Below are positions 1 through 64,000 of a DNA stretch of 64,000 nt, one piece after another. Numbering within the stretch: position 1 is the first letter of the stretch; each line of letters starts with the position of its first letter. The stretch is from Verrucomicrobiales bacterium (lineage in GTDB: Bacteria > Verrucomicrobiota > Verrucomicrobiia > Verrucomicrobiales > DEV007), in the NCBI GenBank assembly GCA_029213265.1, contig JARGNG010000005.1, forward strand, positions 124,001 through 188,000, read 5' to 3'. The notes beneath the pieces are model-generated. The model made no database searches. It saw only the letters and a list, made by a program, of their open reading frames with translations, and was not told where the DNA came from. Made by a program: the position numbers and the translations under genes.

Positions 1-2
1 TG

Positions 3-698
3 GCGACGCTGGAGAAAAACGGACTGGCTGAAAACACACTCGTCATTTTCACGAGCGACAATGGCGGGATGATCAACATAACCGGCCAGAAAGCGATCAC
101 GCAGGGGCACAAACTGAATGGGGAATTGTTAGGATTTAAATTTGACGGATGGGAAGGCGGGCATCGCGTTCCGTTTATCGCCCACTGGTCGGGAAAGATC
201 AAAGCGGGCTCCGAATCAAAACAGCTGATTTGCAATGTCGACCTTCTCGCAACGATGGCGGCGCTCACGGGACAGGAGTTGAAGGCCGACGAAGGACCGG
301 ACAGTTTTAATGTGCTTCCCGCTCTTACCTCCGATCCCGAAGAGCCTATCCGCGATCATCTCGTTCTTGGTGCCAGCAAGGAGAGTCACCTCGTGTTTCG
401 GGATGGAGATTGGGTACTGATAACGGGCAAAGGTGGCGGTGGCTTCAACAGTTCAAAGGTGGGCTCACACACTTTCGGTGGAGCGGCCGCCCTGAAATTT
501 GCAGGCCAAACCAACAGCGATATCGTGGACGGGAAAATCAAACCGGATGCGCCTGCCGCCCAGCTCTACGATCTTTCCTCCGACCCATCGCAGGCCACCA
601 ATGTAATCGACATATATCCGGATCAGGCGGAGTCGATGCGGGCCAGGCTGAATCAGGTCAAAACTTCACCCGGCAGCCGTCCGGGCAACCGCAGGTAA
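3..698 (+). CDS. Sulfatase, C-terminal part (5' end outside window)
   Basis: The frame is open from base 3 and reads ATLEKNGLAENTLVIFTSDNGG before the first internal Met at base 69. That is the conserved 'D-x-T-L-V-I-F-T-S-D-N-G' segment of the alkaline-phosphatase-like sulfatase fold, which carries the metal-binding Asp and Asn. Downstream come the usual 'GWEGGHRVPFIAHW' block and the C-terminal 'AAQLYDLSSDPSQATNV' block found in exported arylsulfatases. The N-terminal formylglycine motif C/S-x-P-x-R would lie upstream of the window, so activity class cannot be judged. Known role of the family: hydrolysis of sulfate esters, typically on polysaccharides, in the periplasm or outside the cell. 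The Met at base 69 is not a start, because conserved sequence continues before it. Confidence 0.93.
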   Translation, partial: ATLEKNGLAENTLVIFTSDNGGMINITGQKAITQGHKLNGELLGFKFDGWEGGHRVPFIAHWSGKIKAGSESKQLICNVDLLATMAALTGQELKADEGPDSFNVLPALTSDPEEPIRDHLVLGASKESHLVFRDGDWVLITGKGGGGFNSSKVGSHTFGGAAALKFAGQTNSDIVDGKIKPDAPAAQLYDLSSDPSQATNVIDIYPDQAESMRARLNQVKTSPGSRPGNRR

Positions 699-828
699 GC
701 AAATGCTGCCGTTCCCGCGAAGGATGCGCTCCGGCCGAACATCGTTTTCACAATGATCGACGCTCCCGGGAATAGATCGAAGATCGAGGGAGCGAAAGGC
801 CCACTTCCATTCCGGGGCGCGATCGGAA

Positions 829-930
829 CTAGTGTTTCTGCTTCCACTTATCTGCGAAAGCGAGGATGAGAAGACCGGCAAGGGTCATCGAGCCGAAAAG
901 AAGGAGAATGAAGAATAGGTCGGGATTCAT
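829..930 (-). CDS. 33-residue single-pass membrane microprotein
   Basis: A short reading frame on the minus strand begins MNPDLFFILLLFGSMTLAG and ends KWKQKH. It has about 20 uninterrupted hydrophobic residues followed by a basic tail, the shape of a single-span inner-membrane protein with a cytoplasmic C terminus. No Shine-Dalgarno-like sequence is visible. It is the only coding candidate in the 420-nt gap between the sulfatase end and the BNR gene; I recognise nothing else there. I do not recognise a family. It could be a chance frame, but the clean TM-plus-basic-tail composition argues for a real gene. Confidence 0.35.
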   Translation of the reverse strand: MNPDLFFILLLFGSMTLAGLLILAFADKWKQKH

Positions 931-1120
931 GAGTGGGTTAGGGAACGGTGTCCGGCCACCAGAATAGCCTCAAATCGGCCTTAGCAAAGCAGGATTTCAC
1001 CCCCTCCAACCCGGGACAAGGCGCGGTGACGGACGCATACGGTGAAAAACAATTTTCTGTCGGCAGTTCCCCCATATCCGCCCTCGTTTTCGGGAAAAGA
1101 AAGGCTCACATTGCGGTCTT

Positions 1121-4100
1121 ATGCGAATGAGAGCCATTCTACTTTTTCTGGCAGTCGGCACCATCACCGTTGCATCCCGCGCTGAAGACCGAATCGTTCC
1201 TCCAGGGTGGGACGCCGCGCTGGCCGGGGATCGAGTCATGGAGCAGCTCGTCACGTATACTGCAGCCGGGGTGAAAGGGGCTCACGATGCCGAACTCTCC
1301 CTCCATGAGCGCCATGCCTATATCGTTGCTGAAGTCGACGACGAAATGACCGGGGAAAGCGCGGCCCGCCCGAATATCTACAGCACCTTGTCCATCGTGA
1401 ATCTCGACTCCCTCAAGGTCGAGGACATCCAGGTGATTGCCCGGGGTGAACAGGCTTTCGAGAACACAACTCTCCCCGTAGGGGCGATCTTTGTTCCGCG
1501 CATCTACCCGATCAATGAGGACACGCTACGCTGCTACTTCGCGAGCGAACGCCCCGGGCAAAGGCAGTCTCAAATGTGGTATCGCGATTTCGACCTCAAG
1601 ACACGCACGTTTGCCCCGACGATCCACAAGGGAAAGCTGAAGACAGCCGCCGGCACCTTTGATATGCAGCCGCAACACTTCCACGCCGACGCTGCGGCCC
1701 GCGGATTCAGGAAACCTGCGAAGGACTTTGGTCTCTACCTCTTCGATTCCTTCAAAGTCTTCGACGGAAAAACCTACATCGCACTCAACAATTTCCCCGG
1801 AAAGCAGAATGCTCTCGCTCTCGTCCACGACAACTTCGCCACCTTCGAGATCCTCGGTCATTACAACGAGCCGCAATCTGCGAACCTGAGCGAGTCAGCA
1901 GTGAATCAACTCCCCGATGGAACCTGGATGGCGATCTGCCGAAACGACAGCGGGAACTATCATTTCACGACCAGCAAGGATGGTCGTTCCTGGACTTCCG
2001 GACGCGAATTACCCCCTGTCTCCAACGGTACAAGTTCGAAGCCGACCTTCGACAAACTCGGTGACCTCTACTATCTGGGCTGGCAGGAGGTGACGCGTAT
2101 CCATGGAGTGAATCGAAGTGTGTTCAATGTCGATGTCTCACGCGACGGCGTGAACTGGGAACGGAAGTATCGCTTTGAAAGCACCCTGTCCTTTCAGTAT
2201 CCCACCTTCCGCGAGCACGGAGGCGAGATCTGGCTAACGGTTACTCAGGGAGATCATTCTCCGAGCCGGAAGGAGCGGATCATGTTTGGGAGACTGGAAA
2301 CCCCTGGCGAATTCGCCTCGCAGAAAGGCCTGACCCGAAAACCGATCCCGGACCCGCCTCTGCCGCCGGCGATCCTGAAACCGGGCGTACAACTTTTCAC
2401 CGATCGCGACTACACACTCATCGAAGCGCCTGAATTTCTTCTCGGGCAAACGTTTCTCCGCACCAGCATCGAGGGCTATACCGTGGAATGCACCTCTCCC
2501 GGTGACCTCCACGTTTTGACCCTCAGCAAAGAACACTCGGCCAACCGGGCCGGCGACCTGCTCGGCCGGGGATTCAAGAAAGTCGACACTCCGGAATTCC
2601 AGCTCTTCGAGGGCGATCTCAATCGGGTCTCTGCCTACCGCAAGCGTCTCGAAAGCGGCGATCGGTTGACTCTGAGCAAGCTCGCGTTTCCCGTGCTCAG
2701 TAGAGACTTGAAGATCAAACTTCTCAACGCCGGCAAACCTGAAGTCGTTGAAGCCACCGAGACGCCGGAGAAGGCCGCAGCACGGATCGCAAAGATGGAG
2801 AAGGTCGCCGACCATGCCCTCGTCCCTCCAGTGGTAAATACTTCCCCACTCCCCCGCTACGGTTACGACAAGCTCGACTATGGTATGACCATCGGCATTG
2901 AACGCACGCCGGGCGGTCGACTCTGGGCCTGTTGGGTTGCCGGTGGCGACAGCCCCGATGCCTACTTCGTCCTCGCCTCCAGCGACAACGACGGGGAGAC
3001 CTGGTCACCCCCCCGGGTCGTGCTCGATTCTCACGAGCAGGATCTTGGTGCGAAACGCAGTATCCTCGTCGGCAATCTCTGGACGGATCCGAAGGGACGG
3101 CTCTGGCTCATCTTCGACCAGTCAATGGATATGTACGATGGTCGGGCCGGCGTCTGGGCCACCGTCTGTGACAATCCTGACGGGGACGAACCAACCTGGT
3201 CGAAACCCCGCCGCATTTGGCACGGCGTGACCCTAAACAAACCGACCGTGCTTTCGAACGGGGAATGGATGCTGCCGATCTCGCTCGACCAGCGCCCGGG
3301 CTTTCGTGAATTCAAGGGCTGCTTCCGCGAACTCGACCCGCTGCGCGGCGCGAATGTCTTTGTCTCGACCGACGAGGGCGCAACCTGGACGCGGCGCGGC
3401 GTCAGGACCTTCCCCAATCCGGACTGGCACGAACACATGATCGTAGAGAAAAAGAATGGATCCCTCTGGATGCTGGCACGGACCCGCAGCGGCATTATGG
3501 AAAGTGTCTCGCTCGATGGAGGGGCTCATTGGAGCGAACCTGTGGAGTCCGCGATCAAACACCCCGTGGCGCGATTTTTCATCCGGCGGCTGCAATCCGG
3601 ACGCCTTCTCCTGATCAAACACGGCGACAAAATCGATGCCCACAAGGGTCGTGTCCAATTGAGCGCCTGGCTCTCCGATGACGATGGCGAAACCTGGAAA
3701 GGCGGCCTCGTCCTCGACGAGCGCAAGGGGATCTCCTACCCCGACGGCTTTCAGTCGCCGGACGGGGCGATCTATATTTCGTACGACCGAAACCGCTCCA
3801 CCGATGGCGAAATCCTGATGGCCCGCTTCACGGAGGAGGATGTGTTGGCCAGGCAATTCAAAGGCCCCCGCTCAAAGGCGAAGATGCTGATCAGTCGACC
3901 TCTGGCCCGGGAGGTGGCGAAGTTGCCCGCCTACCAGGGACCCACCCCCGGTGTGGAGCGCGAAATCGACCTGCCACTCGTTGACATTTCCGCTGAGAAA
4001 GGTCGCCACTCTGTCGTCGCTGCCGGCACGGAATCCATCTACCAGGGCCACTGCGACACCGTCTTACTTCCCGATGGGAAAACCATGTTCACCGCCTGGT

Positions 4101-5080
4101 GTCTTGGCCACGCGCAATGGATCGGTCCGATCGCGAAAAGCACCGATGCCGGCCTCAGCTGGAGCCAACCTCTCGAAGTGCCCGACAACTGGCACGAGAC
4201 CTCGAACACGCCCGCCCTCCATCGCCTTGTTGCGCCCGACGGCACCGGCCGTCTCTTCTGCTTCGCGGATGGTCTTGATTGGAGTCGCCACGGCAAACCT
4301 CCCTACCCGATGCACCAATCGCATTCTGAAGACAATGGCAAAACCTGGAGCCCCATGGTCCCGAACGGCGTCGAGGGAGAAGTCCCGCCAAAAACCATTC
4401 TCTCCTTTGACGGGGGCAGGCGGCACATACTGTGGAGCGACCTGCCGGGCTACGTCATTCAGAGCGAGTCCCTTGACGTAGGACTGACCTGGAGTGCCGG
4501 CCGCCGCATTCTCCGCGTCCCGGATCGCTGGTCCCAGCCATCTGTAATCCGTTCCCCCGACGGCAAGACCCACCTCATGCTCCTGCGGGAAAACGGTCGC
4601 CAGCATCAGTCGCTTTATTCCGTCAGTCTCGACCATGCGACGACCTGGAGCGAGCCGAAGGAACTACCCGCAACGCTCACGGGTGATCGCCACGTTGCAA
4701 AGTTTGCCCCCGATGGACGCCTCGTCGTCGCCTTCCGCGATGTCGCAAAAAGCAGTTCGACCTACGGTCATTACGTCGCCTGGGTGGGCCGTTTCCAGGA
4801 CCTTCTTGAAGGCAATCCGGGCGACTATCGCATCAAGCTTTTCCACAACATACTGAGGACGGACTCAGACCGCCCCGGGCAGGGAAATATGGATTGCGGA
4901 TATTCCGATCTCGAGCTCCTGCCGGACGGGACGATTGTCGCCACCACCTATCTGAAGTATGCGGAAGGTCCCGGGAAACATTCCGTCATGAACACCCGGT
5001 TTACGCTGGAGGAGACGGATACCCTGGTCAGGAAAACGGCAGCCAACCAGCGATTTCCCGGCAGCCAAGCTTCACCGTAG
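1121..5080 (+). CDS. Giant secreted sialidase-like protein with three BNR propellers
   Basis: The 1319-residue product starts with a signal peptide (hydrophobic core ILLFLAVGTITVA, cleavage near residue 21). At least ten Asp-box (S-x-D-x-G-x-T-W) signatures are visible, for example SKDGRSW, SRDGVNW, SDNDGETW, STDEGATW, SDDDGETW, STDAGLSW and SEDNGKTW. They fall in three blocks: about 22-400, 580-930 and 960-1310. This suggests three consecutive sialidase-type six-bladed propellers, the middle one with the 'DERKGISYPDGFQSPDG' block seen in annotated PVC sialidase-like proteins. Linkage specificity cannot be inferred; such proteins may bind or cleave sialic acid or other glycans. Alternative start at the ATG six bases downstream (1127). 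The stop codon lies inside a 30-nt repeat found again at 5636. Confidence 0.85.
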   Translation: MRMRAILLFLAVGTITVASRAEDRIVPPGWDAALAGDRVMEQLVTYTAAGVKGAHDAELSLHERHAYIVAEVDDEMTGESAARPNIYSTLSIVNLDSLKVEDIQVIARGEQAFENTTLPVGAIFVPRIYPINEDTLRCYFASERPGQRQSQMWYRDFDLKTRTFAPTIHKGKLKTAAGTFDMQPQHFHADAAARGFRKPAKDFGLYLFDSFKVFDGKTYIALNNFPGKQNALALVHDNFATFEILGHYNEPQSANLSESAVNQLPDGTWMAICRNDSGNYHFTTSKDGRSWTSGRELPPVSNGTSSKPTFDKLGDLYYLGWQEVTRIHGVNRSVFNVDVSRDGVNWERKYRFESTLSFQYPTFREHGGEIWLTVTQGDHSPSRKERIMFGRLETPGEFASQKGLTRKPIPDPPLPPAILKPGVQLFTDRDYTLIEAPEFLLGQTFLRTSIEGYTVECTSPGDLHVLTLSKEHSANRAGDLLGRGFKKVDTPEFQLFEGDLNRVSAYRKRLESGDRLTLSKLAFPVLSRDLKIKLLNAGKPEVVEATETPEKAAARIAKMEKVADHALVPPVVNTSPLPRYGYDKLDYGMTIGIERTPGGRLWACWVAGGDSPDAYFVLASSDNDGETWSPPRVVLDSHEQDLGAKRSILVGNLWTDPKGRLWLIFDQSMDMYDGRAGVWATVCDNPDGDEPTWSKPRRIWHGVTLNKPTVLSNGEWMLPISLDQRPGFREFKGCFRELDPLRGANVFVSTDEGATWTRRGVRTFPNPDWHEHMIVEKKNGSLWMLARTRSGIMESVSLDGGAHWSEPVESAIKHPVARFFIRRLQSGRLLLIKHGDKIDAHKGRVQLSAWLSDDDGETWKGGLVLDERKGISYPDGFQSPDGAIYISYDRNRSTDGEILMARFTEEDVLARQFKGPRSKAKMLISRPLAREVAKLPAYQGPTPGVEREIDLPLVDISAEKGRHSVVAAGTESIYQGHCDTVLLPDGKTMFTAWCLGHAQWIGPIAKSTDAGLSWSQPLEVPDNWHETSNTPALHRLVAPDGTGRLFCFADGLDWSRHGKPPYPMHQSHSEDNGKTWSPMVPNGVEGEVPPKTILSFDGGRRHILWSDLPGYVIQSESLDVGLTWSAGRRILRVPDRWSQPSVIRSPDGKTHLMLLRENGRQHQSLYSVSLDHATTWSEPKELPATLTGDRHVAKFAPDGRLVVAFRDVAKSSSTYGHYVAWVGRFQDLLEGNPGDYRIKLFHNILRTDSDRPGQGNMDCGYSDLELLPDGTIVATTYLKYAEGPGKHSVMNTRFTLEETDTLVRKTAANQRFPGSQASP

Positions 5081-5099
5081 AGGAAAACGTAAGTTTTTC
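5070..5099. repeat. 30-nt direct repeat, copy 1 (hairpin-forming)
   Basis: The 30 bases from CTTCACCGTAGAGG to AAGTTTTTC are identical to 5636-5665. The core AAAAC-GTAA-GTTTT folds as a stem with a GNRA (GUAA) tetraloop, and flanking bases extend the stem. This copy contains the stop codon of the BNR gene (5078-5080), so it sits where a 3' UTR hairpin would. A single C/T difference follows the identical part. Confidence 0.75.
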
Positions 5100-5118
5100 C
5101 CCGACAGAGCCAAAAGCC

Positions 5119-5511
5119 TCACCCCACCGAGTGGTCGATCAGGCCCTCCTGGACATCAATGAGGTCCCGCCGCAGGACGAAGACCGAAAGGTTGACGTTC
5201 TCGCCGGCGAGGATGCGCCGCTTTAAGGCGGGATCGATCCGGATCCGGGCAAATTGAAACAGGTTACGCGAAGCGATCGTGACGAAGACCATGTCGGACT
5301 CGTCGACGCGGTCCCTTCGTCCGAAGCGATGATAGTTCGCCCGATCCTGAGCCAGAATGTCGCGCAGGGTAGTCAGCTGATTCCCCCGCGAATTGACACG
5401 GTCCTTTCCGGAAATTCGACAGTTATAGAGATCGAGCCCGTCATAGGCTCCGGCGCGGGGGAGCGAAAAGCAAAGTAGCGCGAGGACAAGGAGGGGTATC
5501 AGTCTTTTCAT
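5119..5511 (-). CDS. Small secreted protein of unknown function
   Basis: 130 residues with a clear signal peptide (MKRLIPLLVLALLCFSLPRAGA, cleavage about residue 22). The mature part is about 107 residues, charged, with one Cys (DLYNCRISGKDR) and no motif I recognise. The text 'ESDMVFVTIASRNLFQFARIRIDPALKRRILAGENVNLSVFVLRRD' suggests alternating beta strands, as in a small secreted beta-rich protein. It is transcribed toward the BNR gene, and the two copies of the 30-nt repeat lie on either side of it, at 5070 and 5636. Function is unknown; only export is supported. Confidence 0.6.
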   Translation of the reverse strand: MKRLIPLLVLALLCFSLPRAGAYDGLDLYNCRISGKDRVNSRGNQLTTLRDILAQDRANYHRFGRRDRVDESDMVFVTIASRNLFQFARIRIDPALKRRILAGENVNLSVFVLRRDLIDVQEGLIDHSVG

Positions 5512-5635
5512 GAAGAAAATCTCTCCTACAAGCCTTTCCCCGGCAAACCCGGAGTCGTACGGAATCCACTGAAAAATTCTACGGAAATCCCCTATCGAAA
5601 TGTCATGGCTCCGGACAGGCCCTCACGCCAATCGA

Positions 5636-5665
5636 CTTCACCGTAGAGGAAAACGTAAGTTTTTC
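5636..5665. repeat. 30-nt direct repeat, copy 2 (hairpin-forming)
   Basis: Exact copy of 5070-5099, 125 nt upstream of the small secreted gene's start. Here the following base is T, so the stem AGAGGAAAAC/GTTTTTCTCC around the GUAA loop pairs better than in copy 1. The interval 5512-5885 otherwise holds no recognisable gene, only the putative -10 element of the next gene (TAGAAT at 5862). Confidence 0.75.
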
Positions 5666-5885
5666 TCCGACCGGGACAACGACCTGATCCCGCGCGGGCA
5701 AAACCGAGATTACCCCTCCAATCATCGAATCGAAAAGCCACCTCACCCCGGCCAGGTACGTTTGAGCAGGGTTGAGCCCCCGACGGAACCCTCTTGAATT
5801 GCAGGCCTGACAGATTGCTTTATTTTCTCTCCGGAAAGCTGGCGCAATCGGGGAAACGCGCTAGAATCCCCGTCCACACATTTTG

Positions 5886-8693
5886 ATGAAAGCCTCCCGC
5901 TATCAGACAGATACTGCTGACCCTTCTCAATTCGCTCCCGGACAACGGTGGGTGAGTGAAACGCAGACCGAATTCGGACTCGCCATCATTTTGAAGGCGG
6001 ACTCTACCATTGTACAGGCGTTCTATCCTGCTGTCGGAGAGACCCTTACGTATGCGTCCCGCAACGCCCCGCTCCGCCGCGTCGAGTTTGAGCCGGGCGA
6101 TACGGTGAAAGATCAGGAAGGCAATTCCTTTTCCGTTTCAGACGTTCGCGAGGAGAATAAGTGCCTCATTTACATCGACAGCGATGGAAACGAGCTCGCC
6201 GAAAGCAATCTCTCGGACACGATGAACGTCCAGCGTCCCGAGCAGCGCCTGCTTTCCGGCGTCAGCGACGAGCCACGGCTCTGGAGTCTCCGCCAGTCGG
6301 CGATTCGAAACCAGCAGGAGGCCCGTTCCCGTGAGGTGCGCGGACTCATCGGGGGCCGTGTATCCCTGATTCCCCATCAGCTCTACATCGCGGAGGAAGT
6401 CGCCAACCGACAGGCTCCCCGCGTTCTCCTTGCCGACGAGGTGGGTCTGGGAAAAACGATTGAAGCCTGTCTCATTCTGCACCGGCTTCACCTCAGCGGT
6501 CGCGCCAGGCGGATTCTCATTCTCGTGCCGGATGCTCTGGTGAATCAGTGGTTTGTCGAGCTCTACCGCCGATTTGCGATGTCGTTTGCGATCTACGATG
6601 AGGAACGCGCGATCTCCATCGAAGCAGGCGGGGAAGACGAAGAGGAGAGAAAGGATACCAATCCCTTCTTCGACGACCAACTCGTGCTTTGCGCGACTTC
6701 CTGGCTCGCCGCGAATCCCAAGCGGGCCGCGCAGGCGGCAGCAGCGGAATGGGATCTGACGATTGTCGACGAGGCCCACCATCTCGAATGGACCACGAAA
6801 TCTTCCAGCCCCGAATACGACGCCGTTGAAGCGATTGCTCAGAAATCGGTCGGACTGCTTTTGCTTACCGCCACGCCCGAGCAACTCGGGCAGCAGGGAC
6901 ACTTTGCCCGGCTTCGCCTTCTTGATCCAGCGCGGTTTTCGGATCTAAAGGAATTCATCAAAGAATCGGATCAATACCGCAAGATCTCCGATTTGGCAGA
7001 CCGACTTGCCAGCGAAAAATCCCTGCGGAAATCAGACCTGAAGGATCTGGAAAAATTGCTCGGCAAGGAAGTGGCAGCCAAACTGGATGCGGATGACACC
7101 CCGGCCAACCGCGAATCCTGTCGCTCTTCCCTGATCGATTTGCATGGACCGGGTCGCGTTCTTTTCCGCAACCGCCGTCTCGTTCTCGACAGTTTCCCCC
7201 AGAGGATTGCCCACCTATCCGCGCTCAGTTGCGAACCGGAGAAGGCCTTTGAAACCAAGGTCGACTGGCTCGTCGAATTGATGAAGAGCCGGCCGGACGA
7301 CAAGATTCTCCTGATCACCCATCTTCGCGAATCGGTCGAGGCCATTGAGGAAGCACTTCGGGAGCGTATCAGTTCTCAGGCGACCGTTTTCCACGAGGGG
7401 CTCAGCCTTTTGCAACGGGACAAAAATGCAGCGTGGTTTGCCGATGAGGAAATGGGAGCCCGCATCCTGATCTGTTCCGAGATTGGTTCGGAGGGGCGGA
7501 ATTTCCAGTTCGCCCATCACCTCGTTCTGTTTGATCTCCCTTCCGATCCCGGATTGCTGGAACAGCGGATCGGGCGACTCGACCGGATCGGACAACAGGA
7601 GAACATTCACATTCACGTCCCGATCATCGAAGGCAGCGGCGAAGAACTCAAAGCTCTCTGGTATCACAACGGTCTCGGTGCCTTTGAACACACCCTCCAC
7701 GGATCGGGCCCGATTGATCGCGAATTCCGCGAGGAGATCGATCGGCTTTGCGAAGCCTCCGCCGAAGAACGCGAAAAGGCATTGCCCAAACTTCTCGACC
7801 GCACCCGTGAATTCAAAGAGAAAATCGACAAGGAACTCGAGCAGGGCCGCGACCATTTGCTGGAAGTCAGCTCCTTTGATCGGGATCAGGGCCAGGCGCT
7901 CGTGTCCCAGATCGAAGACCTCGACGAGGACACCCGGCTGGAGTACCTGATGTTGAAACTGTTCGATCACTCCGGTGTCACAGTCGAGGATCTCGACGAT
8001 CGTTCCTACGTGCTCCTTCCCGAGCACCTCTTTTCCGCCGAAGCCTTTCCGGGCCTGCCGGAGGAAGGGCTTTCCGTCACTTTCTCCCGCGAGGTCGCCC
8101 TGACCCGCGAGGATATCACCTTCCTTTCCGCCGATCATCCGATGGTGATCAGCGCGATCGACAGCTTTCTCTCGAAAGATCACGGCAACTCCGCTTTCTT
8201 CCGTCTCGAAAAGGCCGGAGAGCAGCTGCTCATGGTGGAAACCGTTTCGGTGCTGGAGTGCATCGCCCCCGAATACCTCCATGCGGACCGCTTTCTCCCG
8301 GCTCGTCCGATTCGGCAGATCATCGATCAGAAAGGGCGCGACCGGACCGAGGACTTCCCCATCGAAAGAATCCGGAAAGACGGACGCCCCGGCCCTTCAA
8401 CCTTTCTCCGGGAAAAATCGAAAGCACTCAAGGGAGCGGTTCCCCCGCTTCTCGAAGTCTCCTCCAACCAAGCGGAAGACATCGCCGACGAATACCGTGC
8501 AGAGGCCATCGAAACCATGAGCGAACTCTACGATCAGGAGATCGAGCGCCTCGCCCGTTTGAAGGAAATGGGCCATCCCGTTCGCGACGCCGAAATCGAA
8601 ATGGCGAAGGAAGAAAAGGAGCAGCTCAAAAAGTATCTACTCGATGCCCCGCTGAAAATGGACTCGGTTCGCCTCATCCTCGCGATGACCTGA
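5886..8693 (+). CDS. rapA: RapA-type Swi2/Snf2 ATPase (RNA polymerase recycling factor)
   Basis: 935 residues, close to the 968 of E. coli RapA, and collinear with it. The N-terminal region 'APGQRWVSETQTEFGLA...FEPGDTVKD' matches the RapA Tudor-like domains. 'SLIPHQLYIAEEVANRQAPRVLLADEVGLGKT' gives the Q-motif and Walker A (184-191). DEAHH is at about 295, LTATPEQLG at about 327, and helicase-C motif QRIGRLDRIGQ at about 560. A long acidic C-terminal region follows. Known function: RapA binds core RNA polymerase and uses ATP to promote enzyme recycling and transcript release; I infer the same here. A TTG lies just before the ATG at 5886; I take the ATG. A TAGAAT hexamer 18 nt upstream may be the -10 box. 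Alternative: another Snf2 helicase, but the N-terminal match makes RapA the best call. Confidence 0.9.
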   Translation: MKASRYQTDTADPSQFAPGQRWVSETQTEFGLAIILKADSTIVQAFYPAVGETLTYASRNAPLRRVEFEPGDTVKDQEGNSFSVSDVREENKCLIYIDSDGNELAESNLSDTMNVQRPEQRLLSGVSDEPRLWSLRQSAIRNQQEARSREVRGLIGGRVSLIPHQLYIAEEVANRQAPRVLLADEVGLGKTIEACLILHRLHLSGRARRILILVPDALVNQWFVELYRRFAMSFAIYDEERAISIEAGGEDEEERKDTNPFFDDQLVLCATSWLAANPKRAAQAAAAEWDLTIVDEAHHLEWTTKSSSPEYDAVEAIAQKSVGLLLLTATPEQLGQQGHFARLRLLDPARFSDLKEFIKESDQYRKISDLADRLASEKSLRKSDLKDLEKLLGKEVAAKLDADDTPANRESCRSSLIDLHGPGRVLFRNRRLVLDSFPQRIAHLSALSCEPEKAFETKVDWLVELMKSRPDDKILLITHLRESVEAIEEALRERISSQATVFHEGLSLLQRDKNAAWFADEEMGARILICSEIGSEGRNFQFAHHLVLFDLPSDPGLLEQRIGRLDRIGQQENIHIHVPIIEGSGEELKALWYHNGLGAFEHTLHGSGPIDREFREEIDRLCEASAEEREKALPKLLDRTREFKEKIDKELEQGRDHLLEVSSFDRDQGQALVSQIEDLDEDTRLEYLMLKLFDHSGVTVEDLDDRSYVLLPEHLFSAEAFPGLPEEGLSVTFSREVALTREDITFLSADHPMVISAIDSFLSKDHGNSAFFRLEKAGEQLLMVETVSVLECIAPEYLHADRFLPARPIRQIIDQKGRDRTEDFPIERIRKDGRPGPSTFLREKSKALKGAVPPLLEVSSNQAEDIADEYRAEAIETMSELYDQEIERLARLKEMGHPVRDAEIEMAKEEKEQLKKYLLDAPLKMDSVRLILAMT

Positions 8694-8770
8694 GACCCGG
8701 AGGGGAAATTCCCCGTCCTTGAAAAGCGCGTTTTCCTGCCGGAAGATCCGTTTTCTACAGCTCTTCCACT

Positions 8771-10918
8771 ATGGCCCGGTCCGGAAAACGTTCGTCGAAG
8801 GGGCGGCAATCGAAACCACGAAAAAAGGCGTCCTCGCGACAGGCTAAAAAGCATGCTGTGGAGCGGCGTTGGTTTCATCATCCGCTCGCACGACTGCTCA
8901 TCGTACTGGGTCTCGCCGGTGCCGTTATCGGGCTTCTCATCGGGCTGATGGTTCTCTTTCACTACGACCGGCTCGCGGCCCGCTACGACATCTCTGCCGT
9001 GGGACGTCTCCCGATGGAGACGGAAGTGCTCGATGCAACGGGCGAACGCATCGGCTACCTGCACGGCGATGATGTCGGGATGCCCGTCCCCCTCGAGTCG
9101 GTGTCTCCGCACTTTTTACAGGCCCTCATCGCCCGGGAGGATTCCCGTTTCTATCGACACGACGGAATTGACCGGCGCGGCCTCGTCCGGGCCTGGCTCC
9201 GGAATACGAGGGAGCAACGAACCGTCCAGGGGGCGAGCACGATCACGATGCAGCTGACGCGGATGACTTACGGTCTCACCGGTCGGACGATGCAGCGCAA
9301 GCTCCTCGAAATGGCTCTCGCCCGTCGAATCGAAAAGCACTACAGCAAGAGCGACATTCTTTCCCAATATGTGAACCGCGTTTTCCTCGGCACGGGAATG
9401 AACGGGATCGAGCAGGCGGCGCAGGGATACTTCGGAAAAAGCTCTTCCGAACTGACCCTTCCCGAGTCCGCCATGATCGCCGGAGTGATCCGCGCTCCCA
9501 ACGGGTTTTCCCCCTTTCGCCACTACGAAACCGCGCTTCGTGAAATGCGCAGCACGATCGGCCGGATGGAAGACGAGGGGATCATCTCCAAAGAGGAAGC
9601 CGCCCGCCATCGCGAAGCCAGACCGGTCGTTCTCGATCAGGATCGATGGATGAAGATGCTGCGGCAGCAAAGCAAAGTCTCCGGCGAATCGCATGTGTTG
9701 AAGATGGCCGACGAACGAATCGGCGAACTGCTTCCCTCCTACGTCGGGATCGGTGGCCTGACCGTCCAGACCACCATCGATTTGCGTTTGCAACTCGCGG
9801 CGGATGCCGTGGTGGAAAGTCACCTCCGTGAACTGGAAGCACAGCCCGACTTTCGCCATCCCACCCTGACCGGCCACCAATCGGGTGATCCGGAGTATGT
9901 CCAGGCCGCCGCTGCCGTTCTGGAAAACTACACCGGCGCCCTTCGCGCAGTCGTCGCCGGACGGGACTATTTCCACAGTGCTTTCAACCGGGCGATCCAG
10001 TCACGCCGGCCGATGGGATCGATCTTCAAGCCGCTCGTGTATGGCACGGCATTCGAGCGCGGACTGTTCCCCGGAATGCTGATCAGTGATGCGCAGATTC
10101 AGCCGGGGGAAATTTCGTGGGACAGGGAGGAATGGAATCCGGAAAACTCCGACGGTATCTTCGGGGATCTGCTTCCCGCGGAACTGGGCCTGATCCGTTC
10201 ACGCAATACCATGACCGCCCGCGTCGGTGAATGGTCAGGCATCGATACCGTTCTCACGATGATGGAGCATGCCGGTCTCGGAATCGTCGAAGGGGAAATC
10301 TCGCCGACTGTCTACATCGGAACGACCGGAGCCAACGTGCGCGACATCGCGAGTGCCTACTCCGTGTTCGCGACGGGAGGAGTGCGCTTTCAGCCGCATT
10401 TTATCGAGACGATTCGGGATCGCGAGAATGTAACGATCTATCAGCACGAGGACGAAAGCTACCAGGTCCTCTCAACTGGCGCGGCCTGGCTCACTTCCAA
10501 CATTCTCAAGCGCGTCCTCGAAGAAGGCGGGACCGGAGCGAGCATTCGTGAAATGGGATTCACCGCTCCGGCCGGAGGCAAAACCGGAACGACCAATGAC
10601 TTCTACGATGCCTGGTTCGCCGGCTACACGAGTCGCCTGTCCGGCAGCGTCTGGATCGGGATGGACCAGCCCAAAACGATCATGGACGGCGCCTACGGTG
10701 GAAAAGTCGCGATGCCGATCTGGCGGGACATCATGGTCGAGGCGCAGCGCATCGGCTACGAGTTCACTGAATTCGCCCGCCCCGAAGAGGTCATCGAAAT
10801 GCAGCTCTGCCGATCCACCGGCCTGCTCGCAAACGAACGCTGCCAGACAGCCCTAACCGTCTATGTAGAGCAAGTCCCGCACGATCTGATTCCGCGGGAG
10901 TTTTGTGAGGAGCATTGA
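8771..10918 (+). CDS. Bifunctional class A penicillin-binding protein (GT51 + transpeptidase)
   Basis: 715 residues: a basic, Lys/Arg-rich cytoplasmic N terminus, one TM helix (about 43-66), then a GT51 glycosyltransferase and a transpeptidase domain. Glycosyltransferase motifs are EDSRFYRHDG (123-132, catalytic Glu123), QGASTITMQLTR (from 153), RKLLEMALA and KSDILSQYVNRVFLG. Transpeptidase motifs are S417-I-F-K420 (nucleophile), SRNTMTAR (S-x-N) and K604-T-G-T. All catalytic residues are present. Role: polymerises lipid II and cross-links peptidoglycan at the inner membrane. The dual activity and size fit the PBP1a/1b class; I do not assign mrcA or mrcB. The gene follows rapA by 77 nt on the same strand, so co-transcription is possible. 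Confidence 0.93.
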   Translation: MARSGKRSSKGRQSKPRKKASSRQAKKHAVERRWFHHPLARLLIVLGLAGAVIGLLIGLMVLFHYDRLAARYDISAVGRLPMETEVLDATGERIGYLHGDDVGMPVPLESVSPHFLQALIAREDSRFYRHDGIDRRGLVRAWLRNTREQRTVQGASTITMQLTRMTYGLTGRTMQRKLLEMALARRIEKHYSKSDILSQYVNRVFLGTGMNGIEQAAQGYFGKSSSELTLPESAMIAGVIRAPNGFSPFRHYETALREMRSTIGRMEDEGIISKEEAARHREARPVVLDQDRWMKMLRQQSKVSGESHVLKMADERIGELLPSYVGIGGLTVQTTIDLRLQLAADAVVESHLRELEAQPDFRHPTLTGHQSGDPEYVQAAAAVLENYTGALRAVVAGRDYFHSAFNRAIQSRRPMGSIFKPLVYGTAFERGLFPGMLISDAQIQPGEISWDREEWNPENSDGIFGDLLPAELGLIRSRNTMTARVGEWSGIDTVLTMMEHAGLGIVEGEISPTVYIGTTGANVRDIASAYSVFATGGVRFQPHFIETIRDRENVTIYQHEDESYQVLSTGAAWLTSNILKRVLEEGGTGASIREMGFTAPAGGKTGTTNDFYDAWFAGYTSRLSGSVWIGMDQPKTIMDGAYGGKVAMPIWRDIMVEAQRIGYEFTEFARPEEVIEMQLCRSTGLLANERCQTALTVYVEQVPHDLIPREFCEEH

Positions 10919-10926
10919 GCGGACGC

Positions 10927-11808
10927 CTACCGTCCCTTCATCCAGTTGATCACCGCCCGCCAGTCGGTCATCCGGATCGGAGTCCCGTGGCTGCCGGTTT
11001 CGAAGCGGACCATCTGAACGGGGCTGCCGCTTGAACGGAGGGAACGATAGAAGCTCTCCATCGAGGAAACCGGTGAAACCGTGTCATTGCCGCCATGTCC
11101 GATGTAGACCGGCACCCCCGGCCGGAATCCGGAATCCGGAAAGGATCCGAGCAGGAGCAGTCCATCGAGCTGCGGTCCGATCTGTTCGTCCCTTGCCAAA
11201 CCATATCCAACCCGGCCACCGGCAGAGCCACAGGCAACGATGAGCTCCGCCCCCGGTGAGTCGGCCAGGTATTTCAGAATCAACCCTTTGATCTGACCGG
11301 TTCCCTTTTGCCCGAAGTCAGCCACATCGGGGCTGAGATAAAGCCCGCCATTGCGAAACATCAGGTTCTTGAGGCGATTGAAATTGCCACCGAAACTCCA
11401 GTCATCGACACCCTGTTCCCGGCTTCCGCCCTGACCGTGCAAATACACCACGATGGTCGAAGCGCCTCTGGTCGTGCCCACGGAGACGTATCGGAGCATC
11501 CCGGTGGTGGTTTTCATCCGCCCGTTTTTCTGTTTCCGGCGGGGATCCAGAGAGACCCAGTCTTTCCTGGCGCGACGCTCGTTGATGGCATCCCGCTCGT
11601 TGATGTCGCGTTCCGCGCGGTAGTCGACGACCCGGTAGGCGCCGCCGTCTTTTTCCGAAAGAGTCGCGGGGAGGGCGAAAAGATCATCTTTCCACGGGGC
11701 GAGAGGTCCGGCGCAGAGAGAGCCCATGGTTCCGAGCAGGAGAACCGAGACGGCCCGGCACACTTTCCCCGCTGGAATGGTATCGATTCTCTTTTCTTGG
11801 TGATTCAT
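10927..11808 (-). CDS. Exported alpha/beta hydrolase
   Basis: About 293 residues from the ATG at 11808, chosen because GAGGGAGCGA (a Shine-Dalgarno-like stretch) precedes it; a Met ten codons upstream is less likely. The N terminus carries a signal peptide (VCRAVSVLLLGTMGSLCAG). The core shows 'IVVYLHGQGGSRE' (oxyanion strand and HGxG), a nucleophile elbow ACGSAGG with Ser as nucleophile, an acid position in 'GHGGNDTVSP' and a catalytic His in 'ETGSHGTPI'. This gives a full Ser-Asp-His triad of the alpha/beta hydrolase fold, most like dienelactone-hydrolase or PHB-depolymerase-type esterases. Substrate unknown. Convergent with the PBP gene, 8 nt between stops. Confidence 0.75.
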   Translation of the reverse strand: MNHQEKRIDTIPAGKVCRAVSVLLLGTMGSLCAGPLAPWKDDLFALPATLSEKDGGAYRVVDYRAERDINERDAINERRARKDWVSLDPRRKQKNGRMKTTTGMLRYVSVGTTRGASTIVVYLHGQGGSREQGVDDWSFGGNFNRLKNLMFRNGGLYLSPDVADFGQKGTGQIKGLILKYLADSPGAELIVACGSAGGRVGYGLARDEQIGPQLDGLLLLGSFPDSGFRPGVPVYIGHGGNDTVSPVSSMESFYRSLRSSGSPVQMVRFETGSHGTPIRMTDWRAVINWMKGR

Positions 11809-11960
11809 TCGCTCCCTCGCTCCTGTCTCTATATTCACGAATGGAAGAGAAGGGAACTCGAATCTGCACGAACCTTGGCACGGGCAAATTTCAAAGCTTT
11901 GTCAGGACAATTCATGATCGTCAAAAATCAACGGATGCGGAAGGCCCCAGTTTTTACAAG

Positions 11961-11990
11961 TTGCTGATCCGTTAGGGCTACGTCTAGAAT
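11961..11990 (+). promoter_or_regulatory. Putative promoter, TTGCTG-N18-TAGAAT
   Basis: TTGCTG at 11961-11966 and TAGAAT at 11985-11990, 18 nt apart, lie only 9 nt before the ATG at 12000. A start site 7 nt after the -10 box would leave a leader of about 3 nt, so the gene would be essentially leaderless. No Shine-Dalgarno is present, which fits. Confidence 0.5.
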
Positions 11991-11999
11991 AGAGATCCG

Positions 12000-13661
12000 A
12001 TGAGTGAGTCCCCCGCCAACTCCGTGACTTCCTACCGCCCGTTCGCGACCTTCGCCCTGATCTGGGCCATCACGACGCTGGCGCATCAGTTGGCATTCAC
12101 CTTCTGGACTGAGTCATGGCAGGGGTGGCTTCTCGTGGCTTCGGCGGTTGCCACCTTGTTCCGTCCCGACTGTGTGCTGCGTTTTCTCGTGCTCGTGGTC
12201 ACCTCGCTTCTGAATCTCTGGCACAAGCTCCCCTTTGTTCCCAACCACATTCTCTACGAAGGCATGCTCCATATCATCATGCTGTTGGGGGCAGCTTCAT
12301 TTTTCTGGAAGGGGGGAGGAAAGGCCGTGTGGACGAAAATCTCCGCGAGCTGGAAAAATGGCCTGTGGCTTCTGCTCCTCGCCACGGTTCTCAAAACGAT
12401 CTATTTTCTTCTCCCGGTTTTCCCGCAAGGCTATCTCTTCGGTGCGCTCACGACCCTGTTTCTCCTCTATGCCCTGGGACGTCTTCTTTCCCGGGGAGAA
12501 AGAATGCCGGGCGGCGATGATTTCCTGGCCCGCTTTGCCCCGGTGCTCCGCCTCGCCGTGGTCATCATGTACGTCTGGGCCGTGATCCAGAAATTGAACT
12601 GGGACTACTTTGATCCGGAAGTCACCTGTGCGGGCAAACTACACAAAGAAATCAATGCCTACTTCGGCTCCATTCTCCCGACGGCGGACTGGGCTCTCGT
12701 CGGTGCTGCGATCGGCTCTCTTGTTTTTGAACTGGGGATTCCCCTGCTTCTCCTTTTTAAAAAGACGCGCTATGCCGGTTTCGTGGCGGCAATCGGATTT
12801 CACCTCTGGCTGTCGATTCATCCGGCGGCCGGAATTTTCAGCTTCACCTCCCTGATTCTCGCGGTTCTCGTTCTTTTCCTACCCGTTTCGTGGGGGGAAG
12901 AACTGCAACAAACCTGGAATCGTCAGCTTCGCTGGCTCGGTCGCGGTGAGGAACAAAAAGGACGGAAGGCAGCCCGCTGGATCGTGGTGCTGGCCTTCTT
13001 TGGGACCCTGATCACCCAGGGACTGCTCTACCTCCTGATCGAACGAAGCTACGAAGTATTCCACACCGCCAACCGAATCGGGTTTTTCACCTTTTTCGCC
13101 TGGGGTCTCTGGATCAGTGCCTGCTATCTGATTGCCGGATGGAAAGGGCGAAAGCAGAGCGGGGCCTTTCCGAATCAGCTTCGGCCCGGCTTCGTTCTCA
13201 TTGGATTGATCCCCGTGTTGCTCAATGGAACGATGCCCTGGATCGGTGCCCGGACGCAGACCTCCTTTTCGATGTACAGCAATCTGCGCTCCGAATCGCA
13301 GAGCAATCACATGTTCCTGAAGCGGCGCAATCTCTTCAAGTTCCAGAAGGACATGATCGAAGTGCTGGAGTCCTCACCGAACATTCTCGCGCCTTCAAAA
13401 CGGCCGCGCGGCATCCAGCAGTTTGCCAACATCGGACACCGCATCATTCCCTGGTTTGAGTTCCGCCGTCTCGTCAGCGAAATGGAAGGCGACTTCGAGG
13501 TGACCTACCAGCGCGGTCGCGACGAGCTGCTTCTCGGTCGGGAAAACGGAAAAGTCTACGGCGATACCGAAGCCTTCGAAGAAATCCCGCTCCTGCAACG
13601 CAAGTTTCTCTGGTTCCGCCGACTGGAATCGCTGGAAGGGCCGATGTGTTGCACACACTGA
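12000..13661 (+). CDS. Polytopic integral membrane protein, HTTM-like
   Basis: 553 residues with about ten hydrophobic spans between residues 15 and 430, followed by a soluble C-terminal tail of about 120 residues ending in a Cys-Cys pair (PMCCTH). The segment 'VIMYVWAVIQKLNWDYFDPEVTC' (about 182-204) resembles the 'K-L-N-x-D-Y/F-F' signature seen in HTTM/DoxX-like proteins, a family related to the membrane part of vitamin K-dependent carboxylase. I infer an inner-membrane location and leave the function open. The start is supported by the promoter-like element immediately upstream. It ends 1 nt from the stop of the convergent M16 peptidase gene. Confidence 0.7.
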   Translation: MSESPANSVTSYRPFATFALIWAITTLAHQLAFTFWTESWQGWLLVASAVATLFRPDCVLRFLVLVVTSLLNLWHKLPFVPNHILYEGMLHIIMLLGAASFFWKGGGKAVWTKISASWKNGLWLLLLATVLKTIYFLLPVFPQGYLFGALTTLFLLYALGRLLSRGERMPGGDDFLARFAPVLRLAVVIMYVWAVIQKLNWDYFDPEVTCAGKLHKEINAYFGSILPTADWALVGAAIGSLVFELGIPLLLLFKKTRYAGFVAAIGFHLWLSIHPAAGIFSFTSLILAVLVLFLPVSWGEELQQTWNRQLRWLGRGEEQKGRKAARWIVVLAFFGTLITQGLLYLLIERSYEVFHTANRIGFFTFFAWGLWISACYLIAGWKGRKQSGAFPNQLRPGFVLIGLIPVLLNGTMPWIGARTQTSFSMYSNLRSESQSNHMFLKRRNLFKFQKDMIEVLESSPNILAPSKRPRGIQQFANIGHRIIPWFEFRRLVSEMEGDFEVTYQRGRDELLLGRENGKVYGDTEAFEEIPLLQRKFLWFRRLESLEGPMCCTH

Positions 13662-13662
13662 T

Positions 13663-14940
13663 CTAGCAAACCGACTGGCGCCAGTTCTCGACGATGTGAT
13701 TGGACTCCACCGGACCAACGAGGGCAGAGGACACCCGGAAAGGCGAAAAGAGTCGCATCGCTTCGTGATGTACTTCCTCCAGGGTGACCGCTTCGATGCG
13801 ACGATGAATTTCCTCCGGGTCGAGCCAGTCGTCGAAGAAAAGGAGGGATTCTCCCGCCCACATCATTTGCGAAGCGGTGTTTTCCAGACTGATCCGGCTC
13901 TGGCCAATGACGAACGACTTCGCATCCTCCAGTTCCTCGGCAGTGACGCCGTCGTTGACGAGCTCTTTGGCGACCTTGGAAATTGCGAACAGCGCTTCCT
14001 CCAGGTTTTCCGGACTGAGAGCCACGTAGATCTGTATGAGACCTCCGTCAGCGAAGGAAACGAGATCACTTTGCACTTCGTAGCAGAGCGCCCGTTCTTC
14101 TCTGAGTTCCTGAAAGAGCCGGGAGCTCATATTCTCCCCGAGAATGACGTCGAGCAATTTGAGCGCATAACGTCGCGGGTCGTGGCGGGCCACTCCGCGT
14201 AAACTGAGCGCGACATGGGCCTGCTCCTGCTCCAGTGCTTCTTCGAAACGATGGTCAACCCGGGGCTGCGGGGCACTTTCGTAGTGCAGGGGAGCTCCGG
14301 GGGAGATCTCCGAAAACTCGCGGGCAACGATTTCCAGAATCGAATCGGGATCGATGTTTCCCGCCACGGAAACGACCGTGTTTTTTCCCGAATAGGCACG
14401 CTGGAAAAAATCGAGCACATCGCCCCGGCGAATCTCGTCGAGGCTTTCATCCGTCCCCGTGATGGAGCGTCCAAGCGGATGGGTTTCCCCCCAGGCCGCT
14501 TCACTGAGGAGATCCTCCAGCAACTGCGCCGGCTGATCGCGCACCATCGAAATTTCCTCATGGATTACCTGCCGCTCCGACTCCAGATCCGCCGGGTCGA
14601 GGGTGGGATGCTGGTAAAAATCCGCGAGCACGGAAAAGAGTTTTTCGAACTGATCCGAAGGAGCTTTGGCCTGATAGCCGGTGTGGTCCTCGACCGTGAA
14701 TCCGTCGATCGAGGAGCCGAGACCTTCGATTTCCCGGGAAATTTGCACGGCCGTCCTCGTCGGAGTTCCCTTGAAGAGCATGTGCTCGAGGAAATGCGCC
14801 ATGCCGTGCTCCTGCGGAGATTCATGACGGCTTCCCGCATCAGTCCACAGGCCAAGCGACACGCTCTGCATATGGGGCATGCGGACGGCGGCAAGACGGA
14901 TTCCGTTGTCGAGGCGGTGAATGGTAGTTTCGGTAGGCAT
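13663..14940 (-). CDS. M16 family zinc metallopeptidase (processing-peptidase type)
   Basis: 425 residues, the usual length of single-unit M16B peptidases. The inverted zinc motif is H49-F-L-E52-H53 in 'GMAHFLEHMLFKGT', with the distal Glu in the 'ESERQVIHEEISMVRDQP' region. The C-terminal half has the 'ALRGVARHDPRRYALKLLDVILGENMSSRLFQELREERALCYEV' block with the R/Y pair that binds substrate. No signal peptide is visible, so a cytoplasmic location is likely. Bacterial homologues degrade or process peptides, and the family includes mitochondrial MPP-beta. It is divergent from opcA, with 77 nt between the starts. No link between the two genes' functions is apparent. Confidence 0.92.
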   Translation of the reverse strand: MPTETTIHRLDNGIRLAAVRMPHMQSVSLGLWTDAGSRHESPQEHGMAHFLEHMLFKGTPTRTAVQISREIEGLGSSIDGFTVEDHTGYQAKAPSDQFEKLFSVLADFYQHPTLDPADLESERQVIHEEISMVRDQPAQLLEDLLSEAAWGETHPLGRSITGTDESLDEIRRGDVLDFFQRAYSGKNTVVSVAGNIDPDSILEIVAREFSEISPGAPLHYESAPQPRVDHRFEEALEQEQAHVALSLRGVARHDPRRYALKLLDVILGENMSSRLFQELREERALCYEVQSDLVSFADGGLIQIYVALSPENLEEALFAISKVAKELVNDGVTAEELEDAKSFVIGQSRISLENTASQMMWAGESLLFFDDWLDPEEIHRRIEAVTLEEVHHEAMRLFSPFRVSSALVGPVESNHIVENWRQSVC

Positions 14941-15002
14941 GAATGTTGCGGAACTGGAATGTGGAACAGAGCCTTTCCATTTTCCACCGCGAATAATGCG
15001 GG

Positions 15003-15008
15003 TATGAT
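15003..15008 (+). promoter_or_regulatory. Putative -10 box TATGAT of opcA
   Basis: TATGAT ends 9 nt before the ATG at 15018, again leaving almost no leader. A -35 match is poor (TTTCCA at 14981, 16 nt spacing). No Shine-Dalgarno sequence is seen. Confidence 0.4.
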
Positions 15009-15017
15009 CTTCATGAA

Positions 15018-16139
15018 ATGAGTGCTTCGACTGCGATTCCCGATCTCCCTGCCTTCCAACTTCTCGGTCAGCCCGTGGAGATTTCTGATATTGAGAAAGC
15101 GCTGCAGAACCTCTTTCTCGAAAGTGAGGATCCCGACTCCGGCGAAACTTCGGGAGTGGCCCGGGCTTCTCTCATCAACCTTGCGGTCTACAACGAGAAC
15201 CAGGACGAGCTCGAAAACGACGCCGACGTCCTCAGCGAGTTGACCAGCGAATCAGCCTGTCGTTCCCTTCTCATCAATGCCGACACCCGCAGCGGAGAGC
15301 CGGAAGCCCGCGCCTGGGTGCAGGTCCATTGCCAGATCGACAAGAACGGGAAGAAGACCGTCTGCACCGAACAGATCAGCTTTTTCCTCTCCGGTGATTC
15401 CCCCGGTCTGCTTCGCAATATCGTTTTTTCCCACCTCGATTCCGATCTCCCGCTCGCCTTCTGGTGGAAGGGGGAATTCTCCGATGCCTTTGAGCAGGGG
15501 CTGTATTCGCGAATCGACCGCCTTCTTTTTGACAGCGAACGATGGGAGTCTCCACGCAATCAGTTCATTCGGTTGCTGGAAGCGCAGCGGGACCAGTCCG
15601 CCCCCTTCGTGATGCACGATCTCGCCTTCACGCGGCTGAACGCGATCCGTACAGCGATCGCCAATGCCTTCGATCGACCTGCCGTCGTTCAACAGCTCAG
15701 TTCGCTGGGTGACATCACCCTTCGATTCGCGGAAGGCTACCAAATGAGCGCCCTCTATCTCGCTGCATGGATCGCGGAACGGTTGGGTGCATCTCCCGAT
15801 TCTGGTCCGTCGTCTCCGGAGCGGTTTGTGTTTTCATCTCCCCGGGAGGGATTTCCATCGACTTTCAGCATTCGCCTGGAGGAGCTCTCTGCAGACCGAA
15901 AGGGAACTGTCGAAGTCGATTTAGAACTGAAGGATGCCAGGATCGAGATCAGCCGCTGCCAGACGCGCGACTTTCTTCGCACCCTCGTTCATCTCCATGA
16001 CTGTTCCACCGACGAGGACTGGCTCCCGGCCAGGAAATTGACCGATGTCGCTCTCGTCTCCGATATTCTCAATCGGGCCGGGAGAAACCGGACCCACTCT
16101 CTCGTCCTGCCGGTGGTGCAGGAGTTGTTGACCTATTGA
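15018..16139 (+). CDS. opcA: Glucose-6-phosphate dehydrogenase assembly protein OpcA
   Basis: 373 residues. The OpcA family pattern is visible in order: 'GVARASLINLAVYNEN' (the 'R-A-S-x-x-N-L' strand), 'CRSLLINADT', 'WVQVHCQIDKNGKKTVCTEQISFFLSGDSPGLLRNIVFSHLDSDLPLAFWW' (the E-x-I ... D-L-P-x-x-x-W-W signature), then the helical C-terminal domain. In cyanobacteria and actinobacteria OpcA is an allosteric partner of G6PDH (zwf) and is usually encoded next to it. No zwf, gnd or tal is in this window, so here it stands alone, divergent from an M16 peptidase. Cytosolic, no signal peptide. I infer control of the oxidative pentose phosphate pathway. Confidence 0.85.
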   Translation: MSASTAIPDLPAFQLLGQPVEISDIEKALQNLFLESEDPDSGETSGVARASLINLAVYNENQDELENDADVLSELTSESACRSLLINADTRSGEPEARAWVQVHCQIDKNGKKTVCTEQISFFLSGDSPGLLRNIVFSHLDSDLPLAFWWKGEFSDAFEQGLYSRIDRLLFDSERWESPRNQFIRLLEAQRDQSAPFVMHDLAFTRLNAIRTAIANAFDRPAVVQQLSSLGDITLRFAEGYQMSALYLAAWIAERLGASPDSGPSSPERFVFSSPREGFPSTFSIRLEELSADRKGTVEVDLELKDARIEISRCQTRDFLRTLVHLHDCSTDEDWLPARKLTDVALVSDILNRAGRNRTHSLVLPVVQELLTY

Positions 16140-16206
16140 AACAAAGGCTCGTCCCGATTTGGATTGCCAAGCGATTTTTCATCGCCTGTAATATCGGCGT
16201 ATAGCT

Positions 16207-16785
16207 ATGAAATCCCTATCCCTCCTCCTCACCGTTTTACTTCTCTCCTTCTCGTTCAGCCCGGACGCACTTGCCCAGCGGGGTGACCCCGATCACCGTG
16301 ACCTACATCGCGACGTCAATAGGCTGGAGACAGAGCTACTCAATTGCCTGAAGGCGAAGGAGGCATTGCTTTCCGACTGGGAAAAGCGAAATGGGGAGCT
16401 GAGGGAAGTACATGCGCAGAAAAATCGTGCAGACGGCCCAGGGAAAGAGAAACTCGATGTCAAAGTCGATGTTTTGAATCACCAGAACCGTCAGGCTGCC
16501 ATTCAACTCAACCGGATCGATATCGAGATTCAGCGAATCAATCTCGGCCTCGACAAGTTGACACGCTATGACCTGCATCTCATCGACGAAGGGGGAAAGC
16601 CGGGCAACCGCGGCCCCAAGCGCCAGGTCATCTCGATCAAGAGTCTGAAATTTTCACGACAGGGGCCGATTCGAATTCAAGGACAGGGCATCGGATACCA
16701 GGACACCAGTGTCTACGAAATTCATTTCAACGACGGCAGTAAGCAGCAGTTTGAGGAGAAGACCTTTACCGCGGTTCGCCCCTAG
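16207..16785 (+). CDS. Exported coiled-coil protein of unknown function
   Basis: 192 residues with a strong signal peptide (SLLLTVLLLSFSFSPDALA, cleavage about residue 23). Residues 30-115 are heptad-like and charged (LHRDVNRLETELLNCLKAKEALL...), predicted coiled coil. The C-terminal third (about 130-190) is beta-rich and contains 'SIKSLKFSRQGPIRIQGQGIGYQD'. Similar layouts are seen in small periplasmic proteins, but I recognise no family. It follows opcA by 67 nt. A possible promoter TTGCCA-N19-TAATAT (16164-16194) lies in that gap, so it may be transcribed on its own. Confidence 0.65.
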   Translation: MKSLSLLLTVLLLSFSFSPDALAQRGDPDHRDLHRDVNRLETELLNCLKAKEALLSDWEKRNGELREVHAQKNRADGPGKEKLDVKVDVLNHQNRQAAIQLNRIDIEIQRINLGLDKLTRYDLHLIDEGGKPGNRGPKRQVISIKSLKFSRQGPIRIQGQGIGYQDTSVYEIHFNDGSKQQFEEKTFTAVRP

Positions 16786-16843
16786 CGGGGCCCGCTCTCC
16801 GGCATCCGTGAGGTTGCCATTCGAAGGTATGACAGGGTTGGAT

Positions 16844-17632
16844 TCACGGGACCAGAATTCGACCCTGCAGATAGGTCACCGCATTTCCACTCAGGGAAAT
16901 TCGATCACCCTCGATGTGGCAATGCACATTTCCCCCCCGTTCTGAAATCTGCCGGGCAGAGAGCGAATTCGTTTTCAACACTTCTGCCCAAAACGGAGCC
17001 AGCGTCGTGTGAGCGGAGCCCGTCACCGGATCTTCGTCGATTCCAAATCGGGGAAAGAAACAACGGGACACGAAATCGCAGCCGTCCCCCGGCGCCGTTA
17101 CGAGAATACCCCGCGCATCCAACCGACGGATATTCTCCATTGCCGGCGCCAGGCTGCGCACCTCCGACTCGCTCTCGAGAACAGCGACCAGATCTTCGCG
17201 ACCACGCAATACCTCTTTCACTGTCGCGCCGAGTGCTTCCGTGACTTCCGCAGGGAGTTCCGACGCCGGCCCGGGCCGGTCGAGCGGGAAATCCATGGAG
17301 TAGCCACGCTCCAGGCGGTTCACCGTGAGAATGCCGCTGCGGGAGGAAAACCGGATCGACTCTCCCGGCACACCCTCCTCCGTGAAAAGAACGTGCGCCG
17401 TCGCGAGGGTCGCGTGGCCGCAGAGATCGACTTCCGTTGTCGGGGTGAACCAACGAAGGGCATATCCTTCGCCTTCCGGCAGGAAAAAGGCCGTCTCGGA
17501 GAGTTGGTTCTCCATCGCGATCGCCTGCATGGTTTCGTCTGGAAGCCAGGAGGAAAGAGGCACGACGGCCGCCGGATTTCCTTCGAAAACCCGTTCTGCA
17601 AACGCATCGACCTGGTAAATGGGGAGCTGCAT
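16844..17632 (-). CDS. PhzF family isomerase/epimerase-like protein
   Basis: 262 residues. It has the typical PhzF start 'IYQVDAFAERVFEGNPAAVVPL', the catalytic Glu46 in 'NQLSETAFF', the block 'LRWFTPTTEVDLCGHATLATAHVLF' and the C-terminal 'IDEDPVTGSAHTTLAPFW'. The two-domain diaminopimelate-epimerase-like fold is therefore complete. PhzF itself isomerises DHHA in phenazine synthesis, but nothing else of that pathway is here. Most family members outside phenazine producers are of unknown substrate, and a housekeeping or promiscuous isomerase role is likely. Cytosolic. Convergent with the coiled-coil gene and divergent from the giant TPR gene. Confidence 0.92.
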   Translation of the reverse strand: MQLPIYQVDAFAERVFEGNPAAVVPLSSWLPDETMQAIAMENQLSETAFFLPEGEGYALRWFTPTTEVDLCGHATLATAHVLFTEEGVPGESIRFSSRSGILTVNRLERGYSMDFPLDRPGPASELPAEVTEALGATVKEVLRGREDLVAVLESESEVRSLAPAMENIRRLDARGILVTAPGDGCDFVSRCFFPRFGIDEDPVTGSAHTTLAPFWAEVLKTNSLSARQISERGGNVHCHIEGDRISLSGNAVTYLQGRILVP

Positions 17633-17722
17633 AATGATCGCATTCTCGCCTTTGCCGCGATTTGACGCAACCTCCGGCCGCGCCTACCGTTTCCCCCGGG
17701 CTTCCCTCACTCCCGTTGACTC

Positions 17723-20700
17723 TTGAAAGAACTCCTCTCCAGTCAACTGCTACGAGCCACCGCGCCACTCCTGGCGATCGGGTTGAGCTGCCTTCCTGCG
17801 CAGGAAAAACAGGAGGAGGAATCCGCCACCGAGCTTCCGGTTTGGACGCAGACGGACACCCGGCTCGCGAATCACTACATCCAGCTTCTGCAAAAGGATC
17901 CTGCCTACGGAAACGTCCTCAATCTGCTCTGGGATCTCTACCGGAAGAAAGACCAGACTCCCCTTCTCCTCGATTATTTCCAGAAATCCGCTGCCGGGGG
18001 GGCAGAGATTCCGGTGCTCATTCACGCTCACCTGCTCCGCAAAAACGATCAAATCGAGGAAGCGCGCGAAGCCTACGGAATGGTCCTTGAAGCGAACGGT
18101 AAAAATCCCCACGCTCTGCGGGCGCTGGCCGAAATCACGGATCTTCAGAAACGCTTCAGCAAAGCCCTTTCCCTCTACACCCGTCTCGCCGAGGTCGTTC
18201 CGGTCACTGATGAAGAGGGCGTTGCCTTCCGTCTCCGCAAGGCGGCCCTGCACCGGATGCAGGGGCAGAACAGCGAGGCTGTCGAAAGCTGGAACGAACT
18301 GTTGACCGCCTACCCCGGTCGGGAGGATCTGAGAACCCAAATCGTCGCGCAACTGCTTGAAGCCGGGGAAACCGAAACCGCTTTGAAAGTTCTGACGGAG
18401 CTTTCCTCGTCCTCTGACCCGAGACAGAGACTCGATGCGCTGGTCGCCCTGACAAAACTTTATGAATTGATCAGCGACTTTGACGGGGCCATCGAATCGG
18501 CCCGGGCCGGACTGGAGTTACTTCACTACAAGAATCACGACTACGCCGAACTGTTTTCCCGCCTTGTTCAAATCTACGAGCGTTTTGAAAAGCTGCCGGA
18601 ACTGGAAACCGCTCTTCGCACTGCCGTTGACGGGGAAAACCCAGCCGAACGCGCGCTCTACGAACTCGCGGAATACTATCGCATTGTCGCCAACCCGGTG
18701 AAAGAGGAGGAAGCACTCATCCAACTGGTCGAAAAGCTCCCCGGGGACATGACCTACCGCATTCGCCTGACCAACACACAAATGCGGAATGATCGCTACG
18801 AAGCAGCGGCGGAAACACTGGAGTCGGCACTGGCGAGGCAGGAGGAATACCCTCTTCATCTCATGCTTCTGCGGGCGGAGATCTCCCTCGGAGCGGAAGA
18901 CCGGGTCGGGGCCGAGCAGGTTGTCACCGATTTCCTTGCCGAAGAAAATCCGGGCGGGGACGATGTTAGGGAGATCATTGAATTCGCGAGGAAGAATTAC
19001 CTCGATCAACTCGTCGAGAAACTCCTGCGCGATCAGCAGAGAGGAACCGTCGCGGGAACCGACAGTTTTTCCGCCCCGGTTGAATTAGCCCGTTTTCTGC
19101 ATGAGCGGGGAAAACGGAGACAGGCCCTTGAGACGCTTGACCAATTTGTCGAGTCCGCCGGCGACACCACCCTCGAGAAGGCGCGGCGTCTCTACCAGGT
19201 TTCCATTGCCTTCCGCGAACTGGAAGAACCCGGGAGAGCACGCGAGGCGATTGAGGAAGCGATTCAGCTCGCCCCCGGGAACGGGGATTTCCAGACCGCC
19301 CGCGCCGATTTGCTGGTCGAGTTGGGCAGGGTCGAGGAGGCGATCGAGCAACTCGAAACACTCTGGCACCTGGGAGATTCGTTTGCAGCCCGGGCCGACA
19401 TTGATCAGCGGCTTTTCAGCTTGATGCGGGGTCACTACTCCACCGAAGACGCTCCGATCGAAGACAGCAGTGTTCTCAAGAACGGAACCATCCAGAGCCT
19501 CGCCCAGTATCGTCGCCTCGCCGCGGCCGCGAATCGTGTCAGCCGCCCCGGCGATGAACCTCCTCCGGAAGAACTGATGGCCTACTATGGCGAAATCAAG
19601 AAATTGGCCAACACCGATTCGACAACCGAGAATCGTTATCGGGCAGCCTGGTGGGCCTTCAAACTGCAGGACAACCAGGAATGCTTTTCTCAACTGACCA
19701 AGGCCACCGAGGAAGCCGGCAAACCCATTCTCGAAGTCGAAGAGATGTTGCTGGAACTCGCGGTTCTCAATGAGCGGCCCACACTGATGGTGCGGCACCT
19801 GACAACGCTCGCGAAAATCGATCCGGCAAACGAGGACGACTACCTGCAACGGCGTGCCGAAAAGCGATTCGAGTTGGGATTCGAGGATGAAGCCGTTCGT
19901 GAATTGAAGCGGCTCGCCGCAAAACCGGAAGCCTCGCTCAATACTCTCAACACACTGGCAAAAGTCTACCAGAGGCAGGGCAGCACCAACAAGCAGGTCG
20001 AAGTCTGGGATCGGGCCTATCGCAATGCGAATGTGTTCGAAAAACGGCGGATTGTGAAACAGCTTTCCAATGCTTTGATCGAAAACGGAAATCCGCAGTC
20101 TGCTCTCGAGGCCCAACTGGAACTGCTGCAGAAGGAAACCGATCCCGTGCAACGCCGCCGACAGCTCGATACCCAACTGACGACGGCCCGCTCTCATTTT
20201 CTGCTCGAATGGTTGCTCGGAAAATACCGTGACCTCGCTCAGCAGAATCCCTTTGATCGCTTCTACCCGGAAGCCCTCGCCAGGGTACACCGGGCTGCGG
20301 GAGAGGACCGGGAAGCGTTCGAGGCGATGAAAAAGGCCTACTACATGTCGGGCCGGAACGGGGAGTTGCTCGATGAGCTGGGTCAACTCGCGGACAGTCT
20401 CGGTGATCTCAAATCAGCAATCTATTACCGGCGGCAGCTGCTCGCCCGGGAGGAGGGAAGCAGCCTCGAAAACTGGCAGACGCTCATTGAAATGCTCGAA
20501 AAAGATCTCCGCGTCGGTGAGGCCTCCCTTCTCCGCAAACGTCTCGAAAGCCGCTTCGGCCGGGATCCCGAATTTCTTTCCGGGCTGTCTGATCACTACC
20601 GCAGTGACGGTCAGTTCGCTGATGCCGAACGTGCCCTCGAGAAACTGGTCGCCCTTCGCAGTTGGGACCTTGAGGCCAGATTTCAGCTGGCCCTGTTAAA

Positions 20701-23700
20701 ACAGGAGCGCGGCAAGGAGGAGGAAGCCTTCGCTCTCTTCAACGAAATCCTGACAGAAACGGAAGACGTGGATTACCCGGAAGAACTGGCCGCCCGTGCC
20801 ATTCCTCTCATCCAGGTTTCGACGCTCCGACCGGAGTTTCGGGAAGGCCCGGGCCGGGAGTTGGAAGGACTGATTTTCTCAGTGGAGAGCTATCCCTACC
20901 TTGGTGGGAATCTCCAGGACGACATCGCCGAGGCCTTTGAAAAGGAACATCCTGAATTTCGCTACCTGCCGTCTGAGCCCTACTTGCTTCGGCTCCGCTC
21001 GATTGAGGAGGCCGGCCGGATTGCCCTCGCTACGGGCCAATCAAATCGGTGGCTCCCCGAAAGACTCAAGGAGAACCGGCCCCAGCACGAGCGCCTCTGG
21101 GCCGCCCGTCACGGGGGGGATCGAAGGAGCTTCGCGAGACTTCTCTCCGAAAAAGCAGAGCCAGAGGGCCATGCGGAACTTCTTCTTGCTGCCTGGTGCC
21201 GACTGCTCGCCGGAGATGTCGAAGGTCTGCTGGAATGGGCAAGCCCGGATCAGGAGAGAGACAGTGGGCAGCATCCGCGGTCCCGCTATGCGGTGATGGC
21301 TTCTTTCCTCCTTCTCAAGGACGGGGGGGCGGACCCGCTTCGCCGGCCCGACGAAATCCTGCAAATATTGGAAGAGTTACCGGTTCACCAGACCGTGGGG
21401 AATCACGTTTTCTCCGAACTGCGCAAAGGACGCGATTTTGAAACCGCTTTTCGTGTCGGACAGATTCTCGCGAACGGTTCCCTGGAACAGAGTGGCAGTT
21501 TTCTGCTTGCCGTTTCCCAGGTGGCGGGGTGGGCGGGGCATCCCGAAGAGCGGGAGAAGCTCGCGAACCGGTCCATCGCTCTGCTCCGTGATACTCCCGG
21601 GTCCCGCTACGCCAAGCCACTCCTCGTAGCTCTGACTGACAGGCTTAGCCTTCTTCCTACCGATGTTGCGAGATCGGAATTCCTGAATCGCTTCCGGGCC
21701 TCCGTGGTCGATGCCGTCGAATTGAGCGAATCAGATAAACGGGAGCGCCTGCTCGTCGCGTCGATCGCCGGCGGGGACGATTCCGGGGCGATCGGACATC
21801 TCGATCAATTGATGCAGCACCAGGTGGCAAGTCTCCGGCCGCAGAAAATGGATCTCGATCAGGTGCGGTATGACCAGAGTCAAAGTTGGCAGCGGATGAA
21901 TCAGCTGCTGCACCACTACTCCCATCGAATTCCGATTACGGGGGATAATCACGAAGACTATTTGCAGGCCCTGAGTGGTCGCCCTCTTTCTCTCCCGACC
22001 GATGAATCGGTCATCGCAGAGTTCGAGCGCTTTGAAATTGACCGGCGAATTCTCGAACTCGAACTGCTGGGGGGAAGGGAAAGGGACTCTCTCGTGGACT
22101 TTCTAGACCGCGGTCTGTTTGAGCCGGACAGCAGTCTTGAGTTGGCCAAATCCCTGGAGAATATGGGGTTCTATCGCGAGACGATTCCGGTCTACCGGGT
22201 TGAGGCAATGACGAGAGATCGCGACTACGCTCCGCTTCAGGGACTCTTCGAAGCCTGCAACGAAGCACTTGAGCCGGGCCCGGCGCTCGCCGTCATCAAC
22301 CAGATCAACGCCCGTGAGTTTCCCGCTCCCCCGGGGCTGACGGCCGAGTATCTTGCCGAGCAGCATGCGCGCTTTCTCCTTCTCAGTCGTGACATTGAGC
22401 GCCTCGTTCCCCTGAGCCGTGCTCCCACCCCCGGGAAAAATGCACCTCCCATCACAACAACGGCGCACCTCCCCTACCAGGCCGCGTTGGTAGAGGCCTA
22501 TCGGATCATGGGAAGAAATGAAGCGCTCCTTCGTCTGCTTACCTTTTTGAAGAACGAAGGACAGATCGAAACGAGGCAGCTTTTGCTCGGGGCAGAGGTT
22601 TGGGAGAAAGAAGGGGATCTCGAAGAAGCACTCCGCTGGATTGACGCCGTTCCGCAGAATCAATCCGATCCGAACCTGGAGAGAAGGGCTCTGCTCAAGG
22701 CGGCGGAACTGCAGGAAAAGATCGGTCACGAATCCGGGGACGAGTTGATTCGACTGGCCCGCATCGGGTTGGAGCATCACCCGGCCAGCCTGACACGTCG
22801 CCTCGCAGATGCCGCATTCCGGGTCGGAGCCAAAGAGGATGCCATCGGTGTCCTCCGGCTTCTCCGTCGCAATGTTTCCGACCCCGGGCTGCAAACGGCA
22901 CTCTCGATCCAGTTGATTCGGATGGAACGGGAAATGGGAACGCCCTGGGAGAATCTGTCGAATGAGTGGGAAAGCTTTTTTCAGTCCTTCACCTACGAGT
23001 CCAACGCGCCGGACCGCCTCGCTTTCTCTCCATCGAAGTACTCGGTGGATTCGAATGTCGGTGCACTCGCCGCCTCGCTCTTGGAGCACGATTCCGAACA
23101 CGGAGCACTGGCAAAAGTCCTTGCCGACTCCCCTGTTTCGGAAACGTCTGCCTGGTTTCGCGATACCTTTGTCGCCGCGCTTCGCGGCAATCTGGAGGCC
23201 ACCGCGATCGGGCTCTACCAGGATTCCGATTCGAAGACTTCTCTGGAGCTTCTCGAAACCCTTCCTTCCTTCGGCGAAGAGGGAATTCAAATTGCGAAAA
23301 ATCTCGTCGACGCTTCCGCATTGCCGGGGCCGAGATTTTTTGCGCACCAGCCGGTTCGCCAAGTCACTTTTTTTCATCGCATCGGAGACCGGCCCCGCCT
23401 GCTTGAGGTACACGAACTCCTCATGCGGGAAGCGGAATCGGACCTCTTTCATCAAACGGGTCTCGACCAGTGGTTCCCTTCGCTGACAACGCGATACGAG
23501 CTTCCGCGCCTCTTTGCTGAGCTGGAGGAGGCCGATCTCGCTGCCCGTCTTTTCCGGAACTACAACAAGGGCATCGTGAGCTACCGCTGGAATCACCAGA
23601 CCTTTCTGGAGCGCTTTGCGGGCTTTCTGATCGATCAGAAAGAGTTCGTCGAGGCGGAAACCCTCTTGAAAAAGGCCTTTCGAAAATCGATCCGCGTCGA

Positions 23701-23866
23701 CCTTCGTCTCTTTCCGCGACTCTATCAGGAATGGGGGAAACTGGACAGCTGGGAGGACGAAATCTCTGATTTGTACCTCAGTGAAGGCCGAATTGCCCTC
23801 CTCCGGGACTGGCGTACCGCTCTTGCCGAAGGGCGCGAAATGGTCGAGTATTCCGATACATGGTAA
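17723..23866 (+). CDS. Giant exported TPR-repeat protein (2047 aa)
   Basis: It starts at TTG 17723. An in-frame TGA lies two codons earlier (17717-17719) and no ATG follows before conserved sequence, so TTG is the only credible start. The product opens with a signal peptide (LLRATAPLLAIGLSCLPAQ). The rest is almost entirely paired amphipathic helices with tetratricopeptide signatures such as 'GNVLNLLWDLYRKKDQ', 'PHALRALAEITDLQKRFSKALSLYTRLAE' and 'GDFQTARADLLVELGRVEEAIEQLETLW', giving dozens of TPR or TPR-like repeats over 2000 residues. I infer a periplasmic or envelope scaffold, possibly with the co-translated small gene that overlaps its last 7 nt. No enzymatic domain is visible. Partner unknown. 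Confidence 0.88.
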   Translation: MKELLSSQLLRATAPLLAIGLSCLPAQEKQEEESATELPVWTQTDTRLANHYIQLLQKDPAYGNVLNLLWDLYRKKDQTPLLLDYFQKSAAGGAEIPVLIHAHLLRKNDQIEEAREAYGMVLEANGKNPHALRALAEITDLQKRFSKALSLYTRLAEVVPVTDEEGVAFRLRKAALHRMQGQNSEAVESWNELLTAYPGREDLRTQIVAQLLEAGETETALKVLTELSSSSDPRQRLDALVALTKLYELISDFDGAIESARAGLELLHYKNHDYAELFSRLVQIYERFEKLPELETALRTAVDGENPAERALYELAEYYRIVANPVKEEEALIQLVEKLPGDMTYRIRLTNTQMRNDRYEAAAETLESALARQEEYPLHLMLLRAEISLGAEDRVGAEQVVTDFLAEENPGGDDVREIIEFARKNYLDQLVEKLLRDQQRGTVAGTDSFSAPVELARFLHERGKRRQALETLDQFVESAGDTTLEKARRLYQVSIAFRELEEPGRAREAIEEAIQLAPGNGDFQTARADLLVELGRVEEAIEQLETLWHLGDSFAARADIDQRLFSLMRGHYSTEDAPIEDSSVLKNGTIQSLAQYRRLAAAANRVSRPGDEPPPEELMAYYGEIKKLANTDSTTENRYRAAWWAFKLQDNQECFSQLTKATEEAGKPILEVEEMLLELAVLNERPTLMVRHLTTLAKIDPANEDDYLQRRAEKRFELGFEDEAVRELKRLAAKPEASLNTLNTLAKVYQRQGSTNKQVEVWDRAYRNANVFEKRRIVKQLSNALIENGNPQSALEAQLELLQKETDPVQRRRQLDTQLTTARSHFLLEWLLGKYRDLAQQNPFDRFYPEALARVHRAAGEDREAFEAMKKAYYMSGRNGELLDELGQLADSLGDLKSAIYYRRQLLAREEGSSLENWQTLIEMLEKDLRVGEASLLRKRLESRFGRDPEFLSGLSDHYRSDGQFADAERALEKLVALRSWDLEARFQLALLKQERGKEEEAFALFNEILTETEDVDYPEELAARAIPLIQVSTLRPEFREGPGRELEGLIFSVESYPYLGGNLQDDIAEAFEKEHPEFRYLPSEPYLLRLRSIEEAGRIALATGQSNRWLPERLKENRPQHERLWAARHGGDRRSFARLLSEKAEPEGHAELLLAAWCRLLAGDVEGLLEWASPDQERDSGQHPRSRYAVMASFLLLKDGGADPLRRPDEILQILEELPVHQTVGNHVFSELRKGRDFETAFRVGQILANGSLEQSGSFLLAVSQVAGWAGHPEEREKLANRSIALLRDTPGSRYAKPLLVALTDRLSLLPTDVARSEFLNRFRASVVDAVELSESDKRERLLVASIAGGDDSGAIGHLDQLMQHQVASLRPQKMDLDQVRYDQSQSWQRMNQLLHHYSHRIPITGDNHEDYLQALSGRPLSLPTDESVIAEFERFEIDRRILELELLGGRERDSLVDFLDRGLFEPDSSLELAKSLENMGFYRETIPVYRVEAMTRDRDYAPLQGLFEACNEALEPGPALAVINQINAREFPAPPGLTAEYLAEQHARFLLLSRDIERLVPLSRAPTPGKNAPPITTTAHLPYQAALVEAYRIMGRNEALLRLLTFLKNEGQIETRQLLLGAEVWEKEGDLEEALRWIDAVPQNQSDPNLERRALLKAAELQEKIGHESGDELIRLARIGLEHHPASLTRRLADAAFRVGAKEDAIGVLRLLRRNVSDPGLQTALSIQLIRMEREMGTPWENLSNEWESFFQSFTYESNAPDRLAFSPSKYSVDSNVGALAASLLEHDSEHGALAKVLADSPVSETSAWFRDTFVAALRGNLEATAIGLYQDSDSKTSLELLETLPSFGEEGIQIAKNLVDASALPGPRFFAHQPVRQVTFFHRIGDRPRLLEVHELLMREAESDLFHQTGLDQWFPSLTTRYELPRLFAELEEADLAARLFRNYNKGIVSYRWNHQTFLERFAGFLIDQKEFVEAETLLKKAFRKSIRVDLRLFPRLYQEWGKLDSWEDEISDLYLSEGRIALLRDWRTALAEGREMVEYSDTW

Positions 23867-24552
23867 TTTCCGTTCATCAACTTGGCAGGTTCGTCGTCGC
23901 TTTTTGCGCCGCCTTATTGCTTTGTCAGTGCGAAACGCAAAGGACGGTGAAGTCAACCCGCTCGTCGATCTCGTTTGACGAAGGAATGTGGGGAGGCCAG
24001 GGCGGAGGATCTGACCAGGGGAAAATTCGTTCGAAGTTTGCTGAGAAAGGATATTCCATCGCCGAAGACGGATCGATCAAGGCGGACAAACCGAACCTGT
24101 ATGCCGACAGCAAAGCCCGGGGCACGGACGGGAAATTTTCGAAGAAGGAGGCACGATTCAGAAAGTCCGAAGCCCGCACCAAGGAATTCAGGACGCCGGA
24201 GTATGTGAAGCGCCAGCAGTTTCGAGGGGGAGGAGAAGCCCGGGAAAGCGGCGCCTCGGCGAGAGAGGGAAATTTTGAGTCTTCCCGTGACCGCTCTTCC
24301 GGAAAGCTCTTCGGGAAGAAGACCGAGTCTTCGAGTAATTTGGCGTCCTTCAACGCAGGATCGACCCGGGACGCCGGGAGATCCTTTTCCACAGAGGGGG
24401 ACAGGGAGGGCAGCGAAGCCATTCGCAGCGCCCCCGTTGCGGATGGACGGAAGCAGATGATGGGCTACCAGGACAACGCGTCCCTCTCGATGGACGACGT
24501 GAAGAAAATGGTCAGTCCGGGAGACTATGCCCGGCAAAAGCGCCTGAACTGA
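23860..24552 (+). CDS. Small Ser/Arg/Gly-rich lipoprotein-like protein, coupled to the TPR gene
   Basis: 230 residues. The start overlaps the TPR stop codon by 7 nt (ATGGTAA), so translational coupling is likely. A hydrophobic N terminus (FVVAFCAALLLCQC) ends in a Cys at about residue 24, a possible but imperfect lipobox (Q before C is unusual). The remainder is low-complexity and charged, rich in Ser, Arg, Lys, Gly and Glu (REGNFESSRDRSSGKLFGKK), and probably disordered. It ends in a short conserved-looking helix, 'SMDDVKKMVSPGDYARQKRLN'. The function is unknown; the context suggests a partner anchored to the membrane for the giant TPR protein. Confidence 0.7.
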   Translation: MVISVHQLGRFVVAFCAALLLCQCETQRTVKSTRSSISFDEGMWGGQGGGSDQGKIRSKFAEKGYSIAEDGSIKADKPNLYADSKARGTDGKFSKKEARFRKSEARTKEFRTPEYVKRQQFRGGGEARESGASAREGNFESSRDRSSGKLFGKKTESSSNLASFNAGSTRDAGRSFSTEGDREGSEAIRSAPVADGRKQMMGYQDNASLSMDDVKKMVSPGDYARQKRLN

Positions 24553-24602
24553 GCCTCCGCGGAATCGTCTTTTGCGTAAGGCAGGACAGATCGATGATCG
24601 AT

Positions 24603-26042
24603 CTACGCCACGATCTCCTTCATAATGTGCCCATGCACATCGGTCAGGCGCATGTCCCGTCCGGAGAAGCGAAAGGTGCTCTTCGTATGTTCGACCCCGA
24701 GAAGGTGTAGCATCGTCGCGTGGAGATCGTGAATCTCATAGCGATCCCGAACCGCCCGGTAGCCCCAATCATCGGTTTCACCGACACAGGCACCGCCCTT
24801 CACGCCGCCCCCGGCCATCCAGACCGTGAAACCAAAGGGGTTGTGATCCCGTCCGTCATTGCCCTGGGCAAACGGAGTTCTTCCAAATTCGCCGGCCCAG
24901 ACAATGAGAGTGGAATCCAGCATGCCTAGTCGGCGGAGATCGGAGATCAAAGCGGCAATGGGCTGATCCACCGTCTTGCAGTTCTTGGTATGCCCATCGA
25001 CCAGTTTCCCATGCTGATCCCAGCGGTCGCCGTTTCCACCGGGACAGGTCAATTCGATGAAACGCACTCCGCGCTGCACGAGACGACGTGCGAGAAGACA
25101 CTGGAGTCCGAAGGTCTGGGTATTCTTGAAATCAGCATCCAGTCCGTAGAGCTTTTTCACGGTTTCGGATTCTCCCCGGAGATCCATCAGATCCGGAACG
25201 GCAGTTTGCATCCGAAAAGCGGTTTCGTAGTTCTGAATCGCCGCTTCGATCTGCGGATCCGGCATCGGCGTGTCTAGCGACTCCAGATCGAGGTCACGAA
25301 GAAGCCCGAGCTTTCGTTTCTGCGCTTCCACAGTTTTCTCTTGTGGATGGATGTTCGCGATGGGCTGTTCGGAGGGCAGGAAGACGGAACCCTGGTAGGA
25401 AGCGGGAAGAAATCCGGAACCGAAGCAATCAAGTCCCCCCGGCGGAATCAATCCTCCATTCAAAACAACAAACCCGGGTAGATTCTCGTTTTCCGATCCG
25501 AGTCCGTATCCGGTCCAGGCACCCATGCTGGGACGGCCCTGGAATGGACTGCCCGTGTGAAGAAAGTAGTTGGCAAAGGTATGCTCCGAAAACTTGGAGG
25601 TCATCGACTTCACAAACGCGATTTCGTCAATTACTTCTTTTTTGGCAATGTTAGGAAAAAGATCACTGACCCAGTTGCCGCTTTCCCCTCTCTGTTTAAA
25701 ATCCCAATGCGACTTGAGCACTTTTCCGACATTGTCGAACTGAGTGGGCGCCAGTTCGCCGATCACTTCCCTGGGATCACGACCATGATACTTCTCGAGC
25801 AGCGGTTTGTAATCGAAGGTGTCGACATGGGACGGACCTCCGTCCATGTAGAGGAAAATCACATTCTTCGCGCGGGGGGCAAAGTGGGGAGGCTTCGGGG
25901 AAAGCGGATTCGTCACCGCCGCGCGCGACTGCTGCGCCATCAATGCCTGGAGGGCGACACCACCAAAGCCCATCGCACATCCTTTGAGCAGGTCGCGCCG
26001 GGAGTGAAGGCCGTTTTGAAATCGGTTGCAGTGATTGGTCAT
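24603..26042 (-). CDS. DUF1501 family Tat-exported protein
   Basis: 479 residues. Twin-arginine signal with S-R-R-D-L-L-K-G at residues 14-21 and a hydrophobic stretch to about 42. The fold is alkaline-phosphatase-like: 'KNVIFLYMDGGPSHVDTFDYKP' near the N terminus, 'AFVKSMTSKFSEHTF', then 'STLIVWAGEFGRTPFAQGNDGRDHNPFGFTVWMAGGGVKGG', the signature DUF1501 block, and 'YEIHDLHATMLHLLGVEH'. Family members are encoded next to DUF1549/DUF1553 genes throughout Planctomycetes and Verrucomicrobia. This one starts 23 nt after that gene ends, on the same strand, so the two form an operon. Biochemical function unproven; sulfatase-like hydrolysis is a guess from the fold. Confidence 0.95.
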   Translation of the reverse strand: MTNHCNRFQNGLHSRRDLLKGCAMGFGGVALQALMAQQSRAAVTNPLSPKPPHFAPRAKNVIFLYMDGGPSHVDTFDYKPLLEKYHGRDPREVIGELAPTQFDNVGKVLKSHWDFKQRGESGNWVSDLFPNIAKKEVIDEIAFVKSMTSKFSEHTFANYFLHTGSPFQGRPSMGAWTGYGLGSENENLPGFVVLNGGLIPPGGLDCFGSGFLPASYQGSVFLPSEQPIANIHPQEKTVEAQKRKLGLLRDLDLESLDTPMPDPQIEAAIQNYETAFRMQTAVPDLMDLRGESETVKKLYGLDADFKNTQTFGLQCLLARRLVQRGVRFIELTCPGGNGDRWDQHGKLVDGHTKNCKTVDQPIAALISDLRRLGMLDSTLIVWAGEFGRTPFAQGNDGRDHNPFGFTVWMAGGGVKGGACVGETDDWGYRAVRDRYEIHDLHATMLHLLGVEHTKSTFRFSGRDMRLTDVHGHIMKEIVA

Positions 26043-26065
26043 GGGTCAGTGTGTTTGCGCTACGC

Positions 26066-28909
26066 TCACGGGATAAAAATGAACTCCTTCATGTTGATCA
26101 CGACATGGGCCAAATTCGCCCACGTATCGACGGGATCAGATTCTGATTCCTGAGCGAGATAGGACTCGACCCTGCCTCGTTCCGCCACGGTTGGCGTTCT
26201 TCCGAGGGCCTTCAGAAATAGTCCGTCGATCCGCTTTTCGTTGCTTTCCTCCCGGGCGACAAGGGCCCCGGCCCAGGAACGGGTTTGCTCCACGACGAAC
26301 GGATCGTTCATCAGGACGAGAGCCTGCGCGGGAACGTTCGACACGTTCCGGCGTCCTTTCGGTCCAAACGGACCCGGCACGTCGAAGGTCATCATAAAGG
26401 GGGAGAGAAAGTTTCGGTAGACCGCTCCGTAGATGCTGCGCCTTCCTGCTCCATCGAGCGGGCCGCTCTTTTTTCCTCCGCGTCCTGTCATGAAGGCGGT
26501 GCGGTGAACGGGAACAGACGCGCCATAGAGCCGGGAATCCAATTTTCCAGACACCGCAAGGATCGAATCCCGGACAGCTTCCCCGGTGAGGCGCTTTACC
26601 GGCATCCGTGAGAGCAGTTCGTTGGAAGGGTCCACTTCGGCAAGCCTTTCGAAGGGCAGCTCCGGATGAGGCTCTGACGCCTGCCCGTAGGTCGACGAGA
26701 GGACCAACTGACGAATCGAACGCTTGATCGACCAACCGTTGGAAACGAGATCCGTCGCGAGCCAATCGAGCAATTCGGGATGGGTCGCCGGTCGCCCCAT
26801 CGGACCGAAATCGTCGACCGTCGGGACGATTCCCGCTCCAAACAAATGATGCCAGATCCGATTGGCAAGGACGCGGGAAGTCAGGGGATTGTCAGGTCGG
26901 GTGACTTCATTGGCCAGATCGAGCCGGTCCCCGGTTTCACCTCCGAGCGCTTCGAGAAAACGGGGCGGCACTTCCTCCCCGAGACTGCGATGGCTGCCCC
27001 GCACATAAACATGAGCATTCTCCGGAGTTCCCTGGGCCATCGCCACGGCAAAACGGGGAGCGGGGAGCTTCCCGGAAAGTTGTTCGCCCTTCTTCACGAA
27101 GGCCGCCACGTTCTCCGGCAGCGGGCCGGAGGGAAGCATCTTCTCTTCTTCGGAAATCGCGGGTGCCGCCACTGTCGAAAAGCGAATTTCATCGATCACG
27201 ATCTCCCCATCCCCGTTGTCAACGAACTCGAGATAGGCCTTGTGGCCCTGATATTTCTTCAAATTTCCAGCCAGTGTGTTCCATCGAAACCCGCCTTTCG
27301 TATCGAGATTTTTCAAGATGGTCCCCTTGAAGAGAAGGGCACTGAACTTCGCCATCTGGTAGTTGTCGATCACGACCCGCACGTCGACTGCGTTCCCTTT
27401 CGCGAGAATGTGGATATGATCCGTGCCGATGGTGAAAGTCGGGGAGCGGAGGATCCCCACCTGCTTCTTTCCAAACAACCCGCTGTCCACGGTGCCGGGG
27501 CGGGCCCACGGGTTTTTCTCATCAAATCGAACTCCCTGGTGGCTGCCAGCTGCGGCAAAAGCATAGCCGGTCGTGCTCCATCCTTCGGGAATCTGCTCAC
27601 CGGAGAAGGTTTCGAAGATCGTTTCGCCCTCTTTCGCCTGAGGCGCTTTCTCGACGTTCGTTTTGTCAGGGGAGATCAACGCATCGGCTTTCTCTTTGAT
27701 TTCGGCCAGCTGGTTGCGGGTCTTTTCCCGAACCCTGCCCACATCCATCGGAAAGTCCTGTCTCGCGCTGCCGTGCAGATAGGCAGTCATAGCGTAGTAG
27801 TCCGCAGTCGAAATCGCGTCGAACTTGTGATCGTGACAGCGGGCACACGAGACGGTCAGTCCGAGAAAGGATTTCCCAAAGACATCGATCTGGTTGTCCA
27901 TGATGTCGGCCTCGTTTCCGAGCACATCGGTCGGGGCGTGAGTTGCTTCGTGGAAATACCAGAATCCGGTACCGAGAATGGATTCATTGAACTTTTCGGT
28001 CGGGTGGCGCCGCGGCTCCGGAAGAAGATCTCCCGCAACGTGCTCCTTCACGAAAAGATCGTAGGGAACATCTTCGTTCAGCGCCCGAATCAGATAGTCG
28101 CGGTATTCGTGCGAACCGTTGATCGGATAATCAAACTCGTGACCGTAGGTGTCCGCATATCGAACCAGATCCATCCAGTGCCGCGCCCATTTTTCCCCGA
28201 AGTGAGGAGAAGCCAGCAGCCCATCGACCACCTTTTCCTTCGCATTCGGAGATTCATCCGCGAGGAAGGCTTCCCGCTGTTCCGGTGTCGGGGGAAGGCC
28301 GACCAGATCAAAGTGGACACGCCTCAACCAAACTCCTTTTTCCGCTTCGGGAGCGGGACGAAGACCGGCCGCCTCCATTTTCGCAAGAACAAAGTAGTCC
28401 GGACCCACCTTTGGCCAATCCGTCTTCTTCACAGCTGGCAAATCAGGATTCGCAACCGGGCGCCAGCTCCAGTGCTCTTGAAAACGCTTTTGTAAATCGA
28501 ATGACTCCCCCGAGTTTTCTCCATCCCGCTCCGGGACCGGCTCTTCCGGCCAAACTGCTCCCCCGGCAATCCAGGTTTCAAAATCGGCGACAATCTCTGC
28601 GCTCAGCTTTTCCTTGGGCGGCATTTGCAGGTCGTCGTTTCCATATCGAATCGATTCGATGAGGAGACTTTTTTCGACATCGCCGGGCTCAAGCGCCGGA
28701 CCGGTGTCGCCACCGGCGAGCATGTGCTCCCGATGATCCAACTGCAGACCACCCTTCAGCTTCTTCGCATCGGCGGCATGACAGGAATAGCATTTCTCCG
28801 CGAGCACCGGACGAATCTTCTTTTCGAAGAACTCCAATTGCGCGTCGGCTGACGATTCAGCGGGCAGCAGAGTCGCGAGCAAAACAGGAATGAAGAGGAA
28901 ATAGCGCAT
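26066..28909 (-). CDS. PSCyt1-DUF1549-DUF1553 protein (Planctomycete-type cytochrome protein)
   Basis: 947 residues. Signal peptide 1-22. The PSCyt1 domain has heme motif C40-Y-S-C43-H44 and a 'LQMPPKEKLS' Met ligand region. DUF1549 (about 165-380) is marked by 'LRRVHFDLVGLPPTPEQ' and 'WARHWMDLVRYADTYGHEFDYP', then CARCHDHKFD, a second C-x-x-C-H motif. An inserted carbohydrate-binding-like beta domain (about 435-585) follows, then DUF1553 (about 640-925). One c-type heme is likely, perhaps two. The protein acts in the periplasm; the family is known from genomes, and its substrate has not been established to my knowledge. First gene of a two-gene operon with DUF1501, divergent from an AraC regulator that probably controls it. 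Confidence 0.95.
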   Translation of the reverse strand: MRYFLFIPVLLATLLPAESSADAQLEFFEKKIRPVLAEKCYSCHAADAKKLKGGLQLDHREHMLAGGDTGPALEPGDVEKSLLIESIRYGNDDLQMPPKEKLSAEIVADFETWIAGGAVWPEEPVPERDGENSGESFDLQKRFQEHWSWRPVANPDLPAVKKTDWPKVGPDYFVLAKMEAAGLRPAPEAEKGVWLRRVHFDLVGLPPTPEQREAFLADESPNAKEKVVDGLLASPHFGEKWARHWMDLVRYADTYGHEFDYPINGSHEYRDYLIRALNEDVPYDLFVKEHVAGDLLPEPRRHPTEKFNESILGTGFWYFHEATHAPTDVLGNEADIMDNQIDVFGKSFLGLTVSCARCHDHKFDAISTADYYAMTAYLHGSARQDFPMDVGRVREKTRNQLAEIKEKADALISPDKTNVEKAPQAKEGETIFETFSGEQIPEGWSTTGYAFAAAGSHQGVRFDEKNPWARPGTVDSGLFGKKQVGILRSPTFTIGTDHIHILAKGNAVDVRVVIDNYQMAKFSALLFKGTILKNLDTKGGFRWNTLAGNLKKYQGHKAYLEFVDNGDGEIVIDEIRFSTVAAPAISEEEKMLPSGPLPENVAAFVKKGEQLSGKLPAPRFAVAMAQGTPENAHVYVRGSHRSLGEEVPPRFLEALGGETGDRLDLANEVTRPDNPLTSRVLANRIWHHLFGAGIVPTVDDFGPMGRPATHPELLDWLATDLVSNGWSIKRSIRQLVLSSTYGQASEPHPELPFERLAEVDPSNELLSRMPVKRLTGEAVRDSILAVSGKLDSRLYGASVPVHRTAFMTGRGGKKSGPLDGAGRRSIYGAVYRNFLSPFMMTFDVPGPFGPKGRRNVSNVPAQALVLMNDPFVVEQTRSWAGALVAREESNEKRIDGLFLKALGRTPTVAERGRVESYLAQESESDPVDTWANLAHVVINMKEFIFIP

Positions 28910-28921
28910 CGCAGAGTAAGT

Positions 28922-28927
28922 AGTATA
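28922..28927 (-). promoter_or_regulatory. Putative -10 box TATACT of the DUF1549/DUF1553 operon
   Basis: On the minus strand TATACT ends 12 nt before the ATG at 28909. No convincing -35 is visible, which would fit a promoter needing an activator. The divergent AraC-type gene at 29056 is the obvious candidate. The 146-nt gap should hold its operators, but I see no clear repeat. Confidence 0.4.
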
Positions 28928-29055
28928 CGAAACCTCGGGCTGGCAGGTCGACTCTACAAATCAGATTCGGACACTTACTGATACGATATTCTCATTTTTT
29001 TCCAGAATAGCGGGACATTTGGTGCATATTTCGGTCTAGTTCACGCAATTCCGCC

Positions 29056-29958
29056 ATGGCCCGCCCCCAACTTGAATTCATTCCCACTGGGGCAACCCAG
29101 GCGCTCATTTTTAAAATCGATCGCGATATCTGGCCGGTGTATCACTACCACCCGGAATACGACATTCTTCTCTCCCTGAAGAATCACGCCGGAGAATTCA
29201 TTTCGGGAGACCACATCGGGCAGCTTCGTGAGGGCACCCTGTTCATGAATGGACCGAATATCCCGCACGCGGTTCACTCCGGCATTCCCGATGAGAAAGA
29301 CTGGTCCCGTCCTTCGCTGGCCGTGGTGCAATTTTCCCGGGAATCCCTCGGAGAAGACATGCTCCGAAAATCGGAAATGACATCGGTGCGGGAATTTCTC
29401 GACGAAGCCGGATTCGGCTTTGAGTTTCACGGCAACGCAGCGACGGAGGCCGCTGAACTCATCCTGGAAATGGAGCAACTTGGCCCTCTCGAACGATTTC
29501 TCCAGTTGCTGAAGCTGCTTCAGGTCTTCGCTTTGACTCCGGAGAAAACCCCGCTGGCAAGCCCGGCCTTTTCCCCTTCGCTTCGCGAAAAAGACATTTC
29601 CCGTCTCGACGAAGTTTTGAACTTTCTCCGGCGAAACAAATCCGAGAGCGTCGCTTTGGAAGAGGTGGCCGCGATTGCCAAAATGAGCCCCAAATCCTTC
29701 TGCCGCTTTTTCAAAGCGAACACAGGGAAAACCCTGATCGAATATCTGCACGACCTTCGAATCGGCGAGGCCTGCCGCATGCTCGTGGAGAGTGATCTCT
29801 CGATCAGCGAAATCGCGCTGGAATGCGGCTTCAACAATCTCTCCAACTTCAACCGGAGGTTCCGACAGCTCAAAGACACCACACCTCGGGACTTTCGCAG
29901 AAAGGTGCGGATCGATCCCGGGCTCCAGGATCTTCCGCTCCCGCGGTCGATCATTTGA
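29056..29958 (+). CDS. AraC family transcriptional regulator (cupin + HTH)
   Basis: 300 residues. The N-terminal part (about 1-110) is a cupin-type sensing domain: 'WPVYHYHPEYDILLSLK' with the two His of the cupin motif and 'GTLFMNGPNIPHAVHSG'. The C-terminal 100 residues form the double helix-turn-helix of AraC/XylS: 'ESVALEEVAAIAKMSPKSFCRFFKANTGKTLIEYLHDLRIGEACRML' and 'LSISEIALECGFNNLSNFNRRFRQLKDTTPRDFRRKV'. This layout is typical of sugar-responsive activators. It is divergent from the DUF1549/DUF1501 operon, and I infer that it regulates that operon in response to a carbohydrate-like ligand. Confidence 0.94.
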   Translation: MARPQLEFIPTGATQALIFKIDRDIWPVYHYHPEYDILLSLKNHAGEFISGDHIGQLREGTLFMNGPNIPHAVHSGIPDEKDWSRPSLAVVQFSRESLGEDMLRKSEMTSVREFLDEAGFGFEFHGNAATEAAELILEMEQLGPLERFLQLLKLLQVFALTPEKTPLASPAFSPSLREKDISRLDEVLNFLRRNKSESVALEEVAAIAKMSPKSFCRFFKANTGKTLIEYLHDLRIGEACRMLVESDLSISEIALECGFNNLSNFNRRFRQLKDTTPRDFRRKVRIDPGLQDLPLPRSII

Positions 29959-30044
29959 GAGTCCTGACCGGGAACTTCTCCGGCCCACGGGCCCGGAGTG
30001 GTCTTGTCACACCGCGCTCCGTTCTTCAGGGAACAGCCGCCGGA

Positions 30045-30829
30045 TTAGAGCGCTCGCAGCTGCGCCCTGAGTTTCCGAAGCTTCCGCAAAAGCAGGCGAA
30101 CCCGTTTGCGATCCCTGTTCTTCTTCGCCTTGCGGATGCTCCGCTTCGTTTTCGCAATCGCACGAAGCAATTTCCGGCGCTGCGCTACCAGGGCGGGGTC
30201 ATCCACGAGGCGAACCCACTGGCCCGGATCAGCGGGATCGTCTCCCTGCATTCGATTGGCCGTCCCAGTGATGCGGAAATCGGAAATGGGCACATTGCTC
30301 GATGTTTCATCGTAAGCGCCGGGGACCGTTGTGGTAGCTTTGAGAGAGCGGAAGCGGATCGTTTCCCCGGGGTCGATCAAAAAGTTGATAGTCGCTTCCG
30401 CCCCCGCGACCGCGGGTCCGGAAAACTGGAGGAAGGTGGCGCCGAAATCGAAATTGGCTCCGCTTAAATCCGCCAGCTAGACAAATCCTGAAACGATCCG
30501 TTGGCAGCGGTTCCGTTCTGAGTCAGAAAGCGCGCCTGAATGATCGTCGTGCCCGAAAAACCAAGCGGCCGGGTGATCTCGATCATCTTTCCCAGAGGAG
30601 CCTTCCAATCCAGCACGACGGTCTCGTCCCCGAGGACGGAGAAGTCAGCGTTTAGCTCCCCCGCCGCCGGAACCCGAACCGTAGCCTGCGAGGAGTTCGG
30701 CCCGAACATTTCCGTTTCCTCGGAGAGCTCGCGGGTGATGGTGGTTTCTCCGTATCCAGTAGCAGAGATCCCGAGAAGGAGAGCAAGCAAACCGAGGGAG
30801 CGAACGAGAGAGGGAGGGGTGGCATTCAT
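30045..30829 (-). pseudogene. Secreted protein with very basic C-terminal tail, broken by a frameshift
   Basis: Two minus-strand frames belong together. The first (start 30829, stop 30464) has a signal peptide (GLLALLLGISATGYG) and ends 'GSFQDLSSWRI'. At about 30476-30482 the neighbouring frame continues as 'LADLSGANFDFGATFLQF' and 'ATINFLIDPGETIRFRS', and runs to 30045. Without the shift it would encode about 261 residues: a beta-rich secreted domain and a strongly basic tail (residues about 215-261, Arg/Lys over 40%). A one-base loss near TCTAGCTGGCGG explains it. It may be a true pseudogene, a sequencing error or a programmed frameshift; I see no slippery heptamer. Family unknown. Confidence 0.6.
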
Positions 30830-31004
30830 GAGAAGAGCGGTGGTGGTGCAGGTATCTTTTTATGTCATCGGGTCTAGGTGATTCCGCCGCAGAAGAAAAG
30901 ACAATACCCCTGAATCAGATAGAGAATCGGAGACTGCTCTCCTCGAGGCTTGCCACGACAATAGCCTGCCCCACTCAAGCGGATCTATTCCTTTCCCCGC
31001 CCGA

Positions 31005-33155
31005 TCACTTCCCCATCAGTCGCCGCGCCAGGTAAATATACTCAAGCGCAGTTCGCTTGGCACGCTCCGTCTGATTCGCCGCCGCCGAGTGTCCGCCGTC
31101 GATGTTTTCGTAGTAGAGAAACGGAAGGTCAGCCTCTTCAAACCGCTTTGCCATTTTCCGGGCGTGGCCGGGATGAACCCGGTCATCCTTCGTGGAAGTG
31201 ACAAAGAACGGCACCGGGTATTTCTTTTCCGGATCAAAATTGTGATAGGGCGAGATCGTTTCGAGAAAGGCCCGCTCTTCGGGCACATCGGGTGAGCCGT
31301 ATTCGTCCACCCACGACGCACCTGCGAGCAGCTTGTGATACCGCAGCATGTCGAGCAGAGGAACCTGCACGACGACTGCATTCCAGAGATCGGGACGCTG
31401 GTTCAGCATGACGCCCATGAGAAGGCCGCCGTTCGATCCTCCCATGATCCCGAGGTGCTTCGGCGAGGTAAGCCCACTTTCGATGATGCTTTCCCCGACG
31501 GCGATGAAATCATCGTAGATCCTCTGACGGTTGGTCTTCAGCCCCGCCTGGTGCCAGGCCGGACCGAATTCACCGCCACCACGAATATTGGCGAGGACAT
31601 AGGCTCCGCCTTTTTCCAGCCAGAGACGACCGGTCGTTCCATTGTATCCGGGCCGCATCGAGATTTGGAACCCGCCGTAGCTGTAGAGCAGCGTCGGCGT
31701 CGTTCCATCCATCTCGATATCCTTGCGATGAACGACAAAGTAGGGAATCCGCGTCCCGTCTTTTGAGTTCGTAAACTCCTGTTTTACCGTGAGGCCTTCA
31801 GCATCGAATTTCGGCGGGAGGCTCTTCAGCGTTTTGAATTTGCCCGTGACCGTGTCGTATTCGAGCAGGGAATCGGCTGTGAGAAAATCTTCGTAATTCA
31901 GAAAAACGATCGTCTCGTCTTCGTCGGAAAAGGCGATTCCTGTTTGCCCGGATCCCGGCAACTCCACGGCTTCGGAAGTCCACCCGGATTCCGCGGGATC
32001 AATCCGGAGGATTTTCCCGATCACATTTTCATTGATCGAAAGCAGAGCCGCATCCTTCGCGATGGCGACGTAGTTCACCGCCTGCGTTTCATCAGGCCGG
32101 AAGACGAGTTCGACAGGAGGAAGCTCCCCGGTCTCGAGAAAAGGCTCCAGCTCAAACGCGATGAGATCGCCGTTCTGAAATTCCACTTCGCCGCCTTCCG
32201 GTTTCCAATCCTGTTTCAGAAAAAAGAGCAGGCGCCCCCGGTAGAGTCCGTTCAGATCAATTTTCGGGGGCAGGGGATACTTGACCGGAGCGGATCCGTC
32301 ATCCGGCAGCCACCAGTAAGTCGAGGTAAAAAAGGTATCCGACTCACTGGCGTGCGCGAGGATGCGGCCGTCCTCCAACTCCAGGCTGAAAGGCCAGACC
32401 GCGACATCCGTCTTTTCCACTTCGATCACCTTCTCTGCCCCGGACAAGGGCGTTCCCCGCTTCCACTTCTTAAGGATTCTCGGATATCCGGATTCCGTCA
32501 GAGAATCTTCGCCCCAGTCGGTACCGATGAGGAGGGTATCTTTGTCGAGCCATTCGGCACTCTGCTTGGCCTCGGTCGTGATGAAACCGTCTTCGACAAA
32601 GGTCTTCGTCTGGAGATCAAACTCGCGCCGGATCACAGCATCCTTTCCGCCGTCCGAAAGGGAAACGAGGGTGTAGTACTGATCCGCCTTCTTGTCGTGA
32701 AAGGTGGCGCTCCCCTTAAAAACCCAGTTCTTGTCTTCCTTTTTCGCCAGCTCATCGAAATCGACGATAGTCTCCCACTCGGGCTCGTCCGTAGCGTAGC
32801 TCTCCGGCGAGGTCCGGCGCCAGAGACCCCGAACATTTTTCTCATCCTGCCAGAAATTGTAGACGTACTCGCCCCGAATTCGTCCGTAGGGAATGCGCTC
32901 CTTCGAGGTCAGGATCTCCAGGGCAGCGGCTTCGTAGGCCTCGTAGCGCGGATCGGACTGGAGGTCTTTCAAGGAACGGTCATTCTGCGCGCGCACCCAG
33001 TCGAGGGCTTTTTTCCCCTCCACCTCTTCGAGCCAGAGATGAGGTTCGTCAGTTTCGGAGGAGGCTGGCATATTCTTCTTTGACGGTTCCGCGGCGGCCT
33101 GAAAAATAAAAAGAAAGAGGAAGGCGGCAGAGAAAGGCAACAGGTTTCGATTCAT
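31005..33155 (-). CDS. Prolyl oligopeptidase family serine peptidase (S9A)
   Basis: 716 residues with a signal peptide (FSAAFLFLFIFQAAA, cleavage about residue 22), so the enzyme is exported. The N-terminal 'DEPHLWLEEVEGKKALDWVRAQN' is the S9A start, a seven-bladed propeller follows to about 430, and the catalytic domain ends the protein. Triad: Ser574 in 'GGSNGGLLMG', Asp657 or Asp658 in 'TKDDRVHPGHA' and His689 in 'IDGGHSAAAN'. The length fits prolyl oligopeptidases. Role: cleavage of proline-containing or similar small peptides in the periplasm. It lies 17 nt downstream of a small zinc-ribbon gene on the same strand, so the two are likely co-transcribed. Confidence 0.95.
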   Translation of the reverse strand: MNRNLLPFSAAFLFLFIFQAAAEPSKKNMPASSETDEPHLWLEEVEGKKALDWVRAQNDRSLKDLQSDPRYEAYEAAALEILTSKERIPYGRIRGEYVYNFWQDEKNVRGLWRRTSPESYATDEPEWETIVDFDELAKKEDKNWVFKGSATFHDKKADQYYTLVSLSDGGKDAVIRREFDLQTKTFVEDGFITTEAKQSAEWLDKDTLLIGTDWGEDSLTESGYPRILKKWKRGTPLSGAEKVIEVEKTDVAVWPFSLELEDGRILAHASESDTFFTSTYWWLPDDGSAPVKYPLPPKIDLNGLYRGRLLFFLKQDWKPEGGEVEFQNGDLIAFELEPFLETGELPPVELVFRPDETQAVNYVAIAKDAALLSINENVIGKILRIDPAESGWTSEAVELPGSGQTGIAFSDEDETIVFLNYEDFLTADSLLEYDTVTGKFKTLKSLPPKFDAEGLTVKQEFTNSKDGTRIPYFVVHRKDIEMDGTTPTLLYSYGGFQISMRPGYNGTTGRLWLEKGGAYVLANIRGGGEFGPAWHQAGLKTNRQRIYDDFIAVGESIIESGLTSPKHLGIMGGSNGGLLMGVMLNQRPDLWNAVVVQVPLLDMLRYHKLLAGASWVDEYGSPDVPEERAFLETISPYHNFDPEKKYPVPFFVTSTKDDRVHPGHARKMAKRFEEADLPFLYYENIDGGHSAAANQTERAKRTALEYIYLARRLMGK

Positions 33156-33172
33156 GAGTCAACTGGGTGGGA

Positions 33173-33469
33173 TTACCCCTTCGGAGGAATGTCGATGGGT
33201 TTGTAGCCCGCATCGGGCACCATCAGAATTTCCTCGCAGTCGGTAAAGGGACAGGGCATCTCCGTGCCAAACTGTTCAGGACTGGCGGAAAGTTTGCGAC
33301 GACATCCAGGGCAGACAAATTTCACCTCATCCGTCGGAAGCTTGATGTCCTGGGGCGCGGGCACCATGAACTCCTTTCCGCAGTCAGGACAGTTGCTGAC
33401 GGTGTGAAAGAATTCTTTGCCGGCGGAAAGCCGGGTTTCACAATGGGGACATTCAAATCGAAGGGGCAT
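33173..33469 (-). CDS. Double zinc-ribbon protein
   Basis: 98 residues containing four cysteine pairs: CPHC and CPDC (residues 7-10 and 28-31) make one ribbon, CPGC and CPFTDC (about 53-56 and 72-77) make a second. The sequence between them is charged, and no catalytic motif is visible. Such small zinc-ribbon proteins are common in PVC genomes, often as the cytoplasmic N-terminal domain of larger proteins; here the gene is free-standing. It precedes the prolyl oligopeptidase gene by 17 nt. Function unknown; nucleic-acid or protein binding is possible. Confidence 0.75.
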   Translation of the reverse strand: MPLRFECPHCETRLSAGKEFFHTVSNCPDCGKEFMVPAPQDIKLPTDEVKFVCPGCRRKLSASPEQFGTEMPCPFTDCEEILMVPDAGYKPIDIPPKG

Positions 33470-33532
33470 GAATCAGGGATAGAGTTGTTCCTCTTTCTAT
33501 AACGCCGAACGAAAATCACTCCACCGGAAATG

Positions 33533-33560
33533 TTGAATGCCGGAGCATTTGCGATTAAAT
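33533..33560 (+). promoter_or_regulatory. Putative promoter, TTGAAT-N16-TTAAAT
   Basis: TTGAAT (33533-33538) and TTAAAT (33555-33560), 16 nt apart, end 6 nt before the ATG at 33567. The predicted start of transcription falls on or next to that ATG. This supports 33567 over the in-frame ATG at 33537, which lies inside the promoter. Confidence 0.45.
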
Positions 33561-33566
33561 CCCCGC

Positions 33567-34190
33567 ATGGCGGAAATCACAATCGAGGCCTATTGCGGCG
33601 GCCTTTTTCAAACAAACGGATACCTGGTTTCGATCGACGGAAAATCCTGGCTCTTCGATGCTCCGGACGGCGTTGCCGACTGGCTCTCGGAAAATGGAAA
33701 GAGTGTCGATGGATTAATCCTGACACATCAACATCACGATCACGTGATTGGTGCCGGAGCGCTTCTCTCCGCCTTTGACTGTCCCGTCTGGGCCCACTCG
33801 GAACCATCCGAAGAACTCACCATGGCCAAGCGCCTCGAGCAAATGATGGGGATCCCCTGTGAATTGGACCCCTACCGGGTCGATCACCTTCTCGAGGGGA
33901 AAACGGAACTCTCTTTCGGCGAGTTGGATCTCGAAATTCTCCATGTCCCGGGGCACTCGCCGGATTCGATCTGCTTTTCTTTCCGCGGCGTCCCCGTTCT
34001 CGTCGGAGGCGACGTCCTCTTCCAGGGAGGCATCGGCCGGACGGATTTTCCGCACGGGGATCACGATCTCCTTCTCTCCGGAATTCGCGAAAAACTGTGG
34101 CCTCTTCCCGAGGAAACGCAGGTTCTTCCCGGTCATGGAGATCCCACGACGATCGGAGTCGAAAAGGCAACCAATCCCTTTCTTCAATAG
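33567..34190 (+). CDS. MBL-fold metallo-hydrolase (glyoxalase II-like)
   Basis: 207 residues from the ATG at 33567; an upstream in-frame ATG (33537) would add ten residues that look non-coding. The zinc-binding motif is T-H54-x-H56-x-D58-H59 in 'LILTHQHHDHVIG', the next His is in 'VPGHSPDSICF', the bridging Asp in 'VGGDVLFQGGIGRTD', and the last His in 'LPGHGDPTTIG'. The family's full two-metal site is therefore present. It is closest in pattern to the short glyoxalase II-like hydrolases that lack the C-terminal substrate domain. Cytosolic thioester hydrolysis is the likely activity; the true substrate cannot be read from sequence. Confidence 0.92.
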   Translation: MAEITIEAYCGGLFQTNGYLVSIDGKSWLFDAPDGVADWLSENGKSVDGLILTHQHHDHVIGAGALLSAFDCPVWAHSEPSEELTMAKRLEQMMGIPCELDPYRVDHLLEGKTELSFGELDLEILHVPGHSPDSICFSFRGVPVLVGGDVLFQGGIGRTDFPHGDHDLLLSGIREKLWPLPEETQVLPGHGDPTTIGVEKATNPFLQ

Positions 34191-34262
34191 GAATCGCAGT
34201 GCGCCCGCGCAAGGAAGCACGGCCCCTTTGGAACTGGATTTCGCGGCCGTTTTGACGTAGAG

Positions 34263-37200
34263 ATGGGGGTCGTGCCCCTCCCTCCACCACTACTTCGGGC
34301 GGCCTTCTGCATTGCTGCGGCTCTGATCCTGTTGTCACTCCCGACTCGCGTTGTCGCGCAGTTGGGCTACAGCGGAGGCGTCGTCAGCCAGAATTTCGAT
34401 ACTCTCCCGAATGCAGGGGAGTTCACCTTTTCGGGAAAAGGTCCCTACATCCTGACCGACATTCCCCTGCTCGCCAACGGTACGACCGGCTGGAGCCTCT
34501 ACCAGAATTCCGGGAACCCTCTCAAGTTTTCTCCCGGAGACGGAAGCGTCAGCACCTCCTCTTTCTATAGCTTCGGCGGATTCGGAGGAACAGAACGGGC
34601 CCTGGGGCATATTTCGAATACAGGGAGAAATGCACGCTTTCATTGGGTTCTGCGAAATGATACCGGCTCTGTGATCACGGAGTTCACGATTGCGTTTGCA
34701 GGAGAGCAATGGCGGGACGGGGGAAGCGGAAACCCGAATGAAATGCTGTTCTACCATCGCGTAAACAGCACCTTTCCCACCCTCACCTCCACCGCGGGCG
34801 ACCAGCAGGAGAACGCCCTTACCCTTTTTTCACCGGTTTCAGGAGGTCCGTCCGGCGAACTCGACGGAAACGCTCCCGGAAACCGAACGGAACTGAGTGG
34901 AACGATCTCGGGGATTTCGTGGGCGCCCTCGGAGTTTCTCACCCTCCGCTGGCAGGACCGGGAAGACCCCGAATCAGACGACGCTCTCGCCATCGACGAT
35001 GTTCTTTTCTATGCGCCGACCTCCGCCGCAGCTCCGAACGTAGCAACCACCTCCCCCGACAACGGGGCCAGTCCGGTTCTTCCGAATGCGGAAATCAAAG
35101 TGACCTTCGATCAACCGGTCACCGCGACGGGCTCGTGGTTTGCCCTTTCGGGAAGCAACTCCGGCCCCCTCACGGGAACGGCATCGGGCGGGCCCTTGCG
35201 ATTCACGATCGTTCCCGATGCTCCGCTCCCACTCGGCGAAACCATCTCCGTCCAGGTCGCGGCGGCGCAGATCACAAATGCGGGAGCGACGCCGATGAGC
35301 GCGGACTACGGCTTTACCTTCGACACGGTGAAACCCTCCAACATCCTGACAAAAATACACGATGTCCAGGGCAGCGATGGCGTCAGTCCCCTGCGCGGCG
35401 CGGAGGTCAGCATCGAAGGCGTCGTCATTGCCGACTTCCAGGGATCGTTTCCCACCGCGGGAGGTTTTTACCTGCAGGAGGAAGACAGCGACGCCGATGC
35501 CGACCCGGGCACCTCCGAGGGCATCTTCATATTTGATCGTGGCCTCTCCTCCCCGACTGAGGTCAGTGTCGGCGATCTCGTCCGGGTGACCGGAACGGTG
35601 ACCGAGTATCGCGGGATCACCGAAATTCCCGATCCGACTTCGGTATCCATCACCGGAACCGCGCCGCTCCCCACTCCGAAAGAACTCACTCTCCCGGCCG
35701 CCTCTCCGCTCGATTTTGAAAGCTCCGAGGCCATGCTCATTTCGATTCCCCAGACTCTCTCGGTGACCGGTTCGGAGTCGCTCGGAAGGTTCGGTGAACT
35801 GGAGCTCTCTTCGGGCGGCCCGCTCTATTCCCCGACCGAGTTGGTGGATCCGAATGACAACCCCGCCAGCGGCACCTCTTCGACAGGGACCTCCAACCTT
35901 GCCGCCGTGATCGCAGTGGACCAGTCCAACCGGCTTCGCACCATCGTGCTGGAGGATGGTTCCGACGACCAGTTTCCGGACCCGACTCCTTTCCTCAACG
36001 GGGACAACACGCGACGCTGCGGCGATACCGTAACCGGCCTGACCGGTATTCTTCGCCAGGTGGATTCCGAATACCTCATCAATGCGACCGCCCCGATCCC
36101 TTTCGTGGATACCAACCCGAGAACTCCCGCGCCGGAAAGGAGAACCGGGCGCGTCCGCGTGGCCTCGATGAATGTCTTGAACTATTTCACCGGGATCGAA
36201 TTGCCGGACAATCGCGGCGCCTCCACCGCCGATGAACTGGTCCGCCAGCGGGAAAAGATCGTCGCCGCCCTCTCCGGACTCGATGCCGATGTCGTGGGAC
36301 TGATCGAGCTGGAGAACAACGGGACCACGGCACTGACGGAGCTACTCAACGCACTCAATACGGCGCTTGGCTCTACCGTTTATGCGGCCGTGGCCGACCC
36401 TCCCGCCGGATCGGGAGGGGATGCCATCCGCAATGCCCTCCTCTACCAAACCGCGAAGGTCACTCCGATCGGGGCCGCCGAACTCGATACCGATGCGATC
36501 TGGGGGGGCGCCAATCCTCTCCGCCCTCCGCTCGCCCAGCTCTTCGAAGAAAATGCTACCGGCGAGCGATTCATCGTCTGCGTGAACCATTTCAAATCGA
36601 AGTCCTCCTCTGGCGCGAGTGGATTGGATCTCGACCAGGGCGATGGACAGGGCTCCTACAATGATCTTCGAAAACAGCTCGCCGCCCGACTGATCACTTT
36701 TCTCTCCGACATGGAAACGTCGACCTCGGAGAGTGACCTCCTCATCATCGGAGATCTCAACGCCTACGGGGAAGAGGATCCCATCGACGTTCTCCGCGCC
36801 GCCGGATGGATCGACCAACTCGCCCTTTCGGAACCGGGCGGCTACAGCTATCGGAGGGAAGGCGTCAGTGGCCGTCTCGATCACGCCCTCGTTTCACCGG
36901 CCCTCGCTTCGAAAACGATGGGCGCCTCCCACTGGGCCATCAACGCGGATGAGCCCGCCTTCTACGACTACAACACCGAGAACAAATCCGCCGCACAGCA
37001 GGCGATCAATACCGCCACCCCCTTCCGGAGCAGCGATCACGACCCGGTGCTGGTGGATTTGTATCCCGTTACCTTCGACTACTGGACCCAATTCCTGATT
37101 TCCTGGAACGGGGCCGACAGCTCAGCCGGAGGCGACCCCAATTACAACGGACTTTCCAATCTCGAGGAATTCTTTCACGGACTGGACCCCCTGGCACCCG

Positions 37201-37448
37201 GCCTCCACTCGACTGTCCCTGACATTACCAGAACAGGAACGAACCTGGAGCTTCGCTGGCCTCAAAGGAAGGAATCCGGCACCGTGTCCGCCATTCCCCA
37301 ATGGTCGACCAACCTGATGGACTGGTACCCCATGAACACCGCCACGATCGATTCCATCCTCGACGAGGTCCGCGTCCAGATGAAAGCCACGATTCCCCAC
37401 AACGGGGAAACCGGGTTCTTCGGCAGGCTCCTGATTTCGGCGCCTTAG
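34263..37448 (+). CDS. Extracellular endonuclease/exonuclease/phosphatase-family nuclease (ExeM-like)
   Basis: 1061 residues. Signal peptide with core FCIAAALILLSLPTRVVA (cleavage about residue 32). Domains: an N-terminal jelly-roll-like beta domain (about 35-250), a Big_5-like Ig domain (about 253-355, 'ATTSPDNGASPVLPNAEIKVTFDQPV'), an OB-fold nucleic-acid-binding region (about 360-600), then an EEP catalytic domain (about 630-935). Catalytic positions are Asn in 'ASMNVLNYFTG', Glu in 'GLIELENNG', 'IIGDLNAYGEED' and the His in 'FRSSDHDPVLV'. The C-terminal 120 residues form a further beta domain. This matches secreted ExeM/NucH-type DNases. The likely role is digestion of extracellular DNA for phosphate or carbon. 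Confidence 0.9.
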   Translation: MGVVPLPPPLLRAAFCIAAALILLSLPTRVVAQLGYSGGVVSQNFDTLPNAGEFTFSGKGPYILTDIPLLANGTTGWSLYQNSGNPLKFSPGDGSVSTSSFYSFGGFGGTERALGHISNTGRNARFHWVLRNDTGSVITEFTIAFAGEQWRDGGSGNPNEMLFYHRVNSTFPTLTSTAGDQQENALTLFSPVSGGPSGELDGNAPGNRTELSGTISGISWAPSEFLTLRWQDREDPESDDALAIDDVLFYAPTSAAAPNVATTSPDNGASPVLPNAEIKVTFDQPVTATGSWFALSGSNSGPLTGTASGGPLRFTIVPDAPLPLGETISVQVAAAQITNAGATPMSADYGFTFDTVKPSNILTKIHDVQGSDGVSPLRGAEVSIEGVVIADFQGSFPTAGGFYLQEEDSDADADPGTSEGIFIFDRGLSSPTEVSVGDLVRVTGTVTEYRGITEIPDPTSVSITGTAPLPTPKELTLPAASPLDFESSEAMLISIPQTLSVTGSESLGRFGELELSSGGPLYSPTELVDPNDNPASGTSSTGTSNLAAVIAVDQSNRLRTIVLEDGSDDQFPDPTPFLNGDNTRRCGDTVTGLTGILRQVDSEYLINATAPIPFVDTNPRTPAPERRTGRVRVASMNVLNYFTGIELPDNRGASTADELVRQREKIVAALSGLDADVVGLIELENNGTTALTELLNALNTALGSTVYAAVADPPAGSGGDAIRNALLYQTAKVTPIGAAELDTDAIWGGANPLRPPLAQLFEENATGERFIVCVNHFKSKSSSGASGLDLDQGDGQGSYNDLRKQLAARLITFLSDMETSTSESDLLIIGDLNAYGEEDPIDVLRAAGWIDQLALSEPGGYSYRREGVSGRLDHALVSPALASKTMGASHWAINADEPAFYDYNTENKSAAQQAINTATPFRSSDHDPVLVDLYPVTFDYWTQFLISWNGADSSAGGDPNYNGLSNLEEFFHGLDPLAPGLHSTVPDITRTGTNLELRWPQRKESGTVSAIPQWSTNLMDWYPMNTATIDSILDEVRVQMKATIPHNGETGFFGRLLISAP

Positions 37449-37461
37449 CAAACCCCGTCGC

Positions 37462-37812
37462 TCAGGAAACGGGCCTCGGACTTGTCACCGATTGCTCCGG
37501 AAGGGCATGACGGGCCTGTTCAATTCTCGCGGCGACCCAGTAGTTGTGTTGTTGAATCCAGCCGGATATCAGAAAGGCATCCACGAGCCACCAGATCATG
37601 ACGCCTATATAGGAAAGAAATCCTATGAAAACGAACATCAACGGAAAGGAAGCCAGTGCGATCAGAAGCATCGCAACGCCCGATCCCACCCGGTTGCAAT
37701 ACATGCGGTGCGCTCCCAACGGCCCGAGGAAAAACCAGAGAAGAAAGGCCACCACGGTTTCTTTCTTCTGGGTTTGGTAGGCCAACATGGCCGATGTCGC
37801 ATCCATCTGCAT
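37462..37812 (-). CDS. TM2 domain-containing membrane protein
   Basis: 116 residues. The TM2 signature is present: 'VVAFLLWFFLGPLGAHRMYCNRVGSGVAMLL', with the G-x-x-G-x-H-x-x-Y turn between two helices, then a third hydrophobic stretch 'FPLMFVFIGFLSYIGVMIWWLVDAFLISGWI'. The N terminus is a short cytoplasmic stretch. TM2 proteins are small inner-membrane proteins of mostly unknown function. The ATG at 37812 is preferred over the next Met (MDATS) because a promoter-like element ends exactly 9 nt upstream. Convergent with the nuclease gene. Confidence 0.9.
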   Translation of the reverse strand: MQMDATSAMLAYQTQKKETVVAFLLWFFLGPLGAHRMYCNRVGSGVAMLLIALASFPLMFVFIGFLSYIGVMIWWLVDAFLISGWIQQHNYWVAARIEQARHALPEQSVTSPRPVS

Positions 37813-37821
37813 GAGGATGGC

Positions 37822-37851
37822 AGTATAGGTCGGCGAATCAAAACTCTACAA
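37822..37851 (-). promoter_or_regulatory. Putative promoter, TTGTAG-N18-TATACT (TM2 gene)
   Basis: On the minus strand TTGTAG (37851-37846) and TATACT (37827-37822) are 18 nt apart, and the -10 box ends 9 nt before the ATG at 37812. This again leaves a near-leaderless transcript. The remaining gap to 38058 holds nothing I can identify. Confidence 0.5.
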
Positions 37852-38058
37852 GCTTATTACAGAAGCGCGTTCCCGGGTGCGACGGCTTCGGGGTGCTGCG
37901 CCGGGATGAGGTGCCCCCGAAAAACTGAAGCGATTTGATGAGGACGGGCTTATTCCAAATCGAGGGGTCCATGGAGCAGGATATCGACAACTGACGGCAG
38001 TTACTGCCAGCATGACGGTGACCTTCTCGAGGGGCTTTTCCTGTCGCGGTTAGCCACA

Positions 38059-38811
38059 TCAGTTAGAGAAAATCTCCACCGTCAAAATTGCCTCTTCCCC
38101 AAACGGTCCCGTCACAACTTCCTCGCCTTCCGGATTCACGACCATCGAGTTTCCGATGCAGCGATGTCCCGTCCACGGACCCGATTCGATGGCGCCGATG
38201 TTGCTGCATCCGGCAATCCAACAGGCGTGTTCCTTTGTCACAGGAGTGTAGTTTTCCCGCCAGATTGCTCCGTAGGTCGTGGTCCCGGGATCAAAGTCGG
38301 GAGGAACAGCCCAGGCGCAGGGTGAGAGGATGATGTCTGCTCCCTGCGTGGCGATTTTTCGACTTATCCACTGGTTTTCGGCAAATGCGTCGGCACAAAT
38401 GTGCAGGCCGATCCGTCCAAACGGAGTGTCGATGGGGGCCTGTGGATCTGTACCGCAGCAATAGAGCGAATGGGCGATTTCGAGTTCGTTGATCTTTCGA
38501 TGAGTGAGGAGGATTTCTCCATCGGGACCGATCAGAACAGCGGTATTGTAGAGAGCCTCACCGCACTTTTCGATGAGCCCGGCACAAACGTAAACACTGT
38601 GTCGGCGCGCGGCTTCTCTTAAAGGAGCGGTGTTCATTCCCTCGGTTTTGTCGCGTGCGGATTCATTCATCCAGCCGTAGTCAAGGGCTTCCGGGAGGAG
38701 GACGACATCGGCATCGGCGGCCGCAGCTTCGGCAATGCGCTGGCACGCCGTTTCAAGATTGCGACCGGTGTTGCCGGGGGCTACCTGCATTTGGATGAGG
38801 GAGAGTTTCAT
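38059..38811 (-). CDS. Carbon-nitrogen hydrolase (nitrilase superfamily)
   Basis: About 250 residues from the Met in 'MKLSLIQMQVAPGNTGRN'; an ATG six codons upstream (38829) is possible but adds nothing conserved. The catalytic triad is complete: Glu41 in 'VVLLPEALDYGW', Lys106 in 'EILLTHRKINELE' and Cys139 in 'IGLHICADAFAEN'. It resembles the amidase/carbamoylase branch rather than true nitrilases. The reaction would be hydrolysis of an amide or carbamoyl group on a small molecule in the cytosol. Substrate unknown. Upstream (38868-38900) is a purine-rich near-tandem repeat of the decamer AATGGAAAAG; I attach no function to it. Confidence 0.92.
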   Translation of the reverse strand: MKLSLIQMQVAPGNTGRNLETACQRIAEAAAADADVVLLPEALDYGWMNESARDKTEGMNTAPLREAARRHSVYVCAGLIEKCGEALYNTAVLIGPDGEILLTHRKINELEIAHSLYCCGTDPQAPIDTPFGRIGLHICADAFAENQWISRKIATQGADIILSPCAWAVPPDFDPGTTTYGAIWRENYTPVTKEHACWIAGCSNIGAIESGPWTGHRCIGNSMVVNPEGEEVVTGPFGEEAILTVEIFSN

Positions 38812-39001
38812 CGCGAGGTAAACATCCAACTCTACGTAATGGCATTGAAAAACTGATCACGGGTCAGTGGGAAAGAATGGAAAAGAATGGGAAGAAATGG
38901 AACACAAATTTTCGCGAAGGAGTGGCTGCGATTTCCGATTGATACCGTGCCATGCCCGCCTGCCCCTACCCCCGGGTCGTCGATTGGCTGCCGCGACTCA
39001 C

Positions 39002-40540
39002 CTATTCCGAGACCGTCACACTTCGGCTCATGCCGCCGCGCTCCGCTTTGCGGATGTTTTCGAAGCGCGAAAGGTCGTCCGGGTCGGCGAGGATTCGCAG
39101 GTTCTCTGTCAGAACCACATTGTTGTGGGCACGCATGAAGCGGATGTACTGGACCCACTCTTTTTCGAGAGCGAAGCGCTCTTCATCAATTGCTTCCCGC
39201 TCCTTTCTGACCTCGTTCCAGGACTCGAAACGAGGATGGCCCTCCACAGCTTGGACAAACTCTTCGGACGCTGTCGTGACGAGGCCAATCGCTTCCTCCG
39301 TCAGGAGGTTCGACAATTCCGGCCAACGCCCATACAGGGTGGAACGGATCGCGTCACGATGCCCCTCCCAGATCCGCTTCTTTTCGTCGTACTGTCTCTT
39401 CAGGGCGGCCCGCTTCGCTTCGATTTCCCCGGCCCTGGTTTCGGCGGCAGCGTAGCGGGATTCGTCGCCCTCCAGCTCGAGGCGCGCCGATAGATCCTCC
39501 AGCAGCTTCCTTTCCACCGGTTCCGCCAATTTCAAAACTCGCGAATACGGGGTCTGTCGTTTGAGCAGTTGGTCATTGCTGACTCCCTCGTCGTCCCGGA
39601 ACTGGCTGCGCGCGCGGAGGAAAGCCCCACTCGTTTTCATGGGGATATCGATGTTGCGCGAGGCGAGGACTGTATAGGCGTAGGCTTCCTCGAAAGAGAT
39701 CTGGCCGTTGGCATCGTAGTCGGCGCTTCCAATCGGGTTCCCGAGTCGGTCTTCCCCCCGCATCGCCGCCCAGAAATGGCTCGAGAACTCGTCATAAGCT
39801 TCCTCGTTGATATCCGGCGTGCATCCCGCCGCCTCACGGGACGTGACGGTCGCAAAGAACCCGCAGAGGGGCCGGTCAAAATCTCCGGCATCCGGTTCCG
39901 TGTCGTTGAAAATCGCATAAGCGAAGCCGCCGGAAAAACACTGGGCCATCACGAGAATGATCGTGACGTCTTTCGGAAGCTTCTTCAGATTCCCCTGCAA
40001 TCCCCGAACATCAATGCTCTGCCGGTTCCAAAGGTGGATCGTGGTGTTATCGGGTTTCTGCTTGTCCCTACTTCTCCCCCCGTGAGCGGTTACGTAAATG
40101 ACCAGTCGATCACCTGATTGAAAATTCTTTCCGTTCTCATCAAACCAGCGTTTCAGATTGGCAGGCGAGGTGATGCCCGCGACTTCGCCAAGTTGGTGCC
40201 GGCGATACTTGAGCTTCAGGTAATCAGTCGAAGCAAAGAGCCGGGCCATGTATTCATTCGCAGGAGGCACTTCGGCCCCGGGCGGTTCAAACTGCACCGC
40301 CCGGATGTCCTCGTTCCCGTTGCTGAAATACTCCGTCAGGGAAGCCCCCGGAGCGGTCTCCTGCAGCACCTTGCGGAAAAAGAGAACATTTTTCTCGAGG
40401 GAGACCTGGTTGTTTGCTGCCGATTGGCCGCCTGCGAGAACAAGAAAATGGTCTCCCCCTTTCGCAGGCAAAACGGCCAGCAATCCGAACAGCCCCGGAA
40501 GCAAGCCGGGGAAGAAAGTAGAAATCGAAACTCGCCTCAT
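39002..40540 (-). CDS. Exported clan CD cysteine peptidase (caspase/legumain-like) with EF-hand
   Basis: About 512 residues from the Met in 'MRRVSISTFF', preferred because the signal peptide (GLLPGLFGLLAVLPAKG) follows directly; a Met at 40564 would add eight residues. The catalytic His is in 'RLVIYVTAHGGRS' and the Cys in 'TIILVMAQCFSGGF', the strand-H-G and strand-C pattern of clan CD (C13/C14) peptidases. After the Cys, 'DYDANGQISFEE' is a canonical EF-hand calcium loop. The C-terminal 200 residues are helical and charged (coiled-coil-like 'ETRAGEIEAKRAALKRQYDEKK'). The signal peptide implies a periplasmic or external place of action. It is divergent from the deoxyribosyltransferase-like gene, with a short shared gap. 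Confidence 0.82.
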   Translation of the reverse strand: MRRVSISTFFPGLLPGLFGLLAVLPAKGGDHFLVLAGGQSAANNQVSLEKNVLFFRKVLQETAPGASLTEYFSNGNEDIRAVQFEPPGAEVPPANEYMARLFASTDYLKLKYRRHQLGEVAGITSPANLKRWFDENGKNFQSGDRLVIYVTAHGGRSRDKQKPDNTTIHLWNRQSIDVRGLQGNLKKLPKDVTIILVMAQCFSGGFAYAIFNDTEPDAGDFDRPLCGFFATVTSREAAGCTPDINEEAYDEFSSHFWAAMRGEDRLGNPIGSADYDANGQISFEEAYAYTVLASRNIDIPMKTSGAFLRARSQFRDDEGVSNDQLLKRQTPYSRVLKLAEPVERKLLEDLSARLELEGDESRYAAAETRAGEIEAKRAALKRQYDEKKRIWEGHRDAIRSTLYGRWPELSNLLTEEAIGLVTTASEEFVQAVEGHPRFESWNEVRKEREAIDEERFALEKEWVQYIRFMRAHNNVVLTENLRILADPDDLSRFENIRKAERGGMSRSVTVSE

Positions 40541-40605
40541 CACCCGACACTGTTCGCGAATCATCGGGGCACGGTCAACATGCGGAAACCGTTTTCGAAC
40601 TCGAC

Positions 40606-40617
40606 TTGTCAGGACAA
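40606..40617. promoter_or_regulatory. Palindrome TTGTCAGGACAA in a divergent intergenic region
   Basis: Twelve bases forming a 5-nt inverted repeat (TTGTC-AG-GACAA). The same 12-mer occurs at 11899-11910, also intergenic, between the divergent alpha/beta hydrolase and the gene at 12000. It is short, so chance is possible, but both copies sit in divergent promoter regions, as an operator would. Confidence 0.3.
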
Positions 40618-40624
40618 ACAGTAA

Positions 40625-41122
40625 ATGCTGAATTCTGCTGTGAATATTTCCTCTCTGCCAAATCAGCCCTGTGTCTCCACTTCCCGGATTGAATCATTCG
40701 TGAGCGAAACGCCTTCCCAATCTGTATTTCTCGGCGGGACCTGCGGAGACTCTCAATGGAGATCCTTGTTGCGTTCAAAACTACCGGAAGTGCTGACAAC
40801 CGATCCAAGCAGAATCGAATGGTCGATCCAGAATCGTCGCAAACTCGACAAGATCAGAAAGCAGTCCGCTCTGGTGGTCTACGTTTTCACTCCCCCGATA
40901 CGAGGTGTCTATTCCTTCATCGAACTATCGGAGGATGCAGCAGAGAGGCCGCTGAATACAGCAATCTGCCTTCTCGAAAGCGAAGGTGATACCAGCCTCG
41001 CAGGCGAAGCGCGAAGACAGCTGGAGATCGCCTTGAGCAAATTTGAAGACCTTGGCGTCAGCCGCCTCGAGGATCTTCAGGAATTGTCGAACTGGATCCG
41101 AACTCGAATGGAGATAGCATGA
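40625..41122 (+). CDS. Nucleoside 2-deoxyribosyltransferase-like protein
   Basis: 165 residues from ATG 40625, though GTG 40700 is an attractive alternative because the conserved domain starts right after it ('SVFLGGTCGDSQWRSLLRSKL'). That segment and 'SALVVYVFTPPIRGVYSFIELSEDAAERPLNTAICLLE' are the first strand and the substrate-binding strand-helix of the nucleoside 2-deoxyribosyltransferase fold. The rest is a helical tail. The family cleaves or transfers N-glycosidic bonds of nucleosides, and related folds act on NAD-like ligands. The stop overlaps the start of the pentapeptide gene (ATGA), so the two are translated together. No signal peptide: cytosolic. A role as nucleotide-targeting effector is inference. 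Confidence 0.7.
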   Translation: MLNSAVNISSLPNQPCVSTSRIESFVSETPSQSVFLGGTCGDSQWRSLLRSKLPEVLTTDPSRIEWSIQNRRKLDKIRKQSALVVYVFTPPIRGVYSFIELSEDAAERPLNTAICLLESEGDTSLAGEARRQLEIALSKFEDLGVSRLEDLQELSNWIRTRMEIA

Positions 41123-42153
41123 GTGCGTTCACCGAATTCATCACCACTAACAAGGGGTATATCGAACTTGCAGCGGCAGCGGCGGCAGTATTCGGTGCCG
41201 TGTTTGCAACCTGGAAATACCTTCGTGGAAAGACTCGTCGACAACTCATCTCTGAGGTTGGAACCTCGTTTCAAACGATCGTAAAGAACCTGGTGAATGG
41301 AGAGGAGCAGGAGCAACTGGTCGCCGCCATTTTGATTCGTCGTTTCTTTCGGAACCAGTCAGAGTATCGAATCGGAAAAGATCTACCCTACAGCGACGAA
41401 TCAGTGGAGGTGATCTCTGCATTGCTGAAGAGGCCCGACAGCACAGACGCGAACGGCGAGCCCGGCATATCCGATATTGTGCGCAAGACACTCGCGGACG
41501 GACTTCGGGAAGCTCCCAGGTTGGTGGGAGCGGACTTTCAAAACGCGAATCTGGGTGATGTCTTTCTCGGCATAAAAGACAGCGATGGCATTGTCGTCGA
41601 CCTGTCCGCGGCCGACTTTTACGGGGCATCGCTCCAGGGATCCTTTCGAGGAATCGTTGGAGAAAAGCCAATTTTTATGGCTGCCGATGCCAATAACGTG
41701 GTCCTCAAAGAATCCAAACTGAAGAAAGCGGATTTCCGTTGGGCCAGGCTGAACAACTGCAAGTTTGGAGAAGCAAACTTGGAAGGATGTGTATTCGGCG
41801 AAACGAGCATCCGAAATTGTGAGTTCGATTCCGCAACGGTTCAGAATTGTGAGTTCGATTCCGCTACTCTTATCGATTGCAGTTTTCGTTCGACCAAGTT
41901 TGTCGGACAGTCGAGCTTTGCCGGAACGGAAATCTCGGATTGCGAGTTTGTCGGATGCGATAATTCCGGCAAAGATAAACAGAGAATCTTGATTGGTTCG
42001 ATTCTCCATTTCGAGAAGACAAAGGTCAGAAACACCACCTTCCGCAACTACAACTTTTCTTCCGTCAAGCCGGATCAGTTCACCCCCACTGGATGCACCT
42101 TTGAGAATTGCGAGGGCTATGATCATCTCGTCAATGTAAAGGCAAGCGCGTGA
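41119..42153 (+). CDS. Membrane-anchored pentapeptide-repeat protein
   Basis: 344 residues, starting within the stop codon of the preceding gene. There is a TM helix at about 14-33 (YIELAAAAAAVFGAVFATWKY) and a helical linker to about 130 (VEVISALLKRPD, ISDIVRKTLADGL). From about 133 to 330 come pentapeptide repeats: 'LVGADFQNANLGDVFLG', 'LSAADFYGASLQG', 'KKADFRWARLNNCKFGEANLEG', 'CEFDSATVQNCEFDSATLIDC'. These form a right-handed quadrilateral beta helix that is usually a protein-interaction surface or DNA mimic. The direct repeat AATTGTGAGTTCGATTCCGC near 41820-41865 reflects a recent duplication of one repeat unit. It probably anchors or senses on behalf of the upstream enzyme. Confidence 0.82.
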   Translation: MSAFTEFITTNKGYIELAAAAAAVFGAVFATWKYLRGKTRRQLISEVGTSFQTIVKNLVNGEEQEQLVAAILIRRFFRNQSEYRIGKDLPYSDESVEVISALLKRPDSTDANGEPGISDIVRKTLADGLREAPRLVGADFQNANLGDVFLGIKDSDGIVVDLSAADFYGASLQGSFRGIVGEKPIFMAADANNVVLKESKLKKADFRWARLNNCKFGEANLEGCVFGETSIRNCEFDSATVQNCEFDSATLIDCSFRSTKFVGQSSFAGTEISDCEFVGCDNSGKDKQRILIGSILHFEKTKVRNTTFRNYNFSSVKPDQFTPTGCTFENCEGYDHLVNVKASA

Positions 42154-42377
42154 TCTCGAAATTGTGATACGCAAAGTTTTCGCGGAATCAGGTTGAGGCC
42201 CTACCAACAGCGGAGGCGAAAGACGCGCACTGTTTTACCTTCACGGCAAACACTCCCTGGTCTTCTCCTGATTCGTCCAACAAAGAAGCGGCTCACAAAC
42301 GGAAAATGGGTAAAAAGGAGATCATCGCCCGCCCTCTTTTACCTGTTAGATTCCCCCCTCGATCGTCATGAGCACAC

Positions 42378-43040
42378 TCAATACCAGCGCGTAAACTCAT
42401 CGACCGGTGCGCGTTCGGTTCGGTAGAGGTTTACCGGTGCTTCGTGGTCCGGGTAACCCATCGCAACGCCGCAGACAAGCTTCTTTCCGTGCGGAAGCTT
42501 CAGCACGCCTCGCACAATGTCAGGATATTCCGCCAACGCTGCCTGCGGGCAGGTTTCGAGGTCGTACGCCCGGGCGGCGAGCATCACGGTTTGGATGAAC
42601 ATTCCGGTGTCGACCCAGGAACCCATTTCCAGCGCTCCATCGACAAAGAAGAAAAGCTCCACCGGAGCGTCGAAGCCATGATAATTCTTCTCCCATTGCT
42701 GACCGCGCGCCTCCTTGTCTTTCCGTTTGATCCCAAGGGCCTGATAGAGCGCCATGCCGCAGTCAAAACGTCGCGTGCGATACGGCTCGGGGAATCGATG
42801 GGCATAGTACTGATAGTCAGCGTTCCCCTTGTCTCCGGAACGCAGAGCTTCGACCATCCGGTCTCCGATTTCCCGCTTGAGGGCTCCCGTCACGACAGCC
42901 ACTTCCCAAGGTTGAGTGTTCCCCCCTGAAGGCGCCCAACGAGCCGCTTCGAGGACGGCTTCGATCGTCTCCCGGGCGACCGGTTGATCGAGAAAAGCAC
43001 GAGTGGAGGTCCGGCCCCGGATGGCTTCGATGATATTCAT
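42378..43040 (-). CDS. Nitroreductase family oxidoreductase
   Basis: 220 residues from the ATG at 43040; a TTG two codons upstream is less likely because the promoter's -10 box sits 6 nt before this ATG. FMN-binding features are 'RGRTSTRAFLDQPV' (R-R/T-S-x-R), 'ARWAPSGGNTQPWEVAVVTG' (the A-P-S-x-x-N-x-Q-P-W motif), and the C-terminal 'CGVAMGYPD' with 'DEFTRWY'. The family reduces nitro compounds or quinones with NAD(P)H as a homodimer in the cytosol. Substrate unknown. It stands alone between the pentapeptide gene and a decayed BNR gene. The 224 nt after its stop (42154-42377) hold no feature I can support. Confidence 0.92.
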   Translation of the reverse strand: MNIIEAIRGRTSTRAFLDQPVARETIEAVLEAARWAPSGGNTQPWEVAVVTGALKREIGDRMVEALRSGDKGNADYQYYAHRFPEPYRTRRFDCGMALYQALGIKRKDKEARGQQWEKNYHGFDAPVELFFFVDGALEMGSWVDTGMFIQTVMLAARAYDLETCPQAALAEYPDIVRGVLKLPHGKKLVCGVAMGYPDHEAPVNLYRTERAPVDEFTRWY

Positions 43041-43046
43041 GGCCAA

Positions 43047-43074
43047 AGAATACGTGAGGCCACGAAGATGTCTA
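43047..43074 (-). promoter_or_regulatory. Putative promoter, TAGACA-N16-TATTCT (nitroreductase)
   Basis: On the minus strand TAGACA (43074-43069, five of six to consensus) and TATTCT (43052-43047) are 16 nt apart. The -10 box ends 6 nt before the ATG at 43040, so the transcript would start at or next to the start codon. Confidence 0.5.
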
Positions 43075-43119
43075 TTTTCCCGCGAAAGGGGCGGCAGAAT
43101 CAGAGCCTCCCCCCGCGTG

Positions 43120-43378
43120 AAGGTGAGCCATGTCAGACGTGGCTTTTATAACGGGGAGCACAATGCCTTTACCGATTTGATTCGGTGGAATGACAACTAT
43201 TGGCTCGTATTTCGCTCCTGCGCAGAAGGTCAGCGCAAAAGGAGCCGTCCTCGTTTTGTCCTCCCCGGATGCGAAGGTCTGGACGGAAGCCTATCGCCTG
43301 ACGGTGCCCGGACACGATACGCGCGGGCCGCACTTCCTTGCCTTCGATGAGAAGCTGTTTCTATTCGTGGGAGCATGA
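43120..43378 (+). pseudogene. Remnant of a BNR/sialidase-like gene
   Basis: One frame reads 'VRRGFYNGEHNAFTDLIRWNDNYWLVFRS' (about 43129-43215), a pattern typical of the start of glycosidase-related BNR proteins. The homology then continues in another frame as 'GAVLVLSSPDAKVWTEAYRLTVPGHDTRGPHFLAFDEKLFLFVGA', where 'SSPDAKVW' is a degenerate Asp box. A frameshift near 43215-43230 separates the halves, and the second half stops at 43376-43378. No signal peptide or full propeller remains. I read this as a decayed relative of the large BNR protein at 1121, not an expressed gene. Confidence 0.55.
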
Positions 43379-43705
43379 GGGGGAAGCTGCCCTGAAAGAA
43401 GTCGTCGACTGGTTCTACGGAGAAACACCCCATCCCGGCGCCTTCGGTTTCGGGCAACATCGATTCTGCAAATGAATGGGAAGCGGGAAGCACCCGGATT
43501 TGATAGCGGAAATCTTCTTGGATAAACGGCTTCCCACCCTCTCCTTTTCGTCCCTGGAATATCTCGTCCGCGCCTCGAATGAGGCCGCAGGCGGGGAGAC
43601 CATTTCCGCGGATGAATCAGGTCGAAAATGACTTCGTACGCAGCGTGACTATGGGCGACCCACCCGCTCCGGAAATGCTTCCCGATGATTGAGAGAAACG
43701 GAAAT
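43379..43705 (+). other. Decayed coding region, identity unclear
   Basis: All frames carry stops, but several short stretches look protein-like: 'VDWFYGETPHPGAFGFGQHRF' and 'MNQVENDFVRSVTMGDPPAPEMLPDD', the latter ending at 43705. The last resembles the C-terminal tail of Gfo/Idh/MocA-type oxidoreductases, but the match is too short to rely on. It continues the decay zone of the BNR remnant. From 43706 to 43805 I see nothing. Confidence 0.3.
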
Positions 43706-43805
43706 CCACAACCCCTCTCGATTGGACGAGCCGTTTTCCGTAGGTCCGCGCATGGGGAGACAGATAAAAAATCAGCAGATCCCAGCACCTTCACCAAAAT
43801 GCGGG

Positions 43806-43811
43806 TAGAAT
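43806..43811 (+). promoter_or_regulatory. Putative -10 box TAGAAT of the TSUP gene
   Basis: TAGAAT ends 9 nt before the ATG at 43821, the same spacing as at 11985 and 15003. The -35 region is weak. Confidence 0.35.
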
Positions 43812-43820
43812 GCTTCCCTC

Positions 43821-44606
43821 ATGGAATTGTGGCACTATCTTCTTCTCGCCGTTCTTGGAGTCGTCGCGGGCACGCTCAACGTTCTCGCCGGCGGTGGGTC
43901 TCTCCTCACCCTGCCTGCCATGGTGTTTCTCGGCCTCGACGGCGCCGTCGCGAACGGCACCAATCGCGTCGCGATTTTCGCCCAGAACGTGACGGCTGTC
44001 GGAGGCTTTCGCTCGCTCGGCTTCTCCGACCTGAAGTTGAGTCTCTCGCTCGCTCTCGCGGCCCTGCCGGGAGGCATCTGCGGAGCCTTACTGGGCACGA
44101 TGGTCCGGGGGGAACTCTTCAACCGGGTTCTCGGCGCCGTCCTCATCGGGGTGCTTCTCCTCCTGACGGTGCAACATTTTCGAAAGGCGAAGCCGGGCTC
44201 CCCCGGGAAAGGCGAAACGGAAGAACCGGAGAAAGCCGGACCTTCCCGGCGTCAGCTCGTCCTCGGACATCTCGCGCTGGTCGCGGTGGGTTTCTACGGA
44301 GGCTTTATCCAGGCCGGGGTGGGATTTCTGCTCATGGCCGCGCTGCACCGCGTACTCGGACTCGACCTGGTCCGGGTGAACATGCACAAAGTCTTTATCG
44401 TGGGAGTCTTCACCCTCGCCGCCCTGCTCATTTTCGCGGCGCGAGGCCAAGTCCTGTGGATTCCGGGGCTCGCTCTCGCCGTCGGAAATTCCCTCGGAGG
44501 CTGGATCGGGTCGCAGCTCAGCGTTCTCAAGGGGGAAACCTGGATCCGCACCGCTCTCTACCTCGCTCTTTTCCTCATGGCGGTTAAATTGCTCTGGCCG
44601 GGGTGA
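43821..44606 (+). CDS. TSUP family sulfite/sulfonate-type permease (TauE/SafE)
   Basis: 261 residues with eight hydrophobic segments and the TSUP hallmark in each half: 'AGTLNVLAGGGSLLTLPAMVFLGLDGAVANGTNRVAIF' near the N terminus and 'AVGFYGGFIQAGVGFLLMAALHRVLGLDLVRVNMHKVFIVGVF' in the second half. A charged cytoplasmic loop lies between (about 118-150). Length and two-fold layout match TauE/SafE proteins, which export sulfite, sulfoacetate or other small anions. With two sulfatases in the window a role in sulfur anion export is attractive but only inferred. No obvious operon partner. Confidence 0.92.
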   Translation: MELWHYLLLAVLGVVAGTLNVLAGGGSLLTLPAMVFLGLDGAVANGTNRVAIFAQNVTAVGGFRSLGFSDLKLSLSLALAALPGGICGALLGTMVRGELFNRVLGAVLIGVLLLLTVQHFRKAKPGSPGKGETEEPEKAGPSRRQLVLGHLALVAVGFYGGFIQAGVGFLLMAALHRVLGLDLVRVNMHKVFIVGVFTLAALLIFAARGQVLWIPGLALAVGNSLGGWIGSQLSVLKGETWIRTALYLALFLMAVKLLWPG

Positions 44607-44834
44607 ATTTTCGATGCGGGGCTGGTGTCGGAATTCTGCCCGCGGCTAGTGGCATGGGAGAGATGCCTAGTTGCTTCGAGGGTCCGCTGGGTATTTCGGG
44701 AGGGGCGATCCGGATCTGGTTGAACTGGCCGGGCGCGATCTGGAGGAGATGTTGGCGTAGGAGGCGGGGTTGGAGAGCGAGGACGTTGTGAGGCGGAGGG
44801 TTAGGTTTTAGCTTGGGAAGCCGTAAGAATAGGG

Positions 44835-45441
44835 TGGTCGATGGACTTCGTGACCGACCGACTTGAAGACGGGAGATATTTTCGTATCCTCACGATTGTG
44901 GATCAGTTTACCCGCGAGTGTGTTGCCCTGCATGCGGGGCAATCATTGCGAGGAAGTGACGTAGCGGGATCTCTGAGCGACGCGATCGAAGCTCGTGCTG
45001 CCCCGGAATCCATCACGGTCGATAACGGATCGGCATCGAGGCGAAGCAAAGATGACTGCCTATAGACAGCCCGGAGGGTGAGCGGAGCGAATCAATTCTG
45101 CAGCCAGGTGATGGATACCTGGGCCTACCGGAATCAGGTTCAGCTCGAGTTTATACGACCGGGCAAGCCGGTCGAGAACCACTACATTGAGAGGTTGCCT
45201 TCGGCTGTCTCCGCTACACTACGGCTCAACGGACGGCTTCGGGATGAATGTCTGAACCTGCATCTGTTCTTTGATCAGGAGGACGCGCAGGAGAAGCTTG
45301 ATGAATAGCAAAAAGATTATAACATGAACAGACCGCACGGATCACTTGGGAAAATGACTGCCTGCGAGTTCGTGCGGCACCATAACACTGCGAGAATCTG
45401 GAGTCTCAGCTGTCCAGTTCCAGGGGGCACGTCAGGTCATT
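44835..45441 (+). mobile_element. Truncated, dead IS3-family transposase (OrfB, DDE)
   Basis: Reading in one frame: 'WSMDFVTDRLEDGRYFRILTIVDQFTRECVALHAG' (first catalytic Asp), 'ESITVDNGS' (second Asp), 'QFCSQVMDTWAYRNQVQLEFIRPGKPVENHYIE' (third catalytic residue Glu), 'NGRLRDECLNLHLFFDQEDA', and after a TAG at 45306 'QKDYNMNRPHGSLGKMTACEFVRHHN'. That is the C-terminal two thirds of an IS3-type OrfB. The N-terminal part and OrfA are missing. Two insertions break the core: 60 nt at 45033-45092, bringing a stop, and about 30 nt near 45194-45227. The bases TGTCCAGTTCCAGGGGGCA at about 45409 may be the right end. Upstream, 44607-44834 holds nothing recognisable. Confidence 0.85.
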
Positions 45442-45523
45442 GAAACCAAAGGGTTGAAAGATGTCGATTGACCCCGTGTAGGCCCTATGAGTCTCTTTAA
45501 GCGCAAGCCATCCCCTTCCCCCC

Positions 45524-46978
45524 ATGATTCGCCAAGTCCTGTCACTCCTTCCCCTGCTCACCGTCGCCATCCTCACGACACAGACCTTGCCATGCGCAGG
45601 CGCCGATAGGCCCAACATCGTCCTGTTGATTGGCGACGACATTGACCGCGACACGCTCGGCCCGTGGGGAGGCGAAGCGATCACCCCGCATCTGGACCAG
45701 CTCGCTGCCGAGGGGGTGAAGTTCAATCGCTGCTACGCCACCGTCGCGATGTGTGCTCCATTTCGTCAGGAGCTCTACAGTGGCCGCACTCCGTGGCGGA
45801 CGGGCGCGATGCCGAATCATTCCCAGTCTTCGCCGGACACGAAGAGCCTCCCCCATTACCTGAAGCCACTCGGTTACCGGGTCGCCCTGCTCGGCAAGGG
45901 CCACGTGGGACCGCAGCAGGCGTATCCGTTTGAGAAACTCGGGGACATTCCCAAGAAGGGCGACGCCAATCCCATTGCGCTCGAGCGCGCCGGCAAGTAC
46001 ATCGCGGAAGCCAAAGAAGCCGACGAACCCTTCTGCCTCGTCGTGGCTTCCCACGACGGGCACGCGCCCTTTCACACACATGGTGATCCCAGTGCCTATG
46101 ACGCCGCCGAGTTGACCCTTCCCAAGGACGCGCTCGACACACCAGAGTATCGCCACAACCTCCTCGGCAACCTCGTCGAGGCGACCCATCTTGATAAGCT
46201 GCTCGGTGGCCTGCGCAAGCTTATCGCCGACAACGGGCTTACCGAAGACACGCTCGTCATTTTCTGTTCCGAACAGGGCAACCAGTTTCCCTTTTCCAAG
46301 TGGACCTGCTTCGACGGTGGTCTCGCTTCCGGTCTCGTCGCCGCCTGGCCCGGGGTCATCCCGGCCGGCATCGAAAGTAGTCCCATTCTCTGGCTGTCCG
46401 ACATCGCCCCCAGCCTTGTCGAAGCGGCAGGAGGCGAGAGCAACGCCGGCGACTTCGACGGCCAGAGCCAGTGGGCCAATTTCAAAGGTGCCAACGAAAA
46501 GGTGCACGACTTCAGTTACGGTGCCTTTTCCAACTGCAATATCATCGACAACCGCGAGCGCGTTTTCCCGGTCCGCTCGATTCGCGACGAACGCTACACC
46601 CTGATCTGGTGTCCCAAGGCCGACGTTGAAGTCACTTCCAATGTCACCCTGACCCAGGCTTTGCAGCTCCTCGATGGCGAGGAAGTGAAGGGGGAACTCG
46701 ACCCGGCCGCCTCGTGGGTGGTGAAGATGCGGAAGGAAGGCCGGCCCTTTCAAAAACAGTTGGTCGAGCGTCTCCACCATCGCCCCGAGTGGGCGCTTTA
46801 CGATCGCGAGTCCGATCCCAGGGAGTTAACCAACCTCGTCGGCAATCCCGAATACGCCGAAGTGCAGGAGCAACTCCAGGGCGCTCTCGAAGCCTGGCTC
46901 GAAAGGTGGGGCGACAGCGACCCGGTGAAGACAGAGACGGGTTTCGTGAAGTCGAAGGGCAGGGACAAGAAGAAGTGA
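45524..46978 (+). CDS. Sulfatase (formylglycine-dependent), exported
   Basis: 484 residues. Signal peptide (LLPLLTVAILTTQTLPCAGA, cleavage about residue 27). Metal-binding 'NIVLLIGDDIDRDTLG' (Asp38, Asp39). Sulfatase signature C77-A-P-F-R81 in 'ATVAMCAPFRQELYSGRTPWR'; Cys77 is the residue converted to formylglycine, and the usual Ser after Pro is Phe here. 'YRVALLGKGHVG', 'DTLVIFCSEQGNQFPFSKWTCFDGG' and 'ALYDRESDPRELTNLVGNPEYAEV' complete the family. It resembles the heparan-N-sulfatase-like branch of PVC sulfatases. Substrate: a sulfated glycan, inferred. No anaerobic maturase (anSME) is in the window. Preceded by the dead IS; no partner gene. Confidence 0.95.
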   Translation: MIRQVLSLLPLLTVAILTTQTLPCAGADRPNIVLLIGDDIDRDTLGPWGGEAITPHLDQLAAEGVKFNRCYATVAMCAPFRQELYSGRTPWRTGAMPNHSQSSPDTKSLPHYLKPLGYRVALLGKGHVGPQQAYPFEKLGDIPKKGDANPIALERAGKYIAEAKEADEPFCLVVASHDGHAPFHTHGDPSAYDAAELTLPKDALDTPEYRHNLLGNLVEATHLDKLLGGLRKLIADNGLTEDTLVIFCSEQGNQFPFSKWTCFDGGLASGLVAAWPGVIPAGIESSPILWLSDIAPSLVEAAGGESNAGDFDGQSQWANFKGANEKVHDFSYGAFSNCNIIDNRERVFPVRSIRDERYTLIWCPKADVEVTSNVTLTQALQLLDGEEVKGELDPAASWVVKMRKEGRPFQKQLVERLHHRPEWALYDRESDPRELTNLVGNPEYAEVQEQLQGALEAWLERWGDSDPVKTETGFVKSKGRDKKK

Positions 46979-47038
46979 GCTGGCGACGAGTGCTTTTCAC
47001 GCCGCGTTTTACATCTGCCTGTCAACGACCGAGGAACG

Positions 47039-47052
47039 CCGGCGAAAGCCGG
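47039..47052. terminator. GNRA-loop hairpin CCGGC-GAAA-GCCGG between convergent genes
   Basis: A perfect 5-bp GC stem with a GAAA tetraloop, between the sulfatase stop (46978) and the stop of the convergent gene at 47088. There is no T-run on either side, so it is either a weak bidirectional terminator or mRNA 3'-end stabiliser, or a REP-like unit. Confidence 0.4.
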
Positions 47053-47087
47053 AATGGGAGGGGGCACCACAGCCATGTGCAGCGGTG

Positions 47088-47387
47088 TTATTTGCCTTTC
47101 CGGATGAGTTCAGAGAGTTGATTCGCTTTGTCCAGAATGGTTGTGGTGTCACATCCGTGAGAGTAATAATTTTTCAACAACATCGCGACCATGCTGGGAG
47201 TGAGCTGATAAGGCTTCGCGAGGAGAACGTCACGGAGACCTTGTTTTTCGTTGTCACGTAAGATTACAATGGCTTGCTCGTGGAGTTCTTTCGGAATCAG
47301 TTTCTCGATTTCCGCCTGAAGGTTCTTGGGAGTTGATTTTGGAAATCCGAAAGATGGTGCAATTTTGTTTGGTCGTTCTTCTGACAT
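47088..47387 (-). CDS. Small cytosolic protein of unknown function
   Basis: 99 residues from the ATG at 47387. The frame stays open further upstream, but the residues there look non-coding. The text 'PKNLQAEIEKLIPKELHEQAIVILRDNEKQGLRDVLLAKPYQLTPSMVAMLLKNYYSHGCDTTTILDKANQLSELIRKGK' is helical and charged, without signal peptide or TM. I recognise no family. No Shine-Dalgarno is seen. It lies between the sulfatase and the sigma-factor gene, and a 14-nt repeat shared with the sigma promoter region sits about 125 nt upstream. Function unknown. Confidence 0.5.
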   Translation of the reverse strand: MSEERPNKIAPSFGFPKSTPKNLQAEIEKLIPKELHEQAIVILRDNEKQGLRDVLLAKPYQLTPSMVAMLLKNYYSHGCDTTTILDKANQLSELIRKGK

Positions 47388-47511
47388 AGGGGCCTGATGG
47401 ATGGAGTGTTGTTGCGATGGCGAAAAAAGGGGGGCAGGCAATTTCTGCCTCCCTGTTTCCCGATCAATTCGATTCGATTGCGGTAAATGCTTCTCCCTAG
47501 TGGTTCCGTGC

Positions 47512-47525
47512 AGCGGATAACGCAA
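47512..47525. repeat. 14-nt repeat AGCGGATAACGCAA, copy 1
   Basis: Identical to 47783-47796, same orientation, 271 nt apart. It lies upstream of the small gene at 47387. The 550-nt region 47388-47937 has no other gene that I support. Confidence 0.6.
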
Positions 47526-47755
47526 CCGAGATCGCTCAATTAAGTGAATGAAACACGTGGAGAAAAGAGGCAAGCGGCACCTTTCCCCAAAAGAAAATCA
47601 CTCCCCCACCCCGTGGCATCCCGGCACGGATTGATCGCGGAACCCTTGGTTGCGAACGAGCTTACCCGCGAAAGGATTGTCAAAACACGGGTCAACCGCG
47701 TAAGAAAGCGGGCTGGCAGGCGTATTATTGCGGGGAAAGACAGAAAACAAGTCGA

Positions 47756-47784
47756 TTGACCCTTTCTACGATTGCCCTTAGTAG
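47756..47784 (+). promoter_or_regulatory. Possible promoter of the sigma-factor gene, TTGACC-N17-TAGTAG
   Basis: TTGACC (47756-47761) has five of six consensus bases; TAGTAG (47779-47784) is a weaker -10. The 14-nt repeat copy 2 starts at 47783, overlapping the -10 end, as an operator might. The leader would be about 150 nt. A second candidate -10, TATAGT, lies close to the start codon at about 47916. Confidence 0.35.
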
Positions 47785-47796
47785 CGGATAACGCAA
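47783..47796. repeat. 14-nt repeat AGCGGATAACGCAA, copy 2
   Basis: Second copy of the repeat at 47512-47525. It overlaps the putative promoter of the sigma-factor gene. Confidence 0.6.
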
Positions 47797-47937
47797 AGAT
47801 AGGGGCAGAACCGACGCGACGATAAGAACTCTTTGAAATGGAAAATTTCCGTCCATCGAGAAAAAATTGTGCTACTCTCGACCCAAGAAGGAGCAAACGC
47901 GCCCACAAGATAGCATATAGTAACCGGGTCTACTGAC

Positions 47938-48822
47938 ATGGCAAATTTCGAAATGGATGGCGGCATCAAGATCTACCTTCGGGAGATCGGGAAGACCGCC
48001 CTGCTCACCCGCGAAGAAGAGGTGGAGCTCGCTGATCGCATTAAAAATGGCGATAAGGAAGCTCGTGCTCACATGATTAAGGCGAACCTACGTCTCGTCG
48101 TAAAAATCGCACAAGACTACGCGAACTACGGGTTGCCTTTGCTCGACCTCATTTCTGAGGGCAATATTGGCCTGATGAAAGCGGTGGAGCGCTTCGACCC
48201 CAACAAGGGCGGGAAACTCTCCACCTACGCAGCCTGGTGGATCAAGCAGTCCATCAAGCGGGCTCTGGCAAACCAGAGCAAGACGATCCGTCTTCCCGTC
48301 CACATGGTGGACAAAATTTCGAAGATGCGCCGTGTTGCCATGGTGCTCAGCGAAGAGCTTGGCCGCGAACCTACCGACGAAGAATTGTCGGAAGAAATCG
48401 GAATCGACCGCGCCAAGCTTTCGCATCTCAAGTCTGCGGCTCAGCGCCCGGCCTCTCTTGATGCCCCGATCGGCGACGACGACAGCACCCAATTCGGCGA
48501 GATCATCGGCGACGAGAAGGCGCTGACTCCCCTGGAGCTCCTGAGCCACAAGAACATGCACATGCAACTCGACGACCTCCTTGAGGTTCTCGACGAGCGG
48601 GAGCGAAAAATCGTCGATGCCCGATTTGGCCTGGGCGGGCAAAAGCCAAAAACTCTCGAAGAAGTGGGTCAGGAATTTGGCGTTACTCGCGAGCGAATCC
48701 GCCAGCTCCAGAACATCGCACTCAAAAAGCTGCGTCGCGCCCTTCAGAAAAAAGAGGATCCCGGACCACGCCCGCTCAGCAAGGCAGGGGAATCTGACGA
48801 CGACTTTTTCCGCGAGGAATAA
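47938..48822 (+). CDS. RNA polymerase sigma factor, sigma-70 group 1/2 type
   Basis: 294 residues, without the long region 1.1 of a housekeeping RpoD. Region 1.2 is 'DGGIKIYLREIGKTALLTREEEVELADRI'. Region 2 runs about 50-112, with 'DLISEGNIGLMKAVERFDPNKGGKLSTYAAWWIKQSIKRAL' containing the -10 recognition helix. Region 3 is 'KISKMRRVAMVLSEELGREPTDEELSEEIG', and region 4 ends in the -35 helix-turn-helix 'KTLEEVGQEFGVTRERIRQLQNIALKKLRRAL'. All DNA-contacting parts are present. The short N terminus and acidic tail (ESDDDFFREE) suggest a group 2 (RpoS/SigB-like alternative) factor, though in some PVC bacteria short SigA-type factors are primary. Convergent with the truncated subtilase. Confidence 0.93.
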   Translation: MANFEMDGGIKIYLREIGKTALLTREEEVELADRIKNGDKEARAHMIKANLRLVVKIAQDYANYGLPLLDLISEGNIGLMKAVERFDPNKGGKLSTYAAWWIKQSIKRALANQSKTIRLPVHMVDKISKMRRVAMVLSEELGREPTDEELSEEIGIDRAKLSHLKSAAQRPASLDAPIGDDDSTQFGEIIGDEKALTPLELLSHKNMHMQLDDLLEVLDERERKIVDARFGLGGQKPKTLEEVGQEFGVTRERIRQLQNIALKKLRRALQKKEDPGPRPLSKAGESDDDFFREE

Positions 48823-50225
48823 GAAGAGACGGCCCCGGCAGTCTCGTAGAAGGTGCGCCTCAGGCCTGAGGCGGCACTCCGGATACTTGCCTGTGCGGAG
48901 CCGCTGTCTCCCCGGGCGTGATAGGTGTCGAAGTAGGCGTCATCGAGATTTCGGCCTCCGTTTCCAGCGGCGGCGACTACGATTACACCCGCATCACTCC
49001 CCGCTTTGACGAGATTCCAGATCGTTGAGTTGTACTCGGCAGGGACGTAGTTCCCCTCCCCATCTCCCGTCTGCATTTCCAACAAGACGACATCCCCGAA
49101 GCCAGAGTCTGCAATTGCATCGGTGACCGACTCACGCCGACGTGCCCCGTTTTCGGTCCATTCACTATAAAAGTGAATTTCAGCTAGCGGAGCGATCCCG
49201 GTTACTCCATAGCCATTCTCGGTGGCTCCGGAAATCCCCAGCGCGGCCGTCCCGTGCTTGTCCCAGCCCTTCGTGACAACGGTTGGGTGAAAAGGCCCAC
49301 GTGAAGAGTCTGTTATGTCGCTGTCGACGAGATCCTCGTGGCTCGCATTGAATCCGTATTCACAATCGGAAAGTCGGATGCCCTGCCCCTTGATGCCTCG
49401 CGAGAATGCGTAGGCCACGTTGCCTCCTCCGCTGGCGGCTTCGGAATTCCGATAGCCCTGGAAAGACTCGAGATCGGGAGTGGGAGGGGCGATGTCCGCT
49501 GGGGGAGGAGGAAGGTTGTCGAGAGCAACGAGTTCGACATATTCGACGACCCCGAGTCCATGAAAGGCTTTTGCGATGGCGATCCGGTCTGCGGATGTGC
49601 TCTCTTTCGGGATGGTTATGACCACGGTACCTTCAAAGTCTGCCTGATTGGCTCCGGATCGTTCGGCGGCTCGTTTCTGAAGGTCCTGAAGTTTCTTTTT
49701 TGATACCGCATCGAATGCGGGGCGAAAGCCAATCGGCAACCCGAGATTCAGCTCTGACAGCTCGATCGGGAAATCGATCGTGAGACTGAGTGCTCCGTCC
49801 GAGGTAGCCCGTGCGAGCAAGGCATCCTGAAACTTCACCGTGATCTCCAAATCTTTACCTTCAGGGATTGCGAGCGGACCTTTCGGGAGCGGTTTTCGAG
49901 GGGTGAGGTTTGCGTTGTTTACATAGTCCAGTCCAACCTCCTGCAAAGCACGTTTTGCCAGGGGAATTCGATGAACGCCATCCTTCCTTTTCAATCGAGA
50001 CCCGGAGTCCGAAACCAATGTGATACTGGATCTCTGCGTTTCGGCTGCTTCCGGATCGGCAAACTGCCTGTCTTCGTTGGGCGAAGGCGGAACAAGCTCT
50101 AAGGACGAAATCTCACGATCCGTTTGAGCCTCGGGCCGCGGACGCTCATGGCGAACGGCCAGCAAAAGAACCGCCAGACCAAATGCTGCGACCAACGCGA
50201 TCTTGGCTCGTGAGAAAAACTTCAT
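48744..50225 (-). pseudogene. Subtilisin-like (S8) peptidase lacking its serine box, 3' truncated
   Basis: The frame covers 493 residues: a TM or signal segment (IALVAAFGLAVLLLAV), a propeptide-like region to about 230, then the S8 domain with the Asp in 'RLSDCEYGFNASHEDL', the His in 'DKHGTAALGI', and the oxyanion Asn in 'VVAAAGNGGRN'. After 'YHARGDSGS' (about 48895) the family sequence stops, and what follows ('AQASIRSAASGLRRTFY') is the reverse side of the sigma-factor gene's 3' flank. The G-T-S-x-S-x-P box with the nucleophile is missing. I read it as a gene cut by a rearrangement or deletion next to the sigma gene. Were it translated, the product could not be a peptidase. Confidence 0.7.
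48856..48873. repeat. 18-nt perfect palindrome at the sigma/subtilase junction
   Basis: CGCCTCAGGCCTGAGGCG is its own reverse complement. It lies 34 nt after the sigma-factor stop codon and just inside the truncated end of the subtilase frame. There is no T-run, so it is a poor terminator. It may mark the joint of the rearrangement. Confidence 0.6.
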
Positions 50226-50280
50226 GGGAGTCAGAGAGTATCCCGGCTAGCCTATCAGCACGAGAGCAAATGGGCACTCG

Positions 50281-50340
50281 AAAATTGGAGTGTAAAAGGA
50301 GTCAATCCAGAATGGCACTGTAAATAGGGATCAAGTGACC
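50281..50340. repeat. Possible remnant of an IS end (imperfect tandem repeats)
   Basis: Two imperfect copies (TGTAAAA-GGAG-TCAAT at 50291 and TGTAAATAGGGATCAAG at 50320), 29 nt apart, resemble the multiple terminal repeats of IS21-type elements. A related string, GGGTCAGGTGACTACATTCC, lies at about 53304-53323, beyond the helicase gene. Confidence 0.3.
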
Positions 50341-50487
50341 ACCTTCCCCAACTCGCCTTCCCACAACCGCCATAACGGGTCACCGACCGTCCGTGAAAAA
50401 GCGCCGGCCCGTTCAATCCGGCACCAGTTCGCAGGACTTCGGGTTGGCATTCCGTGCGCGGTCACCCTAGCATGCGGCCTCCCCCTC

Positions 50488-53214
50488 ATGCCTGCTCCCG
50501 CTTCGCTCCCTATCTGGAAAATTCACGACGACATCCTGCGCACGCTGCATGGTGGCAATCGCCTGGTGCTCGTCGCCCCAACGGGCTCAGGCAAGACCAC
50601 GCAGGTGCCGCAGATGCTGCTCGATGCGGGGATCACGGACGACAAGATGATCGTTGTCTTGCAACCCCGCCGCGTCGCCGCCCGCACCGTCGCCACTCGC
50701 GTTGCCTCGGAGAGGAAGTGCAAACTCGGCGCCGAGGTCGGCTATCAGATTCGCTTCGACGATCACACCAGCCCCGGCACCCGCATTGCTTTTGTCACCG
50801 AGGGCATCCTGCTGCGCTGGCTCCAGGATGATCAGACGCTGGCCCACATCGGTGCCGTCGTCTTCGATGAGTTCCACGAGCGGAGCCTGCTCAGCGATGT
50901 TGCGCTCGCTTTGGTGAAGAACTTGCAGCAGTCCCAGCGCCCCGATCTGGTCATGTTAGTAATGTCCGCCACGCTCGATGCCGAGCCCGTCGCGGCGTAT
51001 TTGGATGCTTGCCCGATCCTTATTTCCGAAGGGCAAAGCTATCCCGTGGAGGTGGGCTATCTCCCCCGCCCCGACCAGCGCGCCATCACCGTGCAAGCCG
51101 CAGAGGCCGTCGAGCGTATCATCAATGACAATGCCCCCGGCGACATCCTCGTTTTCATGCCCGGGCGCGGCGAGATCAACGGCACCCTGGATGCGCTGCG
51201 AAATTTGAGAACGCAGGAGCGCGTCGCCTGCATCCCTCTGCACGGTGCGCTGGAACCGCAGGAGCAGGACCGCGCCTTCGCTCCCAACGCTCTGCGCAAA
51301 GTGATTGTCGCCACCAATGTCGCCGAAACCAGCATCACCATCGACGGCATCCTCCACGTGGTGGACAGCGGCGTCGCCCGGGTGGCCCGCTACGACGCCG
51401 AACGCGGTATCGGCACGCTCCTGCTGGAGCCCATCAGCAGGGCCAGTGCCGACCAACGCAAAGGCCGCGCCGGCCGGACGGCATCCGGCTCCTGTCACCG
51501 CCTCTGGACCGAGGGCGGCCAGATGAACCGCGAGGAACGCAATACGCCGGAGATCCAGCGCAGTGACCTCGCCGAGGTCGTGCTGTTGCTGCACTCGCTT
51601 GGCATCCGCGAAGCCGCTACCTTTGACTGGCTGGACAAACCTGATCTGCAGGCCGTCGAACGCGCCGAGCTCCTGCTCACTATGCTCGGGGCATTGCCAG
51701 CCGGGACTGCTCATACGTTTCGAGTGAGCCGCCAGCGAAACTCGGCAGATACAAGGCGCCCGCCGATTCCAGCGGTGGGCGGTATAGATATAACGTCCGA
51801 TGCTGGGATCAAGAGCAACGCAGTAGCTGTCGAGTTTCGCAAGGATTCGCCGATAGGGCATGAGAAGTCCGGGCTGAATGCGGAACTTACACCCATCGGC
51901 CGCCAGATGCTGCGCCTCCCCATGCACCCGCGCTACTCGCGCATGTTGATCGAGGCCAGCCAGCGCGGTTGCGTGCCCGATATCGCCCTGTGTGCCGCAC
52001 TCGTCAGTGGTCGCGATTTGCTCACGCGTCTGAATCGCGAGGATGACAAAGCCAACACCGTCCGCGAGAGCTTCGAGGACAGCGAGGAGACCGATTTCGT
52101 GACCCTGATGAGTGCCTTCGACTTCGCGAAATCGAACCGCTTCCGTTTTGATCCCTGCCGCAGTCACGGCATCAACGCCCACGTCGCCCGTCAGGTGGAT
52201 GAAACCTGCCAACAGATTTTGCAGGTCGCCCACCAGCAGCGCCTCTACGACCGCAAGGCCACACCCGCCAGCCCGGCAAAAAACGACGAAGCCCTCCTGC
52301 GGAGCCTCATGGCCGGCTTCGTCGATCAGCTCGCGAAACGACGCGAACCCGGCAAACCCGGCTGCGACCTCACCGAGCGAAGGGAGGGCCAGCTCGTACG
52401 CGAAAGCGTGGTGCAGGAAGCCCAGTTTTTCGTCGCCGCCAATCTGCATCAAGTCCCCTCGCGCGGCGGCACCCCCTTGACTCTGCTCAGCCTCGCCACC
52501 GCGGTGAAAACCGCGTGGATCACCGAGATGTTCCCTCAGCATCTCAGCACCACCCTGGAGCACCTCTTCGACGCGAAGAACAAGCGCGTCGCCGTGATGA
52601 AACTCGTGCGCTACCGGGATCTCGTCATCGAGCAGAAGCCACAGCAAAACGATCTCGATCCACTCGCCAGCGGACGCTGCCTTGCCGATGCGTACGACAG
52701 CGGAGCCTTTGATCTACCGAAGATGGATCATCGAGTGAAGCAATTCATCGCCCGGGTGAACCTCGTCCACGCCACCCTGCCGGAACTGGAGTTTGCCCCC
52801 TTCGATGAAGCCGCGATCACTGCCTGCCTTGCCCGTGCCTTCACCGGCCTCACAGGGGTGAAGGAAGCCCAGGCCGCGCCGCTCCTCCCCGCCTTTCACC
52901 GCCATTTGGAAAAAGGGCAGATCAGTTGGCTGGATGAGTTGCTGCCCCTCTCCATCCCATGGGTCGACACGGGCAGCGTGAAAGTTTCCTACCTCAATGA
53001 GTCACCGGAAGCGCAGGTGAAACTGAAGGACTGCTTCGAGCTGGAAGAGCATCCCACTCTCTGCGAAGGCCGGCTCCCGGTCCTCCTCAACCTCTACCCT
53101 CCCAAGGGGAAATGCCTCGCCAGCACCACCGACTGGGCGCACTTTCGAGAGCGTGAATTGCCGAAGCATCGCAAAGTCCTCGCAGAGAAGTTCCCGAGTC
53201 ACCCGTGGATCTAG
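50488..53214 (+). CDS. hrpB: HrpB-type ATP-dependent DEAH helicase with in-frame insertion
   Basis: 908 residues from the ATG at 50488 ('MPAPASLPIWKIHDDILRTL'). The frame is open upstream to a GTG at 50335, but that stretch looks non-coding and HrpB proteins start near this Met. Motifs: Walker A 'LVAPTGSGKTTQVPQ', Ia 'LQPRRVAARTVA', DEFHE (DEAH-box variant) in 'VVFDEFHERSLLSD', SAT in 'LVMSATLDAEPV', 'VATNVAETSITIDGI', and QRKGRAGRTASG (motif VI). A helicase-associated domain and the HrpB C-terminal region follow. Role: RNA helicase; E. coli HrpB has no settled function. A 60-codon segment (51697-51876) is inserted between 'LGAL' and 'NAELTPIGRQM' and is absent from normal DEAH proteins. Confidence 0.9.
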   Translation: MPAPASLPIWKIHDDILRTLHGGNRLVLVAPTGSGKTTQVPQMLLDAGITDDKMIVVLQPRRVAARTVATRVASERKCKLGAEVGYQIRFDDHTSPGTRIAFVTEGILLRWLQDDQTLAHIGAVVFDEFHERSLLSDVALALVKNLQQSQRPDLVMLVMSATLDAEPVAAYLDACPILISEGQSYPVEVGYLPRPDQRAITVQAAEAVERIINDNAPGDILVFMPGRGEINGTLDALRNLRTQERVACIPLHGALEPQEQDRAFAPNALRKVIVATNVAETSITIDGILHVVDSGVARVARYDAERGIGTLLLEPISRASADQRKGRAGRTASGSCHRLWTEGGQMNREERNTPEIQRSDLAEVVLLLHSLGIREAATFDWLDKPDLQAVERAELLLTMLGALPAGTAHTFRVSRQRNSADTRRPPIPAVGGIDITSDAGIKSNAVAVEFRKDSPIGHEKSGLNAELTPIGRQMLRLPMHPRYSRMLIEASQRGCVPDIALCAALVSGRDLLTRLNREDDKANTVRESFEDSEETDFVTLMSAFDFAKSNRFRFDPCRSHGINAHVARQVDETCQQILQVAHQQRLYDRKATPASPAKNDEALLRSLMAGFVDQLAKRREPGKPGCDLTERREGQLVRESVVQEAQFFVAANLHQVPSRGGTPLTLLSLATAVKTAWITEMFPQHLSTTLEHLFDAKNKRVAVMKLVRYRDLVIEQKPQQNDLDPLASGRCLADAYDSGAFDLPKMDHRVKQFIARVNLVHATLPELEFAPFDEAAITACLARAFTGLTGVKEAQAAPLLPAFHRHLEKGQISWLDELLPLSIPWVDTGSVKVSYLNESPEAQVKLKDCFELEEHPTLCEGRLPVLLNLYPPKGKCLASTTDWAHFRERELPKHRKVLAEKFPSHPWI
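51697..51876. repeat. 180-nt inverted-repeat element inserted in frame in the helicase
   Basis: Exactly 60 codons lie between codons for 'LGAL' and 'NAELTPIG', which are contiguous in other DEAH helicases. The ends are inverted repeats of about 55 nt: left arm 51698-51752, right arm 51823-51876, matching 15 of 17 at the outer end (CAGCCGGGACTGCTCAT versus CAGCCCGGACTTCTCAT) and 16 of 18 at the inner end (GCGAAACTCG then CAG.TAC), with a diverged middle. The loop is about 70 nt. No stop in the helicase frame. It behaves like a Rickettsia palindromic element or a coding MITE. No clear target duplication. Confidence 0.8.
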
Positions 53215-53334
53215 GGGACTGGTGAGGAACGTCCCGCGCATGGGCGCGGGGGCACATCCGGTTCGGATGATCCCCGACAATGGATCAATAGACCGTGCCA
53301 TTTGGGTCAGGTGACTACATTCCTCTTTTTTCTA

Positions 53335-53364
53335 TTGACGCACCTACCGATCGGTCGGTAGCCT
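53335..53364 (+). promoter_or_regulatory. Promoter with overlapping TetR-type operator
   Basis: TTGACG (53335-53340) and TAGCCT (53359-53364) are 18 nt apart. Between and over them lies CTACCGATCGGTCGGTAG (53344-53361), a near-perfect palindrome with CTACCGA/TCGGTAG arms, the shape of a TetR-family operator. It lies 17 nt before the TetR start at 53379. Binding would block the promoter, so the regulator should repress itself and the operon behind it. Confidence 0.7.
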
Positions 53365-53378
53365 TACTCGACTCATTG

Positions 53379-53993
53379 ATGACTATTGCAGACACAGCGA
53401 AATCCAAGGCGACGCAGGAGGGACAGACGCGCAACGAAGAGATCTTCCAAACGGCCGCGGAATTGATGGTGCAGAGAGGGTATGCAGGAACCTCCATGGG
53501 CGATCTAGCCAAGGCAGTCGGCATGACCAAGGCGGGCCTTTACCATCATATCAGCAGCAAGCAGGACATGCTGCTTCAGATCCTGTTACATGCCATGGAG
53601 GAGCTGGAGAGCACGGTGATCGAGCCGGCGAAACGAATAGCAGATCCGGAGGAACGACTGCGGGAAATGATCCGGCTGCACGTTCGCGGGCTGTTTGATC
53701 ACGGACTGGAAACCGCGCTCCTTTTCCCCGAGCGGCGTCATCTTGAACCCGCTCAACAGCAAGTGGTCGGTCAACGGATCCAAAGCTATCGCGGCCTGAT
53801 ACGCGAAACGCTGCGGGAACTGGCGGACGAAGGGAAACTCCAGGATCTCGATATCAACATCACGTCAAGTCACATCCTGCAGACCATTGCGGGGATTGCG
53901 CGTTGGTACCGGAAAGACGCCGGGGTGACCGAGGCCCAACTCGTCGAGCAGACGGTGAATTTCAACCTGTTCGCAATCCTGAAGGTGTCGTGA
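53379..53993 (+). CDS. TetR family transcriptional repressor
   Basis: 204 residues from ATG 53379; an upstream frame extension would pass through the operator and promoter, so this start is preferred. The HTH is at about 38-57: 'GTSMGDLAKAVGMTKAGLYHHISSKQDML', the family signature. The C-terminal ligand-binding part is helical with 'IRLHVRGLFDHGLETALLF' and 'SHILQTIAGIARWYRKD', like the FadR/AcrR-type TetR_C domains that bind small hydrophobic ligands. It is 22 nt before the large fusion gene on the same strand, so it is the first gene of the operon it presumably controls. Confidence 0.93.
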   Translation: MTIADTAKSKATQEGQTRNEEIFQTAAELMVQRGYAGTSMGDLAKAVGMTKAGLYHHISSKQDMLLQILLHAMEELESTVIEPAKRIADPEERLREMIRLHVRGLFDHGLETALLFPERRHLEPAQQQVVGQRIQSYRGLIRETLRELADEGKLQDLDINITSSHILQTIAGIARWYRKDAGVTEAQLVEQTVNFNLFAILKVS

Positions 53994-54015
53994 GCAGGCC
54001 CAACTATCGCGAACC

Positions 54016-57000
54016 ATGAGCCCTCTCTTCTCCATACCAAATCTATCGCTTTCGGTAATCGGCGCGGTCCTGTGCGCTTCCTGCCTCTCGTCGCCAGCGA
54101 CAGGTGCTGAGAACGCCGGGTTTCCTCCGCATACCTTCACCCTGCCGGATGGCTACACGCTCGAGCTCGCGGTTCCGCCAACTTTGGTGCCGCGACCGAT
54201 TCACATGGCATTTGATGATGAGGGAGCGCTCTACGCGACCGACAGTTCGGGCAACACGGACAAGGCGCCGGTGCAACTCAAGAACCCGGAGCATCGGGTC
54301 CTGAGAGTGGTGGATACCGATGGCGACGGGATCTTCGATGAATCGACGGTGTTCGCCGATCAGTTGCCCTTTCCCGAAGGCCTTCTCGTCCACGAAGGCG
54401 CAGTTTATGTCGGCGCTCCACCTCACATCTGGAAACTCCGGGACACGGATGGTGACCACGTGGCAGACGAGAGGACGGTCTGGTTCGATGGCGGCTCCAT
54501 CGAAGGGTGCGGCAACGACATGCATGGCCCCTACCTGGGGAGCGATGGCTTCTTCTACTGGTGCAAGGGGGCCTTCGCGCCGCAGAGTCACGAGCTCGCC
54601 AACGGGAAGACGCTTCGCTCGAGCGCGGCTCACATCTACCGGGCCCGGCCCGATGGAAGCCAACTGGAGGTGGTCATCACCGGGGGGATGAACAATCCCG
54701 TCGGTCTCGCCTTCAGTGAATCCGGGGAACGCTTCCTCAGCGGCACCTTCTTCGACCTCTCGGCACCGGGCAAACGGGATGGCATCCTCCATGCCGTCTA
54801 TGGTGGAGTCTACGGGAGAGAGAATAAACGGGTCTTGGCGCCCCATCCCCGCACCGGTGATCTCCTCCCGGTGATGACTCACATGGGTCCTGCCGCTCCC
54901 TCCGGAATCGTGATGGCACGAAGTGACGCCCTGGGTCTCGAGGGCGACTTGCTCTGTGCGGATTTCAACCTGCGGCGCCTGTCGCGGCATCGATTGCGCA
55001 GCGATGGATCGAGCTATCTCGCGGAGACGAGCTCGTTTCTCGAGAGCGACCAGTCGGACTTTCATCCCACCGATGTGATCGAAGATGCGGACGGCAGCCT
55101 GCTGGTCGCTGATACAGGAAGTTGGTACATGATCTGTTGTCCCACCTCCAAGGTTGCGAAGCCTCATGTGTTGGGAGGGATCTACCGGATCCGTCGGGAG
55201 GGCTCGCCGCAGGTCGACGACCCGCGAGGCCTCGAACTGAACTGGGAGAAACCCGAGGTGAACTGGCTGTCGGATGAGCGGCCGGCCGTGGTCAGGCGGG
55301 CGATTGCGGCGCTCGCGACCGAAACGCGCATCGAAGCGCTTCGCTCTGCCGAGGGGCGCCCTCCTGCCCTCTGGTCACTTCACCGCATTCCAGGTGAGAG
55401 CGCTCGGCAGGCGGTGCGGGAATCCCTGGATGATGAGAACGCCGATGTCCGGGCGGCGGCCATGCACAGTGTGGGATTGTGGCGCGACCCGAAGTCCGTG
55501 GATCGCTTGATCGAGTTGCTCGGGTGTGAGGACCCCAGGGAAGAGCGACTGGCAGCGATGGCCCTGGGGCGGATAGGAGATCACCGGGCGGTGAAGCCTC
55601 TCCTGGCAGCGGCTTCGAAAAAGGGGAGTGATGCCTTTTTGACGCATGCAATCACTCATGCGCTCTACGAGATGGGTGATGCGATCGATCTCCCGGCGGA
55701 CCATCCCGTCAGCGCCGTGGTCAACGCCATGCACGAAGTCGAGAAGGAAGGGGTTCCCGTCCATGACCTGCCCGAGATCGCGCTGGCGAAGGCGCCTGAG
55801 CCGGCACCTGAAGTGCTGGCCCGGAAGGAAGCGCGATTGAAGGAGCTGTCGGCGCTGTTGCCCGGGGGCGATCCGGAGCGAGGGAAGAAGATTTTTACCA
55901 ATGCGGCCAAATCCCTCTGCCTCACCTGCCACGTCATGGGCGAGCAGGGTGTCGAATTCGGGCCCGACCTGACAGGGATCGGTTCGATCCGCAGTGAGCA
56001 GGATCTGCTCGAAGCGATCGTCTTTCCCAGTGCTACCATCGCGCGCTACTACGAGATGGTGGTGGTGAAGCGGAAGAAAGGCGAGACGGTCGGCCTGATC
56101 CGGCGGGACACCACCGATCATCTCGTGTTGGCCGCGGCGCCGGGCGTGGAGCAACGGGTGCCGATCCGGGAGATCAAAGCAGCCCGGTATTCGCATGTCT
56201 CCCTGATGCCCGAGGTCTTCGATGCCCTCCTGCAACCTCGCGAGATCGCCGACCTGGTCACTTACCTGAAGACGGAGACACTGCCGGGTTCGTCGGGCCC
56301 GGCTGACGGGCAGGCGGGTGCCGGCGAGACCGAGATCCCCCCTCATCGCCCGGTGGCCCTACCCGGTCTCCACGCATATGCCCAGAAGAGCATCGCTGCC
56401 GGCGAGGAAATCGAGTTCCGCGTCAGCAGTTCCGTGCCTTACAAATTTTCCCTGGTCCGGCTGGGCTCGGATCCGGAGAATCGAGAGAACGATCCCGTCC
56501 TGGAGACGGCGACCGTGGAGAGCCCGCAATCTCAGCCAGTACACCCGGGATCCTACGTGCAGGTGGCCAAGGGACTGCCCGCCGAGCGGCGCCTGGCCGG
56601 GCTGACCCTGGAGGGCTGGGTCCGGCCCTTCCGTCTGCAGGGATGGCAGGGCCTGATTACGCAGCACGGCTATCCCGACCGTTGCGGAGTGGGACTGTTT
56701 CTCAACGGGGGCAGGATCGCCTTCATGACGGGGGCAGGAGAAAAGCATGATCCTGCTACGCTGCATCAAACCCAACCGGGCCTGATTCGCGAACAGAACT
56801 GGCATCATGTTGCCGCTACGTGGGACGGGAAAAACAAGCGTATCTACGTGGATGGAACGCTAGTGGGAGAGTTCCCCTTTGCCGGCGCGGTGCGGCCGGG
56901 GCGAACGGCCCTTCGCCTAGGGGCCTATGGCAGCGAGGGAGTCGCCGCGAATTTCTACGACGGTGATCTCGCCATGTGTGCGATTCACGATCGAGCTCTC

Positions 57001-58545
57001 GATGGCGATCAGATCCGGCAACGCGTCGCCGACCGGGGGCTGAGGACTCCGGGGGAGGCTTCCGTGCTGGCCTGCTGGCCTTTTGCGGAGGAGCGCGGCA
57101 CCCGGGTCGCCGACGCCGGTCCCGACGGACGCCACGGGCAGATCGTCAACCGGGGCACCTGGATGATCGGAGGGCCCGGTTTCGATGCGTCCGCGATTGA
57201 TCGGCACGATACCGAGTACGACCCCACCCGGGATCCGAAGCGGGGACATGGTCTACGCCTCGCGTCCGACGAGCTCTACAACGCCCGCTGGGAAGTGAGC
57301 CATCGCTGCCGGGTTCCCGCCGATGCCGGGTCCGGTGCCTACGCGGGGCGCTTCGATTTCGAGATCGATGGAAAGCCGATGCGGTATTTCACCAGTTTTA
57401 TCGTGAAGCGACCTGAGTCGCGACCGAAAGCACCGCTCTTGGTGCTCGTTTCGTCGAACACCTGGCTGGCCTACAACTCGGCACCGTTCCCGGTGAATCA
57501 CGGCCCCGACATGACCAAGATGGGAACGGGAGGACTGGCGAGCAGCCACCCCGATGCCGCGACATACAGCTTCTATCGAGATCATCGCCACGGGCAACCG
57601 ACCTACAAGGTCGGGTTGAAGTTGCCCTGGCCGGCCGCGGGTCCCAACAAGACCTACATCAACCAGTCATACAGCCACCTGCTGCGGGGGGAACGATTCC
57701 TGCACCTCTGGCTGGACCGGCACGGATACGAATACGACGTCATCACCGATCGCGACCTCGATCGGAACCCGGAGATCCTCGAGGGCTACGAGGCGGTGAT
57801 TCTCAACGGTCACAGCGAATACTGGTCGGTCCCGGCCTACGAGGGACTCGACCGCTACCTCAAGGCCGGCGGCGCCACCCTCGTAATGTCGGGCAACACC
57901 ATGTTTTGGCGAGTCAGCTTCGACGATACGGGGGAGGTGATGGAATGCCGCAAGTATGGAAAGGGTATCGGGGGGCGTGCCAATGCCCAGGTGGGAGAAC
58001 TCTATCACAGCCACGATTTCCGGCGCGGCAGCCTGATGCGTTTCTGCGGCTATCCCGCCTGGAAGATGGTCGGCCTGACCTGCATCGGCTGGGGCGGGGC
58101 GTTTCAACCCTACCGTGTGGAAAAGTCGGATCACTTCCTGTTCCAGCGGCCGCATCGGATCGCGCTGAAGGACGGTGAGACCTTCGGCTACATCGACGAA
58201 AAGACCGGAGCGGTCGGACACGAGTTCGATGTGCGTCTTTCAACCTTGCAGCGAGCGACGGCTGATCCGGTCATCAAGGGACTGGTCGAACCTGAAGGCA
58301 TCGTTACCATCGCCAGCGCTCAGGCTTCTCGCAACATTCTCGATTTTAATGCCGAAGGACACAAGCCTCGTGTGGGCGGTGAAGAGACGATCGCTGAGAT
58401 TATTTACTGGGAGCGCCCCGAAGGCGGAAGGGTTTTTCATACCGGTGCCATTGCCACCGCGTGGGGACTCTATCATGACGAGAATTTGAGCAAGCTGGTC
58501 AGAAATGCCCTGCATCATTTTGGAGTAAAAGGAAAAGACAAGTAA
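54016..58545 (+). CDS. 1509-residue fusion: PVC propeller, HEAT, cytochrome c, LamG, dimethylformamidase-like
   Basis: Signal peptide to about residue 31. Residues 36-395: PVC-type membrane-bound-dehydrogenase propeller ('PDGYTLELAVPPTLVPRPIHMAFDDEGALYATDSSG'). 400-590: HEAT-like repeats ('DENADVRAAAMHSVGLW'). 610-760: cytochrome c with C635-L-T-C-H639 and Met in 'SLMPEVFD'. 855-1040: LamG/concanavalin domain ('LAGLTLEGWVRPFRLQGWQGLITQHG'). 1090-1505: a domain like the large subunit of N,N-dimethylformamidase ('LLVLVSSNTWLAYN', and G-H-S-E-Y-W at 1265-1270). Periplasmic. Oxidation of a sugar or alcohol by the first half and amide hydrolysis by the last are inferred from family. The fusion is far longer than its parts; I see no frameshift. 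Confidence 0.88.
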   Translation: MSPLFSIPNLSLSVIGAVLCASCLSSPATGAENAGFPPHTFTLPDGYTLELAVPPTLVPRPIHMAFDDEGALYATDSSGNTDKAPVQLKNPEHRVLRVVDTDGDGIFDESTVFADQLPFPEGLLVHEGAVYVGAPPHIWKLRDTDGDHVADERTVWFDGGSIEGCGNDMHGPYLGSDGFFYWCKGAFAPQSHELANGKTLRSSAAHIYRARPDGSQLEVVITGGMNNPVGLAFSESGERFLSGTFFDLSAPGKRDGILHAVYGGVYGRENKRVLAPHPRTGDLLPVMTHMGPAAPSGIVMARSDALGLEGDLLCADFNLRRLSRHRLRSDGSSYLAETSSFLESDQSDFHPTDVIEDADGSLLVADTGSWYMICCPTSKVAKPHVLGGIYRIRREGSPQVDDPRGLELNWEKPEVNWLSDERPAVVRRAIAALATETRIEALRSAEGRPPALWSLHRIPGESARQAVRESLDDENADVRAAAMHSVGLWRDPKSVDRLIELLGCEDPREERLAAMALGRIGDHRAVKPLLAAASKKGSDAFLTHAITHALYEMGDAIDLPADHPVSAVVNAMHEVEKEGVPVHDLPEIALAKAPEPAPEVLARKEARLKELSALLPGGDPERGKKIFTNAAKSLCLTCHVMGEQGVEFGPDLTGIGSIRSEQDLLEAIVFPSATIARYYEMVVVKRKKGETVGLIRRDTTDHLVLAAAPGVEQRVPIREIKAARYSHVSLMPEVFDALLQPREIADLVTYLKTETLPGSSGPADGQAGAGETEIPPHRPVALPGLHAYAQKSIAAGEEIEFRVSSSVPYKFSLVRLGSDPENRENDPVLETATVESPQSQPVHPGSYVQVAKGLPAERRLAGLTLEGWVRPFRLQGWQGLITQHGYPDRCGVGLFLNGGRIAFMTGAGEKHDPATLHQTQPGLIREQNWHHVAATWDGKNKRIYVDGTLVGEFPFAGAVRPGRTALRLGAYGSEGVAANFYDGDLAMCAIHDRALDGDQIRQRVADRGLRTPGEASVLACWPFAEERGTRVADAGPDGRHGQIVNRGTWMIGGPGFDASAIDRHDTEYDPTRDPKRGHGLRLASDELYNARWEVSHRCRVPADAGSGAYAGRFDFEIDGKPMRYFTSFIVKRPESRPKAPLLVLVSSNTWLAYNSAPFPVNHGPDMTKMGTGGLASSHPDAATYSFYRDHRHGQPTYKVGLKLPWPAAGPNKTYINQSYSHLLRGERFLHLWLDRHGYEYDVITDRDLDRNPEILEGYEAVILNGHSEYWSVPAYEGLDRYLKAGGATLVMSGNTMFWRVSFDDTGEVMECRKYGKGIGGRANAQVGELYHSHDFRRGSLMRFCGYPAWKMVGLTCIGWGGAFQPYRVEKSDHFLFQRPHRIALKDGETFGYIDEKTGAVGHEFDVRLSTLQRATADPVIKGLVEPEGIVTIASAQASRNILDFNAEGHKPRVGGEETIAEIIYWERPEGGRVFHTGAIATAWGLYHDENLSKLVRNALHHFGVKGKDK

Positions 58546-58580
58546 CCAGACAGCAAACCCTGTCGTCAGAAAGAAATGTG

Positions 58581-60182
58581 ATGAACGAAAAAAACGATTC
58601 GAACGATCAACCCCGAGGTGTGCAACGCCGCGATGTCCTCAAAGGTGCCGCCGCTGCCGGTGTCAGCCTGGCCGCAGGGTCCTACGCGACACCTCCTTTG
58701 TTGGCCGCCGGTCAATCGGATCTCATTCGAAAAGAAAATGAGAGGCCCGGCACTAGCGACTGGATGCTCACGAACACGCGCCAGCTTCCCGGAAAAATTA
58801 ACAAAATCCTGCCCAACGGTCGCTGCCCCTGGATCGAAGGCTACTGCTCCGCCAACAGTGTCAGAGCCGGGGAAACACTGAAGGTCATGGTGAGCACCAA
58901 CCCGGTCTCCGCTTTCAAGTTGGAGATCTTTCGCACGGGCTACTACAACGGTGATGGCGGACGCCTCATGCGGACTTTTGAATCCATCGAAGGCCAAACC
59001 CAGCCCGATCCTCCGGTGGGCGAAAACTATGTTCGCGAATGCAACTGGAAGCCCTCCGTCGAATTTGAGATTCCTGATAATTGGCTTAGCGGAGTTTATC
59101 TGGGCAAGCTCACTGCCGAGAAGGAGAACCTCCAGAGCTACGTCATCTTCATCGTCCGCGATGACCGTCCTTGCGACCTGTTGTTCCAATGCAGCGACCT
59201 GACCTGGTCGGCCTACAATCGCTGGCCGGCGGACTACTCTATCTACACGCCCCATGAGGAGGGCTTCTCCACCACCGGCGTGCCCAGTGGAACGGTGAGT
59301 TTCGACCGGCCCTACGCTTTGTTCACGCACCCCGTGAACAGGCTGAAGAAATCGGGCGGTTCCGGCGAGTTTCTACCCTGGGAATTTCCTCTCTCGTTCT
59401 GGATGGAGCAGCACGGCTACGATGTCTCCTACATCTCTAACATCGACACCCATGCCGATCCGGAGGGTCTGCTGCGTGCAAAAGGATTCATTTCCGTCGG
59501 ACACGACGAGTATTGGACGAAGGACATGTATCAGAATGTTCTCCAGGCCCGCGAGCAAGGCGTGAGTCTCGCCTTTTTTGGCGGCAACTCGGTTCTCTGC
59601 GTGGTGCCCTTGCTGCCATCAGAAAAAGGTGAGCCCTACCGGGGCGCGCGACGCGAAGGCTGGTTCATGCCGGTGCCGGAGAAGATTCCCGAGGCGGTAA
59701 AACGAAAGCTGCTCAATCGAGCGGACTTCGAGCTGAACATGGGACCGGATGGCGCTCAACTCATGGGAGGACGACTGGACAAAGATCAAGAGACCGGACG
59801 CGGCATGGGCGTCGGGGACTGGACCTGTGCGATGCCGGACCATTGGCTTTTCGAGGGCACGGGCATGAAGAAGGGAGACTCCGTCAAAGGTCTTCTGGGG
59901 TGGGAGTGGCACGGCGCTCCCGCCATGGATTTACCGGGGATGAACATCGTCGCCGAAGGCGATGCCACGATTAACGGAAAGACCGTGGGGCAGTACAGCG
60001 CCACGCTCTATGATGGCCCCAAGGACAATGTCGTCTTCAACGCCGCCACGATCTGGTGGGCCAACGGTCTGTCCAGTCCTCCCGGACACGTCAATCCTGT
60101 CCGGCACGGGGTTGCGCAGCAGGGGCCTGATGAACGGGTTCAGCAGATCACACACAATCTGTTTCAGAGGTTCATCGGGTAG
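58581..60182 (+). CDS. Tat-exported N,N-dimethylformamidase-like protein
   Basis: 533 residues from ATG 58581 (a GTG one codon earlier is possible). Twin-arginine signal 'Q-R-R-D-V-L-K-G' at about 14-21 with 'AAAAGVSLAAGSYA'. The mature part opens with an Ig-like domain ('GYCSANSVRAGETLKVMVSTNPVSAFKLEIFRTGYYNG') followed by a dimethylformamidase-large-subunit-like catalytic domain: 'DLLFQCSDLTWSAYNRW', 'FISVGHDEYWTKDMY' and 'SLAFFGGNSV'. The G-H-x-E-Y-W signature matches the C-terminal domain of the preceding fusion protein, so the operon encodes two such domains. DMFase is a non-heme iron amidase. The physiological substrate here is unknown. 35 nt after the fusion gene. Confidence 0.9.
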   Translation: MNEKNDSNDQPRGVQRRDVLKGAAAAGVSLAAGSYATPPLLAAGQSDLIRKENERPGTSDWMLTNTRQLPGKINKILPNGRCPWIEGYCSANSVRAGETLKVMVSTNPVSAFKLEIFRTGYYNGDGGRLMRTFESIEGQTQPDPPVGENYVRECNWKPSVEFEIPDNWLSGVYLGKLTAEKENLQSYVIFIVRDDRPCDLLFQCSDLTWSAYNRWPADYSIYTPHEEGFSTTGVPSGTVSFDRPYALFTHPVNRLKKSGGSGEFLPWEFPLSFWMEQHGYDVSYISNIDTHADPEGLLRAKGFISVGHDEYWTKDMYQNVLQAREQGVSLAFFGGNSVLCVVPLLPSEKGEPYRGARREGWFMPVPEKIPEAVKRKLLNRADFELNMGPDGAQLMGGRLDKDQETGRGMGVGDWTCAMPDHWLFEGTGMKKGDSVKGLLGWEWHGAPAMDLPGMNIVAEGDATINGKTVGQYSATLYDGPKDNVVFNAATIWWANGLSSPPGHVNPVRHGVAQQGPDERVQQITHNLFQRFIG

Positions 60183-60235
60183 TGCGGCAAGCGATGAGCG
60201 TGAAACCCGCAACCAATCTAACCTTTGCGGGTTGA

Positions 60236-61363
60236 ATGCAAACCGTCATGAAAATAGTCCGCCTCCCTGCCCACATCCTTGATCGCCGCCCCGAAATCAA
60301 AGTCCATCTCATAGCCTTCATCACTTTGTCTGCTGCCGCCATTGGTTCGGCTGCGCCACCATCCGAACTCGCCCCAAAATGGAAAACCGTAGGATTGCAG
60401 CAGGCAAACAGCATGGGAGCTGGAGTCGCGGCCATTCCAGAAAGCGGGAAATTTCGCGTCTTTGTGTTGATGGGGCAATCGAACATGGTGGGCGTCGCTC
60501 GCGCGAAGAATCTCAAACCTCCCTACACGGAGAAGCATGATCGCATTCGGATCTGGGCCAATGGCCGCTGGGAATACTTCGTGCCGACGAACCGCTTTGG
60601 TCCGGGCGTTTCCCTGGCGCATCAGCTCGCGGACTTCTGGCCGGAGGATACTATCGGCATCATCAAGGTGGCCAGCGGTGGAACCGGTATTCGCGGCTTC
60701 GAAAAGGATTGGTCCTTTGAACGGGCCAATCGAACCTTCGATGGCAAGAAGGGGCCGCTCTATCAGGACTTGATGAACGCGGTGGCCGAAGCCAGGAGAA
60801 TCTCGGAGCCGGAGTTTACCGCTTTTGTCTGGAAGCAGGGCGGTGCCGATGGAACCAGGAAAGATCTCGCGCATGAGTATTTCGAGACGTTCAACCAACT
60901 GGTTTCAGACTTGCGCGCAGACTTGGGAGTACCCGATCTGCCGGTTGTCGTGCCGGTGAGTATGAGCGAAGAGAGGTTGCTTGAAGCGATTCTGGCAGGC
61001 GCCAGCGACGAAGACCTGGCCGCAGCAAAAAAGTCTGCGGAGGTGGCTCCTGAGAGCGATATCGAATTGCTGAGGGTGCTGGTGGCCTATCTGGAAAACA
61101 ATCCTACGCCCAACCTCAAAAAGCGTTTAGGCAAACGCCCTTACATTCTCAGTGTCTCCCTGGCACAAAGCCGGGCCGGCCGCGAGATTCCTAACACAAC
61201 TACGATCAGTCACGGGAGATTGCCCCTCCTGGACGACGGGATCCACTTTAATGCCGAGGGACAAATCCAACTGGGAAAGGTGGCTGCCTCTGCCATCGAA
61301 GACTTTTATCAAACAGAACCGGCTCGGACAGAGGGAGAAACCATCAGCACAGAGAATCCATGA
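60236..61363 (+). CDS. SASA-family (sialate O-acetylesterase-like) SGNH esterase
   Basis: 375 residues; ATG at 60236 or the in-frame ATG at 60248. Signal peptide-like stretch 'VHLIAFITLSAAAIGSA' to about residue 40. SGNH block I is G80-Q-S82-N in 'FRVFVLMGQSNMVGVARAKNL', with Ser82 as nucleophile. Block III: 'WKQGGADG'. The catalytic Asp/His pair is in 'LLDDGIHFNAEGQIQLGK' near residue 340. This matches the carbohydrate esterase CE6/SASA group, which removes acetyl groups from xylan, pectin or sialic acid. The last 4 nt overlap the start of the next gene. Periplasmic or secreted; substrate not determined. Confidence 0.9.
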   Translation: MQTVMKIVRLPAHILDRRPEIKVHLIAFITLSAAAIGSAAPPSELAPKWKTVGLQQANSMGAGVAAIPESGKFRVFVLMGQSNMVGVARAKNLKPPYTEKHDRIRIWANGRWEYFVPTNRFGPGVSLAHQLADFWPEDTIGIIKVASGGTGIRGFEKDWSFERANRTFDGKKGPLYQDLMNAVAEARRISEPEFTAFVWKQGGADGTRKDLAHEYFETFNQLVSDLRADLGVPDLPVVVPVSMSEERLLEAILAGASDEDLAAAKKSAEVAPESDIELLRVLVAYLENNPTPNLKKRLGKRPYILSVSLAQSRAGREIPNTTTISHGRLPLLDDGIHFNAEGQIQLGKVAASAIEDFYQTEPARTEGETISTENP

Positions 61364-62433
61364 AACCAACCCAATTGACTCTCATCACCGTGCTCCTGTT
61401 GTCGGGGGTGACCCACTCAGCGATGGCCGAAGGCAATTCCTTGGAACAACAAATTCTCAAGTTGGCTCCGCAGGCCGATGTGAATGGCGATGGCAAGTTG
61501 TCCAAGGAGGAGGAAGCGGCATGGAACAAGACGATCCTGAAACGATCTCCCGAAGCCGATAAAGACGGCGACGGCGTTCTTTCCACCGTGGAACAGCAGG
61601 CTGTCATTCTGCAAACGGTCGGCCCCGAGGGCAAAGTCTATGTCTACAAGCAGGAAGGTGATACCAGTCGCGAGTTGGAGATCTTTTTTCCGAAGAATCA
61701 CGACCCGGCAACGAAGGCTGTTCCGGGTATCATTCTGTTTCATGGAGGCGGTTGGGGTGGCGGCAGTCGTGTGGCGTTCAGCTATCAGTGCGACTATTTT
61801 GCGAGCCGGGGAATGGTGGCTGCGACGGTCACCTATCGCCTGCGAACCAAGGAAGATCGAGCCGCATTGACCGAGGAGCAATCGACCAAGCGTGTTTGTA
61901 TTCCCGATGTGAAGAGCGCCATTCGTTGGTTTAAGCAGAATGCGGGAGAACTGGGTGTGGATCCCAATCGTATCGTCGCTGGCGGAGGCTCGGCGGGAGG
62001 ACACATCAGCCTGATTGGCACGAACAACCCGGGCCTCAATGATCCTAAAGACCCCAAAGGAATCGACACTTCCGTGGCGGCCTACGTCTTGTTTAATCCC
62101 GCACTTTCAAAGAGTGACGCCAAAGATCCGGAGGTAGATTTTCTGCAGCATCTGAGAGCCGACTTTGGCCCGGCGATCGTCTTTTTCGGCAGTGAGGATC
62201 CATGGTTCAAAAAAGGCTGGACGCCCGCTGCCGCAAAAATGAAGTCGCTCGGGATCACATCCGTCGAGATGCAGATTGCCGAAGGACAGACGCACGCTTT
62301 TTTCAACAAGCAGCCGTGGAAGGATATTACGCTGATTGCCGCGGATCAATTTCTAACGAAGCTCGGCTACCTCAAAGGCAAGCCCACCCTCTCGATGCCT
62401 GAAACGGGTGAAACGTTGAGCGTGAAACCATAG
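61360..62433 (+). CDS. Exported esterase with two EF-hands (BD-FAE-like alpha/beta hydrolase)
   Basis: 357 residues. Signal peptide 'LTLITVLLLSGVTHSAMA' (cleavage about 23). Two EF-hand loops follow: 'DVNGDGKLSKEE' (40-51) and 'DKDGDGVLSTVE' (67-78). The alpha/beta hydrolase core has oxyanion motif H128-G-G-G-W in 'IILFHGGGWGGGS', nucleophile Ser211 in 'VAGGGSAGGHIS', an Asp in 'FFGSEDPWF' and His in 'EGQTHAFFN'. This pattern is that of BD-FAE / acetyl-xylan esterase-like enzymes seen in PVC genomes. ATGA overlap with the SASA gene indicates translational coupling. Calcium may structure the N-terminal part. Likely deacylates the same polysaccharide as its neighbour. Confidence 0.93.
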   Translation: MKPTQLTLITVLLLSGVTHSAMAEGNSLEQQILKLAPQADVNGDGKLSKEEEAAWNKTILKRSPEADKDGDGVLSTVEQQAVILQTVGPEGKVYVYKQEGDTSRELEIFFPKNHDPATKAVPGIILFHGGGWGGGSRVAFSYQCDYFASRGMVAATVTYRLRTKEDRAALTEEQSTKRVCIPDVKSAIRWFKQNAGELGVDPNRIVAGGGSAGGHISLIGTNNPGLNDPKDPKGIDTSVAAYVLFNPALSKSDAKDPEVDFLQHLRADFGPAIVFFGSEDPWFKKGWTPAAAKMKSLGITSVEMQIAEGQTHAFFNKQPWKDITLIAADQFLTKLGYLKGKPTLSMPETGETLSVKP

Positions 62434-62465
62434 CTGTTTTTCAAAACTCGCACCCTATCATCACC

Positions 62466-63056
62466 ATGCGCCCTCTCATCAACACTGCGATATTCCTCCT
62501 CATCGCCACTTTCTCCGCCACCGCTCTCTTCGGACAAGTCAAAACCTCGACTCATTCGAAAGTCTCCTACGGACCGGAGGACAGGCAATGGCTGAATCTC
62601 TATTTGCCGTCCGGAAGTGCCCCTGCCCCGGTGTTCATCTATGCCCACCACAACGGCTCTACGGCGGATGACGTCAAAAATTCTTGGGCTGATCCTACCT
62701 TAGCGGCAGGAACTGCGATCGTTAGCTGGGAATCGATTGCGAAGGTTCAAGGCCTTTCCGATTTTCAAATCTGCGCGGCGGATGCGAAGGTAATGTTCGC
62801 ATGGGTGAAAGAGAATGCGGCAACCTATAACTTCGATATCGATAAGATATTTATCGGCGGACAATCGAGGGGAAGCTTTGTGAGTTGGGAACTCGCCCAC
62901 AGTCTGGACGCAGCCATTGTAGGGATTTATATGGGACAAGCTCTACCAGGGAGCTCTTTCAATGAACGCTTGTTGGAGCCGATCACGGAAAGCGCACCCC
63001 TTTGTAGCCCGCTTTTTCCAGCACATCATTATGCAGCTTATCATTTATTGCCTTAA
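62466..63056 (+). pseudogene. Alpha/beta hydrolase truncated at its 3' end
   Basis: Signal peptide (TAIFLLIATFSATALFG). Hydrolase features run to about residue 177: 'RQWLNLYLPSGSAPAPVFIYAHHNGSTAD', nucleophile Ser134 in 'IFIGGQSRGSFVSW' and 'VGIYMGQALPGSSFNERLLEPITESAP'. Then homology ends at about 62990, and 'LCSPLFPAHHYAAYHLLP' is the reverse side of the opposite DUF1549 gene. The acid and His of the triad are missing, so a product would be inactive. Start 32 nt after the EF-hand esterase suggests it was the last gene of the same operon before it was cut. Confidence 0.75.
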
Positions 63057-63759
63057 AGCCCGTATTGTAAGCCTTGCGATTTTCAGACGTATAACCCCGG
63101 CCATCCATTCCATAAGAGAATGCAGCCATTTTGTAGTAATCCATCTGAGTCCACTTATCGAACGGGTGGTTATGACACTGAGCACATTCAAGTCGCGTCC
63201 CGAGGAATATCCGTGCGGTTTGTGACATACTATCCAGGGGCATGCCCGTGTCCCTGATGTAATACCCGACCGCGCCGTTGTTCCAAATCATCCCTTTGGC
63301 GGACACCATTTTATAGACCATTTCATCATAGGGAATGTTGTTTGCCACCGCTTCCTTGAGCCACAATTGGTAGGCCGCTTCCGCTGGCTCAGCGCCAATC
63401 CCCAGGCCACTGTTAATCCGCAGCACATCCGCCCAGAAATTGTAGGAGTGACTGACATGGCCATCGCTCTCCAGTAGATCGGTGATCAGCTGTTCGCGTT
63501 TATTCCCATCAGTCGACCCCAGGAATTTCTCAGATTCCTCGATCGTCGGGATCCGGCCGATAATATCGAGGTAGGCGCGGCGAACGAAAGTGTGATCGTC
63601 AATCGCAGCTCCGCGTTTCTGATCGTGCTTTTTTAAGCCGGCTTCTACAAGTTGGTCGATTTTCTTTATCGCGGCAGCTTTGTCGAATTCATCACCCGCA
63701 AAAACCGGCAAGACAGACAGGGAAACTGCAACAGCAGTCGAGGTGAATAGCTTTTTCAT
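62983..63759 (-). pseudogene. DUF1549 protein truncated at its 3' end
   Basis: 258 residues, although DUF1549/DUF1553 proteins usually exceed 600. Signal peptide (AVAVSLSVLPVFA). The N-terminal DUF1549 pattern is intact: 'HTFVRRAYLDIIGRIPTIEESEKFL', 'SYNFWADVLRINSGLG' and C192-A-Q-C-H in 'TRLECAQCHNHPFDKWTQMDYY'. The sequence stops at 'GYKGVRFP' right at the joint with the truncated hydrolase, so the DUF1553 half is gone. The two genes face each other and lose their ends at the same place. It may still be expressed, but a functional product is unlikely. Confidence 0.8.
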
Positions 63760-63885
63760 ACAAAAACGGATACGGAATTAGGATAGCCTTTCTTTCGGGA
63801 ATTGATATGAATTGGCTTTTTAAAGTATTACAAGCGGGGCGTCGGTTCTGGAAGAATCAATAAGGTGTTGTTGGTGGATCCTGAC

Positions 63886-63960
63886 TTTGGGGCCGCGTGT
63901 GGAGATATCATATTATTTGCGGGGTCCGAAAGTGGGAGGCGAACTTTTGGGGCCGCGTGT
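63886..63960. repeat. Pair of 15-nt direct repeats TTTGGGGCCGCGTGT
   Basis: Identical copies at 63886-63900 and 63946-63960, 60 nt apart. They lie in the AT-richer region 63760-64000 upstream of the truncated DUF1549 gene, where I find no gene. They may be regulator sites or part of an unseen repeat or mobile end beyond the window. Confidence 0.55.
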
Positions 63961-64000
63961 CATTATAAACTTCAAGCATTTGAATCTGCACCCCCTCAAA

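Follow-up and report, generated by a model that had tools for sequence, protein, structure and literature searches.

Coding palindromes and related repeats in bacteria

The best-known coding palindromes are those of Rickettsia and Wolbachia. In both, palindromic units have been found in frame within conserved protein genes, where they are apparently tolerated (PMC10969869), and the Rickettsia palindromic elements (RPEs) are 105-146 bp in length, with a target duplication listed as unknown (PMC2229807). The MITE-like enterobacterial repeats ERIC/RU-1, RU-2 and RU-3 contain open reading frames and can be fused in frame within genes (PMC2759123). REPs measure 20-40 bp, and GTAG repeats have been reported for O. 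terrae (PMC3733652).

The element considered here lies in the window, that is, the whole stretch of 64,000 nucleotides of a Verrucomicrobiales genome (G000) that was analysed, where it interrupts an hrpB-type helicase gene. It is very probably an IS1380-type MITE that was moved in trans and is translated as a tolerated in-frame loop. With the coding palindromes of Rickettsia and Wolbachia it shares a palindromic unit lying in frame within conserved protein genes, a trait found in hrpB, in an M90 peptidase gene and in an APP1 phosphatase gene. In contrast to RPEs, it is longer, the class of its mobilizing enzyme can be identified (IS1380), a 4-bp target duplication is associated with its family, and it occurs in Verrucomicrobiota, Gammaproteobacteria and other hosts, not in Rickettsiales. 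It was not filed as an RPE because of these hosts and because the likeness is one of behaviour; as an analogy, the view that it works like an RPE holds. ERIC/RU elements are likewise small mobile sequences found in frame inside genes, but by their description they differ in hosts and lengths (127 bp for RU-1, 168 bp for RU-2). To our knowledge, they have no link to IS1380. REP/BIME sequences with RAYT tyrosine transposases (GTAG/CGTC) are also palindromic, dispersed and present in Verrucomicrobia, but identity with REP/RAYT (REPIN) is ruled out by the unit of ~182 nt, the IS1380 DDE partner and the target duplications. Complete IS1380-family ISs (NF033539, PF13701) in genomes G075, G022 and G014 have the terminal sequence and CTAG-like flanks in common with the palindrome, which differs from them in lacking a transposase and in being, over its entire unit, an inverted repeat of ~180 nt.

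A palindromic insert in an hrpB-type gene

The features of the locus are as follows (positions in the window).

50488-53214, + strand: hrpB-type DEAH helicase gene, from Pfam matches (HrpB_C, DEAD, Helicase_C, HA2_C) and alignment with orthologues
51697-51877 (181 nt), + strand: putative IS1380-type MITE including both flanking 4-mers, from its hairpin, its absence from 24 homologues and covariance-model relatives of equal length in congeners
51697-51700, no strand: left 4-mer CCAG, at the target-duplication position of the family (consensus CTAG), from a family-wide test of 4-mers
51874-51877, no strand: right 4-mer CTGA, aligned with CTCG (G032) or GTCG (G028) at the empty site
51698-51714, + strand: left terminal inverted repeat CAGCCGGGACTGCTCAT, from comparison with the ends of complete ISs
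51860-51876, - strand: right terminal inverted repeat, reverse complement CAGCCCGGACTTCTCAT, matching an IS1380-type end at 13 of 15 positions
51735-51840, no strand: inner stem and loop, with arms at 51735-51752 and 51823-51840

The gene comprises 908 codons and a stop, with its ATG start set against the 849-aa orthologue of G032, and its product matches HrpB_C with an E-value of 1.3e-17. The reading frame stays open across the whole inserted segment, and neither a stop nor a frameshift occurs in the 908 codons. The insert is placed at a turn between LGAL and DAEL, in the winged-helix/HA2 region, and sits within a 198.7-kb contig of an incomplete draft genome (93.5%, 182 contigs). A second HrpB-type gene, a paralogue on contig C54 of the same genome, was found by protein search to be without the insert.

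The element folds as one imperfect full-length hairpin with an RNA minimum free energy of -92.4 kcal/mol, compared with -60.4 +/- 4.3 for dinucleotide shuffles (z -7.38), none of which was equally stable among 200. The best ungapped pair of arms, 51735-51752 with 51823-51840, is 18 nt long and 89% complementary. When hairpin stability was corrected for GC content, the element ranked 2nd of 13,923 windows of 180 nt (1.26 Mb of the genome), which places it well beyond chance; the number of pairs in the longest hairpin was also tried as a measure, but did not discriminate. No Rfam family reached its gathering score on the element, the only match being a sub-threshold chance one outside it. In the left repeat, the AG...CTCA part of CAGCCGGGACTGCTCAT agrees with AGCCCGCATTTCTCA, an IS1380-type end, at 11 of 15 positions. 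The ends of this copy depart from the family consensus at 4/15 (left) and 2/15 (right) positions. The flanking 4-mers, CCAG and CTGA, also differ from each other and from the empty sites CTCG (G032) and GTCG (G028); a target duplication would once have been present here, its two 4-mers being no longer identical.

Uninserted orthologues and constraint on the helicase

Among 34 genomes of the genus, protein search retrieved two close orthologues, in G032 (91% identical) and G028 (86%), reading LGAL-L-DAELTPIG and LGAL-V-DAELTPIG, respectively, with a single residue at the insert site. At the DNA level, G032 has GCATTG-CTCG-ATGCGGAG where this genome has GCATTG-[181 nt]-ATGCGGAA, and G028 carries GTCG at the empty site. 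All 24 aligned homologues (these two and 22 more distant ones) have 1 or 2 residues at this position, against 60 here. This comparison places the insertion on this genome's own lineage, with a net gain over the uninserted orthologues of 177 nt, or 59 codons.

A preliminary description of the locus had proposed a palindromic segment in frame inside an HrpB helicase, with no stop in the frame of the gene; the full-length hairpin and the intact reading frame bear this out. Some of its details need adjustment. The segment was given as 180 nt (51697-51876), but reaches 51877 when both flanking 4-mers are counted; its imperfect arms, put at about 55 nt, were understated, with interrupted pairing extending nearly to the centre. 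Normal helicases do lack the segment, as had been stated, but LGAL and the following motif (given as NAELTPIG) are not contiguous in them, one residue (L or V) standing between LGAL and DAELTPIG. The estimate of about 60 added residues agrees with the 60 at this position, whereas the net addition over the orthologues is 59 codons.

The helicase gene stays under purifying selection. Relative to G032, dN/dS is 0.030/0.36 (~0.08) upstream of the insert and 0.056/0.36 (~0.16) downstream. Lineage-specific nonsynonymous to synonymous codon changes number 6:34 before and 10:25 after the insert in this genome, and 8:33 before and 14:36 after the corresponding position in the G032 orthologue, and this similarity indicates no relaxation of constraint. 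The age of the insertion is limited only by the total dS of 0.36 to G032, and if the insertion were very recent, a low dN/dS would be uninformative about tolerance. AlphaFold2 gives coil with a pLDDT of 20-25 for residues 404-463, flanked by well-predicted helices, in a model whose underlying alignment carries no information on the inserted segment, which is probably an unstructured surface loop. Judging from the intact and constrained frame, HrpB would carry some 60 extra residues, and their effect on helicase function would be near-neutral.

A dispersed family of palindromes

BLASTN of the 180 nt against 75 genomes of the host's taxonomic family returned only the element itself; short partial matches (L002-L004) proved on inspection to be unrelated to it. 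A first covariance model, for which the element was combined with its reverse complement, picked up only two further matches in the genus, of 182 and 183 nt, both intergenic, in G011 and G004. With these two copies added, a second model, by which the best 35 candidates per genome were scored so that counts are minima, detected the palindrome family in at least 21 of 75 family genomes and at least 7 of 18 genera, often in multiple copies. A DNA pattern scan of genome contigs yielded 46 stretches with the family, in records titled Verrucomicrobiaceae, Verrucomicrobiales or Akkermansiaceae, Gammaproteobacteria, Ca. Fermentibacteria, Ca. Eisenbacteria and Deltaproteobacteria. In G075, a gammaproteobacterial 3-Mb draft (record series JALUUZ), 248 matches to the end sequence were found, an extreme load. 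Many truncated, shorter (~66 nt) and longer composite versions that share only the ends were also seen in this genome (e.g. L108, L115, L120).

The relatives are diverged and scattered over many unrelated positions, in congeners as well as in other genera and phyla. The family consensus has the ends CTAGCCCGCATTTCTCA...TGAGAAATGCGGGCTAG and a unit of ~182-184 nt. In a comparison of 18 divergent copies, 36 of 53 predicted pairs had changed on both sides and yet still paired, which implies that the palindrome itself is maintained, either by selection on the hairpin or by arm-to-arm correction. The two arms of the consensus nevertheless show a conserved asymmetry. Inside the terminal repeats, different conserved motifs were read on the two arms across much of the family (TCGTCGCGAGACG vs GCAAGTCGCAGCAGA; AAGGCGCG vs GCGGAACGCAGC) in alignment A6, e.g. 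at L056:1525-1560 and L056:1620-1665, and these suggest sequence-specific recognition besides that of the ends.

In the genome of the hrpB copy, no second copy was detected by whole-genome searches or by the covariance model over stretches covering 21%; the end pattern with 3 mismatches occurred about twice as often as the control, and none of these matches revealed a second palindrome. Of 388 genomes of the phylum, only 3, its own included, carried the exact right-end 15-mer of the hrpB copy, and given this near-absence no recent donor subfamily could be identified. The family end sequence was not found in the open-licence papers searched.

These results also bear on the broader proposal of the preliminary description, a coding mobile palindrome resembling RPEs in a PVC-type genome. 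The host assignment fits the titles of the congeneric records bearing the family, and mobility is supported by the homologues without the segment, the dispersed diverged relatives and the affinity to IS1380-type MITEs. Homologous helicases sharing the segment, with no copies elsewhere, had been named as the case against it, and the opposite was found: the segment is absent from 24/24 homologues, and relatives of the palindrome lie elsewhere. A search for copies in this genome and its relatives had been suggested; only the relatives yielded them, and in diverged form, through the covariance model.

IS1380-type ends and 4-bp target repeats

In G075, ends 1.7 kb apart at locus L164 enclose a 485-aa IS1380-family transposase (NF033539, E 1.8e-121; PF13701, E 1.5e-156), and the ends of the palindrome family are identical to those of L164. 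They are also near-identical to the ends of L183 and L184 in the congeneric genomes G022 and G014, between which lie IS1380 transposase genes, with E 2.0e-112 and a single internal stop in G022 and E 8.5e-108 in G014. Loci L163 and L120, with ends at IS-like spacing, were rejected as further examples: they contain ordinary genes, not transposases. No IS1380 transposase was detected by the search in the own genome, a 93.5% draft.

Among 76 end pairs, some of which are alternative pairings of one copy so that fractions are approximate, 24 were flanked by CTAG on both sides. For the informative, non-palindromic 4-mers, 7 were identical as direct repeats and 1 as an inverted repeat only, which identifies CTAG as a preferred and duplicated 4-bp target outside the inverted repeat. 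Ends matching those of complete ISs, together with 4-bp direct repeats, make the palindromes non-autonomous IS1380-type elements, i.e. MITEs. The short unit, the lack of a transposase gene and the many dispersed copies (multi-copy in relatives) are those of a MITE; the terminal repeats match a complete IS1380 element, and the hrpB copy is linked to the family by the covariance model. No report joining IS1380, MITE and in-frame insertion was found in the open-licence papers searched.

In-frame copies in other genes

The commonest unit, both 4-mers included, is 184 nt and adds 60 codons (180 nt net). In G075, a copy (L095) lies in frame in an M90 (MtfA-type) peptidase gene, immediately ahead of the HEFAH zinc motif, and splits the Pfam peptidase domain into two stretches. 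At L098, a copy lies in frame in an APP1_cat phosphatase gene, close to where the domain ends. A third copy, L062 in G031, is a possible in-frame case in a lipoprotein signal region, without Pfam support. In-frame copies read as LARISH...EKCGL or a close variant, and the hrpB copy reads PAGTAH...HEKSGL in the same frame. Most copies in the sampled loci are intergenic: among 22 full-length copies from Gammaproteobacteria whose flanks were adequate, 2 are clearly intragenic and in frame, and the others show no convincing interrupted gene. Removal of the copy at L064:1501-1684 (G015:C1) joins an integrase-like frame in which the copy holds a stop, and this may be a disruptive insertion. Since most 184-nt copies have one open frame out of six, about 1 in 6 intragenic hits would be readable by chance, and the in-frame cases need no explanation beyond survivorship.

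Origin of the insert and alternative explanations

An IS1380-family transposase acting in trans would have put the MITE, of ~177-180 nt net, into hrpB, at a CTAG-like 4-bp site between LGAL and DAEL; the enzyme was presumably lost from this lineage or never resident in it. The segment would then be translated as a flexible surface loop of ~60 residues. In-frame copies would be survivors, those with a net length that is a multiple of 3 and a stop-free frame being tolerated and the rest purged. It is also conceivable, although rather unlikely, that coding tolerance was itself selected, giving a 'gene-safe' transposon that adds a harmless 60-residue loop across phyla. This idea draws on the commonest unit adding exactly 180 nt and on the LARISH...EKCGL frame being stop-free in most G075-type copies; full-length pairing would then persist through arm-to-arm correction or because transposition requires a hairpin.

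Trans-mobilization followed by tolerance has also to be weighed against readings of the hrpB locus alone. That the insertion inactivated the gene, leaving a pseudogene or a redundant second hrpB still open because the event is recent, is improbable: the C54 paralogue and the loose age bound (dS 0.36 to G032) would allow it, but nonsynonymous changes are no commoner than on the G032 lineage, the 908 codons hold no stop or frameshift, and the 59 added codons are in frame and stop-free despite the divergence of the element from the family consensus. Even less credit can be given to an ordinary insertion in the HrpB protein or the expansion of a low-complexity loop. The element is single-copy in its genome and the site is a turn with normal small length variation (1 or 2 residues in homologues), but such an origin is refuted by the dispersed relatives, which have equal length, lie at unrelated loci and show target repeats and IS1380-type ends, unless those covariance-model matches are spurious; it also accounts poorly for the hairpin (z -7.4) and for the closest orthologues being without the segment. 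The mRNA hairpin exactly at the insertion, a very stable one, might recall ribosomal bypassing, RNA excision or protein splicing, by which the mature protein would be freed of the segment; this is more doubtful still, plain read-through of a stop-free frame with a net length divisible by 3 needing no special mechanism, and no Rfam family having reached its gathering score at the hairpin. That the insert is an artefact of assembly or a chimera, in a draft metagenome of 182 contigs, is the hardest of all to credit, for it lies within a 198.7-kb contig, in frame and at the 4-bp target position of the family, and the assembly has no identical donor anywhere else.

With this case, the phenomenon of coding palindromes extends to Verrucomicrobiota and Gammaproteobacteria and is tied to target duplications and a transposase family that can be identified, which makes their origin and mobilization directly testable. 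In-frame copies also offer natural experiments on the tolerance of conserved enzymes to 60-residue insertions.

Other palindromes and a possible start codon

Another hairpin-rich stretch is present in the window at 48241-48420 (GC-corrected z about -3.4). A stronger intergenic palindrome of the same genome, at L265:6490-6590 (G000:C88:146490-146590), carries GGACAGAGCRGGAGCTCTRTCCTCC as an inverted pair, a motif with ~10 matches in 1.26 Mb of this genome; it turned out to belong to another, unrelated dispersed repeat family. In G011:C250, the apparent ATG of a YbeY-like reading frame is provided by the right end (GAGAAATGCGGGCTAG, L056:1666-1690) of a MITE copy upstream of it, and from this case such elements may also donate start codons.
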